Shown here: positions 1 through 37,457 of the stretch, piece after piece
How positions within the stretch are numbered: position 1 is the stretch's first letter
How the letters are laid out: each line of letters opens with the position of its first letter
NCBI GenBank assembly: GCA_021199975.1
Contig: JAJQHF010000112.1
Span: 1 to 37,457, forward strand
Reading direction: 5' to 3'
DNA: 37,457 bases
Source: Candidatus Gastranaerophilales bacterium
GTDB lineage: Bacteria > Cyanobacteriota > Vampirovibrionia > Gastranaerophilales > Gastranaerophilaceae
Position numbers and translations under genes: made by a program
Notes under the pieces: generated by a model
The model's input: only the letters and a program-made list of their open reading frames with translations
Databases searched by the model: none
Told to the model about the DNA's origin: nothing

Positions 1-55
1 GATATATTAGCTATGGAAGCTGTTATAACTTTTGTTAAATTGTCTGCAACAGAAG
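1..55. repeat. terminal direct repeat (assembly overlap, copy 1)
   Basis: These 55 bases are identical to 37403-37457. A 55-base exact overlap at the two ends of a contig is what a k=55 assembly of a circular or circularly permuted molecule leaves. The non-redundant genome is therefore 37402 bp, and the open reading frame crossing the join (1-377 plus 37225-37402) confirms the closure. Confidence 0.95.
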
Positions 56-377
56 ATTGCACTTGATTTTGCCAACTGAAATGACTTGTTGTATCATAAG
101 GGCTTTCCATTTGATAGTCATCTGCTGTTGGTTCTGTTGTGCCGCTGCCAAAGGTTAAAGACATTCTATTGAAATTAAGATAGGCGCTAGAACCTGTACT
201 AATAGTAGCAGTGTTACCCCCGCTGTAGTTCTGTATTGAGAAACCTGAACTTGACCCTAAACAAAATGTGTATGAACCTGTAAGGGTATCACCTGAAATT
301 GCAGTAACACCTGCTTTCGTAATTGTTGCACCGCTTAAAGTATTCCACAGTATTTTTTCAAAATTATTTAAAATCAT
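1..377 (-). CDS. virion fibre/tail-associated protein, N-terminal part (gene crosses the circle join)
   Basis: Leftward gene starting at ATG 377-375 and running off base 1; on the closed circle it continues from 37402 to a TAG at 37225-37227, giving exactly 185 codons (184 aa). The first part holds a Gly/Ser/Thr-rich beta-type region, including a GSGTTEPTADDYQMESP stretch of a kind often seen in virion proteins of gut phages. It is the last of a run of small leftward genes after the ejection proteins, so a short fibre, fibre-associated or receptor-binding component is likely. No catalytic motif is seen. Family not identified with certainty; the reading frame itself is very secure. Confidence 0.8.
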   Translation of the reverse strand, partial: MILNNFEKILWNTLSGATITKAGVTAISGDTLTGSYTFCLGSSSGFSIQNYSGGNTATISTGSSAYLNFNRMSLTFGSGTTEPTADDYQMESPYDTTSHFSWQNQVQSSVADNLTKVITASIANI

Positions 378-379
378 AT

Positions 380-664
380 TTATTCTTCCTCACTTTCTGT
401 TTCTATTTCTTCCACTGTATCCGTTATCTGATTAAATGTACTTGAGCTGTAAACGGTAATAGGTATTGTGGTTAATATCTGTCCTAATGTATCTGTTATT
501 ATTTCGGTGAAATCAAAATCCAAAGTAACTATTTGTTTGATATAGTCAGGCAATTCAGGAAATAAAGCCGTTTCAGGTACATCAACCCCTTTATTTCTAA
601 CAGCCTCTTTAAGTTCCTCAACTATTGCCAGTATTTTTTTAATTCTTGGTGCTATAGATGTCAT
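380..664 (-). CDS. small virion-region protein, unknown
   Basis: 94 aa. Its ATG overlaps the stop of the upstream gene (661-664, ATGA type), so the two are translationally coupled. The N-terminal third is a basic amphipathic helix (TSIAPRIKKILAIVEELKEA), the middle has hydrophobic beta-like segments, and the tail is very acidic (EEIETESEEE). Small proteins with a helix and then a short beta domain are common between tail fibre genes, where they act as linkers or chaperones, but no family is recognised here. It lies in the leftward late operon, directly before the gene that crosses the join. Confidence 0.65.
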   Translation of the reverse strand: MTSIAPRIKKILAIVEELKEAVRNKGVDVPETALFPELPDYIKQIVTLDFDFTEIITDTLGQILTTIPITVYSSSTFNQITDTVEEIETESEEE

Positions 665-1029
665 TTTTCATCTTCTCCCAACAGTTCATCAAGTTCAGCA
701 TTAATTTCATCAATTAAGGCATTAATTTTATCCGTTACGGTACTTTGCATTTCATCAATAGAAGCTTCGGCACTTTCCAACAATTCATCAATGCTCGTTT
801 GTAAATCACTTTCAGCCAGTGCAACAATTGAAGTAAGCTTCTCTTCCGCTTCTTCAATCTTAGTATCAAATCCCTCACTATATGCCTGTGCCGCTTCCGC
901 ATAAGACTTAGCAAGTGTTGCATAATATTCAGCTTCATCTCTGTATTTTTTACATAAGGCGTAATAATAATCTGCCAGTGAATTTTTTACTGATACTGTA
1001 TTTGTAGTATTTCCTGATACTGTAGCCAT
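661..1029 (-). CDS. coiled-coil protein of the fibre region
   Basis: 122 aa. After a short Ser/Thr/Asn-rich N-terminus the protein is almost entirely alanine-, glutamate- and leucine-rich helix with heptad spacing from about residue 18 to the end, and it ends acidic (DELLGEDEK). This is the look of a trimeric or dimeric coiled-coil stalk or an adaptor for a fibre. It is packed between two small genes with 1-4 bp spacing or overlap in the late leftward operon. No enzymatic feature. A fibre stalk/adaptor role is inferred from composition and position only. Confidence 0.65.
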   Translation of the reverse strand: MATVSGNTTNTVSVKNSLADYYYALCKKYRDEAEYYATLAKSYAEAAQAYSEGFDTKIEEAEEKLTSIVALAESDLQTSIDELLESAEASIDEMQSTVTDKINALIDEINAELDELLGEDEK

Positions 1030-1030
1030 T

Positions 1031-1411
1031 TTATGTTATAATCCCCTCAACTTTTTTCGGATAAACCGTAACGGTGTTTAAATCCCCTATATCTCCGTCA
1101 TTAATAATAAGGGTATTTTCATACCCCGTATCCTCTAAACACAGTTTTAAGCCGTAATAATACTCTGCAGCGTCCTCTTTTTTATCGACTGTTAATAAAT
1201 CGGTAACGGAACTTAAAATAGAGATAGAAACGGTATCTTCTCCTTTAGCCTGTACACTCATTTCACTACCTATAATATTTCTTTTGTCATCATAAAAAGC
1301 AAAATAGAGCGTATAATTTTCATCAGTCGGTAAGTCGGTAACATAAAGAATGCCGCTGTCACCCTGTACGAGTGTTATATCCCCTGTGGTTTCATCTACT
1401 GTAAATGCCAT
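1031..1411 (-). CDS. small beta-rich virion protein (BppU-like N-terminal domain type)
   Basis: 126 aa, beta-rich throughout, with alternating hydrophobic strands (ITLVQGDSGILYVTDL, YTLYFAFYDDKRNIIGSEM) and a YYYGLKLCLEDTGYENTLI segment. This arrangement resembles the N-terminal domain that anchors receptor-binding proteins to the baseplate in several phages (BppU/DUF2479 type), which convert a 'prescribed quantity plus unit' strand pattern. Similarity is by eye only. It sits one base after the fibre gene at 1415-1918 and directly before a coiled-coil protein, consistent with a host-recognition device. Confidence 0.6.
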   Translation of the reverse strand: MAFTVDETTGDITLVQGDSGILYVTDLPTDENYTLYFAFYDDKRNIIGSEMSVQAKGEDTVSISILSSVTDLLTVDKKEDAAEYYYGLKLCLEDTGYENTLIINDGDIGDLNTVTVYPKKVEGIIT

Positions 1412-1414
1412 ATA

Positions 1415-1918
1415 TTACGCCCCCTTGCACGGGAAGAACTTCGCCGTACTGTTAGTAAATGTAATAACATCCCCTTTACTTACGAGGTATTGCATACGGT
1501 AAGAGTTACCATATTTATAGTGGTAATGATAGCCGACCTCAACCCCGTTAACTCTTAAATAAGCCGTAACACTGTTTGAGCCTTGACTTGATGCTGTACT
1601 CCAGCTGACCCACCCGTAAGAGGTTGCAGTCCAACCGCTTGATATATTTGTTGCGCTGCTGTATTTAGGTGCAATGTTAGCAAGTATTCCGCTTATTGCA
1701 CTACTAAGTGTGTCCGATATCTCGTCAAATTCCGTTTCAAGAGTTTCTATAGAGGTTGTATTAGCATCTATTTTATCCGTTAAAGAAGAAACATCAGCTT
1801 CAAGCGTACTTTCCAAAGCAGAAGTTTTAGTATTTAAAGTATCGAGAATATAATCGTTATTACCGTTAAGGTATTCCGCATAAATATTTTCGCCCTCTTC
1901 CCAGGTATGTAAAGCCAT
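1415..1918 (-). CDS. short tail fibre: coiled-coil stalk plus C-terminal beta domain
   Basis: 167 aa, first gene behind the phage promoter at 1947-1972, with a strong ribosome site (AAAGGGGG) before ATG 1918. Residues 1-20 hold an HTWEEGENIYAEYLN-type segment common at fibre N-termini. Residues about 25-80 form a heptad coiled coil. From about 90 to the end is a Trp/Tyr/Ser-rich beta domain (WTATSYGWVSWSTASSQGSN, GYHYHYKYGNSYRMQYLV), a likely jelly-roll or C1q-like tip. Such short fibres bind the host surface. The specificity cannot be told from sequence. Confidence 0.7.
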   Translation of the reverse strand: MALHTWEEGENIYAEYLNGNNDYILDTLNTKTSALESTLEADVSSLTDKIDANTTSIETLETEFDEISDTLSSAISGILANIAPKYSSATNISSGWTATSYGWVSWSTASSQGSNSVTAYLRVNGVEVGYHYHYKYGNSYRMQYLVSKGDVITFTNSTAKFFPCKGA

Positions 1919-1946
1919 TTTTAAATGCCCCCTTTGTTATAATATA

Positions 1947-1972
1947 ATTGTACCGGTTTTCAAAACGGGCAT
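1947..1972 (-). promoter_or_regulatory. phage-specific extended -10 promoter, copy A (fibre genes)
   Basis: On the minus strand the site reads ATGCCCGTTTT, then GAAAAC, CGG and the hexamer TACAAT. The same 26-position layout, without gaps, is found at 12618-12643, 24321-24346 and 33932-33957. It lies in the only sizeable gap between the large ejection protein and the fibre genes and points at the fibre gene. The centre CCCGTTTTgAAAACCGG is also a near-perfect dyad, so it could bind a regulator. A conventional TTGAAA/TATAAC pair overlaps it slightly downstream. Confidence 0.65.
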
Positions 1973-1975
1973 TTT

Positions 1976-4843
1976 TTATTCTTCATCATCCTCAAGAATT
2001 GTATTACCTAATGCGTAAATTAAAGGTATTCTTAATTCGGGATACTGTGCAAGTATAAGTTGTTCATATATAGCAGGAATATTACGGCGGTTTAAAGCAC
2101 GCTGTCCTCTAAGTCCTAAAGCCGTAGCACCTTTAAGCAGATTATTTGCCCCAAATAAATTAATCCCTGTAGGTAAATTGCTTTGTATATCTTGAGCGGC
2201 GTTTATATCGTCTATTTGTCTTAAAAACGGCTCATATCCCTCACTTGTAAGCACTTTTTCCAAATCATTTACATTTCTGCGAGTATTCCCTTTTGTTATG
2301 GTATTTTTATAATTTTTTAAAGCACTTGAAGCGGTATCTGTATTATCGCCTGCCTTTAAAATTCTTCTTACGCCCTCATTTTTTTTGAAGTTACGCAAAT
2401 AAGCATAATTCCTGTTTGCTTTCGCCAATTCAGGACTTGAAGAACTTAACCTTTCCATATATCTGCCGTATAATTGTTCTAATATCGGATTTTTATAATT
2501 CCTTGCGGTTTCATCAGACCAATTAATACTATGCCCTAATTGTTCTTTAATTTTTTGTAAGTCAAGGGGTGATACGCTTTTATTGTATATATCATCTCCT
2601 AAGTGCATATATACAACATCAGGCTCACCGTTATTATATTTTTTGTAATATTCTTTATTCCAACCTGACGGTTTATATTTTTCATTCCATGCGCTTCTGT
2701 TTGTTTCTATAAAGCCGTGTTTTTTGTAAAATTCAGGTAAATATGTATCGAAGGCATCCAGTTTCACACCGCCGTTTTGCTTTGCAAGTTCAATAAGAGC
2801 GTGTCCTCTGCCGTTGCCTTTGCTGACAAAATCAGCCGCTTTAGCTTTTGGGTTTGCGAATGCCGATACAATATCACCGTTAGATTTAACGGCAATACCG
2901 CTTAAACCGTCTTCCGATAAAAATAATTTCATTTTAGAATATTCTTCAGGGGTATATGTATGAACAGAAGCCCCCAAATTTCCTAAATCGGTTTTTGCTT
3001 TTGATATAGCATTATAAAAAGCATTACCATTTTCTATATTTTTCGGTAATTCCCTATAACTTACTTTAGAAATAGTATCATTATTAAAAGGATTATTTGA
3101 ACCGGGATTAACTACCCATAAACCATTTCTTCGTAAGAAAAGCCCATTTTCATCATATCCTCGAGCGTTATATCGGGATAAATTTTTACTGTTTGTTCCA
3201 TTAAGGCTTGACGTTCCTCGAGTGTTTTCGCTGCTTGCAATGCCTGCTTGATTTGTTCTTTGTCCATAATTTAAACCTTTATTATATTCTAATATATTTT
3301 GAGTATTATTTTCAACATTGGTATACGGGTTATTTTTGGGTAAAACCCGCCTTGTTACGCTTGATTTAATGTTGTTATTTATATATCTTGCATTCTGCAA
3401 TAATTCTTCATAAGCCAATAAATCCCTATAATCATTAATTGCCTTTGATTTTATGCCGTATTTTGAATAATCCCCCATATCTGAAACGGCTTTACTTTTA
3501 AGGTTTTCAATGCTTCCGTATTCTTTAACAAGATTAGAATGTACATTTTTGTATTCATTCAATAACTCTTTTTCCGCTAAAATATTGCGGTTCATTTGTT
3601 CCGCTATTTGTCTGTTTAAATTGCTGTCTATATTTCTGACACCAAACTGAGAGGGCGGACTTTCTTCTATTTTTAACGGGGGCGGCATATCTTTTTTAGC
3701 ACTGTCAATTATTTTATTACCGCCGCCTTTAGCACTGTCAATTAAATTTAATAAATCATTTTCAAGATTTCCCGTCATATTTCTTGCGGGATTAACTTCA
3801 TCACCTTTATATTTGTTAAATATATTTGTAACATCACCTTGTAAGTCATCAATTAAAAATACATTTCCTTTATCATTGAGTTTTTTAACTTCTTGATTTA
3901 CCGCCTGCCCTCTTTTATCTAACAATTGATTATAATTATCTCTTACCCTTTCCGTAATATTAGCAAGAAGATTTTCTGATTGGTCGTGTGTTAAATCAAG
4001 GGCTTTGCTGTCTGCTTGTACAGCACGCTCCAGTGTTTCGGGTTTTAGCCCTGTTATTTTCGGTATTAGCTGAGAGACAATTTTTCTAGCCCCGTTATAA
4101 GCCCCGCCAATTAAAGGAAAAGCAATACCGTTGAAGGCTGCCCCAAGTGCGCCGCCCGTTAATGCCCCGCCCAATGTTCTTTCGGCTACATCTTTCCCCG
4201 TTGCCCTGTTGTTAAGTAAATCTTCCGTAGAGTCTGCAAATTCCTGCAATCCGAAACCTAAAGCTCCGTCTCTTGCTACTTTTCCGATATTGGCAAGTTT
4301 TGAAGTCTTGCTTGCGGTGTTAGCTATTTGCGCTCCTCTTGCAGCCTGCGTACCTTTAAGCATAGGAAGAACATCAGCAGCCGTAGTTAATCCGCCCATA
4401 GCTCCACGTTTAAGGGTATTTGTTACTTTAACGTCAAGGGGTGCATTAGTTCCGTATTCCGCTATTTCCTGTAAATAGTTTTCATTAGCGTCATGAACGG
4501 GGTTCATAAGCTTGTTCAATGTTCCTAATACGGGGTGATTTTGTCTGTCTTCTTCACGTCCGGCAAGTTCTGATTTTGCCCATGTTTTAATATCAGCCTG
4601 CTCAACTTCTTTTTGATGCTGTGCATTAATAGCATCAACTTTTTGTTTCTTAGTTAAATTAGGATTGTTTGCTATTTGTATATAAGGGTTCCATGAGTTT
4701 AATTTTTCATCTATTTTCGCCCTTATTTCTTTATCCGTTAAACCGTCGGAGCGGTAATTGTCAACGGTTTTTTGAATATCTCTATAACTGATATTCCTTT
4801 TTTCAAATTCTTTTACTTCGTTTTCGGTTAAATCAACGCTCAT
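1976..4843 (-). CDS. large ejection (internal virion) protein with embedded GNAT-like domain
   Basis: 955 aa, the largest gene. Residues about 1-80 are helical and charged. Residues about 150-260 are Ala/Gly-rich hydrophobic (GALGFGLQEFADS, GGALTGGALGAAFNG), typical of podovirus ejection proteins that cross membranes during DNA delivery. A compact domain at about 592-750 is different: MKLFLSEDGLSGIAVKSNGD, then GNGRGHALIELAKQNGG, LDAFDTYLPEFYKKHGF and VVYMHL. GxGxG/A followed by an acidic strand and YxxxGF is the layout of GNAT-fold acetyltransferases, and similar domains sit in large virion proteins of gut phages. The C-terminus is helical again. It is placed between the second ejection protein and the fibre genes, as the P22 ejection proteins are. 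Confidence 0.8.
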   Translation of the reverse strand: MSVDLTENEVKEFEKRNISYRDIQKTVDNYRSDGLTDKEIRAKIDEKLNSWNPYIQIANNPNLTKKQKVDAINAQHQKEVEQADIKTWAKSELAGREEDRQNHPVLGTLNKLMNPVHDANENYLQEIAEYGTNAPLDVKVTNTLKRGAMGGLTTAADVLPMLKGTQAARGAQIANTASKTSKLANIGKVARDGALGFGLQEFADSTEDLLNNRATGKDVAERTLGGALTGGALGAAFNGIAFPLIGGAYNGARKIVSQLIPKITGLKPETLERAVQADSKALDLTHDQSENLLANITERVRDNYNQLLDKRGQAVNQEVKKLNDKGNVFLIDDLQGDVTNIFNKYKGDEVNPARNMTGNLENDLLNLIDSAKGGGNKIIDSAKKDMPPPLKIEESPPSQFGVRNIDSNLNRQIAEQMNRNILAEKELLNEYKNVHSNLVKEYGSIENLKSKAVSDMGDYSKYGIKSKAINDYRDLLAYEELLQNARYINNNIKSSVTRRVLPKNNPYTNVENNTQNILEYNKGLNYGQRTNQAGIASSENTRGTSSLNGTNSKNLSRYNARGYDENGLFLRRNGLWVVNPGSNNPFNNDTISKVSYRELPKNIENGNAFYNAISKAKTDLGNLGASVHTYTPEEYSKMKLFLSEDGLSGIAVKSNGDIVSAFANPKAKAADFVSKGNGRGHALIELAKQNGGVKLDAFDTYLPEFYKKHGFIETNRSAWNEKYKPSGWNKEYYKKYNNGEPDVVYMHLGDDIYNKSVSPLDLQKIKEQLGHSINWSDETARNYKNPILEQLYGRYMERLSSSSPELAKANRNYAYLRNFKKNEGVRRILKAGDNTDTASSALKNYKNTITKGNTRRNVNDLEKVLTSEGYEPFLRQIDDINAAQDIQSNLPTGINLFGANNLLKGATALGLRGQRALNRRNIPAIYEQLILAQYPELRIPLIYALGNTILEDDEE

Positions 4844-4874
4844 AAATACAAACCTTTTCTTTTTTTTAAAAATA

Positions 4875-6467
4875 TTAAAAACTATATACTTTTCCGCCGT
4901 TTAATTTTGTATTTTGGCTTGCTAAATTTGATAATCCGTATTCATTTATCATCTTAGCACTGCTGCCTGATAACTGCCCTCTTTCTAAATCATCTAATAA
5001 TTTATATATCGCTTTTAGCCTTGCTTTCCCTTGTTCGTAGCTATCAGAAGGGGCGGGTAGCATTTCAAAAGCACGGTCAATATCATTATCCGTCAAAACA
5101 CCTTTTTCTCCTGAAATACTCCGTGCTAACTGTGCCGCCATGCTTTTACGTAAAGCCATATATTGTGTTACATTATTATTTCTAATCCCCATTGAGTTAT
5201 TTAAAGCCGTTCCAAGTCCGACAAGTTTTGAAGTTCCTTTTAGTGCGCTTGATTGCGGCATTTTTGCCCATGCTTGCTCAATATTCCCTAATATTATACG
5301 GGGATTTTGATATTTATCGTTTTGCGCTTCTTTTTCGGCTTTGTTTGCCTCCCGTTGATTTTCTATATTATTTTGTTTTATTCTTTCGTTCAAATCAGAC
5401 CATTTATAATTACTGTCATCATAAATACTATATATATCCGCTTGATTTTTCAGCGGTTTATATTTAATGTCTATATTTTGCAGCGTAATATCATTTTGGA
5501 GTTTTTGGGGCTTATATTGGTTTTCTATCTTTTCTCCTTTTGTTTTTTCAATTACATTTTCTGTAACCGCTTGTTTTTGCTGTAGATTTGCGAGTTCTGT
5601 ATCCATTGCGGTTACACCTTCTGCCAGTGATTTCTGTGCTTCTCCGTATTTCTTTAATGTTTCATATTTTACCTGCTCGGGTAAATCTGAAAGTTTAATT
5701 TGTGCTTCTTCTATTTGCAGCTGTTTAAGCTGATTTTCATATTCCGCTTTTGTTTCATTTATTTTCATTTCACGGTCTTTTAAATTCATTTCTTTGCGCC
5801 TGTTTGCCGTGTCAATTGTGTTTTTATATGTATCATCCGTCAAATATCCGCCGCCCAATTTACTCGTATCTATACCTTCTGCTTCTAATTGCTGCCTGTA
5901 TGTATTATCTCTTAATCTGTTGGCTTGATTACCCGTAAATACCTTTGTACCATATGCCAGAGCTTTTAAGGGGTCTCCGTTTCTGTCGGCTAAAACCGCC
6001 CCGCCCATAATAAGCCCTCTGCCTAACGGGCTTTCGGCTATCCTTGCCAGTGAGCCTAAGCCCTCACCCAAACGGTATGCAAAGCCTTTTTGTCTGCCGT
6101 CTGATGTTGTATTTTCCGCCAAATTAGCAAGACTTAACGGAGTGTTTCTGTTTTCTTTGTAACCGCCTGATATATCATTTAACCATGAAGGGGGAGTGTT
6201 TCTAGTTGTTGTAGTCTGATAAAGATTATTTGCTGCCTGCGCTGCTTGTTCTTGTAATTGTTCTTGTGTTCCGCCGAGCGCATTTTTATTTTCTGATAAA
6301 AGATTAGCGGTAGCACTTGCGGCTATAGGATTACCGCTTATATTTTTTATGAGATTGTCAAATAAAACAGTATTTTGTAAAGCCTGCGCCTGCCTATATG
6401 CCGCATTATCGTTGTTTTGCTGTGTATTATTATCATCTGCCGTTAATAATCCGTATAAATCCGCCAT
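4875..6467 (-). CDS. ejection (internal virion) protein
   Basis: 530 aa. The N-terminus is Asn/Gln/Ala-rich and disordered. Residues about 130-185 hold a Gly/Ala hydrophobic patch (LGRGLIMGGAVLADRNGDPL). Residues 200-380 form a long charged helical region with many Gln, Lys and Glu, and a conserved-looking C-terminal helical part follows (QYMALRKSMAAQLARSISGE, VLTDNDIDRAFEMLPAPSDS). The pattern of an Ala/Gly hydrophobic patch, long coiled helix and no enzymatic motif matches P22 gp16/gp20-type proteins released with the DNA. It is preceded and followed by other predicted ejection proteins. The exact counterpart in P22 cannot be assigned. Confidence 0.75.
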   Translation of the reverse strand: MADLYGLLTADDNNTQQNNDNAAYRQAQALQNTVLFDNLIKNISGNPIAASATANLLSENKNALGGTQEQLQEQAAQAANNLYQTTTTRNTPPSWLNDISGGYKENRNTPLSLANLAENTTSDGRQKGFAYRLGEGLGSLARIAESPLGRGLIMGGAVLADRNGDPLKALAYGTKVFTGNQANRLRDNTYRQQLEAEGIDTSKLGGGYLTDDTYKNTIDTANRRKEMNLKDREMKINETKAEYENQLKQLQIEEAQIKLSDLPEQVKYETLKKYGEAQKSLAEGVTAMDTELANLQQKQAVTENVIEKTKGEKIENQYKPQKLQNDITLQNIDIKYKPLKNQADIYSIYDDSNYKWSDLNERIKQNNIENQREANKAEKEAQNDKYQNPRIILGNIEQAWAKMPQSSALKGTSKLVGLGTALNNSMGIRNNNVTQYMALRKSMAAQLARSISGEKGVLTDNDIDRAFEMLPAPSDSYEQGKARLKAIYKLLDDLERGQLSGSSAKMINEYGLSNLASQNTKLNGGKVYSF

Positions 6468-6490
6468 TTTTATTTATCCTTATTTTTTTA

Positions 6491-6811
6491 TTAGAGTAAA
6501 GCCGCTTTTATTGCCATATTGCCTAATTTGCCCGCCGTGTATGCAAGCTGATTTTGTGTATTCATTTGAAAGGGATTTAACAAACTGCTTGTCGGGTCTT
6601 GAGCCTGTCCTTGTCCTTGCCCCTGATTTTGTTTTTGGTTTTGAGCTTGCAGCCCCTGCGTTCCGCTTATTTTTTGTGTCAGCAGGTTAAATAAACTATT
6701 GTCGTTATTGTTATTTCCCGCAAAACTCGTATTTATATTGTTTTGATTATTGTTATTGTATCCGCCTGTATTACCCGTATATACATTCAATAAATTTTGT
6801 AAGTATGACAT
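6491..6811 (-). CDS. small Asn/Gln-rich protein of the ejection cluster
   Basis: 106 aa of low complexity: Asn-rich tracts (GGYNNNNQNN, NNNNDNSLFN), then repeated QNQGQGQGQAQ, and a short hydrophobic helix at the end (LAYTAGKLGNMAIKAALL). It lies between two predicted ejection proteins with 20-30 bp gaps. P22-type phages have a small ejection protein (gp7) in this neighbourhood, and the C-terminal amphipathic helix would suit membrane association, but low complexity prevents a firm call. The long T-rich/N-rich codon composition matches neighbours, so there is no sign of transfer. Confidence 0.6.
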   Translation of the reverse strand: MSYLQNLLNVYTGNTGGYNNNNQNNINTSFAGNNNNDNSLFNLLTQKISGTQGLQAQNQKQNQGQGQGQAQDPTSSLLNPFQMNTQNQLAYTAGKLGNMAIKAALL

Positions 6812-6837
6812 TTTTATTTATTTACCTTTCTGTTTTT

Positions 6838-7398
6838 TTATCCCACTAATGCGCTTGCAAGTGTTGAATACCAGTTACTATTATTTTTGTCATTATTATA
6901 AGCATTGTAATTATAACTGCTTAAAGCGTTTGCTAAGCTGCTTGAAGAACTCCCAAGCCCTGTCATATATTCATATAACGCATTTGAGGTATTCAAAAGA
7001 TTAGTTAAGTTTGATGATTGCTGGCTTGCATAATTACTGTATAAATCGGATAAATTATCCGCCATGGTATCATTAAATGAATTTGTAGCCGCCTGCAGTC
7101 CGCTTGAACGCATTAACCCTTTGTTTGCCAATTGGCTTAAAACATCACTGTCATAAGACTGTTCCATATTTTTATTAAAATTATCCAAATAAGTTTGGAA
7201 ATTAGCGTCATTGGAATAATCGTTACTCAATACGCTTTGAAGCGTGCTGCTTAAGTTATTGCCCACGGTGTCCATAGTGTCATTAATCCAACCCGGGGCG
7301 GTATAAGTAGTACCGTTTTTATTTGTTGTAGACGTTCCCCAATTGCCGCTGTCTACCGTTGCGCTTGAGTAGCTTGGTGTTGATGAAGAGCTTCCCAT
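6838..7398 (-). CDS. small ejection-type protein, Ser/Asn-rich
   Basis: 186 aa. The start MGSSSSTPSYSS is typical of small internal virion proteins in gut podoviruses. The middle is an amphipathic helical region (FQTYLDNFNKNMEQSYDSDV, LSQLANKGLMRSSGLQAATN), and the C-terminus is Ser/Asn/Tyr-rich. The start codon lies 46 bp inside the upstream gene, in another frame, with an AAGGAG site in that gene, so coupled translation is likely. By position (after the propeller hub and before the large ejection proteins) it is probably the gp7/gp13-type ejection component. Confidence 0.65.
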   Translation of the reverse strand: MGSSSSTPSYSSATVDSGNWGTSTTNKNGTTYTAPGWINDTMDTVGNNLSSTLQSVLSNDYSNDANFQTYLDNFNKNMEQSYDSDVLSQLANKGLMRSSGLQAATNSFNDTMADNLSDLYSNYASQQSSNLTNLLNTSNALYEYMTGLGSSSSSLANALSSYNYNAYNNDKNNSNWYSTLASALVG

Positions 7399-7775
7399 TT
7401 TTTACTTCTCCTTATATAAACTTCACTTGTATTATCGTTATCCAATTTTCTAAAACCTGCTTTTTTAAGTACCAATGCCGCATGCCTTAAGGGAGTAAAT
7501 GCAAACATATCTCTATTCTCAAACATATTGCATACTTTTATTATAGCTTGTATGTTATCGGGCATATTTTTACGTATACTCACACCTGAAAGAGTCATCA
7601 ATCCGTTTTCTTCCTGAACCGTAATAAAACCTCTCAGAAAGCCTTTTAATTCGTCATAAAAACAAAATAGGTTAGGATTATTAATTAAGAACTCAAAGTC
7701 GTAAGGACGGGGCATAGGGCGGCTCTCGTAGAGTTTTTTAAATTCTTCCAAATTGCGGCACCGGTCTAAAATCAT
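7353..7775 (-). CDS. DUF2824-like (P22 gp14-type) head assembly protein, tentative
   Basis: 140 aa. A GNAT-shaped fold can be made out: LFCFYDELKGFLRGFITVQEE as strands, then a helix (DNIQAIIKVCNMFENRDM), FTPLRHAALVLKKAGFRKLD, and EVYIRR at the end. The layout 'strand pair, helix, ...HAALVLKKAGF...' resembles small GNAT-like virion assembly proteins such as P22 gp14 (DUF2824), which lies next to the ejection genes in P22 too. It carries no obvious GxGxG acetyl-CoA loop, so catalysis is doubtful. The end overlaps the next gene by 46 bp. Confidence 0.55.
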   Translation of the reverse strand: MILDRCRNLEEFKKLYESRPMPRPYDFEFLINNPNLFCFYDELKGFLRGFITVQEENGLMTLSGVSIRKNMPDNIQAIIKVCNMFENRDMFAFTPLRHAALVLKKAGFRKLDNDNTSEVYIRRSKKWEALHQHQATQAQR

Positions 7776-7785
7776 TTTTATATAT

Positions 7786-9345
7786 TTATCTCCCTTTAGT
7801 TTTTGTTTTACCTTTAATGTTTTTAAGTTCCATAGAAGAGATACAGAACCCTTGCCCTTCTTCTTCCGTGTAGATTTTAATATTCATTGTGTACCAGGTT
7901 TGGGGGGTGGATATTTCAACTACTTTTTTGGAATAAATATTACTTGCGCAAACTCTAGCCGTTCCCTCAATCATTGTTTCAGGGATAACACCGTTAATAA
8001 GCTGTGTTTCATCATAAACAACCCCCAATGCCTCAGAGTCCACCTTAACAAATTTAGGGTTTTTTTGTTTACCGTTAACGGTTAATTGAACGTAAAAACG
8101 GTTTAAAAAATTATCGTTTAAAACCAGTAATAACGGGGTTTTTTGTTTTTTTAAGTTTGTATGCGTTCCTATATTTATATATGCGGTTTCATAAACAGCG
8201 GGATAGTAAGTACCGTTATTGGTGGTATTTATGTTTTCAATATAGATACTGCCTGTTTCTCCCGCCGTATAGACTTCATTGTTAATAACAACAACATCAT
8301 TAATATCTTGCTCAACTCTTTTAACCCATTCCTGGCGCTTGTAATCATAAATTAAAATCTCTATATTTTCGTTATTTTCTATTATGCACCATATTTCATT
8401 TTTATCACCGTAAACGCATGAAAACATTTTAAAATTATCCACGCTTCCAAAGTAAGATTGTATTTCACGTGCAACCGGACCCGCAGGTCTTATTTGCCCC
8501 GTATCAGTCATAGTAAGATAGTAAATATTTTTTTGATTGTTATCATAAAAGAATAAATAAATATCGTGTTTAACGAGTGACTGGAAGTTATAGCAGCCGT
8601 TCATAGCACTTGTAACCAGTGAAGAGTTTGCCGTGTCATTAGGAGTTGTATTTAAAAAAGATAAATCTTCATTGGTGAAAATATATAAACCGCCCGTAAA
8701 AGCGCAAACGGCGGTAACTTTTTTAGTGTAATCAATATACCAGCTGTCGGCTACATCTTCGGGGTCATCGTTCCAGGTGTAAATATCGTTTTGATGTGAT
8801 GCGTGTACTCCGTATTGGCTTGCAACCACTAAAAACCCGTTCCAATCGGTCATTGAGAGCCATTTTAAACTTCTTCCCAAATAGTCAACCGCCTCAATAG
8901 TTTGTATTTGTTCTTCCTGTGCAAAACAAACGGTTTTTGCTTCTTCGCCGTTGGTAAAAACAAACACATCATAAGCAGTGTCGGACATTGTAATACCGTT
9001 AGCATTACCCGTAACACTAAGCCCTGTAATGAGTTCTTCAAGCGTATCATCAAGATTAACTTTATATAATACTCCCTGCTCCTCATTTTCTCCATAAATA
9101 AATGTATAAGTAACATAGTCTTGAACACTTTTGAATATTCTTATTGCCTTATAACCGTCAGGCAAGTTATAAACAGCAGCATTTCCGCTCATTGATTTTA
9201 TACCCGTTTCTGAGCCTATTTCCGTTTGAATGAGTTCAACATTTTCCATATTAATAGCAGAGATTGCACCGTTAGAGTTAACTCCGTTAAACTCTCTAAT
9301 CCCTTTAAAATAACTGAATGTTTGAGGTGCAATTCTATATGCCAT
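7786..9345 (-). CDS. tail hub/stabilisation protein, P22 gp10-like
   Basis: 519 aa, predicted all-beta with repeating four-strand blades (YVTYTFIYGENEEQGVLYKV, FLVVASQYGVHASHQNDIYT, YIFTNEDLSFL, IYLFFYDNNQKNIYYLTM, EIWCIIENN, EVYTAGETGSIYI). Repeated 'strand-turn-W/Y-strand' units are those of a propeller, as in P22 gp10, the hub that closes the portal and holds the needle and spikes. It follows the gp4-like adaptor and precedes the ejection genes, exactly the position expected. Start ATG 9345. Asn- and Asp-rich turns suggest a metal-free propeller. Assignment by fold pattern and order. Confidence 0.7.
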   Translation of the reverse strand: MAYRIAPQTFSYFKGIREFNGVNSNGAISAINMENVELIQTEIGSETGIKSMSGNAAVYNLPDGYKAIRIFKSVQDYVTYTFIYGENEEQGVLYKVNLDDTLEELITGLSVTGNANGITMSDTAYDVFVFTNGEEAKTVCFAQEEQIQTIEAVDYLGRSLKWLSMTDWNGFLVVASQYGVHASHQNDIYTWNDDPEDVADSWYIDYTKKVTAVCAFTGGLYIFTNEDLSFLNTTPNDTANSSLVTSAMNGCYNFQSLVKHDIYLFFYDNNQKNIYYLTMTDTGQIRPAGPVAREIQSYFGSVDNFKMFSCVYGDKNEIWCIIENNENIEILIYDYKRQEWVKRVEQDINDVVVINNEVYTAGETGSIYIENINTTNNGTYYPAVYETAYINIGTHTNLKKQKTPLLLVLNDNFLNRFYVQLTVNGKQKNPKFVKVDSEALGVVYDETQLINGVIPETMIEGTARVCASNIYSKKVVEISTPQTWYTMNIKIYTEEEGQGFCISSMELKNIKGKTKTKGR

Positions 9346-9371
9346 TTTCTTTATTTAATCTCCTGTGATTA

Positions 9372-10034
9372 TTACCAAACTATCCGCCCGAACACCTTAA
9401 CGGGCTTACAAGCTCGTTTAAACACTCTCCACATCTCGTTAAACTCATTAATCATCGGCTTATAGTTTTCATCCTGATCGTCTTTGTTATTTTGAATCAT
9501 TGTTCTCATAACGAGACAATCCATAAAAAGGTATTCAAGATTTTCAGGCAAATTTATATAATCATCCTCATTAACAAATTCAAAAGCCGTATCCCCGTCA
9601 ACTGTCAAAACGGGTTCAAATTGAGAGTAAACAACATTTATATTATATTTTCCGTCAGGTATAGGATATAATCTTATTCTTTGAGTCGGATTATCCGTAT
9701 CAATCCAATAACTTACGGGTGTACCTGTTTCGGATTTGTCATATTTTGCAGGGTCGCCTATAAATGTAAGTTCTTCTAATGTATCAGTGTTATACACTTT
9801 ATCTATTTGACCTACGGGGATATTATATTTATATTTTTTTGCAATACAAGTCAGAGCAAGTTCTAATTTTCTAAAATTAAAGCTTTCAAGGTTATAGAGA
9901 TATCTTAAAGCACAATTTAATTCAGTTCGTGCCTGTAAGCTGTCATCGCTTGTAAAAACCATATCATCCGCATTAAAACCGCTCCATGCTTTATATCCTA
10001 ATTCAGTTAATAAACGCTGCGCCGTAACCGTCAT
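9372..10034 (-). CDS. head-tail adaptor, P22 gp4-like
   Basis: 220 aa. An N-terminal helical part (TAQRLLTELGY..., ARTELNCALRYLYNLESFNF) is followed by a beta insert with an IRLYPIPDGKYNINVVY segment ('R-L-Y-P-x-P' is typical of this family) and a C-terminal helix bundle (LPENLEYLFMDCLVMRTMIQ, FNEMWRVFKRACK). This is the head-completion adaptor that docks below the portal in podoviruses. It lies between the coat/107-aa gene and the propeller hub, the canonical position. Somewhat longer than P22 gp4 (166 aa). Confidence 0.7.
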   Translation of the reverse strand: MTVTAQRLLTELGYKAWSGFNADDMVFTSDDSLQARTELNCALRYLYNLESFNFRKLELALTCIAKKYKYNIPVGQIDKVYNTDTLEELTFIGDPAKYDKSETGTPVSYWIDTDNPTQRIRLYPIPDGKYNINVVYSQFEPVLTVDGDTAFEFVNEDDYINLPENLEYLFMDCLVMRTMIQNNKDDQDENYKPMINEFNEMWRVFKRACKPVKVFGRIVW

Positions 10035-10039
10035 TTTAT

Positions 10040-10363
10040 TTATACCACCTCAATTTTATAAATCTCTTTACCTGTTGTATCTTTAGTAATAACCTTACTT
10101 GCACCTTGTTTTAACAGTTTTCTTGCTTCGATATTACCTGAACCTATAAAGCTTTCAACCACAGCCCCCGTAACGGTTATTGGTTTGTTTTTAATCTGCA
10201 GGTTAGTTATTTTATATCTCTTAGATGAACTTTCGTAATTAACCTCAATAACTTTTTCTTTTTTGGGTGCAAGTCCGAGTATTTTATCTTCGGTCGATTG
10301 ATTTTGAGTTTCATTGATTGTTTTTGTTGTTTTAGTTTTATTTTTGATATTTTCAGCAGTCAT
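10040..10363 (-). CDS. small head-region protein, unknown
   Basis: 107 aa. The first 40 residues are Thr/Lys/Asn-rich and disordered. Residues about 45-107 form a compact beta-rich domain (KRYKITNLQIKNKPITVTGA, SKVITKDTTGKEIYKIEVV) that could be a decoration or head-completion domain. It is placed between the coat gene, from which it is separated by a strong hairpin, and the adaptor. No recognised family. The hairpin at 10414-10439 would lower its transcription relative to coat protein, as for minor head components. Confidence 0.6.
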   Translation of the reverse strand: MTAENIKNKTKTTKTINETQNQSTEDKILGLAPKKEKVIEVNYESSSKRYKITNLQIKNKPITVTGAVVESFIGSGNIEARKLLKQGASKVITKDTTGKEIYKIEVV

Positions 10364-10413
10364 TTTATAATTTTAAAATCCTTTCTAATTCTAAGTTTTT
10401 TTTAAAGGGAAAC

Positions 10414-10439
10414 GGGGGAAAAGGTTTAATTTTTCCCCC
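10414..10439 (-). terminator. hairpin after the coat gene (partial terminator/attenuator)
   Basis: A perfect 9-bp stem (GGGGGAAAA with TTTTCCCCC) closes an 8-base loop in the 135-bp gap between the coat gene and the next leftward gene. On the minus strand it is followed by a T-rich but not uninterrupted stretch (GTTTCCCTTT), so termination is probably partial. A leaky stop or stabilising 3' hairpin directly after the coat gene would give the high coat-to-minor-protein ratio usual in phages. Confidence 0.6.
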
Positions 10440-10498
10440 TTCACAAACAAAAAGAATGTGTAAAAAAGAAGAAAAAGAACAAAAAAGAACAAAAAATA

Positions 10499-11359
10499 TT
10501 ATGAGATAGTAAATGTTGCGCTTGCCAGACATGTAGGTTGTACAACCTTAGCACCGTAAACATATAAGCCTCTTACATAATCACCAAAGTTATCTTTATC
10601 CTTAAGACTTTCAACTTTAGTGATTTGTTCTGCGTATGTAATAGCTTCTGATGTACCTGCTAAGATTGCAAAGCCTGTATCCTCTTTAATAATTGTTGAT
10701 TGTTTGATGTCAAAACCTGCATACTGCATAATAGCGCCTTTTCTTACGGTTTGGTCACCTAATGTGGTAGCGTGTTTTGCTTCTTCCGAGTTTTTAATAA
10801 CTCCGATTATTTCAGGCGGAAGAATTAAGAAAGGTCTTTTCCCGTCCTCACCCAATCCGCTGTCATCAATAGCGTTTGCACGTGCAAGAAGCGTAAACAA
10901 GTTAACACAAGTTGAATAAATATCATCCGCCGTAACCGCAACCGTTCCCAATTGGTTTGTTGTGTCAACTCCGGCGATACCCAAGGCGTGTAAATAAGCG
11001 TCTTTAACGTTAACAACTTCTTTTTTAGCCTGATTGGTATATTTGCCCATAAGGTCGATATTTGCTTGTACTTTGTCAATATCAGGAACAATAAAGCTAA
11101 AGCTTTTAGCCTGGTCGACTTTTAAAGTGGTAGTTTCACCGTCTAATTTTTGATATGTCAAAGCTGTATCATCATCATAAGTAGATACTGTAATATTACC
11201 TACTGTTTGGATGTGGACGGTGTCACCCTGTCTTTTAATTTCTCCTTCATAGTTGCGGTTAACACAATCGAGCATAACCCCCGCATCCATAATTTTGCGC
11301 AATAATTCTTTTGACCATATCTCGGGTCTGAATAATCCGTCTTGTACTGTTGTAGCCAT
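10499..11359 (-). CDS. major capsid protein (HK97 fold, P22-coat-like)
   Basis: 286 aa. Typical coat features in order: an N-terminal FRPEIWSKELLRKIMDAGVM helix, an extended loop (GDTVHIQTVGNITVSTYDDD), a spine-helix region (AKSFSFIVPDIDKVQANIDL... QAKKEVVNVKDAYLHALGIA), a domain with a solvable 'RPFLILPPEII' strand, and a C-terminal beta part ending in VVQPTCLASATFTIS. It directly follows the predicted scaffold gene and is followed by an attenuator hairpin, both usual for coat genes. It is shorter than P22 gp5 (430 aa), which has an extra inserted domain. Cytoplasmic assembly of the procapsid with scaffold and portal. Confidence 0.85.
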   Translation of the reverse strand: MATTVQDGLFRPEIWSKELLRKIMDAGVMLDCVNRNYEGEIKRQGDTVHIQTVGNITVSTYDDDTALTYQKLDGETTTLKVDQAKSFSFIVPDIDKVQANIDLMGKYTNQAKKEVVNVKDAYLHALGIAGVDTTNQLGTVAVTADDIYSTCVNLFTLLARANAIDDSGLGEDGKRPFLILPPEIIGVIKNSEEAKHATTLGDQTVRKGAIMQYAGFDIKQSTIIKEDTGFAILAGTSEAITYAEQITKVESLKDKDNFGDYVRGLYVYGAKVVQPTCLASATFTIS

Positions 11360-11379
11360 TTTTTAAAACTCCTTATAAT

Positions 11380-12408
11380 TTATCTTTTCATATACTGTTG
11401 AATCAGTTTGTCTCCGTATTTCTCGTAAGCCGCATTATATTCAGCTTGTGTCATACGTTCTATCTGCTCCGCTGTAGGCATGCCGTCTGAATTAATAATA
11501 TTCCCGGCTGTACCTTCTATTTGTGAGCCTTGTTTAGCGGTTTCAATAGCTTTTTGTGCCTCATACTCTTTTATTGCCTTTGCCCGTTCAACCTGTGCTA
11601 TTCTGTCATAAACGCTTTTGAAAATGTTCATATCTTCTTTGGAGTTTATAAACCCTGCGTTACAAAAGATTTTTAATGCATCCGATTTACCCGTATTGTC
11701 GTTAACATCCGAAAGAAAATCCCCAAAGTCCTCTTTTAAAGTATTAGCCAGTTTAATATTACTTTCATCTTTCATTTGTCTTTGTTTTTGAGCATATTTA
11801 GATTGTAAATCGTTTGTCATTCGTTGTTTTTGCAACGCAACTTTTTCAATAAACCCGCTTGAAAAATAGCGCTTTGCTTCCTCAAGATACCCTTTATTAC
11901 CTGTATTGTAGTAATTAATAAGGTGTTCTCTGACTGTTTCATAGTCTTCGGGTGCTATATCTCTAATGCCGTCAGCGTATAAATTGAACTCTGCAAGAGT
12001 AACAGCGTTTGCAATTTCCGCACTCTCAACACTGTTATAACCTTGTTGTTGTGCTTGTTTAAGTCTTTGCGCCTGTAATTGAGCTTCTTGTTCCGATTGC
12101 TTGTTTAAGAGTTCATTATATTTCTTTTCGAACTCAGAAGCTTTAGAAATCATCTTTTGCGCTTCGCTGTAGCCTTTTTCGAGTTCTTCCACACTTTTAT
12201 ACTTGTTAGCATAGAGTTTTGTTTCCGTACTTGCACTGTTTGTTTCTGTTTGATTGTCATTTTCAGCCGTTTCATTATTCAGAGTTGGTTCAGCTGCTGC
12301 GGTTTCCGACACATTAACATCTGTATTAACGGTATCGGGCACAGTATTTGCTGAGGTGTCAACTACCGAAGTTTTTTCGGGTGTTGAAATTGCCGTATCT
12401 TCCGCCAT
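11380..12408 (-). CDS. scaffolding protein
   Basis: 342 aa. The first about 70 residues are acidic, Thr/Asn-rich and disordered. Then come long charged coiled-coil helices (EKKYNELLNKQSEQEAQLQA, KQRMTNDLQSKYAQKQRQMK), and the end is a short helix-turn-helix with a basic finish (QAEYNAAYEKYGDKLIQQYM). P22-type scaffolds bind coat through a basic C-terminal helix-loop-helix after a long helical body. It stands directly before the coat gene, with the portal upstream. No protease motif is seen, so like P22 scaffold it may leave the procapsid intact. Confidence 0.8.
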   Translation of the reverse strand: MAEDTAISTPEKTSVVDTSANTVPDTVNTDVNVSETAAAEPTLNNETAENDNQTETNSASTETKLYANKYKSVEELEKGYSEAQKMISKASEFEKKYNELLNKQSEQEAQLQAQRLKQAQQQGYNSVESAEIANAVTLAEFNLYADGIRDIAPEDYETVREHLINYYNTGNKGYLEEAKRYFSSGFIEKVALQKQRMTNDLQSKYAQKQRQMKDESNIKLANTLKEDFGDFLSDVNDNTGKSDALKIFCNAGFINSKEDMNIFKSVYDRIAQVERAKAIKEYEAQKAIETAKQGSQIEGTAGNIINSDGMPTAEQIERMTQAEYNAAYEKYGDKLIQQYMKR

Positions 12409-12419
12409 AAATAAAAAAC

Positions 12420-12611
12420 CTACTTTCTTTTGTTTACTTCGTTTGGTATGGATTTAACCTTGTGTAATAATTCGCACATCCCCTTTATCTCACTTGCTTC
12501 TCTGTTTTTACAGGCATTCTCTGTTATATAATCACTCATATAGGTAATTAATAAACCGCCCTCTTTTAGTTCAAGGTAATTGCGTAATTTAACGAGATTT
12601 TCCATATCCAT
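12420..12611 (-). CDS. small protein before the scaffold gene, unknown
   Basis: 63 aa, mostly helical (MENLVKLRNYLELKEGGLLI, AKs absent), with two Cys and a basic C-terminus. It is the first gene behind promoter copy B: the -10 hexamer TACAAT (12623-12618) is only six bases before its ATG at 12611, and no ribosome site precedes it, so the message may be leaderless; an alternative ATG lies at 12605. It is 11 bp ahead of the scaffold gene. No family recognised; position suggests an assembly or regulatory role. Confidence 0.6.
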   Translation of the reverse strand: MDMENLVKLRNYLELKEGGLLITYMSDYITENACKNREASEIKGMCELLHKVKSIPNEVNKRK

Positions 12612-12617
12612 ATTATT

Positions 12618-12643
12618 ATTGTACCAGTTTTCAAAACGGGCAT
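12618..12643 (-). promoter_or_regulatory. phage-specific extended -10 promoter, copy B (scaffold/coat block)
   Basis: Minus strand: ATGCCCGTTTT, GAAAAC, TGG, TACAAT, that is, a textbook extended -10 (TGnTAcAAT) with the 11-base conserved core at fixed distance. It differs from copy A at one position only. It lies between the leftward scaffold/coat block and the rightward secreted-protein island (a TATAAT lies at about 12659 on the plus strand), so its CCCGTTTTgAAAACTGG dyad could influence both. Confidence 0.7.
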
Positions 12644-12705
12644 TTTTTGAGTGTTTTTTATAATATATGACGTTTAAAAATACAAAAATAAGGGAATTTA
12701 AAAAA

Positions 12706-12750
12706 ATGTCAAAAAAAGAAAAGAAAAAAGAAAGAGAGTTTTTATTATGA
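12706..12750 (+). CDS. 14-aa leader peptide ORF coupled to the secreted protein gene
   Basis: A 14-codon frame (MSKKEKKKEREFLL) with an AAGGGA site upstream ends in TGA that overlaps the ATG of the next gene (ATGA at 12747-12750). Such overlap is the hallmark of translational coupling, so the peptide may serve only to deliver ribosomes to the secreted-protein start. It is very basic. It may instead be an untranslated purine-rich leader. Confidence 0.35.
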   Translation: MSKKEKKKEREFLL

Positions 12751-13028
12751 ACAATAAAAAGATAATAACAATATTATGTCTTGTAATGTTTGCTGCTCCT
12801 GCTTTTGCGGATAATATACAGTATGGATATAATGCAGTCGGTGAATATGTACCTGTCAAAATAGGTAATGACCGGGTTAAGTACGGATATAATGCTGTTG
12901 GTGATTACGTTCCTACTTCAATAGGAAATAATAAAATAAAATATGGCTACAATGCACAAGGTAATTATGTACCTACTTCTATACAATCATCAACTCGTAA
13001 CTACAATTCACATAAAAACAGATATTAA
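12747..13028 (+). CDS. secreted protein with three tandem about 20-aa repeats
   Basis: 93 aa. Residues 1-21 are a clear Sec signal peptide (basic MNNKK, hydrophobic core IITILCLVMFAAP, cleavage after AFA). The mature part is three near-identical repeats of the form YGYNAVGEYVP followed by about nine residues (start at about residues 27, 47, 67), then a basic Ser/Asn-rich tail. It is transcribed rightward, against the surrounding leftward virion genes, which is typical of a 'moron' expressed from the prophage. A cell-surface or periplasmic role is inferred. The function of this repeat is not known to me. Repeats use different synonymous codons, so they are old or selected at protein level. Confidence 0.75.
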   Translation: MNNKKIITILCLVMFAAPAFADNIQYGYNAVGEYVPVKIGNDRVKYGYNAVGDYVPTSIGNNKIKYGYNAQGNYVPTSIQSSTRNYNSHKNRY

Positions 13029-13032
13029 TAAT

Positions 13033-13116
13033 ATGTCCGATATAACCATACCGCAAATAATAACAACATTAATTGGTATAGGTTTGTTATGGTATATGAT
13101 TAAATATACCGATTAA
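13033..13116 (+). CDS. 27-aa single-span membrane peptide (possible)
   Basis: A 27-codon frame starts five bases after the secreted-protein stop and ends four bases inside the 3' end of the convergent portal gene. The product has a short polar start (MSDITIPQ) and one hydrophobic segment (IITTLIGIGLLWYMI), then KYTD. The ribosome site is weak. It would be the last gene of the rightward island and a membrane partner for the secreted protein. Might be a chance frame. Confidence 0.4.
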   Translation: MSDITIPQIITTLIGIGLLWYMIKYTD

Positions 13117-15116
13117 ACGGCTTGCGGCGGTATTCCTTGCCCTTGCCCTTGCAGCTGCTGTATCTGCTGCAATTGTTGCTGCTGTTCAAGTTTTTGTTTA
13201 ATCATATCTCTGTAATTATCCCTTTGAACATCCCCCATAGCCTGCTGCTGTAATTCGTTATTTCTTTGAGTTTGCTGAAATTGCTGTATAACCTGCTGTG
13301 CTGATTGTTGGAACATTGGCAATAATTGCTTTTTAACAGGGTCAGGAAGTTTTTTAAACTGCTCGAACAGTTGCGCTTCTTGTGTTTGCGGTAAAAAGAA
13401 TTTTTCCGAATTGTCAAAGCCTACCATCTCAACGGCTGTAACTAATACTTCCCGCCAGTTAATCATCTGTCTTAATTCCTGGTCTTTTCCCACGGTAGAA
13501 AATATTTGAAAAAGCTCCTGAAATTTGTTCTTGCGGTCGTTGATTGCATTTCTGTCTTCATATGTGTATTGATATTGTGCTTGTCTTATCGTGTTATCAA
13601 TCTTAAATTGCAGGTTTTCTCCTTTTTCCTGCAGATAAACGTATTCCACGCCGTCTTTAAACGTTGCCAGTAGCTCCGCAACATTCTCAATCATCGGAAT
13701 AGTCAAGTCTTGATTAATAGTATCTAATTCTTTGCTGACTTGTGAGGATGACCCTTTATCCGCTAAATTCAACTCTGTAGCTGTTCTTTTTTGAGTTTCT
13801 ATATTGCCGTACATAACGCTAGATACGCTTGAAGTATCAGCTATCTTTTGATTTAACAAACCTAATAAATCGGAAATACCGCCTGCACTGAATTTAGCTT
13901 CAACGGGCTGTCCTCCGTTATAATCATTTTTAAAAGGTAATAATTTACCGGGACTATATGGTATTGTACCGTCTGTATTTGTGTTTTCATCATTCAATAA
14001 GTCCTCATGCACCCAGCAAGGGGGATTAGCCGTAAGCTTTTGTACGTCAAAAGCGTTATTGGTAAGCTTTTCTTCCTCTTTGCACATATTTAAAACAGAT
14101 AACAAGGGGCTTATTCCTCTTTTTGTCAACGGGTTGTACTCTAAAGCGCAAAAGATAAACGGATTAATAAACATGGGGTTCTCTTCGAACCTTATGAGCC
14201 ATTTGTCCGCCAATACTTCCGCTATGTAGTTTTTATATGTTTTACCGTCAACGACAAAATCACCGTGAGCGTATAATACGCTGTATTGCCCGCCGTATTG
14301 TGTTTCATCCCTCAAATCAATTATTTCTTTATTTTCTGCACTTTCAACGTCTTTTTGCATTTTAAGCTCGTCAATAACATCATCAGGGATATTATAAACA
14401 GTATTATTTTTAATGTTCTCAATGGTGTCAAAACGCTTGTAAATTTTAATACAGCTATCCCACGACCTTTTATTATAAAGCTTAAATTTGGAATGGTCAA
14501 AAACAAACATAAATGGAGAAATGCTTTCCACACGTGCATTTTCGTATACAGGGATGTTAATATCCGATTGCATATACCCCGCTTGTGTCATCAAAGGAAT
14601 AATATTGTTATAAACAAATCCTACATCTTTTTTCTGTCTTTTAACTACTTTGGTTCTTTTTTCCCAATCTGTTTTAAAAATCATCTCTCCGATATCGTAA
14701 AGGTCGTCAATAGCTTTATCGTACTGCTTACCAATGTTCATTTTTTGTAAACTATCAACAATAGCAGCTTTTTGATTCTTTGCCATTTCTTCCGTTTGTG
14801 CGTTGGTACCGTTAACGGTAAACATCTGCTGCGGATTTTGCCATATTTCCCGCCAAATAGCTGATTTTTTAGTCCTTTTAATATTGTAAATGGTATTCAG
14901 TTTAACGTCTGATTTCCATTCAAGTTCACCCTCATACTTTTTAACACCCTGCTGCAAATAGGTATATTGCATTAATTCCCTTGCAATAGCTATCTGGTCG
15001 CTTCTGTCCGTATCCCATTGATTAAATTTTTGACTGATTGAGGCTGCTAATGCGTTCTTCTGTTCTTCCGATAACTCCGATTGATTATCTTTTATCTGTT
15101 CTTCGATTATTTCCAT
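13113..15116 (-). CDS. portal protein (P22-like)
   Basis: 667 aa, of the size of P22-type portals (about 725 aa). Early residues (KFNQWDTDRSDQIAIARELM) and the KSAIWREIWQNPQQMFTVNG segment are typical for podovirus portals; later come FVFDHSKF, GQYSVLYAHGDFVVDGKTYK, and NPPCWVHEDLL. The last about 80 residues are very Gln-rich helix (QQFQQTQRNNELQQQAMGD..., QQQQLQQIQQLQGQGQG), matching the C-terminal helical barrel that reaches into the capsid. It forms the dodecameric DNA channel on which terminase and later gp4/gp10 dock. It follows terL and precedes scaffold. Ribosome site AAAAGGGGA before ATG 15116. Confidence 0.85.
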   Translation of the reverse strand: MEIIEEQIKDNQSELSEEQKNALAASISQKFNQWDTDRSDQIAIARELMQYTYLQQGVKKYEGELEWKSDVKLNTIYNIKRTKKSAIWREIWQNPQQMFTVNGTNAQTEEMAKNQKAAIVDSLQKMNIGKQYDKAIDDLYDIGEMIFKTDWEKRTKVVKRQKKDVGFVYNNIIPLMTQAGYMQSDINIPVYENARVESISPFMFVFDHSKFKLYNKRSWDSCIKIYKRFDTIENIKNNTVYNIPDDVIDELKMQKDVESAENKEIIDLRDETQYGGQYSVLYAHGDFVVDGKTYKNYIAEVLADKWLIRFEENPMFINPFIFCALEYNPLTKRGISPLLSVLNMCKEEEKLTNNAFDVQKLTANPPCWVHEDLLNDENTNTDGTIPYSPGKLLPFKNDYNGGQPVEAKFSAGGISDLLGLLNQKIADTSSVSSVMYGNIETQKRTATELNLADKGSSSQVSKELDTINQDLTIPMIENVAELLATFKDGVEYVYLQEKGENLQFKIDNTIRQAQYQYTYEDRNAINDRKNKFQELFQIFSTVGKDQELRQMINWREVLVTAVEMVGFDNSEKFFLPQTQEAQLFEQFKKLPDPVKKQLLPMFQQSAQQVIQQFQQTQRNNELQQQAMGDVQRDNYRDMIKQKLEQQQQLQQIQQLQGQGQGIPPQAV

Positions 15117-15156
15117 TTTTTAAATATCCCCTTTTTATAATAACAATTATAACATT

Positions 15157-16437
15157 TTATTTAATCGGAAAATAATATTCAGCGGGATAGGTAACAGCAT
15201 CCAACGGATGGATTAAAAATTTTTTATTCCTGTCTTTTTTTATGTCATTTATTGTCGGTTCATCTACTTCCCTTGTCCCTTCTTTGTATTTAGCATTCTC
15301 AATATTATAAACAGTCCATTTGCACTTATCAGGGTCTATGTAAAAACAGATTTCCCCGTCATAACGCTTTACAAGGTTGTTAAATGCTTCAAACCGCTTT
15401 ATCTTATGCGGGTTTCCCCTGTGAATTTTAATATCAACATGCCTTCCGAAGTGATTTTCAAGCTTTCTTTGAATGATTTTAAAATTTGTTAAATCAGGAT
15501 TAGTTGCCATACAATTATGCTGATTACCTGCTGCATCACCATTAAGTATAATTGCCCCTTTGTGACCGCCGTAACGGTCAATAACTTCATGTGCGCAATC
15601 TTTTGTTGTTGTATGTTCTTTTATTAATTCGTCAAAAACATAGATTTTGTTTTGGTCTTTGTGAAAAAATACCCACGCCATAGGGTCATAGTTGAAATCG
15701 CACGAAATATGTAAGTCTAAATCCTTTTGATAATACAATTTTCGCTTGTTTTGTTCCGTAAATCCTTTAATAATCAAGTTTCCCATATTATCGTCAGGCT
15801 GCCCGAGCCATATAACCTTATAATCATCAGGCTTATTTATCCTTGTAAGCTCCGCCATTTCAATAATATCTTTAGACACAAAAGGGTTTTTGTCATAGTT
15901 GACGTGTATATGCAGCGTTTTATTTCTGTATATTGTTGTTAATTCGGACATTATCGGATGTTTACCGTGCGTTACTTCGGGGTTCATTGTGATAAATATC
16001 TGTGCACCCTGTGAGCGTATTGTTGGATTGAGATTATCCCATGATTTTTTACTTATTTTTTGAGCCTCTTCAACCCATACAAGCCCAAAATCCTCGTAAG
16101 ACTTGACGTTATCGGCTGTAATGTCCGATAATCCGATAAACACAATTACAGAGCCTGTAGACTTGCTTATAATCCTGGTTGCCTGTACCTCATACGGCAA
16201 TGAATATTTTTTTATTATATTAACAAAAAGCTTGTAATTACTCTCACTGATTGAGTTTTGGTGTTCTCTGCAACACAATAAATCAATTTTTTTATACATC
16301 AATTTTTCAAGTAAAAAATGAGCGACAAACCAGGATTTGCCCGAACTTCTACCCCCTGTAAGTGCGATATACCGCCCTTTAAAGTCAAATATGGGTTCAA
16401 AAACCTCTGAATATTGCCAATTATACTCAATCCGCAT
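15157..16437 (-). CDS. terL: terminase large subunit
   Basis: 426 aa from ATG 16437; a GTG four codons upstream (16449) is also possible. Walker A is GGRSSGKS (residues 28-35), Walker B is FGLVWVEEAQ (about 108-117), with the coupling motif in QIFITMNP. The nuclease half has the acidic positions HISCDFNYDPMAW, AIILNGDAAG and HPLDAVTYPAEYY, the RNase H-fold cluster. The protein packages DNA into the procapsid through the portal. Its start lies inside the terS end (11-bp overlap), so the two are coupled. Family resembles P22/Sf6-type headful terminases, which agrees with the circularly permuted assembly. Confidence 0.92.
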   Translation of the reverse strand: MRIEYNWQYSEVFEPIFDFKGRYIALTGGRSSGKSWFVAHFLLEKLMYKKIDLLCCREHQNSISESNYKLFVNIIKKYSLPYEVQATRIISKSTGSVIVFIGLSDITADNVKSYEDFGLVWVEEAQKISKKSWDNLNPTIRSQGAQIFITMNPEVTHGKHPIMSELTTIYRNKTLHIHVNYDKNPFVSKDIIEMAELTRINKPDDYKVIWLGQPDDNMGNLIIKGFTEQNKRKLYYQKDLDLHISCDFNYDPMAWVFFHKDQNKIYVFDELIKEHTTTKDCAHEVIDRYGGHKGAIILNGDAAGNQHNCMATNPDLTNFKIIQRKLENHFGRHVDIKIHRGNPHKIKRFEAFNNLVKRYDGEICFYIDPDKCKWTVYNIENAKYKEGTREVDEPTINDIKKDRNKKFLIHPLDAVTYPAEYYFPIK

Positions 16438-16774
16438 TATTAACTTCACTTGCTTGTATTAATATTGGTTCGTTATTATTATTATTATTATTATCAATAT
16501 TAACTTTTTTTCGATTAATAACAATTTCAAAATTATTGCCTGCTGCAGATATTTCAATCGCTTTAAACTGTGGATAACAGTATTTAGCAAGCAGTGCAAG
16601 GATTGTAACTTTTACTTCTTCTTTGTTTGTCTTATTATAAAGCTCAATTGACTTTTCGAGCACGTTAAAGTTGCGTGTTTCTAAGAACTCACGCACTCCA
16701 AGCGTTGCTTTATTTGGTGTTCCTTTGACTCTGCCCGCATTAGGCAGCTTTTTGTCACCTTTTTTAAAAGTCAT
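16427..16774 (-). CDS. terS: terminase small subunit
   Basis: 115 aa. The N-terminus KKGDKKLPNAGRVKGTPNKA is the conserved basic start of many small terminase subunits; a helical part follows (VREFLETRNFNVLEKSIELY, VTILALLAKYCYPQFK). The C-terminus has a run of seven Asn encoded by an (ATT)n microsatellite at about 16473-16496. It recognises the packaging site and presents DNA to TerL. First gene of the long leftward late operon, 50 bp from its promoter. Confidence 0.8.
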   Translation of the reverse strand: MTFKKGDKKLPNAGRVKGTPNKATLGVREFLETRNFNVLEKSIELYNKTNKEEVKVTILALLAKYCYPQFKAIEISAAGNNFEIVINRKKVNIDNNNNNNNEPILIQASEVNNAD

Positions 16775-16821
16775 AATATTAACCCACTGCTACAGTAATA
16801 GTAATAGTAATGTATACATCT

Positions 16822-16851
16822 ATTATACACTATTGCATTTTTGTATTGTAA
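16822..16851 (-). promoter_or_regulatory. leftward promoter of the terminase/late operon
   Basis: Minus strand TATAAT (16827-16822) with a modest -35-like TTACAA 18 bases upstream, and about 45 bp before the terS start. An AGTAAT tandem repeat (16793-16811) lies in the leader. It is back-to-back with the rightward promoter at 16900-16908, so the 16775-16940 gap is a divergent control region. Confidence 0.55.
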
Positions 16852-16867
16852 CAAATTGTAAATAATA

Positions 16868-16894
16868 TTGATTAAAAGCAACACATTTAATCAA
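16868..16894. promoter_or_regulatory. operator-like inverted repeat
   Basis: A perfect 9-bp inverted repeat, TTGATTAAA and TTTAATCAA, separated by nine bases. Its right arm ends eight bases before the -10 hexamer of the rightward promoter, i.e. it covers the -35 zone. That is a typical repressor or activator site. No matching repeat was found at the repressor genes by eye, so the protein that binds is unknown. Confidence 0.5.
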
Positions 16895-16899
16895 TTATG

Positions 16900-16908
16900 T
16901 GGTATAAT
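16900..16908 (+). promoter_or_regulatory. extended -10 promoter of the hairpin operon
   Basis: TGG followed by TATAAT is a perfect extended -10 element (TGnTATAAT). No -35 match is needed or seen; the 9-bp dyad at 16868-16894 occupies that zone. Transcription starts at about 16915 and a strong ribosome site (AAAGGAGG) precedes the first gene at 16941. Confidence 0.65.
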
Positions 16909-16940
16909 AATAATGTAAGAAAAAAGAAAGGAGGTCAGAG

Positions 16941-17183
16941 ATGACCAATAAATTAGAAATAGAAAAATATAATGAAATGGAGCGTATAGCGCTCCGCAAA
17001 GCCCTAGTGGAGGCTTGTGTAGAGCCTTCAGATGAAATAGTAGAAAGGGAATTATACAATAATTCCCTCAAGCTATTCAAGGGAGCTCATGGCATGGTAG
17101 CATGCTATGAGGATATAGCTGTAGACGTCTATAGTTTGGATGTCTACACAGGACCTTATGTTGATGAGCTATTCAGGGAATAG
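16941..17183 (+). CDS. 80-aa protein of unknown function encoded by a hairpin-packed gene
   Basis: The start is secure: an AAAGGAGG site eight bases ahead of ATG. The product is acidic, helical at first (EIEKYNEMERIALRKALVEA), then mixed. No family recognised. The unusual thing is the DNA: six strong inverted repeats follow one another (16979-16995, 17009-17029, 17046-17068, 17086-17111, 17120-17148, 17164-17188) with 7- to 11-bp stems and mostly 3- to 7-base loops. The last one includes the stop codon and is followed by a T-run. The message must fold into a string of hairpins. It may be a coding RNA with a second function, or the protein may be incidental. It is first gene of the rightward operon next to the packaging genes. 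Confidence 0.65.
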   Translation: MTNKLEIEKYNEMERIALRKALVEACVEPSDEIVERELYNNSLKLFKGAHGMVACYEDIAVDVYSLDVYTGPYVDELFRE

Positions 17184-17194
17184 CTCATATTTTT
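17164..17194 (+). terminator. intrinsic-terminator-like hairpin overlapping a stop codon
   Basis: ATGAGCTATT pairs perfectly with AATAGCTCAT around a CAGGG loop (17164-17188), followed by ATTTTTAT. The TAG stop of the 80-aa gene lies within the right arm. This could stop most transcripts after the first gene, producing a short structured RNA of about 280 nt, with read-through supplying the next two genes. A second small hairpin (17197-17208) follows. Confidence 0.6.
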
Positions 17195-17244
17195 ATCTCC
17201 TTATGGAGTAATAATTATAACAAAAAAGAAAGAAGGAACAAAAA

Positions 17245-17517
17245 ATGAAAAAATTTGAAATTCCAAATTATCCGATCGGGAAAACCGATTTAATAGAAAT
17301 TTTAATGAAGTCAGAAACTTCATTAGATTTAATAGCAGATTTGATTTTTGATGAAAAAATCAAAATCACTTCAACATTGAGGCATGGGTTGCATAAATTC
17401 AACTCTTTTAAAAAAGCCGACGACAAAATTGGCTTTCAGAAATATTTTTCAGACACTTGTAAAATATGGTATGGTCAAACATTTGGTGCAAATATGTGGG
17501 GCACTTTTGGTACTTAA
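17245..17517 (+). CDS. 90-aa protein, unknown, in the hairpin operon
   Basis: ATG 17245 with a GAAGGA ribosome site. The product begins KKFEIPNYPIGKTDLIEILM and has a helical middle and an aromatic, Gly-rich end (CKIWYGQTFGANMWGTFGT). No family recognised. The gene carries perfect inverted repeats at 17275-17289 (5 bp), 17303-17325 (9 bp, loop of five), 17340-17364 (10 bp, loop of five) and 17413-17436 (6 bp), so its message is as structured as that of the gene before it. Spacing of 61 bp to the previous gene and 36 bp to the next suggests one operon. Confidence 0.6.
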   Translation: MKKFEIPNYPIGKTDLIEILMKSETSLDLIADLIFDEKIKITSTLRHGLHKFNSFKKADDKIGFQKYFSDTCKIWYGQTFGANMWGTFGT

Positions 17518-17553
17518 AATGCAAGATGCCAAGCAGAAACGAAAGGAAAAAAG

Positions 17554-18039
17554 ATGAAAAAACGCTATTATGTTGAATGCTTTAGCGAATACTATTATTC
17601 GATTAAAGAATTAGAAGAAGACTTAATCAATTCGTATTTACATGATAATTTAATTGGTTATGATTATGCCCTTAGCCTGTTAAAAAGGCTTAAAAAATAT
17701 TTATTTTGGTTATATGACATAACCAAAATGAAAACTTATACTGATTGGGATTATGAAAGGAAAAGTGATTTAATTTTTAAACTTTCTTCAAAAATTGAGG
17801 ATGTCATGGAGGAAACGAAAATAAAAAAAGAAGAATTATTCAACACAATTAAATATATAATTGAACCGTTCTATGATAATAATAATATTATAGTGTATGA
17901 CGAAAATGACGATTATATAGATGAATTATATATCGAGGACTTACCAAAGTTTGCGAAAATGTTGGATGAACAACCATACACACATGAAGAAATTGAATTA
18001 TGTGAAGATTTTTGCGAAAAATATTACAAATATATTTAA
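17554..18039 (+). CDS. 161-aa acidic protein, unknown, in the hairpin operon
   Basis: ATG 17554 with a GAAAGGA site. The product is rich in Glu, Asp, Tyr and Lys and predicted helical (YSIKELEEDLINSYLHDNLI, YALSLLKRLKKYLFWLYDIT), acidic in its second half. No family recognised. Its DNA holds an 11-bp perfect hairpin at 17703-17729 (loop ATGAC) and smaller ones at 17586-17601, 17674-17690, 17846-17863 and 17871-17893. Three more hairpins follow the stop codon back to back (18042-18061, 18062-18074, 18077-18090). Probably co-transcribed with the two genes before it. Confidence 0.6.
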   Translation: MKKRYYVECFSEYYYSIKELEEDLINSYLHDNLIGYDYALSLLKRLKKYLFWLYDITKMKTYTDWDYERKSDLIFKLSSKIEDVMEETKIKKEELFNTIKYIIEPFYDNNNIIVYDENDDYIDELYIEDLPKFAKMLDEQPYTHEEIELCEDFCEKYYKYI

Positions 18040-18041
18040 AA

Positions 18042-18090
18042 GGCGGTCTAAATTGACCGCCAGCCCTTAAGGCTTATCTACCATAGTAGA
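18042..18090 (+). terminator. three back-to-back hairpins after the operon
   Basis: GGCGGTC/GACCGCC (7 bp), AGCC/GGCT (4 bp) and TCTAC/GTAGA (5 bp) hairpins follow one another with almost no spacing, starting three bases after the stop codon. A T-run does not follow directly (ATTATATATTTTTTATAAAA begins about 12 bases later), so this is a structured 3' end rather than a classic terminator. Could also protect the message from exonucleases. Confidence 0.5.
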
Positions 18091-18149
18091 AATTAAAAAG
18101 ATTATATATTTTTTATAAAAAATTGTCAATAATTAAAATAAAAAAAAGA

Positions 18150-18220
18150 AAGCCGGTATCTAGTTGAACTTTGGTTCTTTGCAAGATATTAAATAGAGCT
18201 TGCGACCAGATAGACGGCTT
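18150..18220 (+). ncRNA. predicted three-way-junction RNA element
   Basis: An outer stem AAGCCG/CGGCTT continues, after a small internal loop, as TATCT/AGATA and encloses two hairpins: GAAC-TTTG-GTTC (18166-18177) and GCAAG...CTTGC (18181-18203). All 24 pairs are Watson-Crick. The 71-nt element lies in the gap between the hairpin operon and the next gene. It is not a tRNA (no T-arm or CCA-type acceptor). Strand is undetermined, since the pairs are also possible on the opposite strand. Family unknown. Confidence 0.45.
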
Positions 18221-18274
18221 AAATAAAAAGATAACATGTTTAATTATATAAGTAAAGGAGTTTTTTTAAAAAAA

Positions 18275-18454
18275 ATGACAAAAGGCGGAAAAAGACCCGG
18301 CGCAGGACGTCCTGTAGGAACAAACAAAGCAAACAAAGCACAAACTCATTCAATAAGGCTAACTGATACCGATTATAACAACTTTAAGCTTTTAGGCGGT
18401 GTCAAATGGCTTAGGGAAGCAATAAAAGAAGCAATGAAGAATATAATACAATAA
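18275..18454 (+). CDS. small basic DNA-binding protein (RHH-like)
   Basis: 59 aa from ATG 18275, preceded by AAAGGAG; an in-frame ATG at 18236 lacks such a site. The N-terminus TKGGKRPGAGRPVGTNKANK is the basic 'GGKRPGAGRP' tail found on many small phage and plasmid proteins, followed by a short HSIRLTDTDYNNFKLL strand-helix and a C-terminal helix, compatible with a ribbon-helix-helix fold. Probably a DNA-binding regulator. It stands between the hairpin operon and the two convergent HTH genes. Confidence 0.65.
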   Translation: MTKGGKRPGAGRPVGTNKANKAQTHSIRLTDTDYNNFKLLGGVKWLREAIKEAMKNIIQ

Positions 18455-18469
18455 TATTATAATTTTAAA

Positions 18470-18670
18470 TTATTTTCTCTTTTTCCACTCGATATCATAA
18501 CCAAGCAAATCGGCAATGTGGTAAAGCTCAATACAATCAAACGAGCCGCGTTTAATTCTAGTTGATATGTTTTGCGGTGTTGTTCCTAACATTTCGGCTA
18601 ATTTACTGATATTTAGCCCATTTTCGGCTAATTTACCTTTTAAAAAGTATTCAAATTCGATTCTATTCAT
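18470..18670 (-). CDS. small HTH regulator (Cro-type), paralogue 1
   Basis: 66 aa. FLKGKLAENGLNISKLAEML forms the first helices, then GTTPQNISTRIKRGSFDCIE as the recognition segment, and the end reads LLGYDIEWKKRK. It has the same layout and the same ending (LGY(D/E)I.WK.K) as the gene directly upstream (18678-18929), so the two are tandem paralogues. Both read leftward from the promoter at 18950-18978. Likely DNA-binding repressors of the adjacent divergent promoter. Confidence 0.75.
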   Translation of the reverse strand: MNRIEFEYFLKGKLAENGLNISKLAEMLGTTPQNISTRIKRGSFDCIELYHIADLLGYDIEWKKRK

Positions 18671-18677
18671 AACCTCT

Positions 18678-18929
18678 TTAAACTTCTTTTTCTTTCCAAA
18701 TTATTTCATAACCGAGAATATTTGCCACTTCCTCAACTTCAATATATGGCAACATCCCGCGTTTTATTTTTTGAGTCAAACTTTGAGTTGTTATATTTGT
18801 TTGCCCAGCATCTTTTTTTTGTTCCAGAATGTTTGCAAGTGCAGTATATGAAAGATTTGCACCGCCCAGAGCTTTTCTTATTTCTTTTTGCAAGTGTAAA
18901 ATGCGTTCTTCTTTTTCTTTTTCATTCAT
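18678..18929 (-). CDS. small HTH regulator (Cro-type), paralogue 2
   Basis: 83 aa. A charged N-terminus is followed by an HTH core (LSYTALANILEQKKDAGQTN... TTQSLTQKIKRGMLPYIEVE) and an ANILGYEIIWKEKEV end that matches the downstream paralogue. Compared with it, the HTH core has about eight extra residues (EQKKDAGQ). Start ATG 18929 with an AGAGGT site. First gene of a two-gene leftward operon facing away from 19082; likely controls both divergent promoters in the 18930-19081 gap. Confidence 0.75.
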   Translation of the reverse strand: MNEKEKEERILHLQKEIRKALGGANLSYTALANILEQKKDAGQTNITTQSLTQKIKRGMLPYIEVEEVANILGYEIIWKEKEV

Positions 18930-18949
18930 TTTTATAACCTCTTTTTATT

Positions 18950-18978
18950 ATTATAAATATATATATTTAAAAAATCAA
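18950..18978 (-). promoter_or_regulatory. leftward promoter of the HTH pair
   Basis: Minus strand TTGATT (18978-18973), 17-base spacer, TATAAT (18955-18950), about 20 bp from the start codon of the first HTH gene. Faces away from the rightward promoter at 19020-19048. Confidence 0.65.
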
Positions 18979-19019
18979 TACGTATATTAAGAAATGTAAC
19001 ACAAATATTAAAATTAATA

Positions 19020-19048
19020 TTGACAAATTAAATATTAATGTGTATAAT
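19020..19048 (+). promoter_or_regulatory. perfect consensus rightward promoter with overlapping dyad
   Basis: TTGACA, exactly 17 bases, TATAAT: a full sigma-70 consensus. ATTAATAT (19013-19020) and ATATTAAT (19032-19039) form a perfect 8-bp inverted repeat around the -35 box, a likely operator for one of the two adjacent HTH proteins. Drives the genes at 19082 and 19321. Confidence 0.8.
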
Positions 19049-19081
19049 ATAAATATAGACATTAAACGAAAGGAACAAAAA

Positions 19082-19315
19082 ATGACAAATTATTATTTTA
19101 CGGAAACATTGGCAAATGGAACATTAGATTACATAAAAGAGTCAATGGACTATTTAAACCATCTTGAAATTTTAACCAAAGACAGTAAAGTTTTAACCGA
19201 TTTTGTTGAAGACATAAAAGACCTTTTAGACTCAGTCTTAACAGATTTTGAAATTGCATCAAAAACAACTATAGAAGATTTAAAATCAATAATTGCAGAA
19301 AAAGAAAGGAATTAA
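19082..19315 (+). CDS. 77-aa acidic helical protein, unknown
   Basis: ATG 19082 with a GAAAGGA site; frames further upstream run through the promoter and cannot be used. The product is helical and acidic (ETLANGTLDYIKESMDYLNH, LTDFVEDIKDLLDSVLTDFE). First gene behind the consensus promoter at 19020, so strongly expressed when not repressed. Small acidic early proteins often bind host enzymes or mimic DNA, but no family is recognised. Confidence 0.65.
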   Translation: MTNYYFTETLANGTLDYIKESMDYLNHLEILTKDSKVLTDFVEDIKDLLDSVLTDFEIASKTTIEDLKSIIAEKERN

Positions 19316-19320
19316 AAAAA

Positions 19321-19581
19321 ATGTTTAAAACAATTACAAAAGAACAAGCAATTAAATTAACTATTTGGGAAAGGAAAAAACAAGCCTCTGATATTATAAA
19401 TTTTTTATTTAAAAATATTAAATATTTACAAAAAAAAGAAATAAAAAGAATGTTTAAAAGTCTTTACAACTTGGGCAGCATATTTATTGAACTTCCTGAC
19501 GATGACACAATTAGGATTTATTATGACGGAAGCGCTAAATTAATAAAGCCACGCCAGCTAAAATTATTTAAAGCGGCATAA
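19321..19581 (+). CDS. 86-aa basic protein, unknown
   Basis: ATG 19321, five bases after the previous stop, with AAAGGAATT as ribosome site. The first part is basic and helical (TIWERKKQASDIINFLFKNI, KKEIKRMFKSLYNLGS), and the end is beta-like (IFIELPDDDTIRIYYDGSAK). Second gene of the 19020 promoter unit. Its last 18 bases overlap the convergent gene 19564-19971. No family recognised. Confidence 0.6.
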   Translation: MFKTITKEQAIKLTIWERKKQASDIINFLFKNIKYLQKKEIKRMFKSLYNLGSIFIELPDDDTIRIYYDGSAKLIKPRQLKLFKAA

Positions 19582-19971
19582 CTTAACCTTTTTAAGCGCC
19601 TTTTTAATCGTTTTACCCTGTTTTAAGAGCCTTAAAAGCTTAATATGTAACTTTAATCTTTCCCCGATTGTTAAACGCTCCGAGCCTGTAATTTCCGCCT
19701 GATAATACCCTAAATTATCAAAATGGATTGTTAACCCGTTATAAAATAATCTCATATCCCCCAAATTAAGCCTTAATTGATTTTTAAATATAAAAAAGGC
19801 TATTTGTTCATAAATTAAATGAAGGGTTTTTATTCTGAAAATATGCGGTTGGTTGCATTTATAATTAATAATATTGCTAATAATTTTAGATTTTTTAGTT
19901 AGATAATGATAATTATTATCAATATTGTTAATAATAATGTCATCATCCATAATTAAACAATATCCCGCCAC
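19564..19971 (-). CDS. 135-aa protein, unknown, convergent
   Basis: GTG 19971 has an AAAGGTGG site; ATG 19950 is an alternative. The first half is Ile/Asn-rich (DDDIIINNIDNNYHYLTKKS), the second has ERLTIGERLKLHIKLLRLLK and a basic end (KTIKKALKKVKLCRFK). It overlaps the end of the convergent gene 19321-19581 by 18 bp. Possibly co-transcribed with the repressor gene upstream (20016-20663), 44 bp away. No family recognised. Confidence 0.55.
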   Translation of the reverse strand: MAGYCLIMDDDIIINNIDNNYHYLTKKSKIISNIINYKCNQPHIFRIKTLHLIYEQIAFFIFKNQLRLNLGDMRLFYNGLTIHFDNLGYYQAEITGSERLTIGERLKLHIKLLRLLKQGKTIKKALKKVKLCRFK

Positions 19972-20015
19972 ATTTACCCACCTTTATTATAACATTTATA
20001 ACAGATCAGATTAAA

Positions 20016-20663
20016 TTAATCTAATTCAGATATATTTTTTATCATTCTTCCAATAATTTTAAAATCAATTTTTCTTAAATGCTCCTCATCAAAAAGAAAC
20101 GCTTCATATTCCTTTTTATTTGGTATCATAGTAATAGAGCCGTCTGTATTTTGTGTTATTCTGCAAACAAACAATAAAGTTTTTTTGTAAACTTCACTTT
20201 GTGTAATATACGCATAAACGCCGCTGATTAAAGCGTTTTTAACACTCGTGTCAATTAATAATAAATCACCGTTTTTTATAGGTGTTTCGCCTCCATCCAT
20301 ACAATCCCCGGGCATAGAAATTAATTTTAAAGTGTTCTCGTCTTTTATTTTCCAAACCTTGCGTACTAACTCTTTATCCAGCCATATACTTGTAATATGC
20401 GGGTTTTTAATAACTTTATTGTCCAGTTCTTCTATACCTGAATTATAATATTTAACTTCTATAGCGTCAGCGATGTTTAAACTGTATTTAAGGTTAACAT
20501 TATAAAATGTTTCCAGTTGGTGTATTTGTTCGTCATCAAGTTCTTTTTCTTTGTATTTTTGCAAGTATTGCCTTGATAAGTTCAAACACCGTCCCAAATC
20601 TGCAATGGAATAAATATTTTTTTTCTTTAAAGAAATTAAAAGCATAGCCTCTTGAATATTCAT
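20016..20663 (-). CDS. phage repressor with HTH and S24/LexA-type domain lacking the catalytic pair
   Basis: 215 aa from ATG 20663 (a TTG five codons upstream is closer to a GGGGG site). Residues 1-55 form an HTH (YSIADLGRCLNLSRQYLQKY). Residues about 90-215 match the second repressor (23312-24001) and the peptidase S24 fold: MPGDCMDGGE then IKNGDLLLID, and FVCRI. In active LexA/cI proteins the Cys121 position is Ser and the Cys167 position is Lys; here both are Cys, so RecA-stimulated self-cleavage is not expected. Likely a DNA-binding repressor for the promoter pair at 20703-20778. Two cysteines at the former catalytic positions might allow a disulphide. Confidence 0.8.
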   Translation of the reverse strand: MNIQEAMLLISLKKKNIYSIADLGRCLNLSRQYLQKYKEKELDDEQIHQLETFYNVNLKYSLNIADAIEVKYYNSGIEELDNKVIKNPHITSIWLDKELVRKVWKIKDENTLKLISMPGDCMDGGETPIKNGDLLLIDTSVKNALISGVYAYITQSEVYKKTLLFVCRITQNTDGSITMIPNKKEYEAFLFDEEHLRKIDFKIIGRMIKNISELD

Positions 20664-20702
20664 AATAATAATAAACAAACCCCCTTATCTTTATATTAAC
20701 GA

Positions 20703-20731
20703 TTGACATTTATATATAAATAGTTTATTAT
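20703..20731 (+). promoter_or_regulatory. rightward promoter next to the first repressor
   Basis: TTGACA, 17 bases, TATTAT. Transcription would start at about 20738 and run right into the terminator at 20862-20896, or, with read-through, to the ORF6N gene at 21175. It faces the leftward repressor promoter (20750-20778) head-on, so the two would interfere. Confidence 0.55.
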
Positions 20732-20749
20732 GTAAATAATATATACTAC

Positions 20750-20778
20750 ATTATACACTAAACAAATAAAAAAATCAA
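20750..20778 (-). promoter_or_regulatory. leftward promoter of the first repressor
   Basis: Minus strand TTGATT (20778-20773), 17 bases, TATAAT (20755-20750). Its transcript starts at about 20743, close to the start of the rightward transcript of the 20703 promoter, so the two promoters point at each other and overlap in their initial transcribed bases. Confidence 0.6.
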
Positions 20779-20790
20779 CAAATAAAAAAA

Positions 20791-20820
20791 CCGTCATTGC
20801 AAGCGAATGCGCAGCAATCC
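20791..20820. repeat. host-type palindromic repeat (REP-like)
   Basis: CCGTCATTGCAAGCG followed by AATGCGCAGCAATCC, with ATTGC/GCAAT as outer arms. Sequences of the form GTCATTGCGAG...GCAATCC are very common dispersed palindromes in several bacterial genomes (for example Rickettsiales and other AT-rich lineages). Its presence in a non-coding gap of the phage suggests capture from, or spread in, the host. Higher GC than its surroundings. Confidence 0.5.
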
Positions 20821-20861
20821 ATAAAAATAAAAAAATTACTTAATTGATTATCGTTTATTAC

Positions 20862-20896
20862 TACTCCGACTATAACACAACCGGAGTATTTTTTTT
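20862..20896 (+). terminator. intrinsic terminator
   Basis: TACTCCG (20862-20868) and CGGAGTA (20882-20888) form a perfect 7-bp stem with a 13-base loop, followed at once by eight T. Strong rightward intrinsic terminator inside the 496-bp gap between the repressor and the ORF6N gene. The remainder of the gap (20897-21174) holds A/T-rich sequence and one more 7-bp inverted repeat (AAACCTT/AAGGTTT, 21029-21052), and no gene that I can support. Confidence 0.8.
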
Positions 20897-21174
20897 AAAA
20901 AACTTTTAAACAAACAAAAATAAAAAAAACAAAAAAAAGAAAGTTAATTTTTCGTACATAAGGGTATTTATTTAAAATAAAAGAAGAAGTTAATTTTAAT
21001 ACTGTTTTGTCTTTGATTTAAACTTAGGAAACCTTAAAAACCTATAAGGTTTTATAACATGAAAACATTTTAAATTAAATAGGTTATTAAGTTTTATTAC
21101 AGTTAAAAAGAAATTTTTTATTTTTAATGTTTTATCTTTATGATAAAATCAAGTAAACAAAAAAGATTAAGAGC

Positions 21175-21702
21175 ATGACAAAAGAGATTGAGAACAATTT
21201 AACAGAAATAAAAAATCTGATATATGTAATCAGAGGACAAAAAGTAATGCTGGATAGCGATTTAGCTATGTTATATCAAGTTGAAACAAAGGTATTAAAC
21301 CAAGCGGTAAAGCGTAATATTGAAAGATTTCCTAATGATTTTATGTTTCAATTATCAAAAGAAGAATTTGAAAACTTGAGGTCACAATTTGTGACCTCAC
21401 CCAAAGGCGGCGGCAGACAATATTTACCATACGTTTTTACAGAACAAGGAATAGCAATGCTTTCAGGTGTTTTAAAAAGTAAATGTGCTATTGAAATTAA
21501 CATACAAATAATGCGTACCTTTGTAAAATTAAGACAATGGGCAATAGAAAACAAAGAACTTGCGGAAAGATTAACGGAATTAGAACATTATTTTATGCGG
21601 CATTGTCAAGATAATAAAACAGATTTGCAAGAGATATACAAAGTATTAGCCTTGTTATCCGACCGCACAAGACCGCAAGAAATAGGCTTTAAAACAAAAT
21701 AA
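21175..21702 (+). CDS. ORF6N-domain protein
   Basis: 175 aa. Residues about 8-95 match the ORF6N domain found in phage antirepressor-type proteins: IKNLIYVIRGQKVMLDSDLA, MLYQVETKVLNQAVKRNIER, FPNDFMFQLSKEEF, then YLPYVFTEQGIAMLSGVLKS. A helical C-terminus follows (KELAERLTELEHYFMRHCQD). ORF6N proteins are DNA-binding and often counter repressors, though their target here is unknown. It is placed between the two repressor genes and reads rightward. Many bacteria carry chromosomal copies, so it may come from a host. Its end touches the first copy of the 36-bp repeat. Confidence 0.85.
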   Translation: MTKEIENNLTEIKNLIYVIRGQKVMLDSDLAMLYQVETKVLNQAVKRNIERFPNDFMFQLSKEEFENLRSQFVTSPKGGGRQYLPYVFTEQGIAMLSGVLKSKCAIEINIQIMRTFVKLRQWAIENKELAERLTELEHYFMRHCQDNKTDLQEIYKVLALLSDRTRPQEIGFKTK

Positions 21703-21735
21703 AAATTTACGCATTATTTAATCTTTTCTCTTTTC
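21700..21735. repeat. 36-bp direct repeat, copy 1 (cassette left end)
   Basis: Identical over 36 bp to 22981-23016; after one mismatch, seven further bases match. Copy 2 covers the end of the RHH gene and the start of the secreted-protein gene, so copy 1 carries a silent remnant of those borders (an ATGCGTAAATTT start without a following gene). The 1281-bp unit between repeats holds the membrane and secreted protein genes. Confidence 0.85.
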
Positions 21736-21743
21736 AAATTCTT

Positions 21744-22454
21744 TTATTCTTCGTACTTTTGACCGCTTGTTTGTTCCCAAATTGATTTTAAATTATCAAA
21801 ATTCTCTAATTTTTGCAAAACATTAATTAATATACAATGACAAACAAAAATAAATAAAATTACAAAATTTATTAAATTTTTAAACATTAAAACCAATGTC
21901 CATAAATAACAAAAGGGATTTATAAATTGCCAAAAATCCTGTTTAATTATTAGCCACTCATCATACAAATAAAAACCAACTAATACCAAAATGCACACAC
22001 AGGAAATAATACAGCTATAAACATTTAAAAATTTTTCATATTTTTTTGTATTTTTATTTTTTAGTGTAAAAACCGCCAATAATATTAAGAAGGTGTAAGG
22101 TAAATACCATAATAGCCCCAAAAATTGCCCCTGTAAAAACAATAATATTGTTAGACACAAAAAGGCAGCAAATGTAATATATAAAAAAATACACTTTTTA
22201 AATTTTTCTGCAATTAAAGCAGATAAAGCAAATAATATAAATAATACCGTACAAAAAGCAGTTAAACTAATTTGTGTTTTTGTAAAAAAAGCCTCAATCC
22301 AAGTAATAATTATACCTGCGAGTATAGAAATATATAATCCTTTAAATACAGCTTGAGTTTTTGCCATTCTTAATACAATTAACTCATTAGGAATACTTTC
22401 TTCTTTTTCTTTTTCTTGTCCGTTAATTTCTTTAATGACGTCAAAATCGTCCAT
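21744..22454 (-). CDS. polytopic membrane protein of the lysogenic cassette
   Basis: 236 aa. After an acidic cytoplasmic start (MDDFDVIKEINGQEKEKEES) there are about six hydrophobic segments, e.g. GLYISILAGIIITWIEAFF, AFCTVLFILFALSALIAEKF, IFLYITFAAFLCLTILLFLQ, LLWYLPYTFLILLAVFTL, SCIISCVCILVLVGFYLYDE and FVILFIFVCHCILINVL. No family recognised. With the secreted protein upstream it sits between the two repressors, the usual location of genes expressed from the prophage. A superinfection-exclusion or defence role is a reasonable guess only. Confidence 0.7.
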   Translation of the reverse strand: MDDFDVIKEINGQEKEKEESIPNELIVLRMAKTQAVFKGLYISILAGIIITWIEAFFTKTQISLTAFCTVLFILFALSALIAEKFKKCIFLYITFAAFLCLTILLFLQGQFLGLLWYLPYTFLILLAVFTLKNKNTKKYEKFLNVYSCIISCVCILVLVGFYLYDEWLIIKQDFWQFINPFCYLWTLVLMFKNLINFVILFIFVCHCILINVLQKLENFDNLKSIWEQTSGQKYEE

Positions 22455-22500
22455 TTACTTAATCTTTCTTCTTTTCTTTTTTCATTTACATAAATCTTTT

Positions 22501-22995
22501 TTATTCTTTATTTTTTCGATACTGAATAATTCTTCTTGTTTCTTCATTTACATCAAAAATGTCAGTTAATAACTGATATTTATCTATCTCCGGAGAATGT
22601 GAATATACTTTGGTTTTATATGCGGTTTTGTTTTTTATATCAATATTTATATATCCTTCAAAATTTTCACAATCAGATTTTAATAAAATGTTATTATCAT
22701 CTCTTTTAATTATTTTATATGTATCCCCGGACGGCATTAAAACCCCATAAGTTCCATAAGTAAAAGATATTAATGCTTGTTTTGATTCACAAATATTTTT
22801 ATTACATTCTATCTCATCAGCCGTTAATCTAAGATTATAATTGTTTAAATCTTTCCATAATCCCGCAATAAGGATATAATCATCTTTTACGGTAAACTCT
22901 GTATAAACGACCGGTGCGGGTATCAAATAATCATCTGCAAATACAGACGGACAAAACAAAAATAAAAACAAAACAGAAATTAAAAATTTACGCAT
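22501..22995 (-). CDS. secreted protein of the lysogenic cassette
   Basis: 164 aa. Residues 1-20 are a Sec signal peptide (MRKFLISVLFLFLFCPSVFA, cleavage after VFA). The mature part is beta-rich (PAPVVYTEFTVKDDYILIAG, LISFTYGTYGVLMPSG, NILLKSDCENFEGYINIDIK), with three Cys. No lipobox. Location outside the cytoplasm, likely periplasm. Its start codon lies in the second copy of the 36-bp repeat, three bases after the RHH gene stop, so it is transcribed with that gene. Unknown family. Confidence 0.7.
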   Translation of the reverse strand: MRKFLISVLFLFLFCPSVFADDYLIPAPVVYTEFTVKDDYILIAGLWKDLNNYNLRLTADEIECNKNICESKQALISFTYGTYGVLMPSGDTYKIIKRDDNNILLKSDCENFEGYINIDIKNKTAYKTKVYSHSPEIDKYQLLTDIFDVNEETRRIIQYRKNKE

Positions 22996-23016
22996 TATTT
23001 AATCTTTTCTCTTTTC
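22981..23016. repeat. 36-bp direct repeat, copy 2 (cassette right end)
   Basis: Second copy, 1281 bp from the first. Here the sequence is functional: it encodes the last residues of the RHH protein (ELEKRKD, in the extended match) and the first five of the secreted protein. Recombination between the copies would delete both cassette genes and leave one repeat. Confidence 0.85.
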
Positions 23017-23160
23017 TAATTCTTCAACACCTTGCAAAACAAATAATAAAGCTTGCTTAGACACACTACGGCATTGTTTTTTTGCAATAACTTCAAGTCT
23101 TGCATAATCTTCTTTAGATATAACAATCATCATTTGTTTATTTGTTTCTTTAATTGCCAT
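22999..23160 (-). CDS. ribbon-helix-helix type small regulator
   Basis: 53 aa from ATG 23160; upstream in-frame codons lie in an A/T-rich leader without ribosome site. KQMMIVISKEDYARLEVIAK is a strand followed by a helix, then QCRSVSKQALLFVLQGVEEL as the second helix, the RHH/CopG arrangement. Such proteins dimerise to bind DNA. It stands next to the second repressor and ahead of the lysogenic cassette; it may control that unit. Confidence 0.65.
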   Translation of the reverse strand: MAIKETNKQMMIVISKEDYARLEVIAKKQCRSVSKQALLFVLQGVEELEKRKD

Positions 23161-23221
23161 ACAAAAAATATAACAAAAAAAACACAATAAAACAAGTTAT
23201 AAGTTTTTATTATAAAAGTGT

Positions 23222-23250
23222 TTGACTTTATTATTTAAGTATGTTATTAT
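23222..23250 (+). promoter_or_regulatory. possible rightward promoter antisense to the repressor
   Basis: TTGACT, 17 bases, TATTAT in the gap downstream of the second repressor, pointing into that gene. A transcript from here would be antisense to the repressor message. In AT-rich gaps such matches also arise by chance. Confidence 0.3.
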
Positions 23251-23311
23251 TTTAATACAGTCTACAGCACATTGACAACCAAATAAAATTATAAAAAGAG
23301 TGGTAAATGAA

Positions 23312-24001
23312 TTATACCCCTATAGACATATTCTTTAAAACCATACCTACAGGGTTAAACCTTAATTGCTGTAACTGGTCTTTAGTATAGATTATTTCAT
23401 CATATGAATTGTTCCAATAACACAGCTTTAAAGAGCCGTCGGGGCGGGGTTTTAGGATATTCACAAATATATAATTGCCGTCCATAGTGGTATAAGCATA
23501 AATGCCGGAGCGAAGCAGATTAACGGCGGATGTATCTATTATAAGTAAATCACCGTCTTTAATTGGGTTCTCGCCGCCGTCCATGGTATCCCCGGGCATT
23601 TTGAGGATACAGAGATTTTTTTCATCCGTTTTCCAAACGTTATGAATTAATTCTCTGTCAAGCCAAAAATTGGTAATGTCGGCACTCCTTATAGTGGTTG
23701 ACACTTTTGGGTCATCATAATACTTAATCTCAACGGCATCAGGATATTGAGCGGTTGCAACAAACGCTTTATCTGTTTTGTTAACCAACATCTCACCCTT
23801 GCCGGTCATTAACCAATTAAGGTTAATGTTAGTATTTTCACATAACTTAACATAAAATTTGCTTGCAGGCTCATTAACACCGCACTCATATTTAGTTAAT
23901 TGCTGCTGTCTAATGCCTACCATTTCAGCAAATTCAGTCTGTTTTAACTTTAAATAAATTCTGAATAATTTAATTCTATCACTAACATTTTCTTCTTTCA
24001 T
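23312..24001 (-). CDS. cI-type repressor with S24-like domain lacking the catalytic pair
   Basis: 229 aa. Residues 1-70 are an HTH_3 domain (DRIKLFRIYLKLKQTEFAEM, VGIRQQQLTKYECGVNEPA). Residues about 88-229 are homologous to the C-terminal domain of the repressor at 20016-20663: FWLDRELIHNVWK, MPGDTMDGGENPIKDGDLLI, YIFVNILKPRPDG. In the S24 family the position of Thr139 is the Ser nucleophile and that of Asn181 is the Lys base; both are replaced, so self-cleavage is not expected. Reads leftward away from the consensus promoter at 24035, which it probably represses, the position of a lambda cI. Confidence 0.85.
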   Translation of the reverse strand: MKEENVSDRIKLFRIYLKLKQTEFAEMVGIRQQQLTKYECGVNEPASKFYVKLCENTNINLNWLMTGKGEMLVNKTDKAFVATAQYPDAVEIKYYDDPKVSTTIRSADITNFWLDRELIHNVWKTDEKNLCILKMPGDTMDGGENPIKDGDLLIIDTSAVNLLRSGIYAYTTMDGNYIFVNILKPRPDGSLKLCYWNNSYDEIIYTKDQLQQLRFNPVGMVLKNMSIGV

Positions 24002-24034
24002 TTTTCAACACTCTTTCTAATTTTATAATTTTAT

Positions 24035-24063
24035 TTGACAGATACTCTTATTAATTGTATAAT
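24035..24063 (+). promoter_or_regulatory. perfect consensus early promoter (PR-like)
   Basis: TTGACA, exactly 17 bases, TATAAT. It starts 34 bp from the repressor start codon and points the other way, into the early operon. This is the classic PR arrangement next to a cI gene. Confidence 0.8.
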
Positions 24064-24087
24064 ACAAAAGTAAAGGAAAATAACATT

Positions 24088-24246
24088 ATGAGAAAAAATG
24101 ATACCAATAAGATTTATGTACATAAACATGTAGTCTTTGATTTAAAATTTTGGGATGTTATATCTGAATATTTAGAAGAAAAACAGATAAATAACTTTTC
24201 CGAGTTTTTAAAATCTGCAATTATGTTTAAAATAAATCATTCTTGA
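24088..24246 (+). CDS. small RHH/Arc-like regulator, first early gene (Cro position)
   Basis: 52 aa from ATG 24088, with AAAGGA ahead; frames further upstream cross the promoter. Basic start (MRKNDTNKIYVHKHVVFDLK) as strand, then WDVISEYLEEKQINNFSEFL and KSAIMFKIN as helices, in line with an Arc/MetJ-type fold. As the first gene from the PR-like promoter opposite a cI-type repressor it has the position of Cro, but a different fold. Confidence 0.6.
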   Translation: MRKNDTNKIYVHKHVVFDLKFWDVISEYLEEKQINNFSEFLKSAIMFKINHS

Positions 24247-24320
24247 TTTACAAAGAATATTTTAAGATAAACAAAAAAATATGTAAACCTCAACAAAAGG
24301 TTAAATTTGTAGTACAAAAA

Positions 24321-24346
24321 ATGCCCGTTTTCAAAAATGCAATAAT
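24321..24346 (+). promoter_or_regulatory. phage-specific extended -10 promoter, copy C (rightward)
   Basis: Plus strand: ATGCCCGTTTT, CAAAAA, TGC, AATAAT. It shares the 11-base core and spacing with the three leftward copies, but the -10 hexamer is weaker. It lies in the 137-bp gap ahead of the membrane protein gene at 24384. It is the only copy on the rightward strand. Confidence 0.55.
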
Positions 24347-24383
24347 AGAAATAAGGGATAAAGTAAATAAAAGGAAAAACAAA

Positions 24384-24725
24384 ATGACACAATTAGAAAG
24401 CTTTGCACTGTTAATATTAGTCGGATGTATAGCCTACGCTTTAACTTGTATGTTTGATTATTTAAACCGTTGCAAAGTCAATTACAGCCATAAAATCAAA
24501 AACCTTGAACACAAAAGAGATGATTTGTTTAAATTCAAGTGTAAAAAACTTCACAATAATATGTTCTTTTATTACTGGGATTTAATCAAAACCAAGCCCG
24601 AATTGTTATGTTACGACTTAGCAAGCAGGGATTTAAGCAGGGTGATAAAAGATAACAAGGTGTCATATTTTTATGACATCATCAAACAAAGAAACAACAA
24701 AACAACAAAAAAGGCGGCGATGTAA
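24384..24725 (+). CDS. single-span membrane protein, unknown
   Basis: 113 aa from ATG 24384 (AAAGGA site). The frame is open upstream as far as 24243, but that part overlaps promoter C and lacks a ribosome site. One transmembrane segment near the N-terminus (SFALLILVGCIAYALTCMF), then a basic, His/Lys-rich cytoplasmic part (CKVNYSHKIKNLEHKRDDLF) with DLIKTKPELLCYDLASRDLS. No family recognised. Preceded by promoter C, so it may be expressed late as well as early. Confidence 0.55.
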   Translation: MTQLESFALLILVGCIAYALTCMFDYLNRCKVNYSHKIKNLEHKRDDLFKFKCKKLHNNMFFYYWDLIKTKPELLCYDLASRDLSRVIKDNKVSYFYDIIKQRNNKTTKKAAM

Positions 24726-24730
24726 TTATT

Positions 24731-24877
24731 ATGAGAACGGAAAAAGAGATAAAAGAGGCTTTAATCGATGTAAGACATAAAATATGGCGAAATGATGAAG
24801 ATGTTTACACATGGGAAAAAGTAAAAAAATATCTTGATTGGGTGTTAAGCGGCGAAGAACAAAAAGCAACAAATTAA
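24731..24877 (+). CDS. 48-aa protein, unknown
   Basis: ATG 24731, six bases after the previous stop. Product MRTEKEIKEALIDVRHKI, then WRNDEDVYTWEKVKKYLDWV and a short charged end. It has a similar build (Trp, charged helix, 'VLDW/YLDWVL') to part of the next protein (24905-25156: AKVLDWCQIKGF), perhaps a distant paralogue. Ribosome site weak. Early operon. Confidence 0.5.
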   Translation: MRTEKEIKEALIDVRHKIWRNDEDVYTWEKVKKYLDWVLSGEEQKATN

Positions 24878-24904
24878 TAAAAAAAATAAGGAGAAAAACA
24901 AAAA

Positions 24905-25156
24905 ATGTGTAGTGAAAACGAAAAAGAGGAACGAATTGAAATGTTTGCAACGTTATTTTACTGGAATTGCTTTGAAGATGTTGCAAAAGTGCTTGATTGG
25001 TGTCAAATTAAAGGCTTTTTCAATACAGATGATTGTAAAAAAGTCATTGAAAGAAGGGATTATATCAACCATATAGAAGATAAAGCAAACAATAAATGGC
25101 AAGATGTCGATACACAATTTAATTATAACTTAAAGAGGTTCTGCAATGGCTGTTAA
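24905..25156 (+). CDS. 83-aa protein, unknown
   Basis: ATG 24905 with AAGGAG ahead. Helical, Cys-rich for its size (five Cys, ending FCNGC): NEKEERIEMFATLFYWNCFE, DVAKVLDWCQIKGFFNTDDC. The 3' end overlaps the next start by 11 bp. The Cys pairs could bind a metal. No family recognised. Early operon, before the recombination genes. Confidence 0.6.
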   Translation: MCSENEKEERIEMFATLFYWNCFEDVAKVLDWCQIKGFFNTDDCKKVIERRDYINHIEDKANNKWQDVDTQFNYNLKRFCNGC

Positions 25157-25316
25157 TGTTAATTTAAAAGAGAAATACAGCCATACAAGGGCTGAAATAA
25201 AAGAATTTACCAATAAAGAACTAATGCAGGCTGTAGTTGAAGCAATGGAAATCCAAAACGGTCATTATTACAGGCAATTAAATAATGAAATAAAACAAAG
25301 GAACATTTACGACTAA
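25146..25316 (+). CDS. 56-aa protein, unknown
   Basis: ATG 25146 lies inside the previous gene's end, preceded by AAAGAGG; the stop TAA shares its last base with the ATG of the annealing protein (25316), so all three are translationally coupled. Product helical and charged (YSHTRAEIKEFTNKELMQAV, EAMEIQNGHYYRQLNNEIKQ). No family recognised. Probably a small helper of the recombination module. Confidence 0.6.
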   Translation: MAVNVNLKEKYSHTRAEIKEFTNKELMQAVVEAMEIQNGHYYRQLNNEIKQRNIYD

Positions 25317-26059
25317 TGAGTAATTTTAGAAAATTAAAAGCAGATGAAATAGAGTGTAGAGTACAACAATGTACACAAAAAGGATGTTCTTTGCTTTTAT
25401 ATAAAACAGCAAGAACCGACAGAACATTGTTAGATGAAACATACGGCGATTATTGGCAGAATGACTTTAAAGTTATTGACGGCAAGATGTACGGCGGTAT
25501 AGGGATTTATAACAAAGATATAAAAGAGTGGCTGTGGCGCTGGGATTGCGGAACCGAAAGCAATACGGAAGCTGAAAAAGGTCAAGCGTCGGATTGTTTC
25601 AAAAGGGCAGGTTTTAAGTGGGGTATTGGTGTTGAGTTATACTCCGCCCCGTTTATATGGTTAAACGTCAAAACAAAATTAAAAGACGGTAAAAAATACG
25701 AATTGGAGAATAAATTTCAAGAGTTTAGCGTTCAAACAGTCGGTTATTCGGATAATGGAGACATTAACAAGTTAATTATTGTTGATACAAAAACAAATGA
25801 AAAATTATACGAAATGGGAAAAGTTATACCGATTAAAAAAGAACAGCCGCAAACACAACCGCAAATAACAGATGATAACAGCGATTTTGACATTATCATA
25901 AATGTGGCAACCTTTAACGATTTAGTGAATTTGACAAAATATTTTAAAGCGAATATTGATAAAACAAATGACAAAGAAGCCTTTAAAGAGGCTTGTTCAA
26001 GACGTAAAGATTATATATTAGACAAATTAGCAAAAGAAAGAGCAAAGGAGACAAAATGA
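25316..26059 (+). CDS. Rad52-like single-strand annealing protein
   Basis: 247 aa. The conserved core is in the first 150 residues: LLLYKTARTDRTLLDETYGD, WLWRWDCGTESNTEAEKGQA, and SDCFKRAGFKWGIGVELYSA followed by PFIW, the typical block of phage Rad52/DdrA-type annealing proteins (often annotated 'Rad52/22 family'). The C-terminal third is linker (Gln/Pro) and a basic helix. It anneals complementary single strands during replication-linked recombination in the cytoplasm. The next gene, a small SSB-like protein, overlaps by four bases. Confidence 0.75.
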   Translation: MSNFRKLKADEIECRVQQCTQKGCSLLLYKTARTDRTLLDETYGDYWQNDFKVIDGKMYGGIGIYNKDIKEWLWRWDCGTESNTEAEKGQASDCFKRAGFKWGIGVELYSAPFIWLNVKTKLKDGKKYELENKFQEFSVQTVGYSDNGDINKLIIVDTKTNEKLYEMGKVIPIKKEQPQTQPQITDDNSDFDIIINVATFNDLVNLTKYFKANIDKTNDKEAFKEACSRRKDYILDKLAKERAKETK

Positions 26060-26280
26060 AAATAGGAGCAGGATTTTATAACGTAAGTGACAAAGGTAAT
26101 ACATACATTTCATTATCTTTAGATAAAGAGATTTTTGAACTTTACCCGCAATTAAAAAAACTAAAATTTATTTTAACGGAAATTCCGCAGGATAAAAGAA
26201 AAAGCGATAACAGCCCGGGCTGGAGCTTATCAATGTACATACCCGAAAAACAGCAATCAGATGAAGAAATACCGTTTTAA
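26056..26280 (+). CDS. 74-aa SSB-like protein with acidic EEIPF tail
   Basis: ATG overlaps the stop of the annealing gene (ATGA). Residues 1-62 read as a small beta domain (KIGAGFYNVSDKGNTYISLS, KLKFILTEIPQ, GWSLSMYIPE) and the last residues are SDEEIPF, like the D/E-D/E-IPF tip by which bacterial SSB recruits partner proteins. At 74 aa it is too short for a full OB-fold SSB (about 110 plus tail). Probably a single-strand binding or partner-recruiting protein working with the annealing protein. Confidence 0.55.
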   Translation: MKIGAGFYNVSDKGNTYISLSLDKEIFELYPQLKKLKFILTEIPQDKRKSDNSPGWSLSMYIPEKQQSDEEIPF

Positions 26281-26282
26281 AA

Positions 26283-26321
26283 ATGAAACCTAATCATAAA
26301 AGCCCGTGTCCGTCCGGGTGA
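26283..26321 (+). CDS. 12-aa leader peptide overlapping the pseudoknot (possible)
   Basis: Two bases after the previous stop an ATG opens a 12-codon frame (MKPNHKSPCPSG) whose stop codon, TGA 26319-26321, comes directly after the closing strand of the pseudoknot hairpin. Ribosomes ending the previous gene could reinitiate here and disturb the fold. Could be chance. Confidence 0.3.
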   Translation: MKPNHKSPCPSG

Positions 26322-26379
26322 CTCCTTTCTTTGTAGTAACTGATGCAGAAACAATCCACAATGACGGACAATTTTTTTT
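26303..26379 (+). promoter_or_regulatory. pseudoknot/terminator leader before the recombinase gene
   Basis: CCCG (26303-26306) and CGGG (26315-26318) close a hairpin whose complete 8-base loop, TGTCCGTC (26307-26314), is exactly complementary to GACGGACA (26363-26370), which is followed by ATTTTTTTT. It is thus either an H-type pseudoknot or an 8-bp terminator stem, depending on which pairing wins. It occupies the 131-bp gap upstream of the recombinase. Suggests attenuation or a small-molecule/protein-sensing leader. Confidence 0.55.
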
Positions 26380-26411
26380 AAAAAAAGGAAGATAGGTAAA
26401 AAAAGATAGAT

Positions 26412-26951
26412 ATGGAAATTGTTAGTCCAATAAAAGATAAAGAGAAAATCGAAAGAATGAAACGACTCTTAGCGCATAACAAAAGAGATTTATTATTATT
26501 CACTTTGGGTATAAACAGCGGCTTAAGGGTTTCAGACCTTTTAGCCTTAAATGTCAAGGATGTAAAAAATAAATCTTTTATTACTATAAGGGAAAAGAAA
26601 ACAAATAAATATAAACAATTCCCGATTAATGAAAAATTAAAGCCGTTAATATACAGAGTTACAGATTTTAGAGATTTAGAAGAGCCGCTTTTTTTGTCTC
26701 AAAAAAATTGCAGATTGAGCAGAACACAAGCATATAGAATGCTGCGCAATACCGCAATAAGAGCAGGGATTAAAGATAAAATAGGGACACATTCGCTGCG
26801 AAAAACCTTTGGCTATCATCATTATAAACAATTTAATGATATTGTACTTTTGCAAAAAATATTAAATCATTCTTCCCCGGCTGTAACTCTCAGATATATA
26901 GGTTTAGATCAGGAAGAGATAAATAATAGTTATAAAAATTTTAGTTTGTAG
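26412..26951 (+). CDS. compact tyrosine recombinase (integrase catalytic domain only)
   Basis: 179 aa. Catalytic residues are all present: R39 (SGLRVSDL), K63 in the beta-hairpin (EKKTNK), H127 and R130 (THSLRKTFGYH), H153 (LNHSSP) and the nucleophile Y162 (LRYIG). No arm-binding or SAM-like core-binding N-terminal domain, unlike typical phage integrases of 350-400 aa. It could integrate the phage with help from other proteins or resolve circular multimers. Directly behind the pseudoknot/terminator leader and inside the early operon, unlike the usual isolated integrase next to attP. No attachment site was recognised. Confidence 0.85.
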   Translation: MEIVSPIKDKEKIERMKRLLAHNKRDLLLFTLGINSGLRVSDLLALNVKDVKNKSFITIREKKTNKYKQFPINEKLKPLIYRVTDFRDLEEPLFLSQKNCRLSRTQAYRMLRNTAIRAGIKDKIGTHSLRKTFGYHHYKQFNDIVLLQKILNHSSPAVTLRYIGLDQEEINNSYKNFSL

Positions 26952-26965
26952 GAAGAAAGATAAAA

Positions 26966-27121
26966 ATGAAAACCGAACAAGAAATAATTAAAAAATGCTT
27001 ATCTGTTTTAAAGGATATATTGAATAAAGCAGAGCCAAATGGCTTTGGTGACTTTGTTTCAAATATATATGATATTGATAAAGTGACTACATTGTTAGAA
27101 TTGATAGCAGAGGAAGAATAA
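26966..27121 (+). CDS. 51-aa acidic protein, unknown
   Basis: ATG 26966 with GGAAGAAAG ahead, 14 bp after the recombinase stop. Helical product (MKTEQEIIKKCLSVLKDILN, VTTLLELIAEEE) with a central NGFGDF turn. Ends five bases before the start of the replication gene. No family recognised. Could be a small partner of the recombinase or of the replication protein. Confidence 0.55.
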   Translation: MKTEQEIIKKCLSVLKDILNKAEPNGFGDFVSNIYDIDKVTTLLELIAEEE

Positions 27122-27126
27122 AAAAT

Positions 27127-28188
27127 ATGCAAAGAGAAAGTTTTTTATTTTATAGAAGTTTTTACAATGCAATAAGATTACTTGGCGATAAATCACGACT
27201 AAAATTATACGATAGTGTGATGAAGTTGAACTTTGAAAGTGACGAAAATGTATCAAACTTGGAACAACTTTGTACCGAAATTGAAACAAAATTGGAACAA
27301 AACCGGACCATTTATGCACAATTTTTGCTCATTAAACCTCAAATAATTGCAAATTTAATGAAATATAAAAATGGGTGCAAAGGTGCAGAATACGGGGCTT
27401 TAGGAGCGGAGTTCGGCAAGTTTGGAGGACGTCCTAAAAAACCCCCCAAAAACCCCCCTAATGATAAAGGAATAAGGAATAAAGAAGAAGGAATAAGGAA
27501 GAAAGAAGAAGGAATAAGGAATAAGGATATTTCTTTCAAAAAAGAAAAAAGTTTTCAAAATTTTCAAAATTCAGATTTTGAAGAAATCGAAACAAACGAA
27601 ATAAACGAAACAAAACAACCTTTAAAGTTTGCAGATTTACCTGAAAATCTAAGAGTATGCGGAAAAAACGAGGGAGTATTTAAACCGCCAAAACTTGAAG
27701 AAGTAAAGGAATATTGCCTGAATGAACGGCAAAATACGATTGATTATGAGCAATTTTACGACTTTTACACCAGTAAAGGCTGGTATATAGGTAAAAACAA
27801 AATGAAAGATTGGCGAGCCGCTGTCAGAACATGGGAAAAGGGCAGTAATAAAACGCAAAAACAAAAAACAGCCGACCCTCCGTGTATTAGACCGGAGTTT
27901 GAGGATTATTACCGCTTTTATGAGGAATTATGCCCTAATTTGCCCCGGTTAAGGTTTGAACGGCGAAATACTCAAATACAGGAGTTATTGGCTCGTTTCA
28001 TAGATGAAATTGACAATGATGTTGGCTATTTTAAGAGCTTATGCGAAAAGGCAAACAAGCTGAAAAAAATATGCGAGAGTCAAATTGACTTTAAAATGCT
28101 GATTAACAACCACATAGGCATATTTAACGGCAGATACGAAAATGACATATTCGACATAACGGAGTATTTCAAAAACAATGGAGCGTGA
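27127..28188 (+). CDS. replication initiation / helicase-loading type protein
   Basis: 353 aa. The first 75 residues (SFLFYRSFYNAIRLLGDKSR, LKLYDSVMKLNFESDENVS) have the layout of the DUF6291-type N-terminal domain of phage replication proteins. A linker follows with a GIRNKEE heptapeptide repeated three times (27473-27532) and Lys/Pro tracts. Residues about 205-235 read FYDFYTSKGWYIGKNKMKDW and AAVRTWEKG, the conserved end of DnaD-like/replication-organiser proteins. A helical C-terminal domain is appended. Its product probably loads the host helicase at the phage origin. No Walker motif. Confidence 0.7.
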   Translation: MQRESFLFYRSFYNAIRLLGDKSRLKLYDSVMKLNFESDENVSNLEQLCTEIETKLEQNRTIYAQFLLIKPQIIANLMKYKNGCKGAEYGALGAEFGKFGGRPKKPPKNPPNDKGIRNKEEGIRKKEEGIRNKDISFKKEKSFQNFQNSDFEEIETNEINETKQPLKFADLPENLRVCGKNEGVFKPPKLEEVKEYCLNERQNTIDYEQFYDFYTSKGWYIGKNKMKDWRAAVRTWEKGSNKTQKQKTADPPCIRPEFEDYYRFYEELCPNLPRLRFERRNTQIQELLARFIDEIDNDVGYFKSLCEKANKLKKICESQIDFKMLINNHIGIFNGRYENDIFDITEYFKNNGA

Positions 28189-28537
28189 GGAATTTTTACA
28201 AAAGATTTTCACTTTGTACCCGCTGAATAAAGGCAATGGTACAAACTGGCTGGAAGTATACAAAACGGTACTGAAAGAGAATATCGACTATGACGAGCTG
28301 TATAAGTTTACTATCAGTAATTATGCGGGAGTTTCCGCCCCGAGTCCTGCTTATTTGTTGAAAAATTCAGTAATCAAACAAAGATATGAGGATAAAAAGC
28401 CCGTTGAATTTGAAACAGTCATTGCTGAGAAAAACAATCAGGTGTACGAGTACGGAATAGAAGACAGCTATTTAGAAACTAAAAATTGGCTGATATCCCA
28501 TGGTTTCAACAACATCAGGCTGAAATTTCAAAATTGA
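28178..28537 (+). CDS. 119-aa protein linked to replication gene, unknown
   Basis: Starts 11 bp inside the end of the replication gene. EREEFLQKIFTLYPLNKGNG, NWLEVYKTVLKENIDYDELY, and SAPSPAYLLKNSVIKQRYED have the build of small winged-helix/helicase-loader partner proteins ('YLLK...' near the middle). Overlap suggests that it acts with the upstream product. An SSSP/PxPxYL-type motif is common in phage helicase loaders, but no firm family is assigned. Confidence 0.6.
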   Translation: MEREEFLQKIFTLYPLNKGNGTNWLEVYKTVLKENIDYDELYKFTISNYAGVSAPSPAYLLKNSVIKQRYEDKKPVEFETVIAEKNNQVYEYGIEDSYLETKNWLISHGFNNIRLKFQN

Positions 28538-28566
28538 TAGAAAAAGAAGGAGTAAATAAAAGCGAT

Positions 28567-28764
28567 ATGACAACAAAAGAACAATTTAAAAAAGGAACAG
28601 GCGACTGGGATAAACTATTTGACTTTATGGACAAAAACAATTTTACCTGCTTAGACTTTCTGCTATGTATATGTTCAAATCTGAAGAACGAACCGGAAAA
28701 CGAATTTAAAACAGAAATAAAGCTGAGAGGTACTAAGTTCAAAATTGAGATAAACAAGGAGTAA
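28567..28764 (+). CDS. 65-aa protein, unknown
   Basis: ATG 28567 with GAAGGAG about 14 bases ahead. The frame is open back to a TTG at 28486 but that part lies within the previous gene and lacks a ribosome site. Product MTTKEQFKKGTGDWDKLFDF, then NNFTCLDFLLCICSN and a beta end (TEIKLRGTKFKIEINKE). No family recognised. Early operon. Confidence 0.55.
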   Translation: MTTKEQFKKGTGDWDKLFDFMDKNNFTCLDFLLCICSNLKNEPENEFKTEIKLRGTKFKIEINKE

Positions 28765-28770
28765 AAACAA

Positions 28771-28983
28771 ATGATTAAAGGTGATTTGATACAAGATTTA
28801 GAGGCTTTAAAGGAAGAGTATACCTATAGAATGAGCCAAATAAGCAGTAAAACATACAAAAAAGGCTATACACGCAGACGGGCTGAAATTAGGTATGGAT
28901 ATTACGAAACTGCATATAAACAGCTTAAAAACTTGTTAAAAGCAATTGCACTTAAAAAGATTGAGGTAAAAACTGATGAATAA
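28771..28983 (+). CDS. 70-aa basic helical protein, unknown
   Basis: ATG 28771, AAGGAG ahead. Product highly basic and Tyr-rich (EEYTYRMSQISSKTYKKGYT, RRRAEIRYGYYETAYKQLKN). Might bind nucleic acid. Its end overlaps the next start by eight bases. No family recognised. Confidence 0.6.
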   Translation: MIKGDLIQDLEALKEEYTYRMSQISSKTYKKGYTRRRAEIRYGYYETAYKQLKNLLKAIALKKIEVKTDE

Positions 28984-29164
28984 AAATTACAGAGAGAGAA
29001 ACAGAAAAAATCTTAAAGATTTTATAGTTTTAATAATAATTTTAATAATATCAATAGTATTAATAATATGTGGAATACTTAAACCAGATGATTGTTCCTG
29101 CAAAAAACAAACAGAGGCTACTAATTGTAACTGTGAATACAGTATAGAGAGAGGTGGAAAATGA
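28976..29164 (+). CDS. 62-aa single-span membrane protein with Cys-rich tail
   Basis: ATG 28976 lies in the previous gene. A basic start (NKNYRERNRKNLKDF) is followed by one long hydrophobic segment (IVLIIILIISIVLIICGIL) and a short tail with CSCKK and CNCEY. By the positive-inside rule the Cys-rich tail is outside the cytoplasm. Stop overlaps the ATG of the YopX gene (29161). Function unknown; may belong to early takeover of the envelope. Confidence 0.6.
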   Translation: MNKNYRERNRKNLKDFIVLIIILIISIVLIICGILKPDDCSCKKQTEATNCNCEYSIERGGK

Positions 29165-29550
29165 ACGACAGATTTAAATTTAGAGCTTATAATACTGAGA
29201 GCAAAAGAATATACGATGTAAGAGAATTGGGTTTTATGCGTGACACTTTGGAACTGGTGGATATTTGCCTGGAAAAACCTAATAATGATGCTTATGGAAT
29301 AGAAATAGAAAGTGTCGAAGAATATATTCTTATGCAATGCACAGGGCTAAAAGACAAAAACGGCAAGCTGATTTTTGAGGGGGATATATTACAAGACGGT
29401 GTCGGTAATACTTTTGAGATTGCATTTATAAAGTATTGTAATTATATTCGTGAAACAAAAAGACATTATTGGTTGAAATTTGATGAAAGGCATACGAGTT
29501 ACGAAATAATCGGCAATATCTATGAAAACCCCGAACTATTGGAAACATAA
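29161..29550 (+). CDS. YopX family protein
   Basis: 129 aa with the YopX family signature: N-terminal RFKFRAYNTESKRIYDV, middle YILMQCTGLKDKNGKLIFEG and DILQDG, and C-terminal YEIIGNIYENPELLE. YopX proteins are widespread in phages; the role is unknown (the founding member is from SPbeta). Small beta-barrel-like fold. Overlaps the previous gene by four bases, in the early operon with other accessory replication/takeover genes. Confidence 0.85.
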   Translation: MNDRFKFRAYNTESKRIYDVRELGFMRDTLELVDICLEKPNNDAYGIEIESVEEYILMQCTGLKDKNGKLIFEGDILQDGVGNTFEIAFIKYCNYIRETKRHYWLKFDERHTSYEIIGNIYENPELLET

Positions 29551-29552
29551 CA

Positions 29553-29867
29553 ATGAATAATAATGAGCTTTTAATGTTGGAAAACATAGCAATAGAAATC
29601 AGACCAAACAATGACAAATTAACCTTAAAAGAACTGGTTGAGTTATACGGCAAAGACTATATCCCGCCCTATTTTATGCAAAACTACGGTAAAATTTACC
29701 CTTGCAGTGAATTTTTTAAAAATAAGTTTATCGAGCTAGATAAATCAATAGGTGAAAAAATAAAAGCAATCAAAGAAAAATCAAAAAATGTTCCTGATGA
29801 TTGTTCCCGGAGTTGGAAAAACAAGCAAAAAAGATATGACAAAATCCTTACAAAACAAATAATATAA
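29553..29867 (+). CDS. 104-aa protein, unknown
   Basis: ATG 29553, two bases after the YopX stop. Product with LTLKELVELYGKDYIPPYFM, then Lys-rich helices (SIGEKIKAIKEKSKNVPDDC), and a basic end. 'LVELYGKDY' may be a small HTH or scaffold; no family recognised. Early operon. Confidence 0.55.
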   Translation: MNNNELLMLENIAIEIRPNNDKLTLKELVELYGKDYIPPYFMQNYGKIYPCSEFFKNKFIELDKSIGEKIKAIKEKSKNVPDDCSRSWKNKQKRYDKILTKQII

Positions 29868-29885
29868 AAAACTATTGGAGTAAAA

Positions 29886-30578
29886 ATGAGCAAAACAAAA
29901 ATACAATGGACTAATGAAACGTGGAATCCAATTACAGGGTGTACAAAATATTCAGACGGCTGTCAAAATTGTTACGCTGAAAAAATGCACAAACGCTTAA
30001 CAGCTATGAGACAAGAGAAATATAAAGAACCTTTTAATAAAGTGATTTTTCACGCCGAAGAATTAACACGCAAATTTGGCAAAAAAACTAAAATGATTTT
30101 TGTCAATTCAATGAGCGATACATTTCATAAAGACGTTACAGATTTAAAAATTCAGCTAATTCTGGACGAATGTTACTTTAACGATCCGCATATTTTTCAG
30201 ATATTAACAAAAAGAGCCGAAAGACTGCCCAATTTTGAATATCCTGCTAATGTATGGCTCGGTGTAACGGTTGAAATGGCAAAATATAAAAGCCGCATGG
30301 ACTATCTAAAACAAACCAATGCAAAAATTAAATTTTTAAGTTGTGAACCCTTGTTAGAAGATTTAGGGGAATTAGATTTGACGAGGATTGATTGGGTAAT
30401 AGTTGGCGGTGAATCGGGTAAAAATGCCCGTCCTTGTCATCCCGATTGGGTTCGTAATATTAAAAGACAATGCGAAGAGCAAAAAGTCCCATTCTTTTTT
30501 AAGCAATGGGGCGGCGTAAACAAGAAAAAAACAGGCTGTTTGTTAGACGGAAGAGAATATAAAGAAATGCCAAAATAA
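29886..30578 (+). CDS. DUF5131 (phage Gp37/Gp68) family protein
   Basis: 230 aa. IQWTNETWNPITGCTKYSDG followed by CQNCYAEKM gives Cys19, Cys26 and Cys29; then MIFVNSMSDTFHKDV, FQILTKRAERLP, NVWLGVTVE, KIKFLSCEPLLEDLG, WVIVGGESGKNARPCHPDWV and VPFFFKQWGG, all hallmark blocks of the family. The barrel-like fold and clustered cysteines resemble radical-SAM enzymes (spore photoproduct lyase relatives), so an iron-sulphur, radical-type activity on nucleic acid or nucleotide has been suspected, but the substrate is not known to me. Start with TTGGAG ahead of ATG 29886. Confidence 0.85.
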   Translation: MSKTKIQWTNETWNPITGCTKYSDGCQNCYAEKMHKRLTAMRQEKYKEPFNKVIFHAEELTRKFGKKTKMIFVNSMSDTFHKDVTDLKIQLILDECYFNDPHIFQILTKRAERLPNFEYPANVWLGVTVEMAKYKSRMDYLKQTNAKIKFLSCEPLLEDLGELDLTRIDWVIVGGESGKNARPCHPDWVRNIKRQCEEQKVPFFFKQWGGVNKKKTGCLLDGREYKEMPK

Positions 30579-30590
30579 AAGGAATAAAAA

Positions 30591-30818
30591 ATGAATAATG
30601 AAATTGAAAATATAAAACAACGTGCAAAAGAGAGAATTGAGATACAAGATAAAATAATACAAGAATTAGAGGAGAATAATTTTAGCAGTCTAAAAGTATT
30701 TTTTGAACTTGTCAAAGAGAATATAAAATATGTAGTTTATAATGAAACATCTGTTTCAAAAGAGAAAAGAAATAATTTAATTAAAAATTTCATTAAAGGA
30801 GTAAAACAATGGGAATAA
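30591..30818 (+). CDS. 75-aa charged helical protein, unknown
   Basis: ATG 30591, AAAGGAAT ahead, 12 bp after DUF5131. Helical throughout (NEIENIKQRAKERIEIQDKI, FSSLKVFFELVKENIKYVVY) with a basic end. Overlaps the zinc-binding gene by 10 bp. No family recognised. Confidence 0.55.
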   Translation: MNNEIENIKQRAKERIEIQDKIIQELEENNFSSLKVFFELVKENIKYVVYNETSVSKEKRNNLIKNFIKGVKQWE

Positions 30819-31129
30819 ACTATTATCTAAAAACTGACTTTTGCCCTTGCTGTGGTAAACCTAAAACTACAATACACCTTGGAAAAGCCTCATGCGGTCA
30901 TAGGTTCTTGTTTGAATATCAAAACGGATTAAAAAGCATTAAAGATTTAAAAAAGCTATTAAAAAAAGGGATCATAAAAAATGAATATGAAAAACAAATA
31001 TCAGAAACCGAGTTTTTAATTATGGTAGAAGAAAAGCAACAGCAGCCGCCAATTGAAGAAGATAGACCGGGGTTTTTAACAATAGACGGATATGAATTTT
31101 TAGAAGCAGACGCTTACGAATTTAGTTAA
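30809..31129 (+). CDS. zinc-ribbon-like phage protein
   Basis: 106 aa. MGINYYLKTDFCPCCGKPKT with IHLGKASCGHRFLFEYQNG. The start MGINYYL plus CPCCG and a later C-G-H form a conserved phage type in which C12, C15 (CPCC) and C29/H31 could hold a zinc. The second half is charged and Glu/Gln-rich (EEKQQQPPIEEDRPGFLTID). Last gene of the rightward early operon. Function unknown. Confidence 0.65.
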   Translation: MGINYYLKTDFCPCCGKPKTTIHLGKASCGHRFLFEYQNGLKSIKDLKKLLKKGIIKNEYEKQISETEFLIMVEEKQQQPPIEEDRPGFLTIDGYEFLEADAYEFS

Positions 31130-31308
31130 ACTTTTTTATCTTATCTTTATTTTATTTTAATATACAATTACACGCTTCAGAATGCGTTTTATCGAACGTT
31201 TTTTATCTTGTATGATAATTTATACCTCCTTTGTTTTTTAACGGTTTTATTACATAATCAATGTTATGTATATATATTGTTAAGAAATATTAAGTGTACA
31301 AAATGTAC

Positions 31309-31659
31309 TTATAATCCCATTCTTTTTTCAAGAGTTTTTTGGAAAGATAATAACTTGTCTTTTTCAAGTTCTTTTCTAAAACAAGTAGTAAAATATGCCC
31401 CGGGAACTCTAACGCAATTATCCTTGCAAAGGTTCATTACACGCCATGCAGCAGCAGGATTTTTTTTAATAACCGCTCTAGGATTAAAAACTCTCCACTC
31501 TGTTAACTGATTAACCAAATACCACCAGTCGGATTTTGATAATCTGTTTTCACTGCTATCATGACATATAATAGGGGTATTTATACCTTCATGACATAGT
31601 TCATTACATGTCATGTCATGAATCATGTCATGATTGATAACTAAACTTGTTTTTTTCAT
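31309..31659 (-). CDS. 116-aa protein with operator-like repeats in its 5' end
   Basis: The leftward frame is chosen over an overlapping rightward one (31208-31510) because it has a clean AAGGAG seven bases before ATG 31659 and a normal composition. Residues 1-35 are His/Asp/Met/Cys-rich (INHDMIHDMTCNELCHEGIN), the rest reads KSDWWYLVNQLTEWRVFNPR, AVIKKNPAAAWRVMNLCKDN and so on, probably globular. Four copies of CATG(A/T)CAT lie within the first 100 bp of the gene. It stands between the early operon and the 31693 promoter, reading leftward. No family recognised. Confidence 0.6.
   Translation of the reverse strand: MKKTSLVINHDMIHDMTCNELCHEGINTPIICHDSSENRLSKSDWWYLVNQLTEWRVFNPRAVIKKNPAAAWRVMNLCKDNCVRVPGAYFTTCFRKELEKDKLLSFQKTLEKRMGL
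31559..31633. repeat. CATGWCAT repeats (operator-like)
   Basis: TCATGACATA at 31559, TCATGACATAG at 31589, and two copies of the 11-bp palindrome TCATGTCATGA at 31611 and 31623, spaced 12 bp (about one helical turn). A related TCATGACC is in the leader of the next gene (31799). Spacing and symmetry suggest binding sites of a regulator, perhaps of the gene they lie in. Confidence 0.45.
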
Positions 31660-31692
31660 TTTCCAATCTCCTTATTTTTTCGTAACTTAAAC

Positions 31693-31721
31693 TTGACCTA
31701 TGAACAAAAACAAGCTATAAT
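31693..31721 (+). promoter_or_regulatory. near-consensus rightward promoter
   Basis: TTGACC, exactly 17 bases, TATAAT. Drives the 31918 gene with a leader of about 190 nt. About 35 bp behind the start codon of the leftward gene at 31309-31659, so this 258-bp gap is a divergent control region. Confidence 0.75.
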
Positions 31722-31742
31722 CATTTTGTAGTATAATTATTT

Positions 31743-31780
31743 GCTTTGGGTTTGTTTTTTGCTCAAGGCTTTTTATTTTT
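31743..31780 (+). terminator. early attenuator in the leader
   Basis: GCTTTGGG pairs with CTCAAGGC (eight pairs, two G-U) around an 11-base loop, followed by TTTTTATTTTT. It lies only about 15 nt after the predicted start of transcription, so most transcripts may stop here unless the hairpin is prevented. Confidence 0.5.
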
Positions 31781-31788
31781 TATTAACT

Positions 31789-31866
31789 CTTGTAAAAGTT
31801 CATGACCTTTTACTTTTCTCATGTTACCGAGCATGGTAGCATGCTGTCAAGGAAGTAATTTACAAG
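31789..31866 (+). promoter_or_regulatory. structured leader with mutually exclusive pairings
   Basis: Outer arms CTTGTAAA (31789-31796) and TTTACAAG (31859-31866), then TTACTT (31810-31815) and AAGTAA (31853-31858), enclose the hairpin AGCATG-GTAG-CATGCT (31830-31845). But GTAAAAG (31792-31798) can instead pair with CTTTTAC (31807-31813), which breaks both outer stems. Two competing folds in a 5' leader are typical of a regulatory switch. The 15 bases GCATGGTAGCATGCT also occur at 17092-17106. Confidence 0.5.
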
Positions 31867-31917
31867 TTATTTTATTTATTTTAACTGTATTTTACCGTTA
31901 AATAAGAGGGTGAAAAA

Positions 31918-32580
31918 GTGGAAAAAAAGTTATCGGTTTCAGAATTCGCAGAACTTGCAGGCACTACAGCAAAAACAATTTATCAAAGAATATTAAATAA
32001 CAGTGAATTACCCGAAAATGAACAGTTAAATACTGTAAAAGAAAAAATAAAAGGTCGTGAAGTAACTGTTATTATTACTGATTACCAACAAATTGAATTA
32101 TACAAAAATTTATACGGTAAAGAACCTGTTAATAACCTACAATATGAAGATATATTAACAGATAATAACATTTCAGATACCGAAATTAACGGTAACATAC
32201 AAGTGAAAAATAATAATAACAATGATTTTGATAATGACATTGTAGATAAGATATTAACTATTAATGACAAATATAATAACCGTCTTGAACTGGTATATAA
32301 CGAGTTAAAAACCGCAAATAACGAGTTAGCGGAAGTTAAAAGCAAGCAATTATTACTAGAAGATAAAGCAAGTCGAGAAGGCTTGTATTTAAACGAAATT
32401 AACACCTTAAAAAAAGATTATAATAAGTTATCAAACATAAACAAACTGTTAATAACTGTAATCATATTACTTTTAACTGTAATTATAATTGCAATTACCT
32501 ATTTTATAACCGTAAATTACATTTCAAAAAATGTTAATAACGAGTTAAAAACAGTTATAGAAAATGTAGAAAACAAATAA
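31918..32580 (+). CDS. HTH / coiled-coil / C-terminal membrane anchor protein
   Basis: 220 aa from GTG 31918 (GAGGG ahead). Residues 1-65 are a MerR-like/excisionase-like HTH (KLSVSEFAELAGTTAKTIYQ, VTVIITDYQQIELYKNLYGK). An Asn/Asp-rich linker follows (VKNNNNNDFDNDIVD), then a coiled coil (about 115-165), and a strong transmembrane segment (LLITVIILLLTVIIIAITYF) at about 178-200 with a short tail. A DNA-binding head on a membrane-anchored stalk could tether DNA to the membrane for replication or partition, or act as a membrane-bound transcription regulator. It forms its own unit with structured 5' and 3' regions. Confidence 0.7.
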   Translation: MEKKLSVSEFAELAGTTAKTIYQRILNNSELPENEQLNTVKEKIKGREVTVIITDYQQIELYKNLYGKEPVNNLQYEDILTDNNISDTEINGNIQVKNNNNNDFDNDIVDKILTINDKYNNRLELVYNELKTANNELAEVKSKQLLLEDKASREGLYLNEINTLKKDYNKLSNINKLLITVIILLLTVIIIAITYFITVNYISKNVNNELKTVIENVENK

Positions 32581-32581
32581 A

Positions 32582-32617
32582 AAAGACCAATTCGAGTATG
32601 TGCTCGATATGGTCTTT
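32582..32617. terminator. two-way terminator between convergent units
   Basis: AAAGACCA/TGGTCTTT (8 bp) and an inner TCGAG/CTCGA stem with a TATGTG loop. On the minus strand it is followed by an uninterrupted T-run (TTTTTT), so it ends the late leftward transcript; on the plus strand it closes the 31918 message, with a shorter T-run. Confidence 0.85.
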
Positions 32618-32641
32618 AATCCCTGAATTTAAATGAAAACA

Positions 32642-32722
32642 GATTAGCTCCAAGAGCAAAGGCATTCTAAACTTTATGTCTACTCTCATTCGAGAACCCA
32701 GCTTTTATAGGAGTTAATCCGC
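32642..32722. ncRNA. structured intergenic element, strand unclear
   Basis: GATTAGCTCC (32642-32651) and GGAGTTAATC (32711-32720 approximately) form a 10-pair closing stem on the plus strand (one G-U), which would be an A-C mismatch on the minus strand; inside is a TCTC-ATTC-GAGA hairpin. On the minus strand a TATAAT (32736-32731) is ideally placed to start a roughly 145-nt RNA that ends at the terminator above. Either a 3' element of the 31918 message or a small leftward RNA. The rest of the 345-bp gap (32740-32925) holds a 10-pair hairpin at 32771-32792 (ACATACAAAA/TTTTGTGTGT) and no gene. Confidence 0.4.
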
Positions 32723-32925
32723 TTAATTATATTATAACATATTTATTTAATTATTTGTGCGGTTTTCATTACATACAAAAAATTTTGTGTGTAAAAATTT
32801 ATTAAAATTTATTCACACTGTCTTGTAATTCCTGTTCGCACAGCCCCTGTAACCTCATTTTATAAGACTGCGGCTTATTCCATTCTGTCGGGCTCTGCTG
32901 CTACTTCGAGTTTTGGGCTTTGCCC

Positions 32926-33363
32926 TCACTCTACGGAATTACGCAAAAACAATTCTTTTTCTGCTTTTCTTCTTGCAATAAGCCCCTCAAGTTTAACACC
33001 TTTTGAATATATCCACAAATCAAACTGACCTGCCGCTAAAGGGAAATGCTTATTATTAATGAATTTTAGCATTGTAGATTTTCTAAACGCAACCGAACCT
33101 ACATTGTATATAAAGCTTACAAGTGCATCAAATTGGTTTTGATTTAATTCGACTTTTACATATTTTTCAATTGCATTTTCAGCCGTTTTAACATCCTGTT
33201 TTAGCCAGTTTGTAGCTTGTTCCTTTGTACATGTATCAGTGCTTAACACTCCTGATGTATGACCGTAACCTATAGTCCAAACTCCTGCAGGGCATTTATA
33301 AGCTTTTGTTTTTAATCCCTCGAATTTCTTTATTAAATTTATTCCGTTGTCTGATGTTTTCAT
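32926..33363 (-). CDS. endolysin, GH24 lysozyme (P21 type)
   Basis: 145 aa. The T4/P21 lysozyme motif is clear: E15 (IKKFEGLK), C24 (KCPAGVW) and T30 (WTIGYGHT), that is E-8-C-5-T, the arrangement seen in P21-type enzymes where Cys stands for the Asp of T4 lysozyme. Later come LNQNQFDALVSFIYNVG and LIARRKAEKELFL, also typical. It cuts the MurNAc-GlcNAc bond of peptidoglycan. There is no signal or anchor sequence, so release needs a holin; two small membrane proteins are encoded just upstream. Last gene of the late operon. Confidence 0.95.
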   Translation of the reverse strand: MKTSDNGINLIKKFEGLKTKAYKCPAGVWTIGYGHTSGVLSTDTCTKEQATNWLKQDVKTAENAIEKYVKVELNQNQFDALVSFIYNVGSVAFRKSTMLKFINNKHFPLAAGQFDLWIYSKGVKLEGLIARRKAEKELFLRNSVE

Positions 33364-33379
33364 TTCTCGTCTTTTCTTT

Positions 33380-33649
33380 TTAATTGTTACTGCTGTTTTT
33401 TGTTACAATGGTTATTAACAGATTTTTAACATCTGCTATATCTTGGCGCATTTGCGTTAAATCTTCCTGCAATGACTTATGATTATCCGCATAAATATCT
33501 TTTGACAGATAATTTTTAGCAACATATTCAAGCATTTCAGCCTTTAGGCTTAAAAGTTCACTGGAGCGTGCAAATACTCCTATTTGGATTAATAAAGTTA
33601 TTACAAACACCGCACACGGTGCGAATACAATTATATTATTCATTTCCAT
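33380..33649 (-). CDS. small membrane protein of the lysis cassette (holin/spanin-like)
   Basis: 89 aa. One N-terminal hydrophobic segment (IIVFAPCAVFVITLLIQIGV, about 5-25), then a long helical domain (ELLSLKAEMLEYVAKNYLSK, LQEDLTQMRQDIADVKNLLI) with coiled-coil spacing. An N-terminal anchor plus a periplasmic coiled coil is the build of inner-membrane spanin subunits, but also of some small holins. It is 16 bp upstream of the lysozyme gene and overlaps the next membrane-protein gene by 14 bp. No lipoprotein partner is seen. Confidence 0.6.
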   Translation of the reverse strand: MEMNNIIVFAPCAVFVITLLIQIGVFARSSELLSLKAEMLEYVAKNYLSKDIYADNHKSLQEDLTQMRQDIADVKNLLITIVTKNSSNN

Positions 33650-33884
33650 TTTTATTATTTTCGACGTTTTCTTTTATTAGATAGTTGTTAAGAAAATTAG
33701 AAATTTCACAAAAACAACCGTTCATTTTCATAATTTCTTTGTTTATCTCGTGAATTTCCATATTATTCTCAACATTTTGTTTTTTTAAAATACTCATTTT
33801 AGTTAACCATTTTAAAAATAAGAAATAGATTAAAATAAAATTAATTGAGGTAAATAAAAAGTTAAAAAAATCAAGATCAAACAT
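33636..33884 (-). CDS. small membrane protein of the lysis cassette (holin candidate)
   Basis: 82 aa. One hydrophobic segment (FFNFLFTSINFILIYFLFLK) followed by a polar, Asn/Glu-rich part with two Cys (MNGCFCEIS). First gene behind promoter copy D, then the second membrane protein and the lysozyme: a compact lysis cassette. A class III-like single-span holin is possible; the family is not recognised. Confidence 0.55.
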   Translation of the reverse strand: MFDLDFFNFLFTSINFILIYFLFLKWLTKMSILKKQNVENNMEIHEINKEIMKMNGCFCEISNFLNNYLIKENVENNKNGNE

Positions 33885-33931
33885 ATTTATAAAACCCGCC
33901 CGCTGATTACCGCCTATAATATTATAATATT

Positions 33932-33957
33932 ATTTTATCACGTCTTAAAACGGGCAT
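33932..33957 (-). promoter_or_regulatory. phage-specific extended -10 promoter, copy D (lysis cassette)
   Basis: Minus strand ATGCCCGTTTT, AAGACG, TGA, TAAAAT: the conserved core with a full extended -10 (TGnTAaAAT) at the same spacing as copies A-C. It sits in the 137-bp gap between the 149-aa gene and the lysis genes and points at the holin candidate. Confidence 0.65.
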
Positions 33958-34021
33958 ATTTTTTTTAAAAAACGGAATAAAAAAAAATAAAAGAGAGTAT
34001 ATAAAAAACTCTCCTTTATAC

Positions 34022-34471
34022 TTATTTCTCCATAAAATACTTAATGCGTTTTTTAGCATCACAATAAGCACGTTCGGAGGCTTCACCGGGGTAGTCTTTA
34101 TCTTCTAAATATAATTCAGCCATACTCATAATAATATCGGGGTCTTTAATCTTACTGCCGTAATCAGAATAAAGCATATTAACTATATAAGCATAATCAA
34201 GTTCGGTATAATCTTTTTCGCTTATATCGATACCTGATTTTTTAATAATTTCGTCAACATCCCATTTCGCACCCTTTGAACCGTCAGGATTAACTAAATA
34301 AGATACAGCTTTTTCATAAACTTCTTCATCCTTAAGATGACAGCCGTAATACTGTTCATTAATCATTTTTTCGACTTGTTCCGGGAAATATTCATACATT
34401 TCTTCGACAAAATCGGCAATTTTTTCGGCATCTTTTTTCAAGATACATTTAACTTTTTCTCTTAAGTACAT
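34022..34471 (-). CDS. 149-aa acidic protein, unknown
   Basis: ATG 34471 with AAAGG ahead. Conserved-looking blocks: CILKKDAEKIADFVEEMYEY, FPEQVEKMINEQYYGCHLKD, EEVYEKAVSYLVNPDGSKGA and DIIMSMAELYLEDKDYPGEA. All-helical and acidic. The appearance is that of a conserved protein of gut phages located near the virion-structure end of the operon, but no function is known to me. Could be a virion component or a late regulator. Confidence 0.65.
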   Translation of the reverse strand: MYLREKVKCILKKDAEKIADFVEEMYEYFPEQVEKMINEQYYGCHLKDEEVYEKAVSYLVNPDGSKGAKWDVDEIIKKSGIDISEKDYTELDYAYIVNMLYSDYGSKIKDPDIIMSMAELYLEDKDYPGEASERAYCDAKKRIKYFMEK

Positions 34472-34503
34472 AATTAAACCTTTCTTTACTTACCGGTTAG
34501 TTA

Positions 34504-34848
34504 TTAATTACAGCCGCAAATCGGAAAATTAGCCAATTCTACCCAGGCATTAGTACCGTCATTAACATACCAGCCTTTATATAACTTCCTGCAGGTTAAT
34601 TCATCCGATGTAACGGGTAAATGATATTTGTTATATAAATTTGCACTATTCCCGTTAACAGTAAGGAAAACATTAACGGGGTCACCCGTTACGGTATTTG
34701 AAATATTATCTGATGATTTAATAACAAAACAAAACGGCTGTTTAGATGCTGTATTTGTGCTGTTTGTAACTGCTATTATTAAGCTTGTACCTGCTGTATA
34801 GGTTAAACCCGTAGATATATGAAAATTTTGACAATTATTGCAAGCCAT
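34504..34848 (-). CDS. small beta-rich, Cys-rich virion-type protein
   Basis: 114 aa. It begins MACNNCQNFHISTGLTYTAG and ends NFPICGCN, so pairs of Cys stand at both ends; the middle is beta-rich with a GDPVNVFLTVNGNSANLYNK stretch. A head- or tail-fibre decoration domain is likely from composition and place. Downstream of the homopolymer tract at 34877-34894 within its leader. No family recognised. Confidence 0.6.
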   Translation of the reverse strand: MACNNCQNFHISTGLTYTAGTSLIIAVTNSTNTASKQPFCFVIKSSDNISNTVTGDPVNVFLTVNGNSANLYNKYHLPVTSDELTCRKLYKGWYVNDGTNAWVELANFPICGCN

Positions 34849-34876
34849 TTTTATTATTTCCTTTCTTTTTTATATA

Positions 34877-34894
34877 TTTTTTTTTGGGGGGGGG
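34877..34894. repeat. T9G9 homopolymer pair
   Basis: Nine T are followed directly by nine G (C9A9 on the transcribed strand) 29 bp upstream of the 114-aa gene. The G run continues into TAACGGGG, which pairs with CCCCGTTA at about 34938-34945 (8-bp stem enclosing an A/T-rich loop). Slippage in the tract would change promoter/leader spacing; it may also reflect sequencing error. Confidence 0.6.
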
Positions 34895-34955
34895 TAACGG
34901 GGCTTGAGTTTAAATTAATATAAAATCCAAATCAAACCCCGTTAAAATTAAAATG

Positions 34956-35621
34956 CTATACAACATTTAACCCGCACCCTGAGCCGCCGAACCCGTTATA
35001 GAAGTTTGCAGCCTGATAAGGGGAGCAAGTAATATAAGCAGGCTGCGGAACGGGTCTAAGAGTGTTAATAATATTAGCGCTTTGAGCCTGCTGTGATAAT
35101 TGAAAATTAGCCGTTTGCAATGCTTGGTTTTGGTCTGCGAGCTTATCTCTAAGAGCTTGTATAGTATTTTGAACCATTAAAGCCCTTGTTTTTTCTCCGT
35201 CCGCATTAATAGCCGTTACGATATCACAAGTATTTTTAGCGTTTTCATATCTAACCGCATCTATATTGCGATTAGTTTCACAGCAGCAATTTTGAGCCGC
35301 AAAACGATTTTCGGCAATTGCCGCATTAGCTGCCGCAAAGCCTTGCAGCATTGTAGTATTTTGAGCATAGAACCCGTCACAAAGCCCGTTTTTAATTCCC
35401 TCTTGACCTCTTAAGAGTGATTGAGTGTCAAAACCCTGCTGTAATTCTGCCTGTGTTAATCCGTTACCGTTACGATTAAAACCGTTACCGCAAAACGCAA
35501 AAATAACAAAGAGAACTATAACCCAAATCCACTCACCGCCGAAGCCGTAACCGTTCCCGTAATTGTAACCTTTGTTCGTAATGGCTGCAACGTCTGCCGC
35601 TGTTAATCCGTCCATTGTCAT
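34956..35621 (-). CDS. virion-associated protein with N-terminal membrane segment and Cys cluster
   Basis: 221 aa. A Gly/Tyr-rich N-terminus (NKGYNYGNGYGFGGEWIWVI) runs into a hydrophobic segment (WVIVLFVIFAFCGNGF), then a long helical part with a NCCCETNRNIDAVRYENAKN block and Gln/Ala-rich helix. Proteins of this build, with the CCCETN...DAVRYE motif, are common in gut phages, always near late genes, with unknown role. The membrane segment and helical body would suit a tail-channel or injection function. Confidence 0.7.
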   Translation of the reverse strand: MTMDGLTAADVAAITNKGYNYGNGYGFGGEWIWVIVLFVIFAFCGNGFNRNGNGLTQAELQQGFDTQSLLRGQEGIKNGLCDGFYAQNTTMLQGFAAANAAIAENRFAAQNCCCETNRNIDAVRYENAKNTCDIVTAINADGEKTRALMVQNTIQALRDKLADQNQALQTANFQLSQQAQSANIINTLRPVPQPAYITCSPYQAANFYNGFGGSGCGLNVV

Positions 35622-35737
35622 AAATGACCGCCTTTCTGTTTTTATTTTTTTTTATTACTTCTACACTGTCACGCAAACAAAAACAAAGATAGATTGCGGA
35701 AAAATCAACACTTTTTTGTGGAATATTTTATTTTACT

Positions 35738-35980
35738 TTATAGGTTTAAACCCATACCCCTAACCGTTTCTTGAACTTGATTAAAATCTATACCTTGAGT
35801 TTTACACAAGTTTATTGCTGTTTGTTTTAATTCTACAGGGTTTTTACCTTTTGACATCTGCATTACCTGCCGAAAAATAGGGTTATTCCCCATTATTTGC
35901 TGCATTAACATCATTGGATTAGGATTGTTTTTTAACTGTCCTATTAACTGAAATATCTGCATCGGATTGCTGCTTAACAT
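35738..35980 (-). CDS. 80-aa Gln/Met-rich protein, unknown
   Basis: ATG 35980. Met/Gln/Asn-rich amphipathic helices (NPMQIFQLIGQLKNNPNPMM, QQIMGNNPIFRQVMQMSKGK, AINLCKTQGIDFNQVQETVR). Start lies 62 bp within the end of the upstream gene. Similar small Met/Gln-rich proteins are found beside the previous type in gut phages. A virion-assembly helper is possible. GGAG lies 14 bases upstream. Confidence 0.6.
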   Translation of the reverse strand: MLSSNPMQIFQLIGQLKNNPNPMMLMQQIMGNNPIFRQVMQMSKGKNPVELKQTAINLCKTQGIDFNQVQETVRGMGLNL

Positions 35981-36398
35981 AATAATCTTTTTTAAACTCC
36001 TCTATTTGTTTTTTTATATAATCTATTTCTTTTTTTATTTCGTTTATTTCGTTTGTTTCACCCGGAATTTCTTTATTTTTATCTTTATTTTTATTTTCAT
36101 CAATAAACAATTTATAAGTTTTAAATTCTAATAAACCGTTATTGCCCAAACCTTTTGTATAAATTTCATTATCAGCTTTGTTAATAAAAGCGGTTATAGA
36201 GCCGTCTAATGCCACTTGCTGGGCATTTGCCTCATCTTTATTCATAACAAATAAAGCCTTTACATTGGGGCTTGCCGTGTTGTTATTAACAGCCGCATAT
36301 TGAGGGTATTGAGCTTCCATTTGCGCCAGTCTTTGCTGTGCATTCATCAACGGATTGTAAAAATAATTAGGATTAGGCATTCCTATATAATTTTGCAT
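35919..36398 (-). CDS. 159-aa protein with central beta domain and coiled-coil end, unknown
   Basis: Start MQNYIGMPNPNYFYNPLMNA, then QQRLAQMEAQYPQYAAVNN; residues about 48-100 form a beta-type domain (KALFVMNKDEANAQQVALDG, KTYKLFID) and the end is a charged coiled coil (INEIKKEIDYIKKQIEEFKK). Small proteins of this type occur near structural genes of gut phages. Overlaps the next gene by 62 bp. Function unknown. Expression starts after the gap with the dyad at 36474-36490. Confidence 0.6.
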   Translation of the reverse strand: MQNYIGMPNPNYFYNPLMNAQQRLAQMEAQYPQYAAVNNNTASPNVKALFVMNKDEANAQQVALDGSITAFINKADNEIYTKGLGNNGLLEFKTYKLFIDENKNKDKNKEIPGETNEINEIKKEIDYIKKQIEEFKKDYYVKQQSDADISVNRTVKKQS

Positions 36399-36473
36399 AT
36401 TATAAAAAACCTTTCATATGTATATATGTGTTTATATTATTATTATGACAGGTTTTTATATAAAAAAATCCGT

Positions 36474-36490
36474 ACTTTTACGCTAAAAGT
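36474..36490. promoter_or_regulatory. operator-like dyad
   Basis: ACTTTTA and TAAAAGT around a CGC centre form a perfect 7-bp dyad in the 106-bp gap between the 76-aa HTH-like gene and the 159-aa gene. It may be a binding site for the 76-aa protein encoded next to it, or a small hairpin. Confidence 0.4.
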
Positions 36491-36504
36491 CTACATTTTT
36501 TTAA

Positions 36505-36735
36505 TCATTCAATCAAATTTTTATAAGTATTTTCCACCTTAGCTAATGCAACATTCTTTTTATTATGATATGCGGATTTTGAAATGTTTAATTTTGCACA
36601 AATATTTTCAACCATTCTCTTATAAATAAAAGTATATTTTAAAAGCCAATATTCCTCCTCAGTAAGGAAAGATTTTTTAAATAAATTTTCTAATTCTATG
36701 TTATTTAAAGCTTTTAAATACGCTTTTATATTCAT
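36505..36735 (-). CDS. 76-aa helical protein with sigma-region-4-like HTH
   Basis: The second half, FLTEEEYWLLKYTFIYKRMV, ENICAKLNISKSAYHNKKNV and ALAKVENTY, reads like region 4 of a sigma factor or a small transcription activator: a helix, then a turn, then a recognition helix. It is the only obvious DNA-binding protein in the late leftward region and therefore a candidate for recognising the promoter family (copies A-D). It follows the DUF1353 gene by four bases. Confidence 0.55.
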   Translation of the reverse strand: MNIKAYLKALNNIELENLFKKSFLTEEEYWLLKYTFIYKRMVENICAKLNISKSAYHNKKNVALAKVENTYKNLIE

Positions 36736-36739
36736 ACGG

Positions 36740-37216
36740 TTATTTTTTCCACCCGCCTTTTATTTTCTGAAAATTATCAACGCTGTGTTTCATCATCCAG
36801 CGTTTGAACCCGTTGACATCCGAACAATAAAGCAATCTTTCAAGTATTATTGTTGATAAATACCTGTTGTTATCTATATATGAATGATTTTCACATAATA
36901 CATCATGTATCATAGAGGGTATTAAAAACTCGGGGCTTGTATTTGCACCTATGAACCGCCAAAAGAAACGGGGTATTGTTGCCCCATCCCATGTGTAGCC
37001 TTTTGGAATGATAAAAGTATATGTTTTCCTATCTGATAATATACCTACGGGTTTTTGAACCGTTATTTTAACCTCTAAATCTTCTTTGTTCAAAAACGGT
37101 TTTTTATCTATTTCCCTGTTCTTGCATTCATCATAGCAGGGCATAGGATAGCTCATTGTAACAGAAGGTTTTTTATCAAACTCTATTATAAGTTCATCAT
37201 CTTTATACCAAATCAT
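36740..37216 (-). CDS. DUF1353 family protein
   Basis: 158 aa. FIIPKGYTWDGATIPRFFWR, FIGANTSPEFLIPSMIHDVL and CENHSYIDNNRYLSTIILER form the DUF1353 signature (G-x-x-W-D-G-A-S/T-I-P-R...HD.L). Family members are frequent in phage late regions and near fibre genes, often taken for virion proteins; the conserved Asp, His and Asp could hold a metal, but activity is not known. It starts eight bases after the join-crossing gene. Confidence 0.8.
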   Translation of the reverse strand: MIWYKDDELIIEFDKKPSVTMSYPMPCYDECKNREIDKKPFLNKEDLEVKITVQKPVGILSDRKTYTFIIPKGYTWDGATIPRFFWRFIGANTSPEFLIPSMIHDVLCENHSYIDNNRYLSTIILERLLYCSDVNGFKRWMMKHSVDNFQKIKGGWKK

Positions 37217-37224
37217 TTTTTTAC

Positions 37225-37457
37225 CTACCCTGCAATCCCTGACAAATCAAGCGTATATTGGAAAGTTTTTGTTTCGTTAGGTGCTATGGTAACGGGGGTT
37301 ATAAGGCTACGGGCTATGAGAGTGTGATTATAATAATAAGAAGAAGTAGTAGAACTATAACCGGTAACAACCCCGATTTCTGATACTGTTAAATTTTCAT
37401 CCGATATATTAGCTATGGAAGCTGTTATAACTTTTGTTAAATTGTCTGCAACAGAAG
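37225..37457 (-). CDS. virion fibre/tail-associated protein, C-terminal part (gene crosses the circle join)
   Basis: Same gene as at 1-377. On the circle the frame passes from base 1 to base 37402 as codon TCG and runs to TAG at 37225-37227; bases 37403-37457 repeat 1-55. This part ends in a beta domain (EIGVVTGYSSTTSSYYYNHT, RSLITPVTIAPNETKTFQYT, LDLSGIAG), typical of a virion tip or interaction domain. Confidence 0.8.
   Translation of the reverse strand, partial: SVADNLTKVITASIANISDENLTVSEIGVVTGYSSTTSSYYYNHTLIARSLITPVTIAPNETKTFQYTLDLSGIAG
37403..37457. repeat. terminal direct repeat (assembly overlap, copy 2)
   Basis: Identical to 1-55. See copy 1. The sequence continues smoothly over the join, so it is not a true terminal repeat flanked by different genes. 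Confidence 0.95.

Follow-up and report, generated by a model that had tools for sequence, protein, structure and literature searches.

Several phage systems offer points of comparison for the promoters described here. In middle promoters of bacteriophage T4, the MotA box lies 12 ± 1 bp from the -10 hexamer and substitutes for the -35 element, and TGn is present in about half of these promoters (PMC2988021). The late regulators RinA, Ltr and ArpU of Gram-positive phages are associated with repeats upstream of -42 at one late promoter, which yields one transcript; in phage 13, these repeats extend from -107 to -42 (PMC13123087). In the T4 genes e, soc, 49 and I-TevI, the late promoter is located within a hairpin, in its 5' arm, and this hairpin masks the Shine-Dalgarno (SD) sequence in RNA initiated upstream (PMC3014915, PMC2988022).

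The stretch of DNA analyzed here, referred to as the window, comprises 37,457 nucleotides and is one whole contig (C24) of a 285-contig, 1.95-Mb assembly. A 55-bp terminal direct repeat (1-55 and 37403-37457) indicates that the phage genome is probably circular and complete, with a length of 37,402 bp. The assembly contains no 16S sequence, and similarity to named alphaproteobacterial terminases is only 28-30%. The window carries the genes of a temperate tailed phage, with a terminase, a portal-type adaptor, a major capsid protein, an SU10-type adaptor and an endolysin, together with CI-like repressors, an anti-repressor, an integrase and an Erf-like annealing protein. Two CI/S24-like repressor genes (20016-20678 and 23312-24001, both on the minus strand) occur together with the anti-repressor gene (21175-21702, plus strand) in this one temperate phage.

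The first-pass annotation of the window had described four 26-bp copies of a phage-specific late promoter with a -10 hexamer. All four copies were recovered with the positions and strands listed below, and both the sequence and its comparison with other phages supported a family of this kind. Each copy contains a TATAAT-like hexamer 9 nt downstream of the element and has a gene ahead of it.

1947-1972, minus strand: site A; element ATGCCCGTTTT at 1962-1972, GCCCGTTTT, then a 9-nt gap and -10 TACAAT at 1947-1952; leader with SD
1415-1918, minus strand: tail/fibre-type protein from the open reading frame list, predicted to be driven by site A; homologues sit behind class A sites
12618-12643, minus strand: site B; element at 12633-12643, TGG, -10 TACAAT at 12618-12623
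12420-12611, minus strand: 63-aa protein, first gene of the scaffold/capsid block; no SD, predicted leaderless mRNA
24321-24346, plus strand: site C; element at 24321-24331, TGC, -10 AATAAT
24384-24725, plus strand: membrane protein of 113 aa, predicted to be driven by site C
33932-33957, minus strand: site D; element at 33947-33957, TGA, -10 TAAAAT
32926-33884, minus strand: lysis cassette, predicted to be driven by site D, with genes at 33636-33884 and 33380-33649 and the endolysin gene at 32926-33363 (PHROG endolysin match, E value of 2e-65)

The exact element ATGCCCGTTTT was present in four copies on the two strands of the window, compared to 0.03 expected, and none of 100 shuffles reached four. 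Copies with two mismatches numbered 17 in the window, compared to 16.9 expected; this chance-level count indicates that there is no cloud of half-matches within genes. With a 26-bp weight matrix, the four sites scored 23 to 33 and the rest of the window below 12, and Markov shuffles of the window gave a mean of 0.03 sites at the weight-matrix cut-off of 19. The four sites are very probably promoters. Site C does point into a membrane protein gene, as annotated, but this gene belongs to a rightward early-side cluster and not to a late block. A partial look-alike, ATGCCCGATAACATACAAGCTATAAT at 7540-7565 (minus strand), recurs in a conserved coding region of loci L011, L126 and L171, which probably reflects conservation at the protein level.

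The proposed extended -10 was found in three of the four copies as TGn, whereas copy A has CG. As annotated, a sigma-70 -35 is lacking, the best -35 match reaching at most 3/6 at every SD-type site, and the element fills the MotA-like zone in place of the -35. The family resembles T4 middle promoters (MotA box, AsiA and sigma appropriation; PMC2988021, PMC6755090) in its host-type -10 without a -35, in the presence of TGn in a fraction of the promoters and in a phage box in the -35/-22 zone; TGC takes up about the MotA-box positions if the MotA gap is taken as 12 bp. Unlike the T4 box, WWWTGCTTtA, the box here is WTGCCCGWTTT with a 9- to 10-bp gap, and unlike T4 middle promoters, the family appears to serve late genes. 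The likeness is one of geometry and not of membership. No homologue of MotA or Mu C, the activators to which the first-pass annotation had compared the system, was seen, and Pfam and PHROG matches to MotA or AsiA were absent among the window proteins scanned (the proteins X and Y described below included, not every short open reading frame).

Relatives were collected via terminase and capsid. Their designations correspond to the following loci: P104, L118 and L119; P059, L101 and L102; P009, L009; P132, L157 and L158; P182, L159 and L160; P397, L161 and L162; P398, L163; P399, L164 and L165; P395, L166; P396, L122; P171, L171; and P173, L173. Some 20 further phage contigs carry the element at the corresponding gene boundaries with unchanged spacing, as WTGCCCGWTTT or, in one lineage, as TGTCCGWTTT. 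The consensus across 18 phages is WTGCCCGWTTT-N9-TAtaaT. In these 18 phages, a -10 matching at least 4/6 positions was located at spacing 9 in 29 of the 32 intergenic exact G[CT]CCG[AT]TTT cores and at spacing 10 in the other 3. A further 14 cores were flagged as coding, 5 of which are real start-proximal sites in over-extended open reading frames; the remaining 9 have no -10 at this spacing. Equally good matches inside genes, named in the first-pass annotation as an observation that would speak against the family, were therefore not found among the 18 phages. The idea that each phage has its own GTTT or GATT variant was dropped because both are used by P059, P132 and P397.

The positions of the sites are conserved as well. 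Site A counterparts precede the same tail/fibre gene in P104, P059, P132, P182, P397, P398, P399, L171 and L173, and site B is kept in every relative having the 63-aa gene with its upstream gap. Counterparts of site D, with a 10-nt gap and leaderless, precede the same lysis-side genes in P132, P399 and P171. A counterpart of site C was looked for in the relatives and none was seen. An additional site is present in the terminase-portal gap of P104, P059, P009, P132 and P182.

Two small proteins co-occur with the promoter:

36505-36735, minus strand: Y, a 76-aa basic protein with DUF1492/ArpU-type similarity and a stand-alone sigma-region-4-like fold; candidate specificity factor
19564-19971, minus strand: X, a second candidate specificity factor; small, basic, with no family match, its gene located to the upstream side of terS

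The sites were also found together with one or both of these proteins in other phage types. The contractile-tail phage L177, whose virion genes are unrelated, contains four sites and a module that includes Y. X and Y are both encoded by the contractile-tail phages G408 and G410, in which the variant TGTCCG[AT]TTT, with unchanged spacing, precedes portal and scaffold; G408 has a further copy ahead of a tail gene, so the variant sites number three in G408 and two in G410. This coordinated variant suggests a co-evolving phage factor. A repeated-element search confined to the L182 and L185 loci gave nothing; the TGTCCG sites emerged from a whole-record search. No site at or above the cut-off was detected in 70 control loci (704 kb) without X and Y. 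Phages sharing only the g34022 module, without X and Y, have zero sites, and an association with the whole module was dropped for this reason. Host-genome loci with a more distantly related terminase (G047, G039, G002 and G003:C28) likewise contain zero sites. The association was put to a forward test by scanning with X only; the single new contig returned, L199, has a terminase of just 25% identity and bears two sites.

These results are consistent with late promoters of one family, probably used by a host sigma factor together with a phage factor at about -22 to -31. Host RNA polymerase with the main sigma factor would read the TATAAT-like -10, often extended by TGn, and a phage-encoded factor would bind WTGCCCGWTTT at about -31 to -22, replacing the -35 contact. 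Such a factor would switch on the packaging/portal, capsid, tail/fibre and lysis genes and a few moron genes together. The likeliest candidates are Y, a free-standing sigma-region-4-like domain, and X, the small basic protein whose gene precedes terS, acting singly or together.

An unlikely alternative is that the reader of the box comes from the host, as a regulator or an alternative sigma factor, and is exploited by the phages. This reading would account for the conservation of the box although no early-region phage protein common to all carriers was found, and for its occurrence across phage types infecting related hosts. The exact box-plus-hexamer pattern outside phage loci was, however, as rare as chance in five host genomes, which reveals no such regulon; control phages and conserved capsid loci of the same host family are without the box, and the coordinated TGTCCG variant in one phage lineage also argues against a host reader. 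The match in G003:C4 was rejected as a host gene, being a remnant of an L177-like phage. The reader of the promoters is quite probably encoded by the phage.

The main non-structural candidates common to the carriers of the box are X and Y, alongside CI-like repressors and lysis genes, and the chance that X or Y is the phage-encoded reader is slightly better than even. Y had been put forward in the first-pass annotation, and its co-occurrence with the promoter and predicted sigma-region-4 fold bear this out. The RHH-like protein at 24055, also put forward, has no homologue that was found in the relatives, and X, which is associated equally well, was missed. Y matches DUF1492 with 26.3 bits, just above the cut-off of 21.5, and also matches PHROG transcription regulators. 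Its AlphaFold model has a pLDDT of 93, and the model matches obtained with Foldseek are mostly sigma -35-binding domains (TM of 0.6 to 0.7, with E values of only about 0.03 to 0.1). The recognition helix of Y is poorly conserved, whereas the box is conserved, which counts against Y. The box is absent from L189, which has a divergent Y, and the location of the Y gene within the late region is an odd position for an initiator of late transcription. X is a neighbor of terS in most relatives and lies 2.8 kb from terS in the window. Its structure model is of moderate confidence, with no fold match and no detectable DNA-binding fold, and L011 contains X and zero sites in its 8.4 kb. Sites just upstream of Y in P398 and upstream of X in P132 and P182 would allow positive feedback.

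A full phage sigma factor that recognizes both the box and the -10 would fit the resemblance of Y to sigma region 4 and the lack of a sigma-70 -35. It is nevertheless very improbable: the hexamer has the usual sigma-70 form, TAtaaT with TGn; Y amounts to one domain of region-4 size, with no region-2 protein among the shared genes; and the distance of 9 to 10 bp between the box and the -10 is shorter than a normal sigma spacer. A combination of host sigma and phage factor may have in common with the RinA/Ltr/ArpU regulators (PMC13123087) a small, basic regulator whose gene precedes terS, in the form of X, and a sequence relationship, in view of the DUF1492/ArpU-type similarity of Y. It differs in having one box at -31/-22 next to the -10 and three or more promoters per phage, up to four.

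The promoters fall into two designs, and the predicted translational side of both, leaderless starts and SD-occluding hairpins in read-through RNA, was missed in the first-pass annotation. In the leaderless class, the start codon lies 6 nt past the hexamer in nearly all cases (7 nt in P182; ATT in L103). The ATG of the 63-aa gene is positioned exactly 6 nt past the site B hexamer, and the relatives keep this spacing. TGn is present in 13/13 leaderless sites versus 2/13 SD-class sites. In L177, G408 and G410, the same position, as read from the sequence, opens a mini-ORF of 5 to 7 codons ahead of the scaffold gene. These leaderless mini-ORFs, MRYSRSK and MLLEQ (L177:332-430; L192/L194, corresponding to G408/G410), replace the 63-aa gene and are possible translational primers.

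In the SD-type class, the promoter itself can pair with the SD. The corresponding feature at site A is as follows:

1925-1935, minus strand: SD region of site A, AAAGGGGGCAT; in read-through RNA, base pairing is possible between its GGGCAT and the ATGCCC at 1967-1972 in site A

Folding of the site A SD region gave -14.0 versus -4.6 kcal/mol and a probability of an open SD of 0.17 versus 0.41. At many SD-type sites of the short-tailed phages, the surroundings of the -10 (e.g., AAACCTCTATAAT) show complementarity to the SD (AGAGGT), and the arms vary from one site to another. For 11 sites, the promoter/SD duplex had a mean energy of -10.4 kcal/mol; the mean for 268 control genes was -4.8 kcal/mol (p 3e-6). 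In read-through RNA, the SD was less accessible than in controls (p 0.001), and the accessibility gain upon local initiation was larger than in controls, reaching alone only p 0.01. L199, which was not selected by promoter, provided a perfect case of SD pairing (CTCCTATA/TATAGGAG). SD occlusion was weak or absent at P182 A, L177 16164, G410 and site C of the window. The weak hairpin signal in contractile-tail phages suggests that this feature may characterize the short-tailed lineage. Translation would thereby depend on the local start, either through a leaderless start or through occlusion of the SD by the -10 region in read-through RNA, and both designs would confine translation to locally started RNA. 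We consider the chances that such translational gating is a real effect to be about even. Like the T4 SD-occluding hairpins, these are arrangements with a promoter in the 5' arm of an SD-pairing hairpin, here by prediction; unlike in T4, many late promoters within one lineage are predicted to have them, with site-specific arms and leaderless sites alongside.

The least probable reading is that the element is a repressor operator or an RNA hairpin element and not an activator box: the dyad in copies A and B and the hairpins of SD-type sites in read-through RNA fit it, but the dyad is not conserved, the hairpin arms vary by site and lie mostly outside the box, and the fixed spacing from box to -10 is as expected for polymerase contact. 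The dyad CCCGTTTTnAAAACnGG noted in the first-pass annotation does exist in copies A and B; owing to its lack of conservation in relatives, it is unsupported as a binding site, and the idea of an operator was rejected. A near-perfect dyad, CCCGTTTTGAAAACnGG, common to 1947-1972 and 12618-12643, was not seen in site C, site D or the relatives. A half-terminator (GCCCG with a T run) was also discarded, as the window sites have no upstream complementary arm. The hairpin in the terL-portal gap of P059, followed by TTTTT, could also terminate transcription; most sites are without such a feature.

For the activator box read with host sigma, a broader formulation is possible but rather doubtful as a whole: unrelated short- and contractile-tailed phages would have a late regulon in common, in which host polymerase would be redirected to a box near -27 by the stand-alone sigma-region-4-like protein together with X, and the promoters would generally be built, with a leaderless start or a -10 complementary to the SD, so that only locally started RNA can be translated. 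With this analysis, late transcription can be defined at the sequence level in phages of an uncultured gut bacterial lineage, for which a literature search turned up no regulatory biology, and X and Y are named as two small proteins for testing. The analysis also points to a free sigma-region-4-like domain that may serve as a promoter-specificity factor, and it suggests that the coupling of transcription start and translation, known for a few T4 genes, may be a general design of a late regulon.

Two observations concern phage-derived loci in host genomes. Loci L132-L151 represent a distant capsid homologue that occurs once per genome, without the promoter, in nearly every near-complete genome of many host-family genera; the window's own genus is without it and has one distant terminase per genome. 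These one-per-genome capsid homologues possibly belong to a domesticated, gene-transfer-agent-like head cluster. In a genome of the same genus, the promoter survives in the prophage remnant L116/L117 (G003:C4, at about 43000), together with a scaffold-like fragment and a duplicated mini-ORF.
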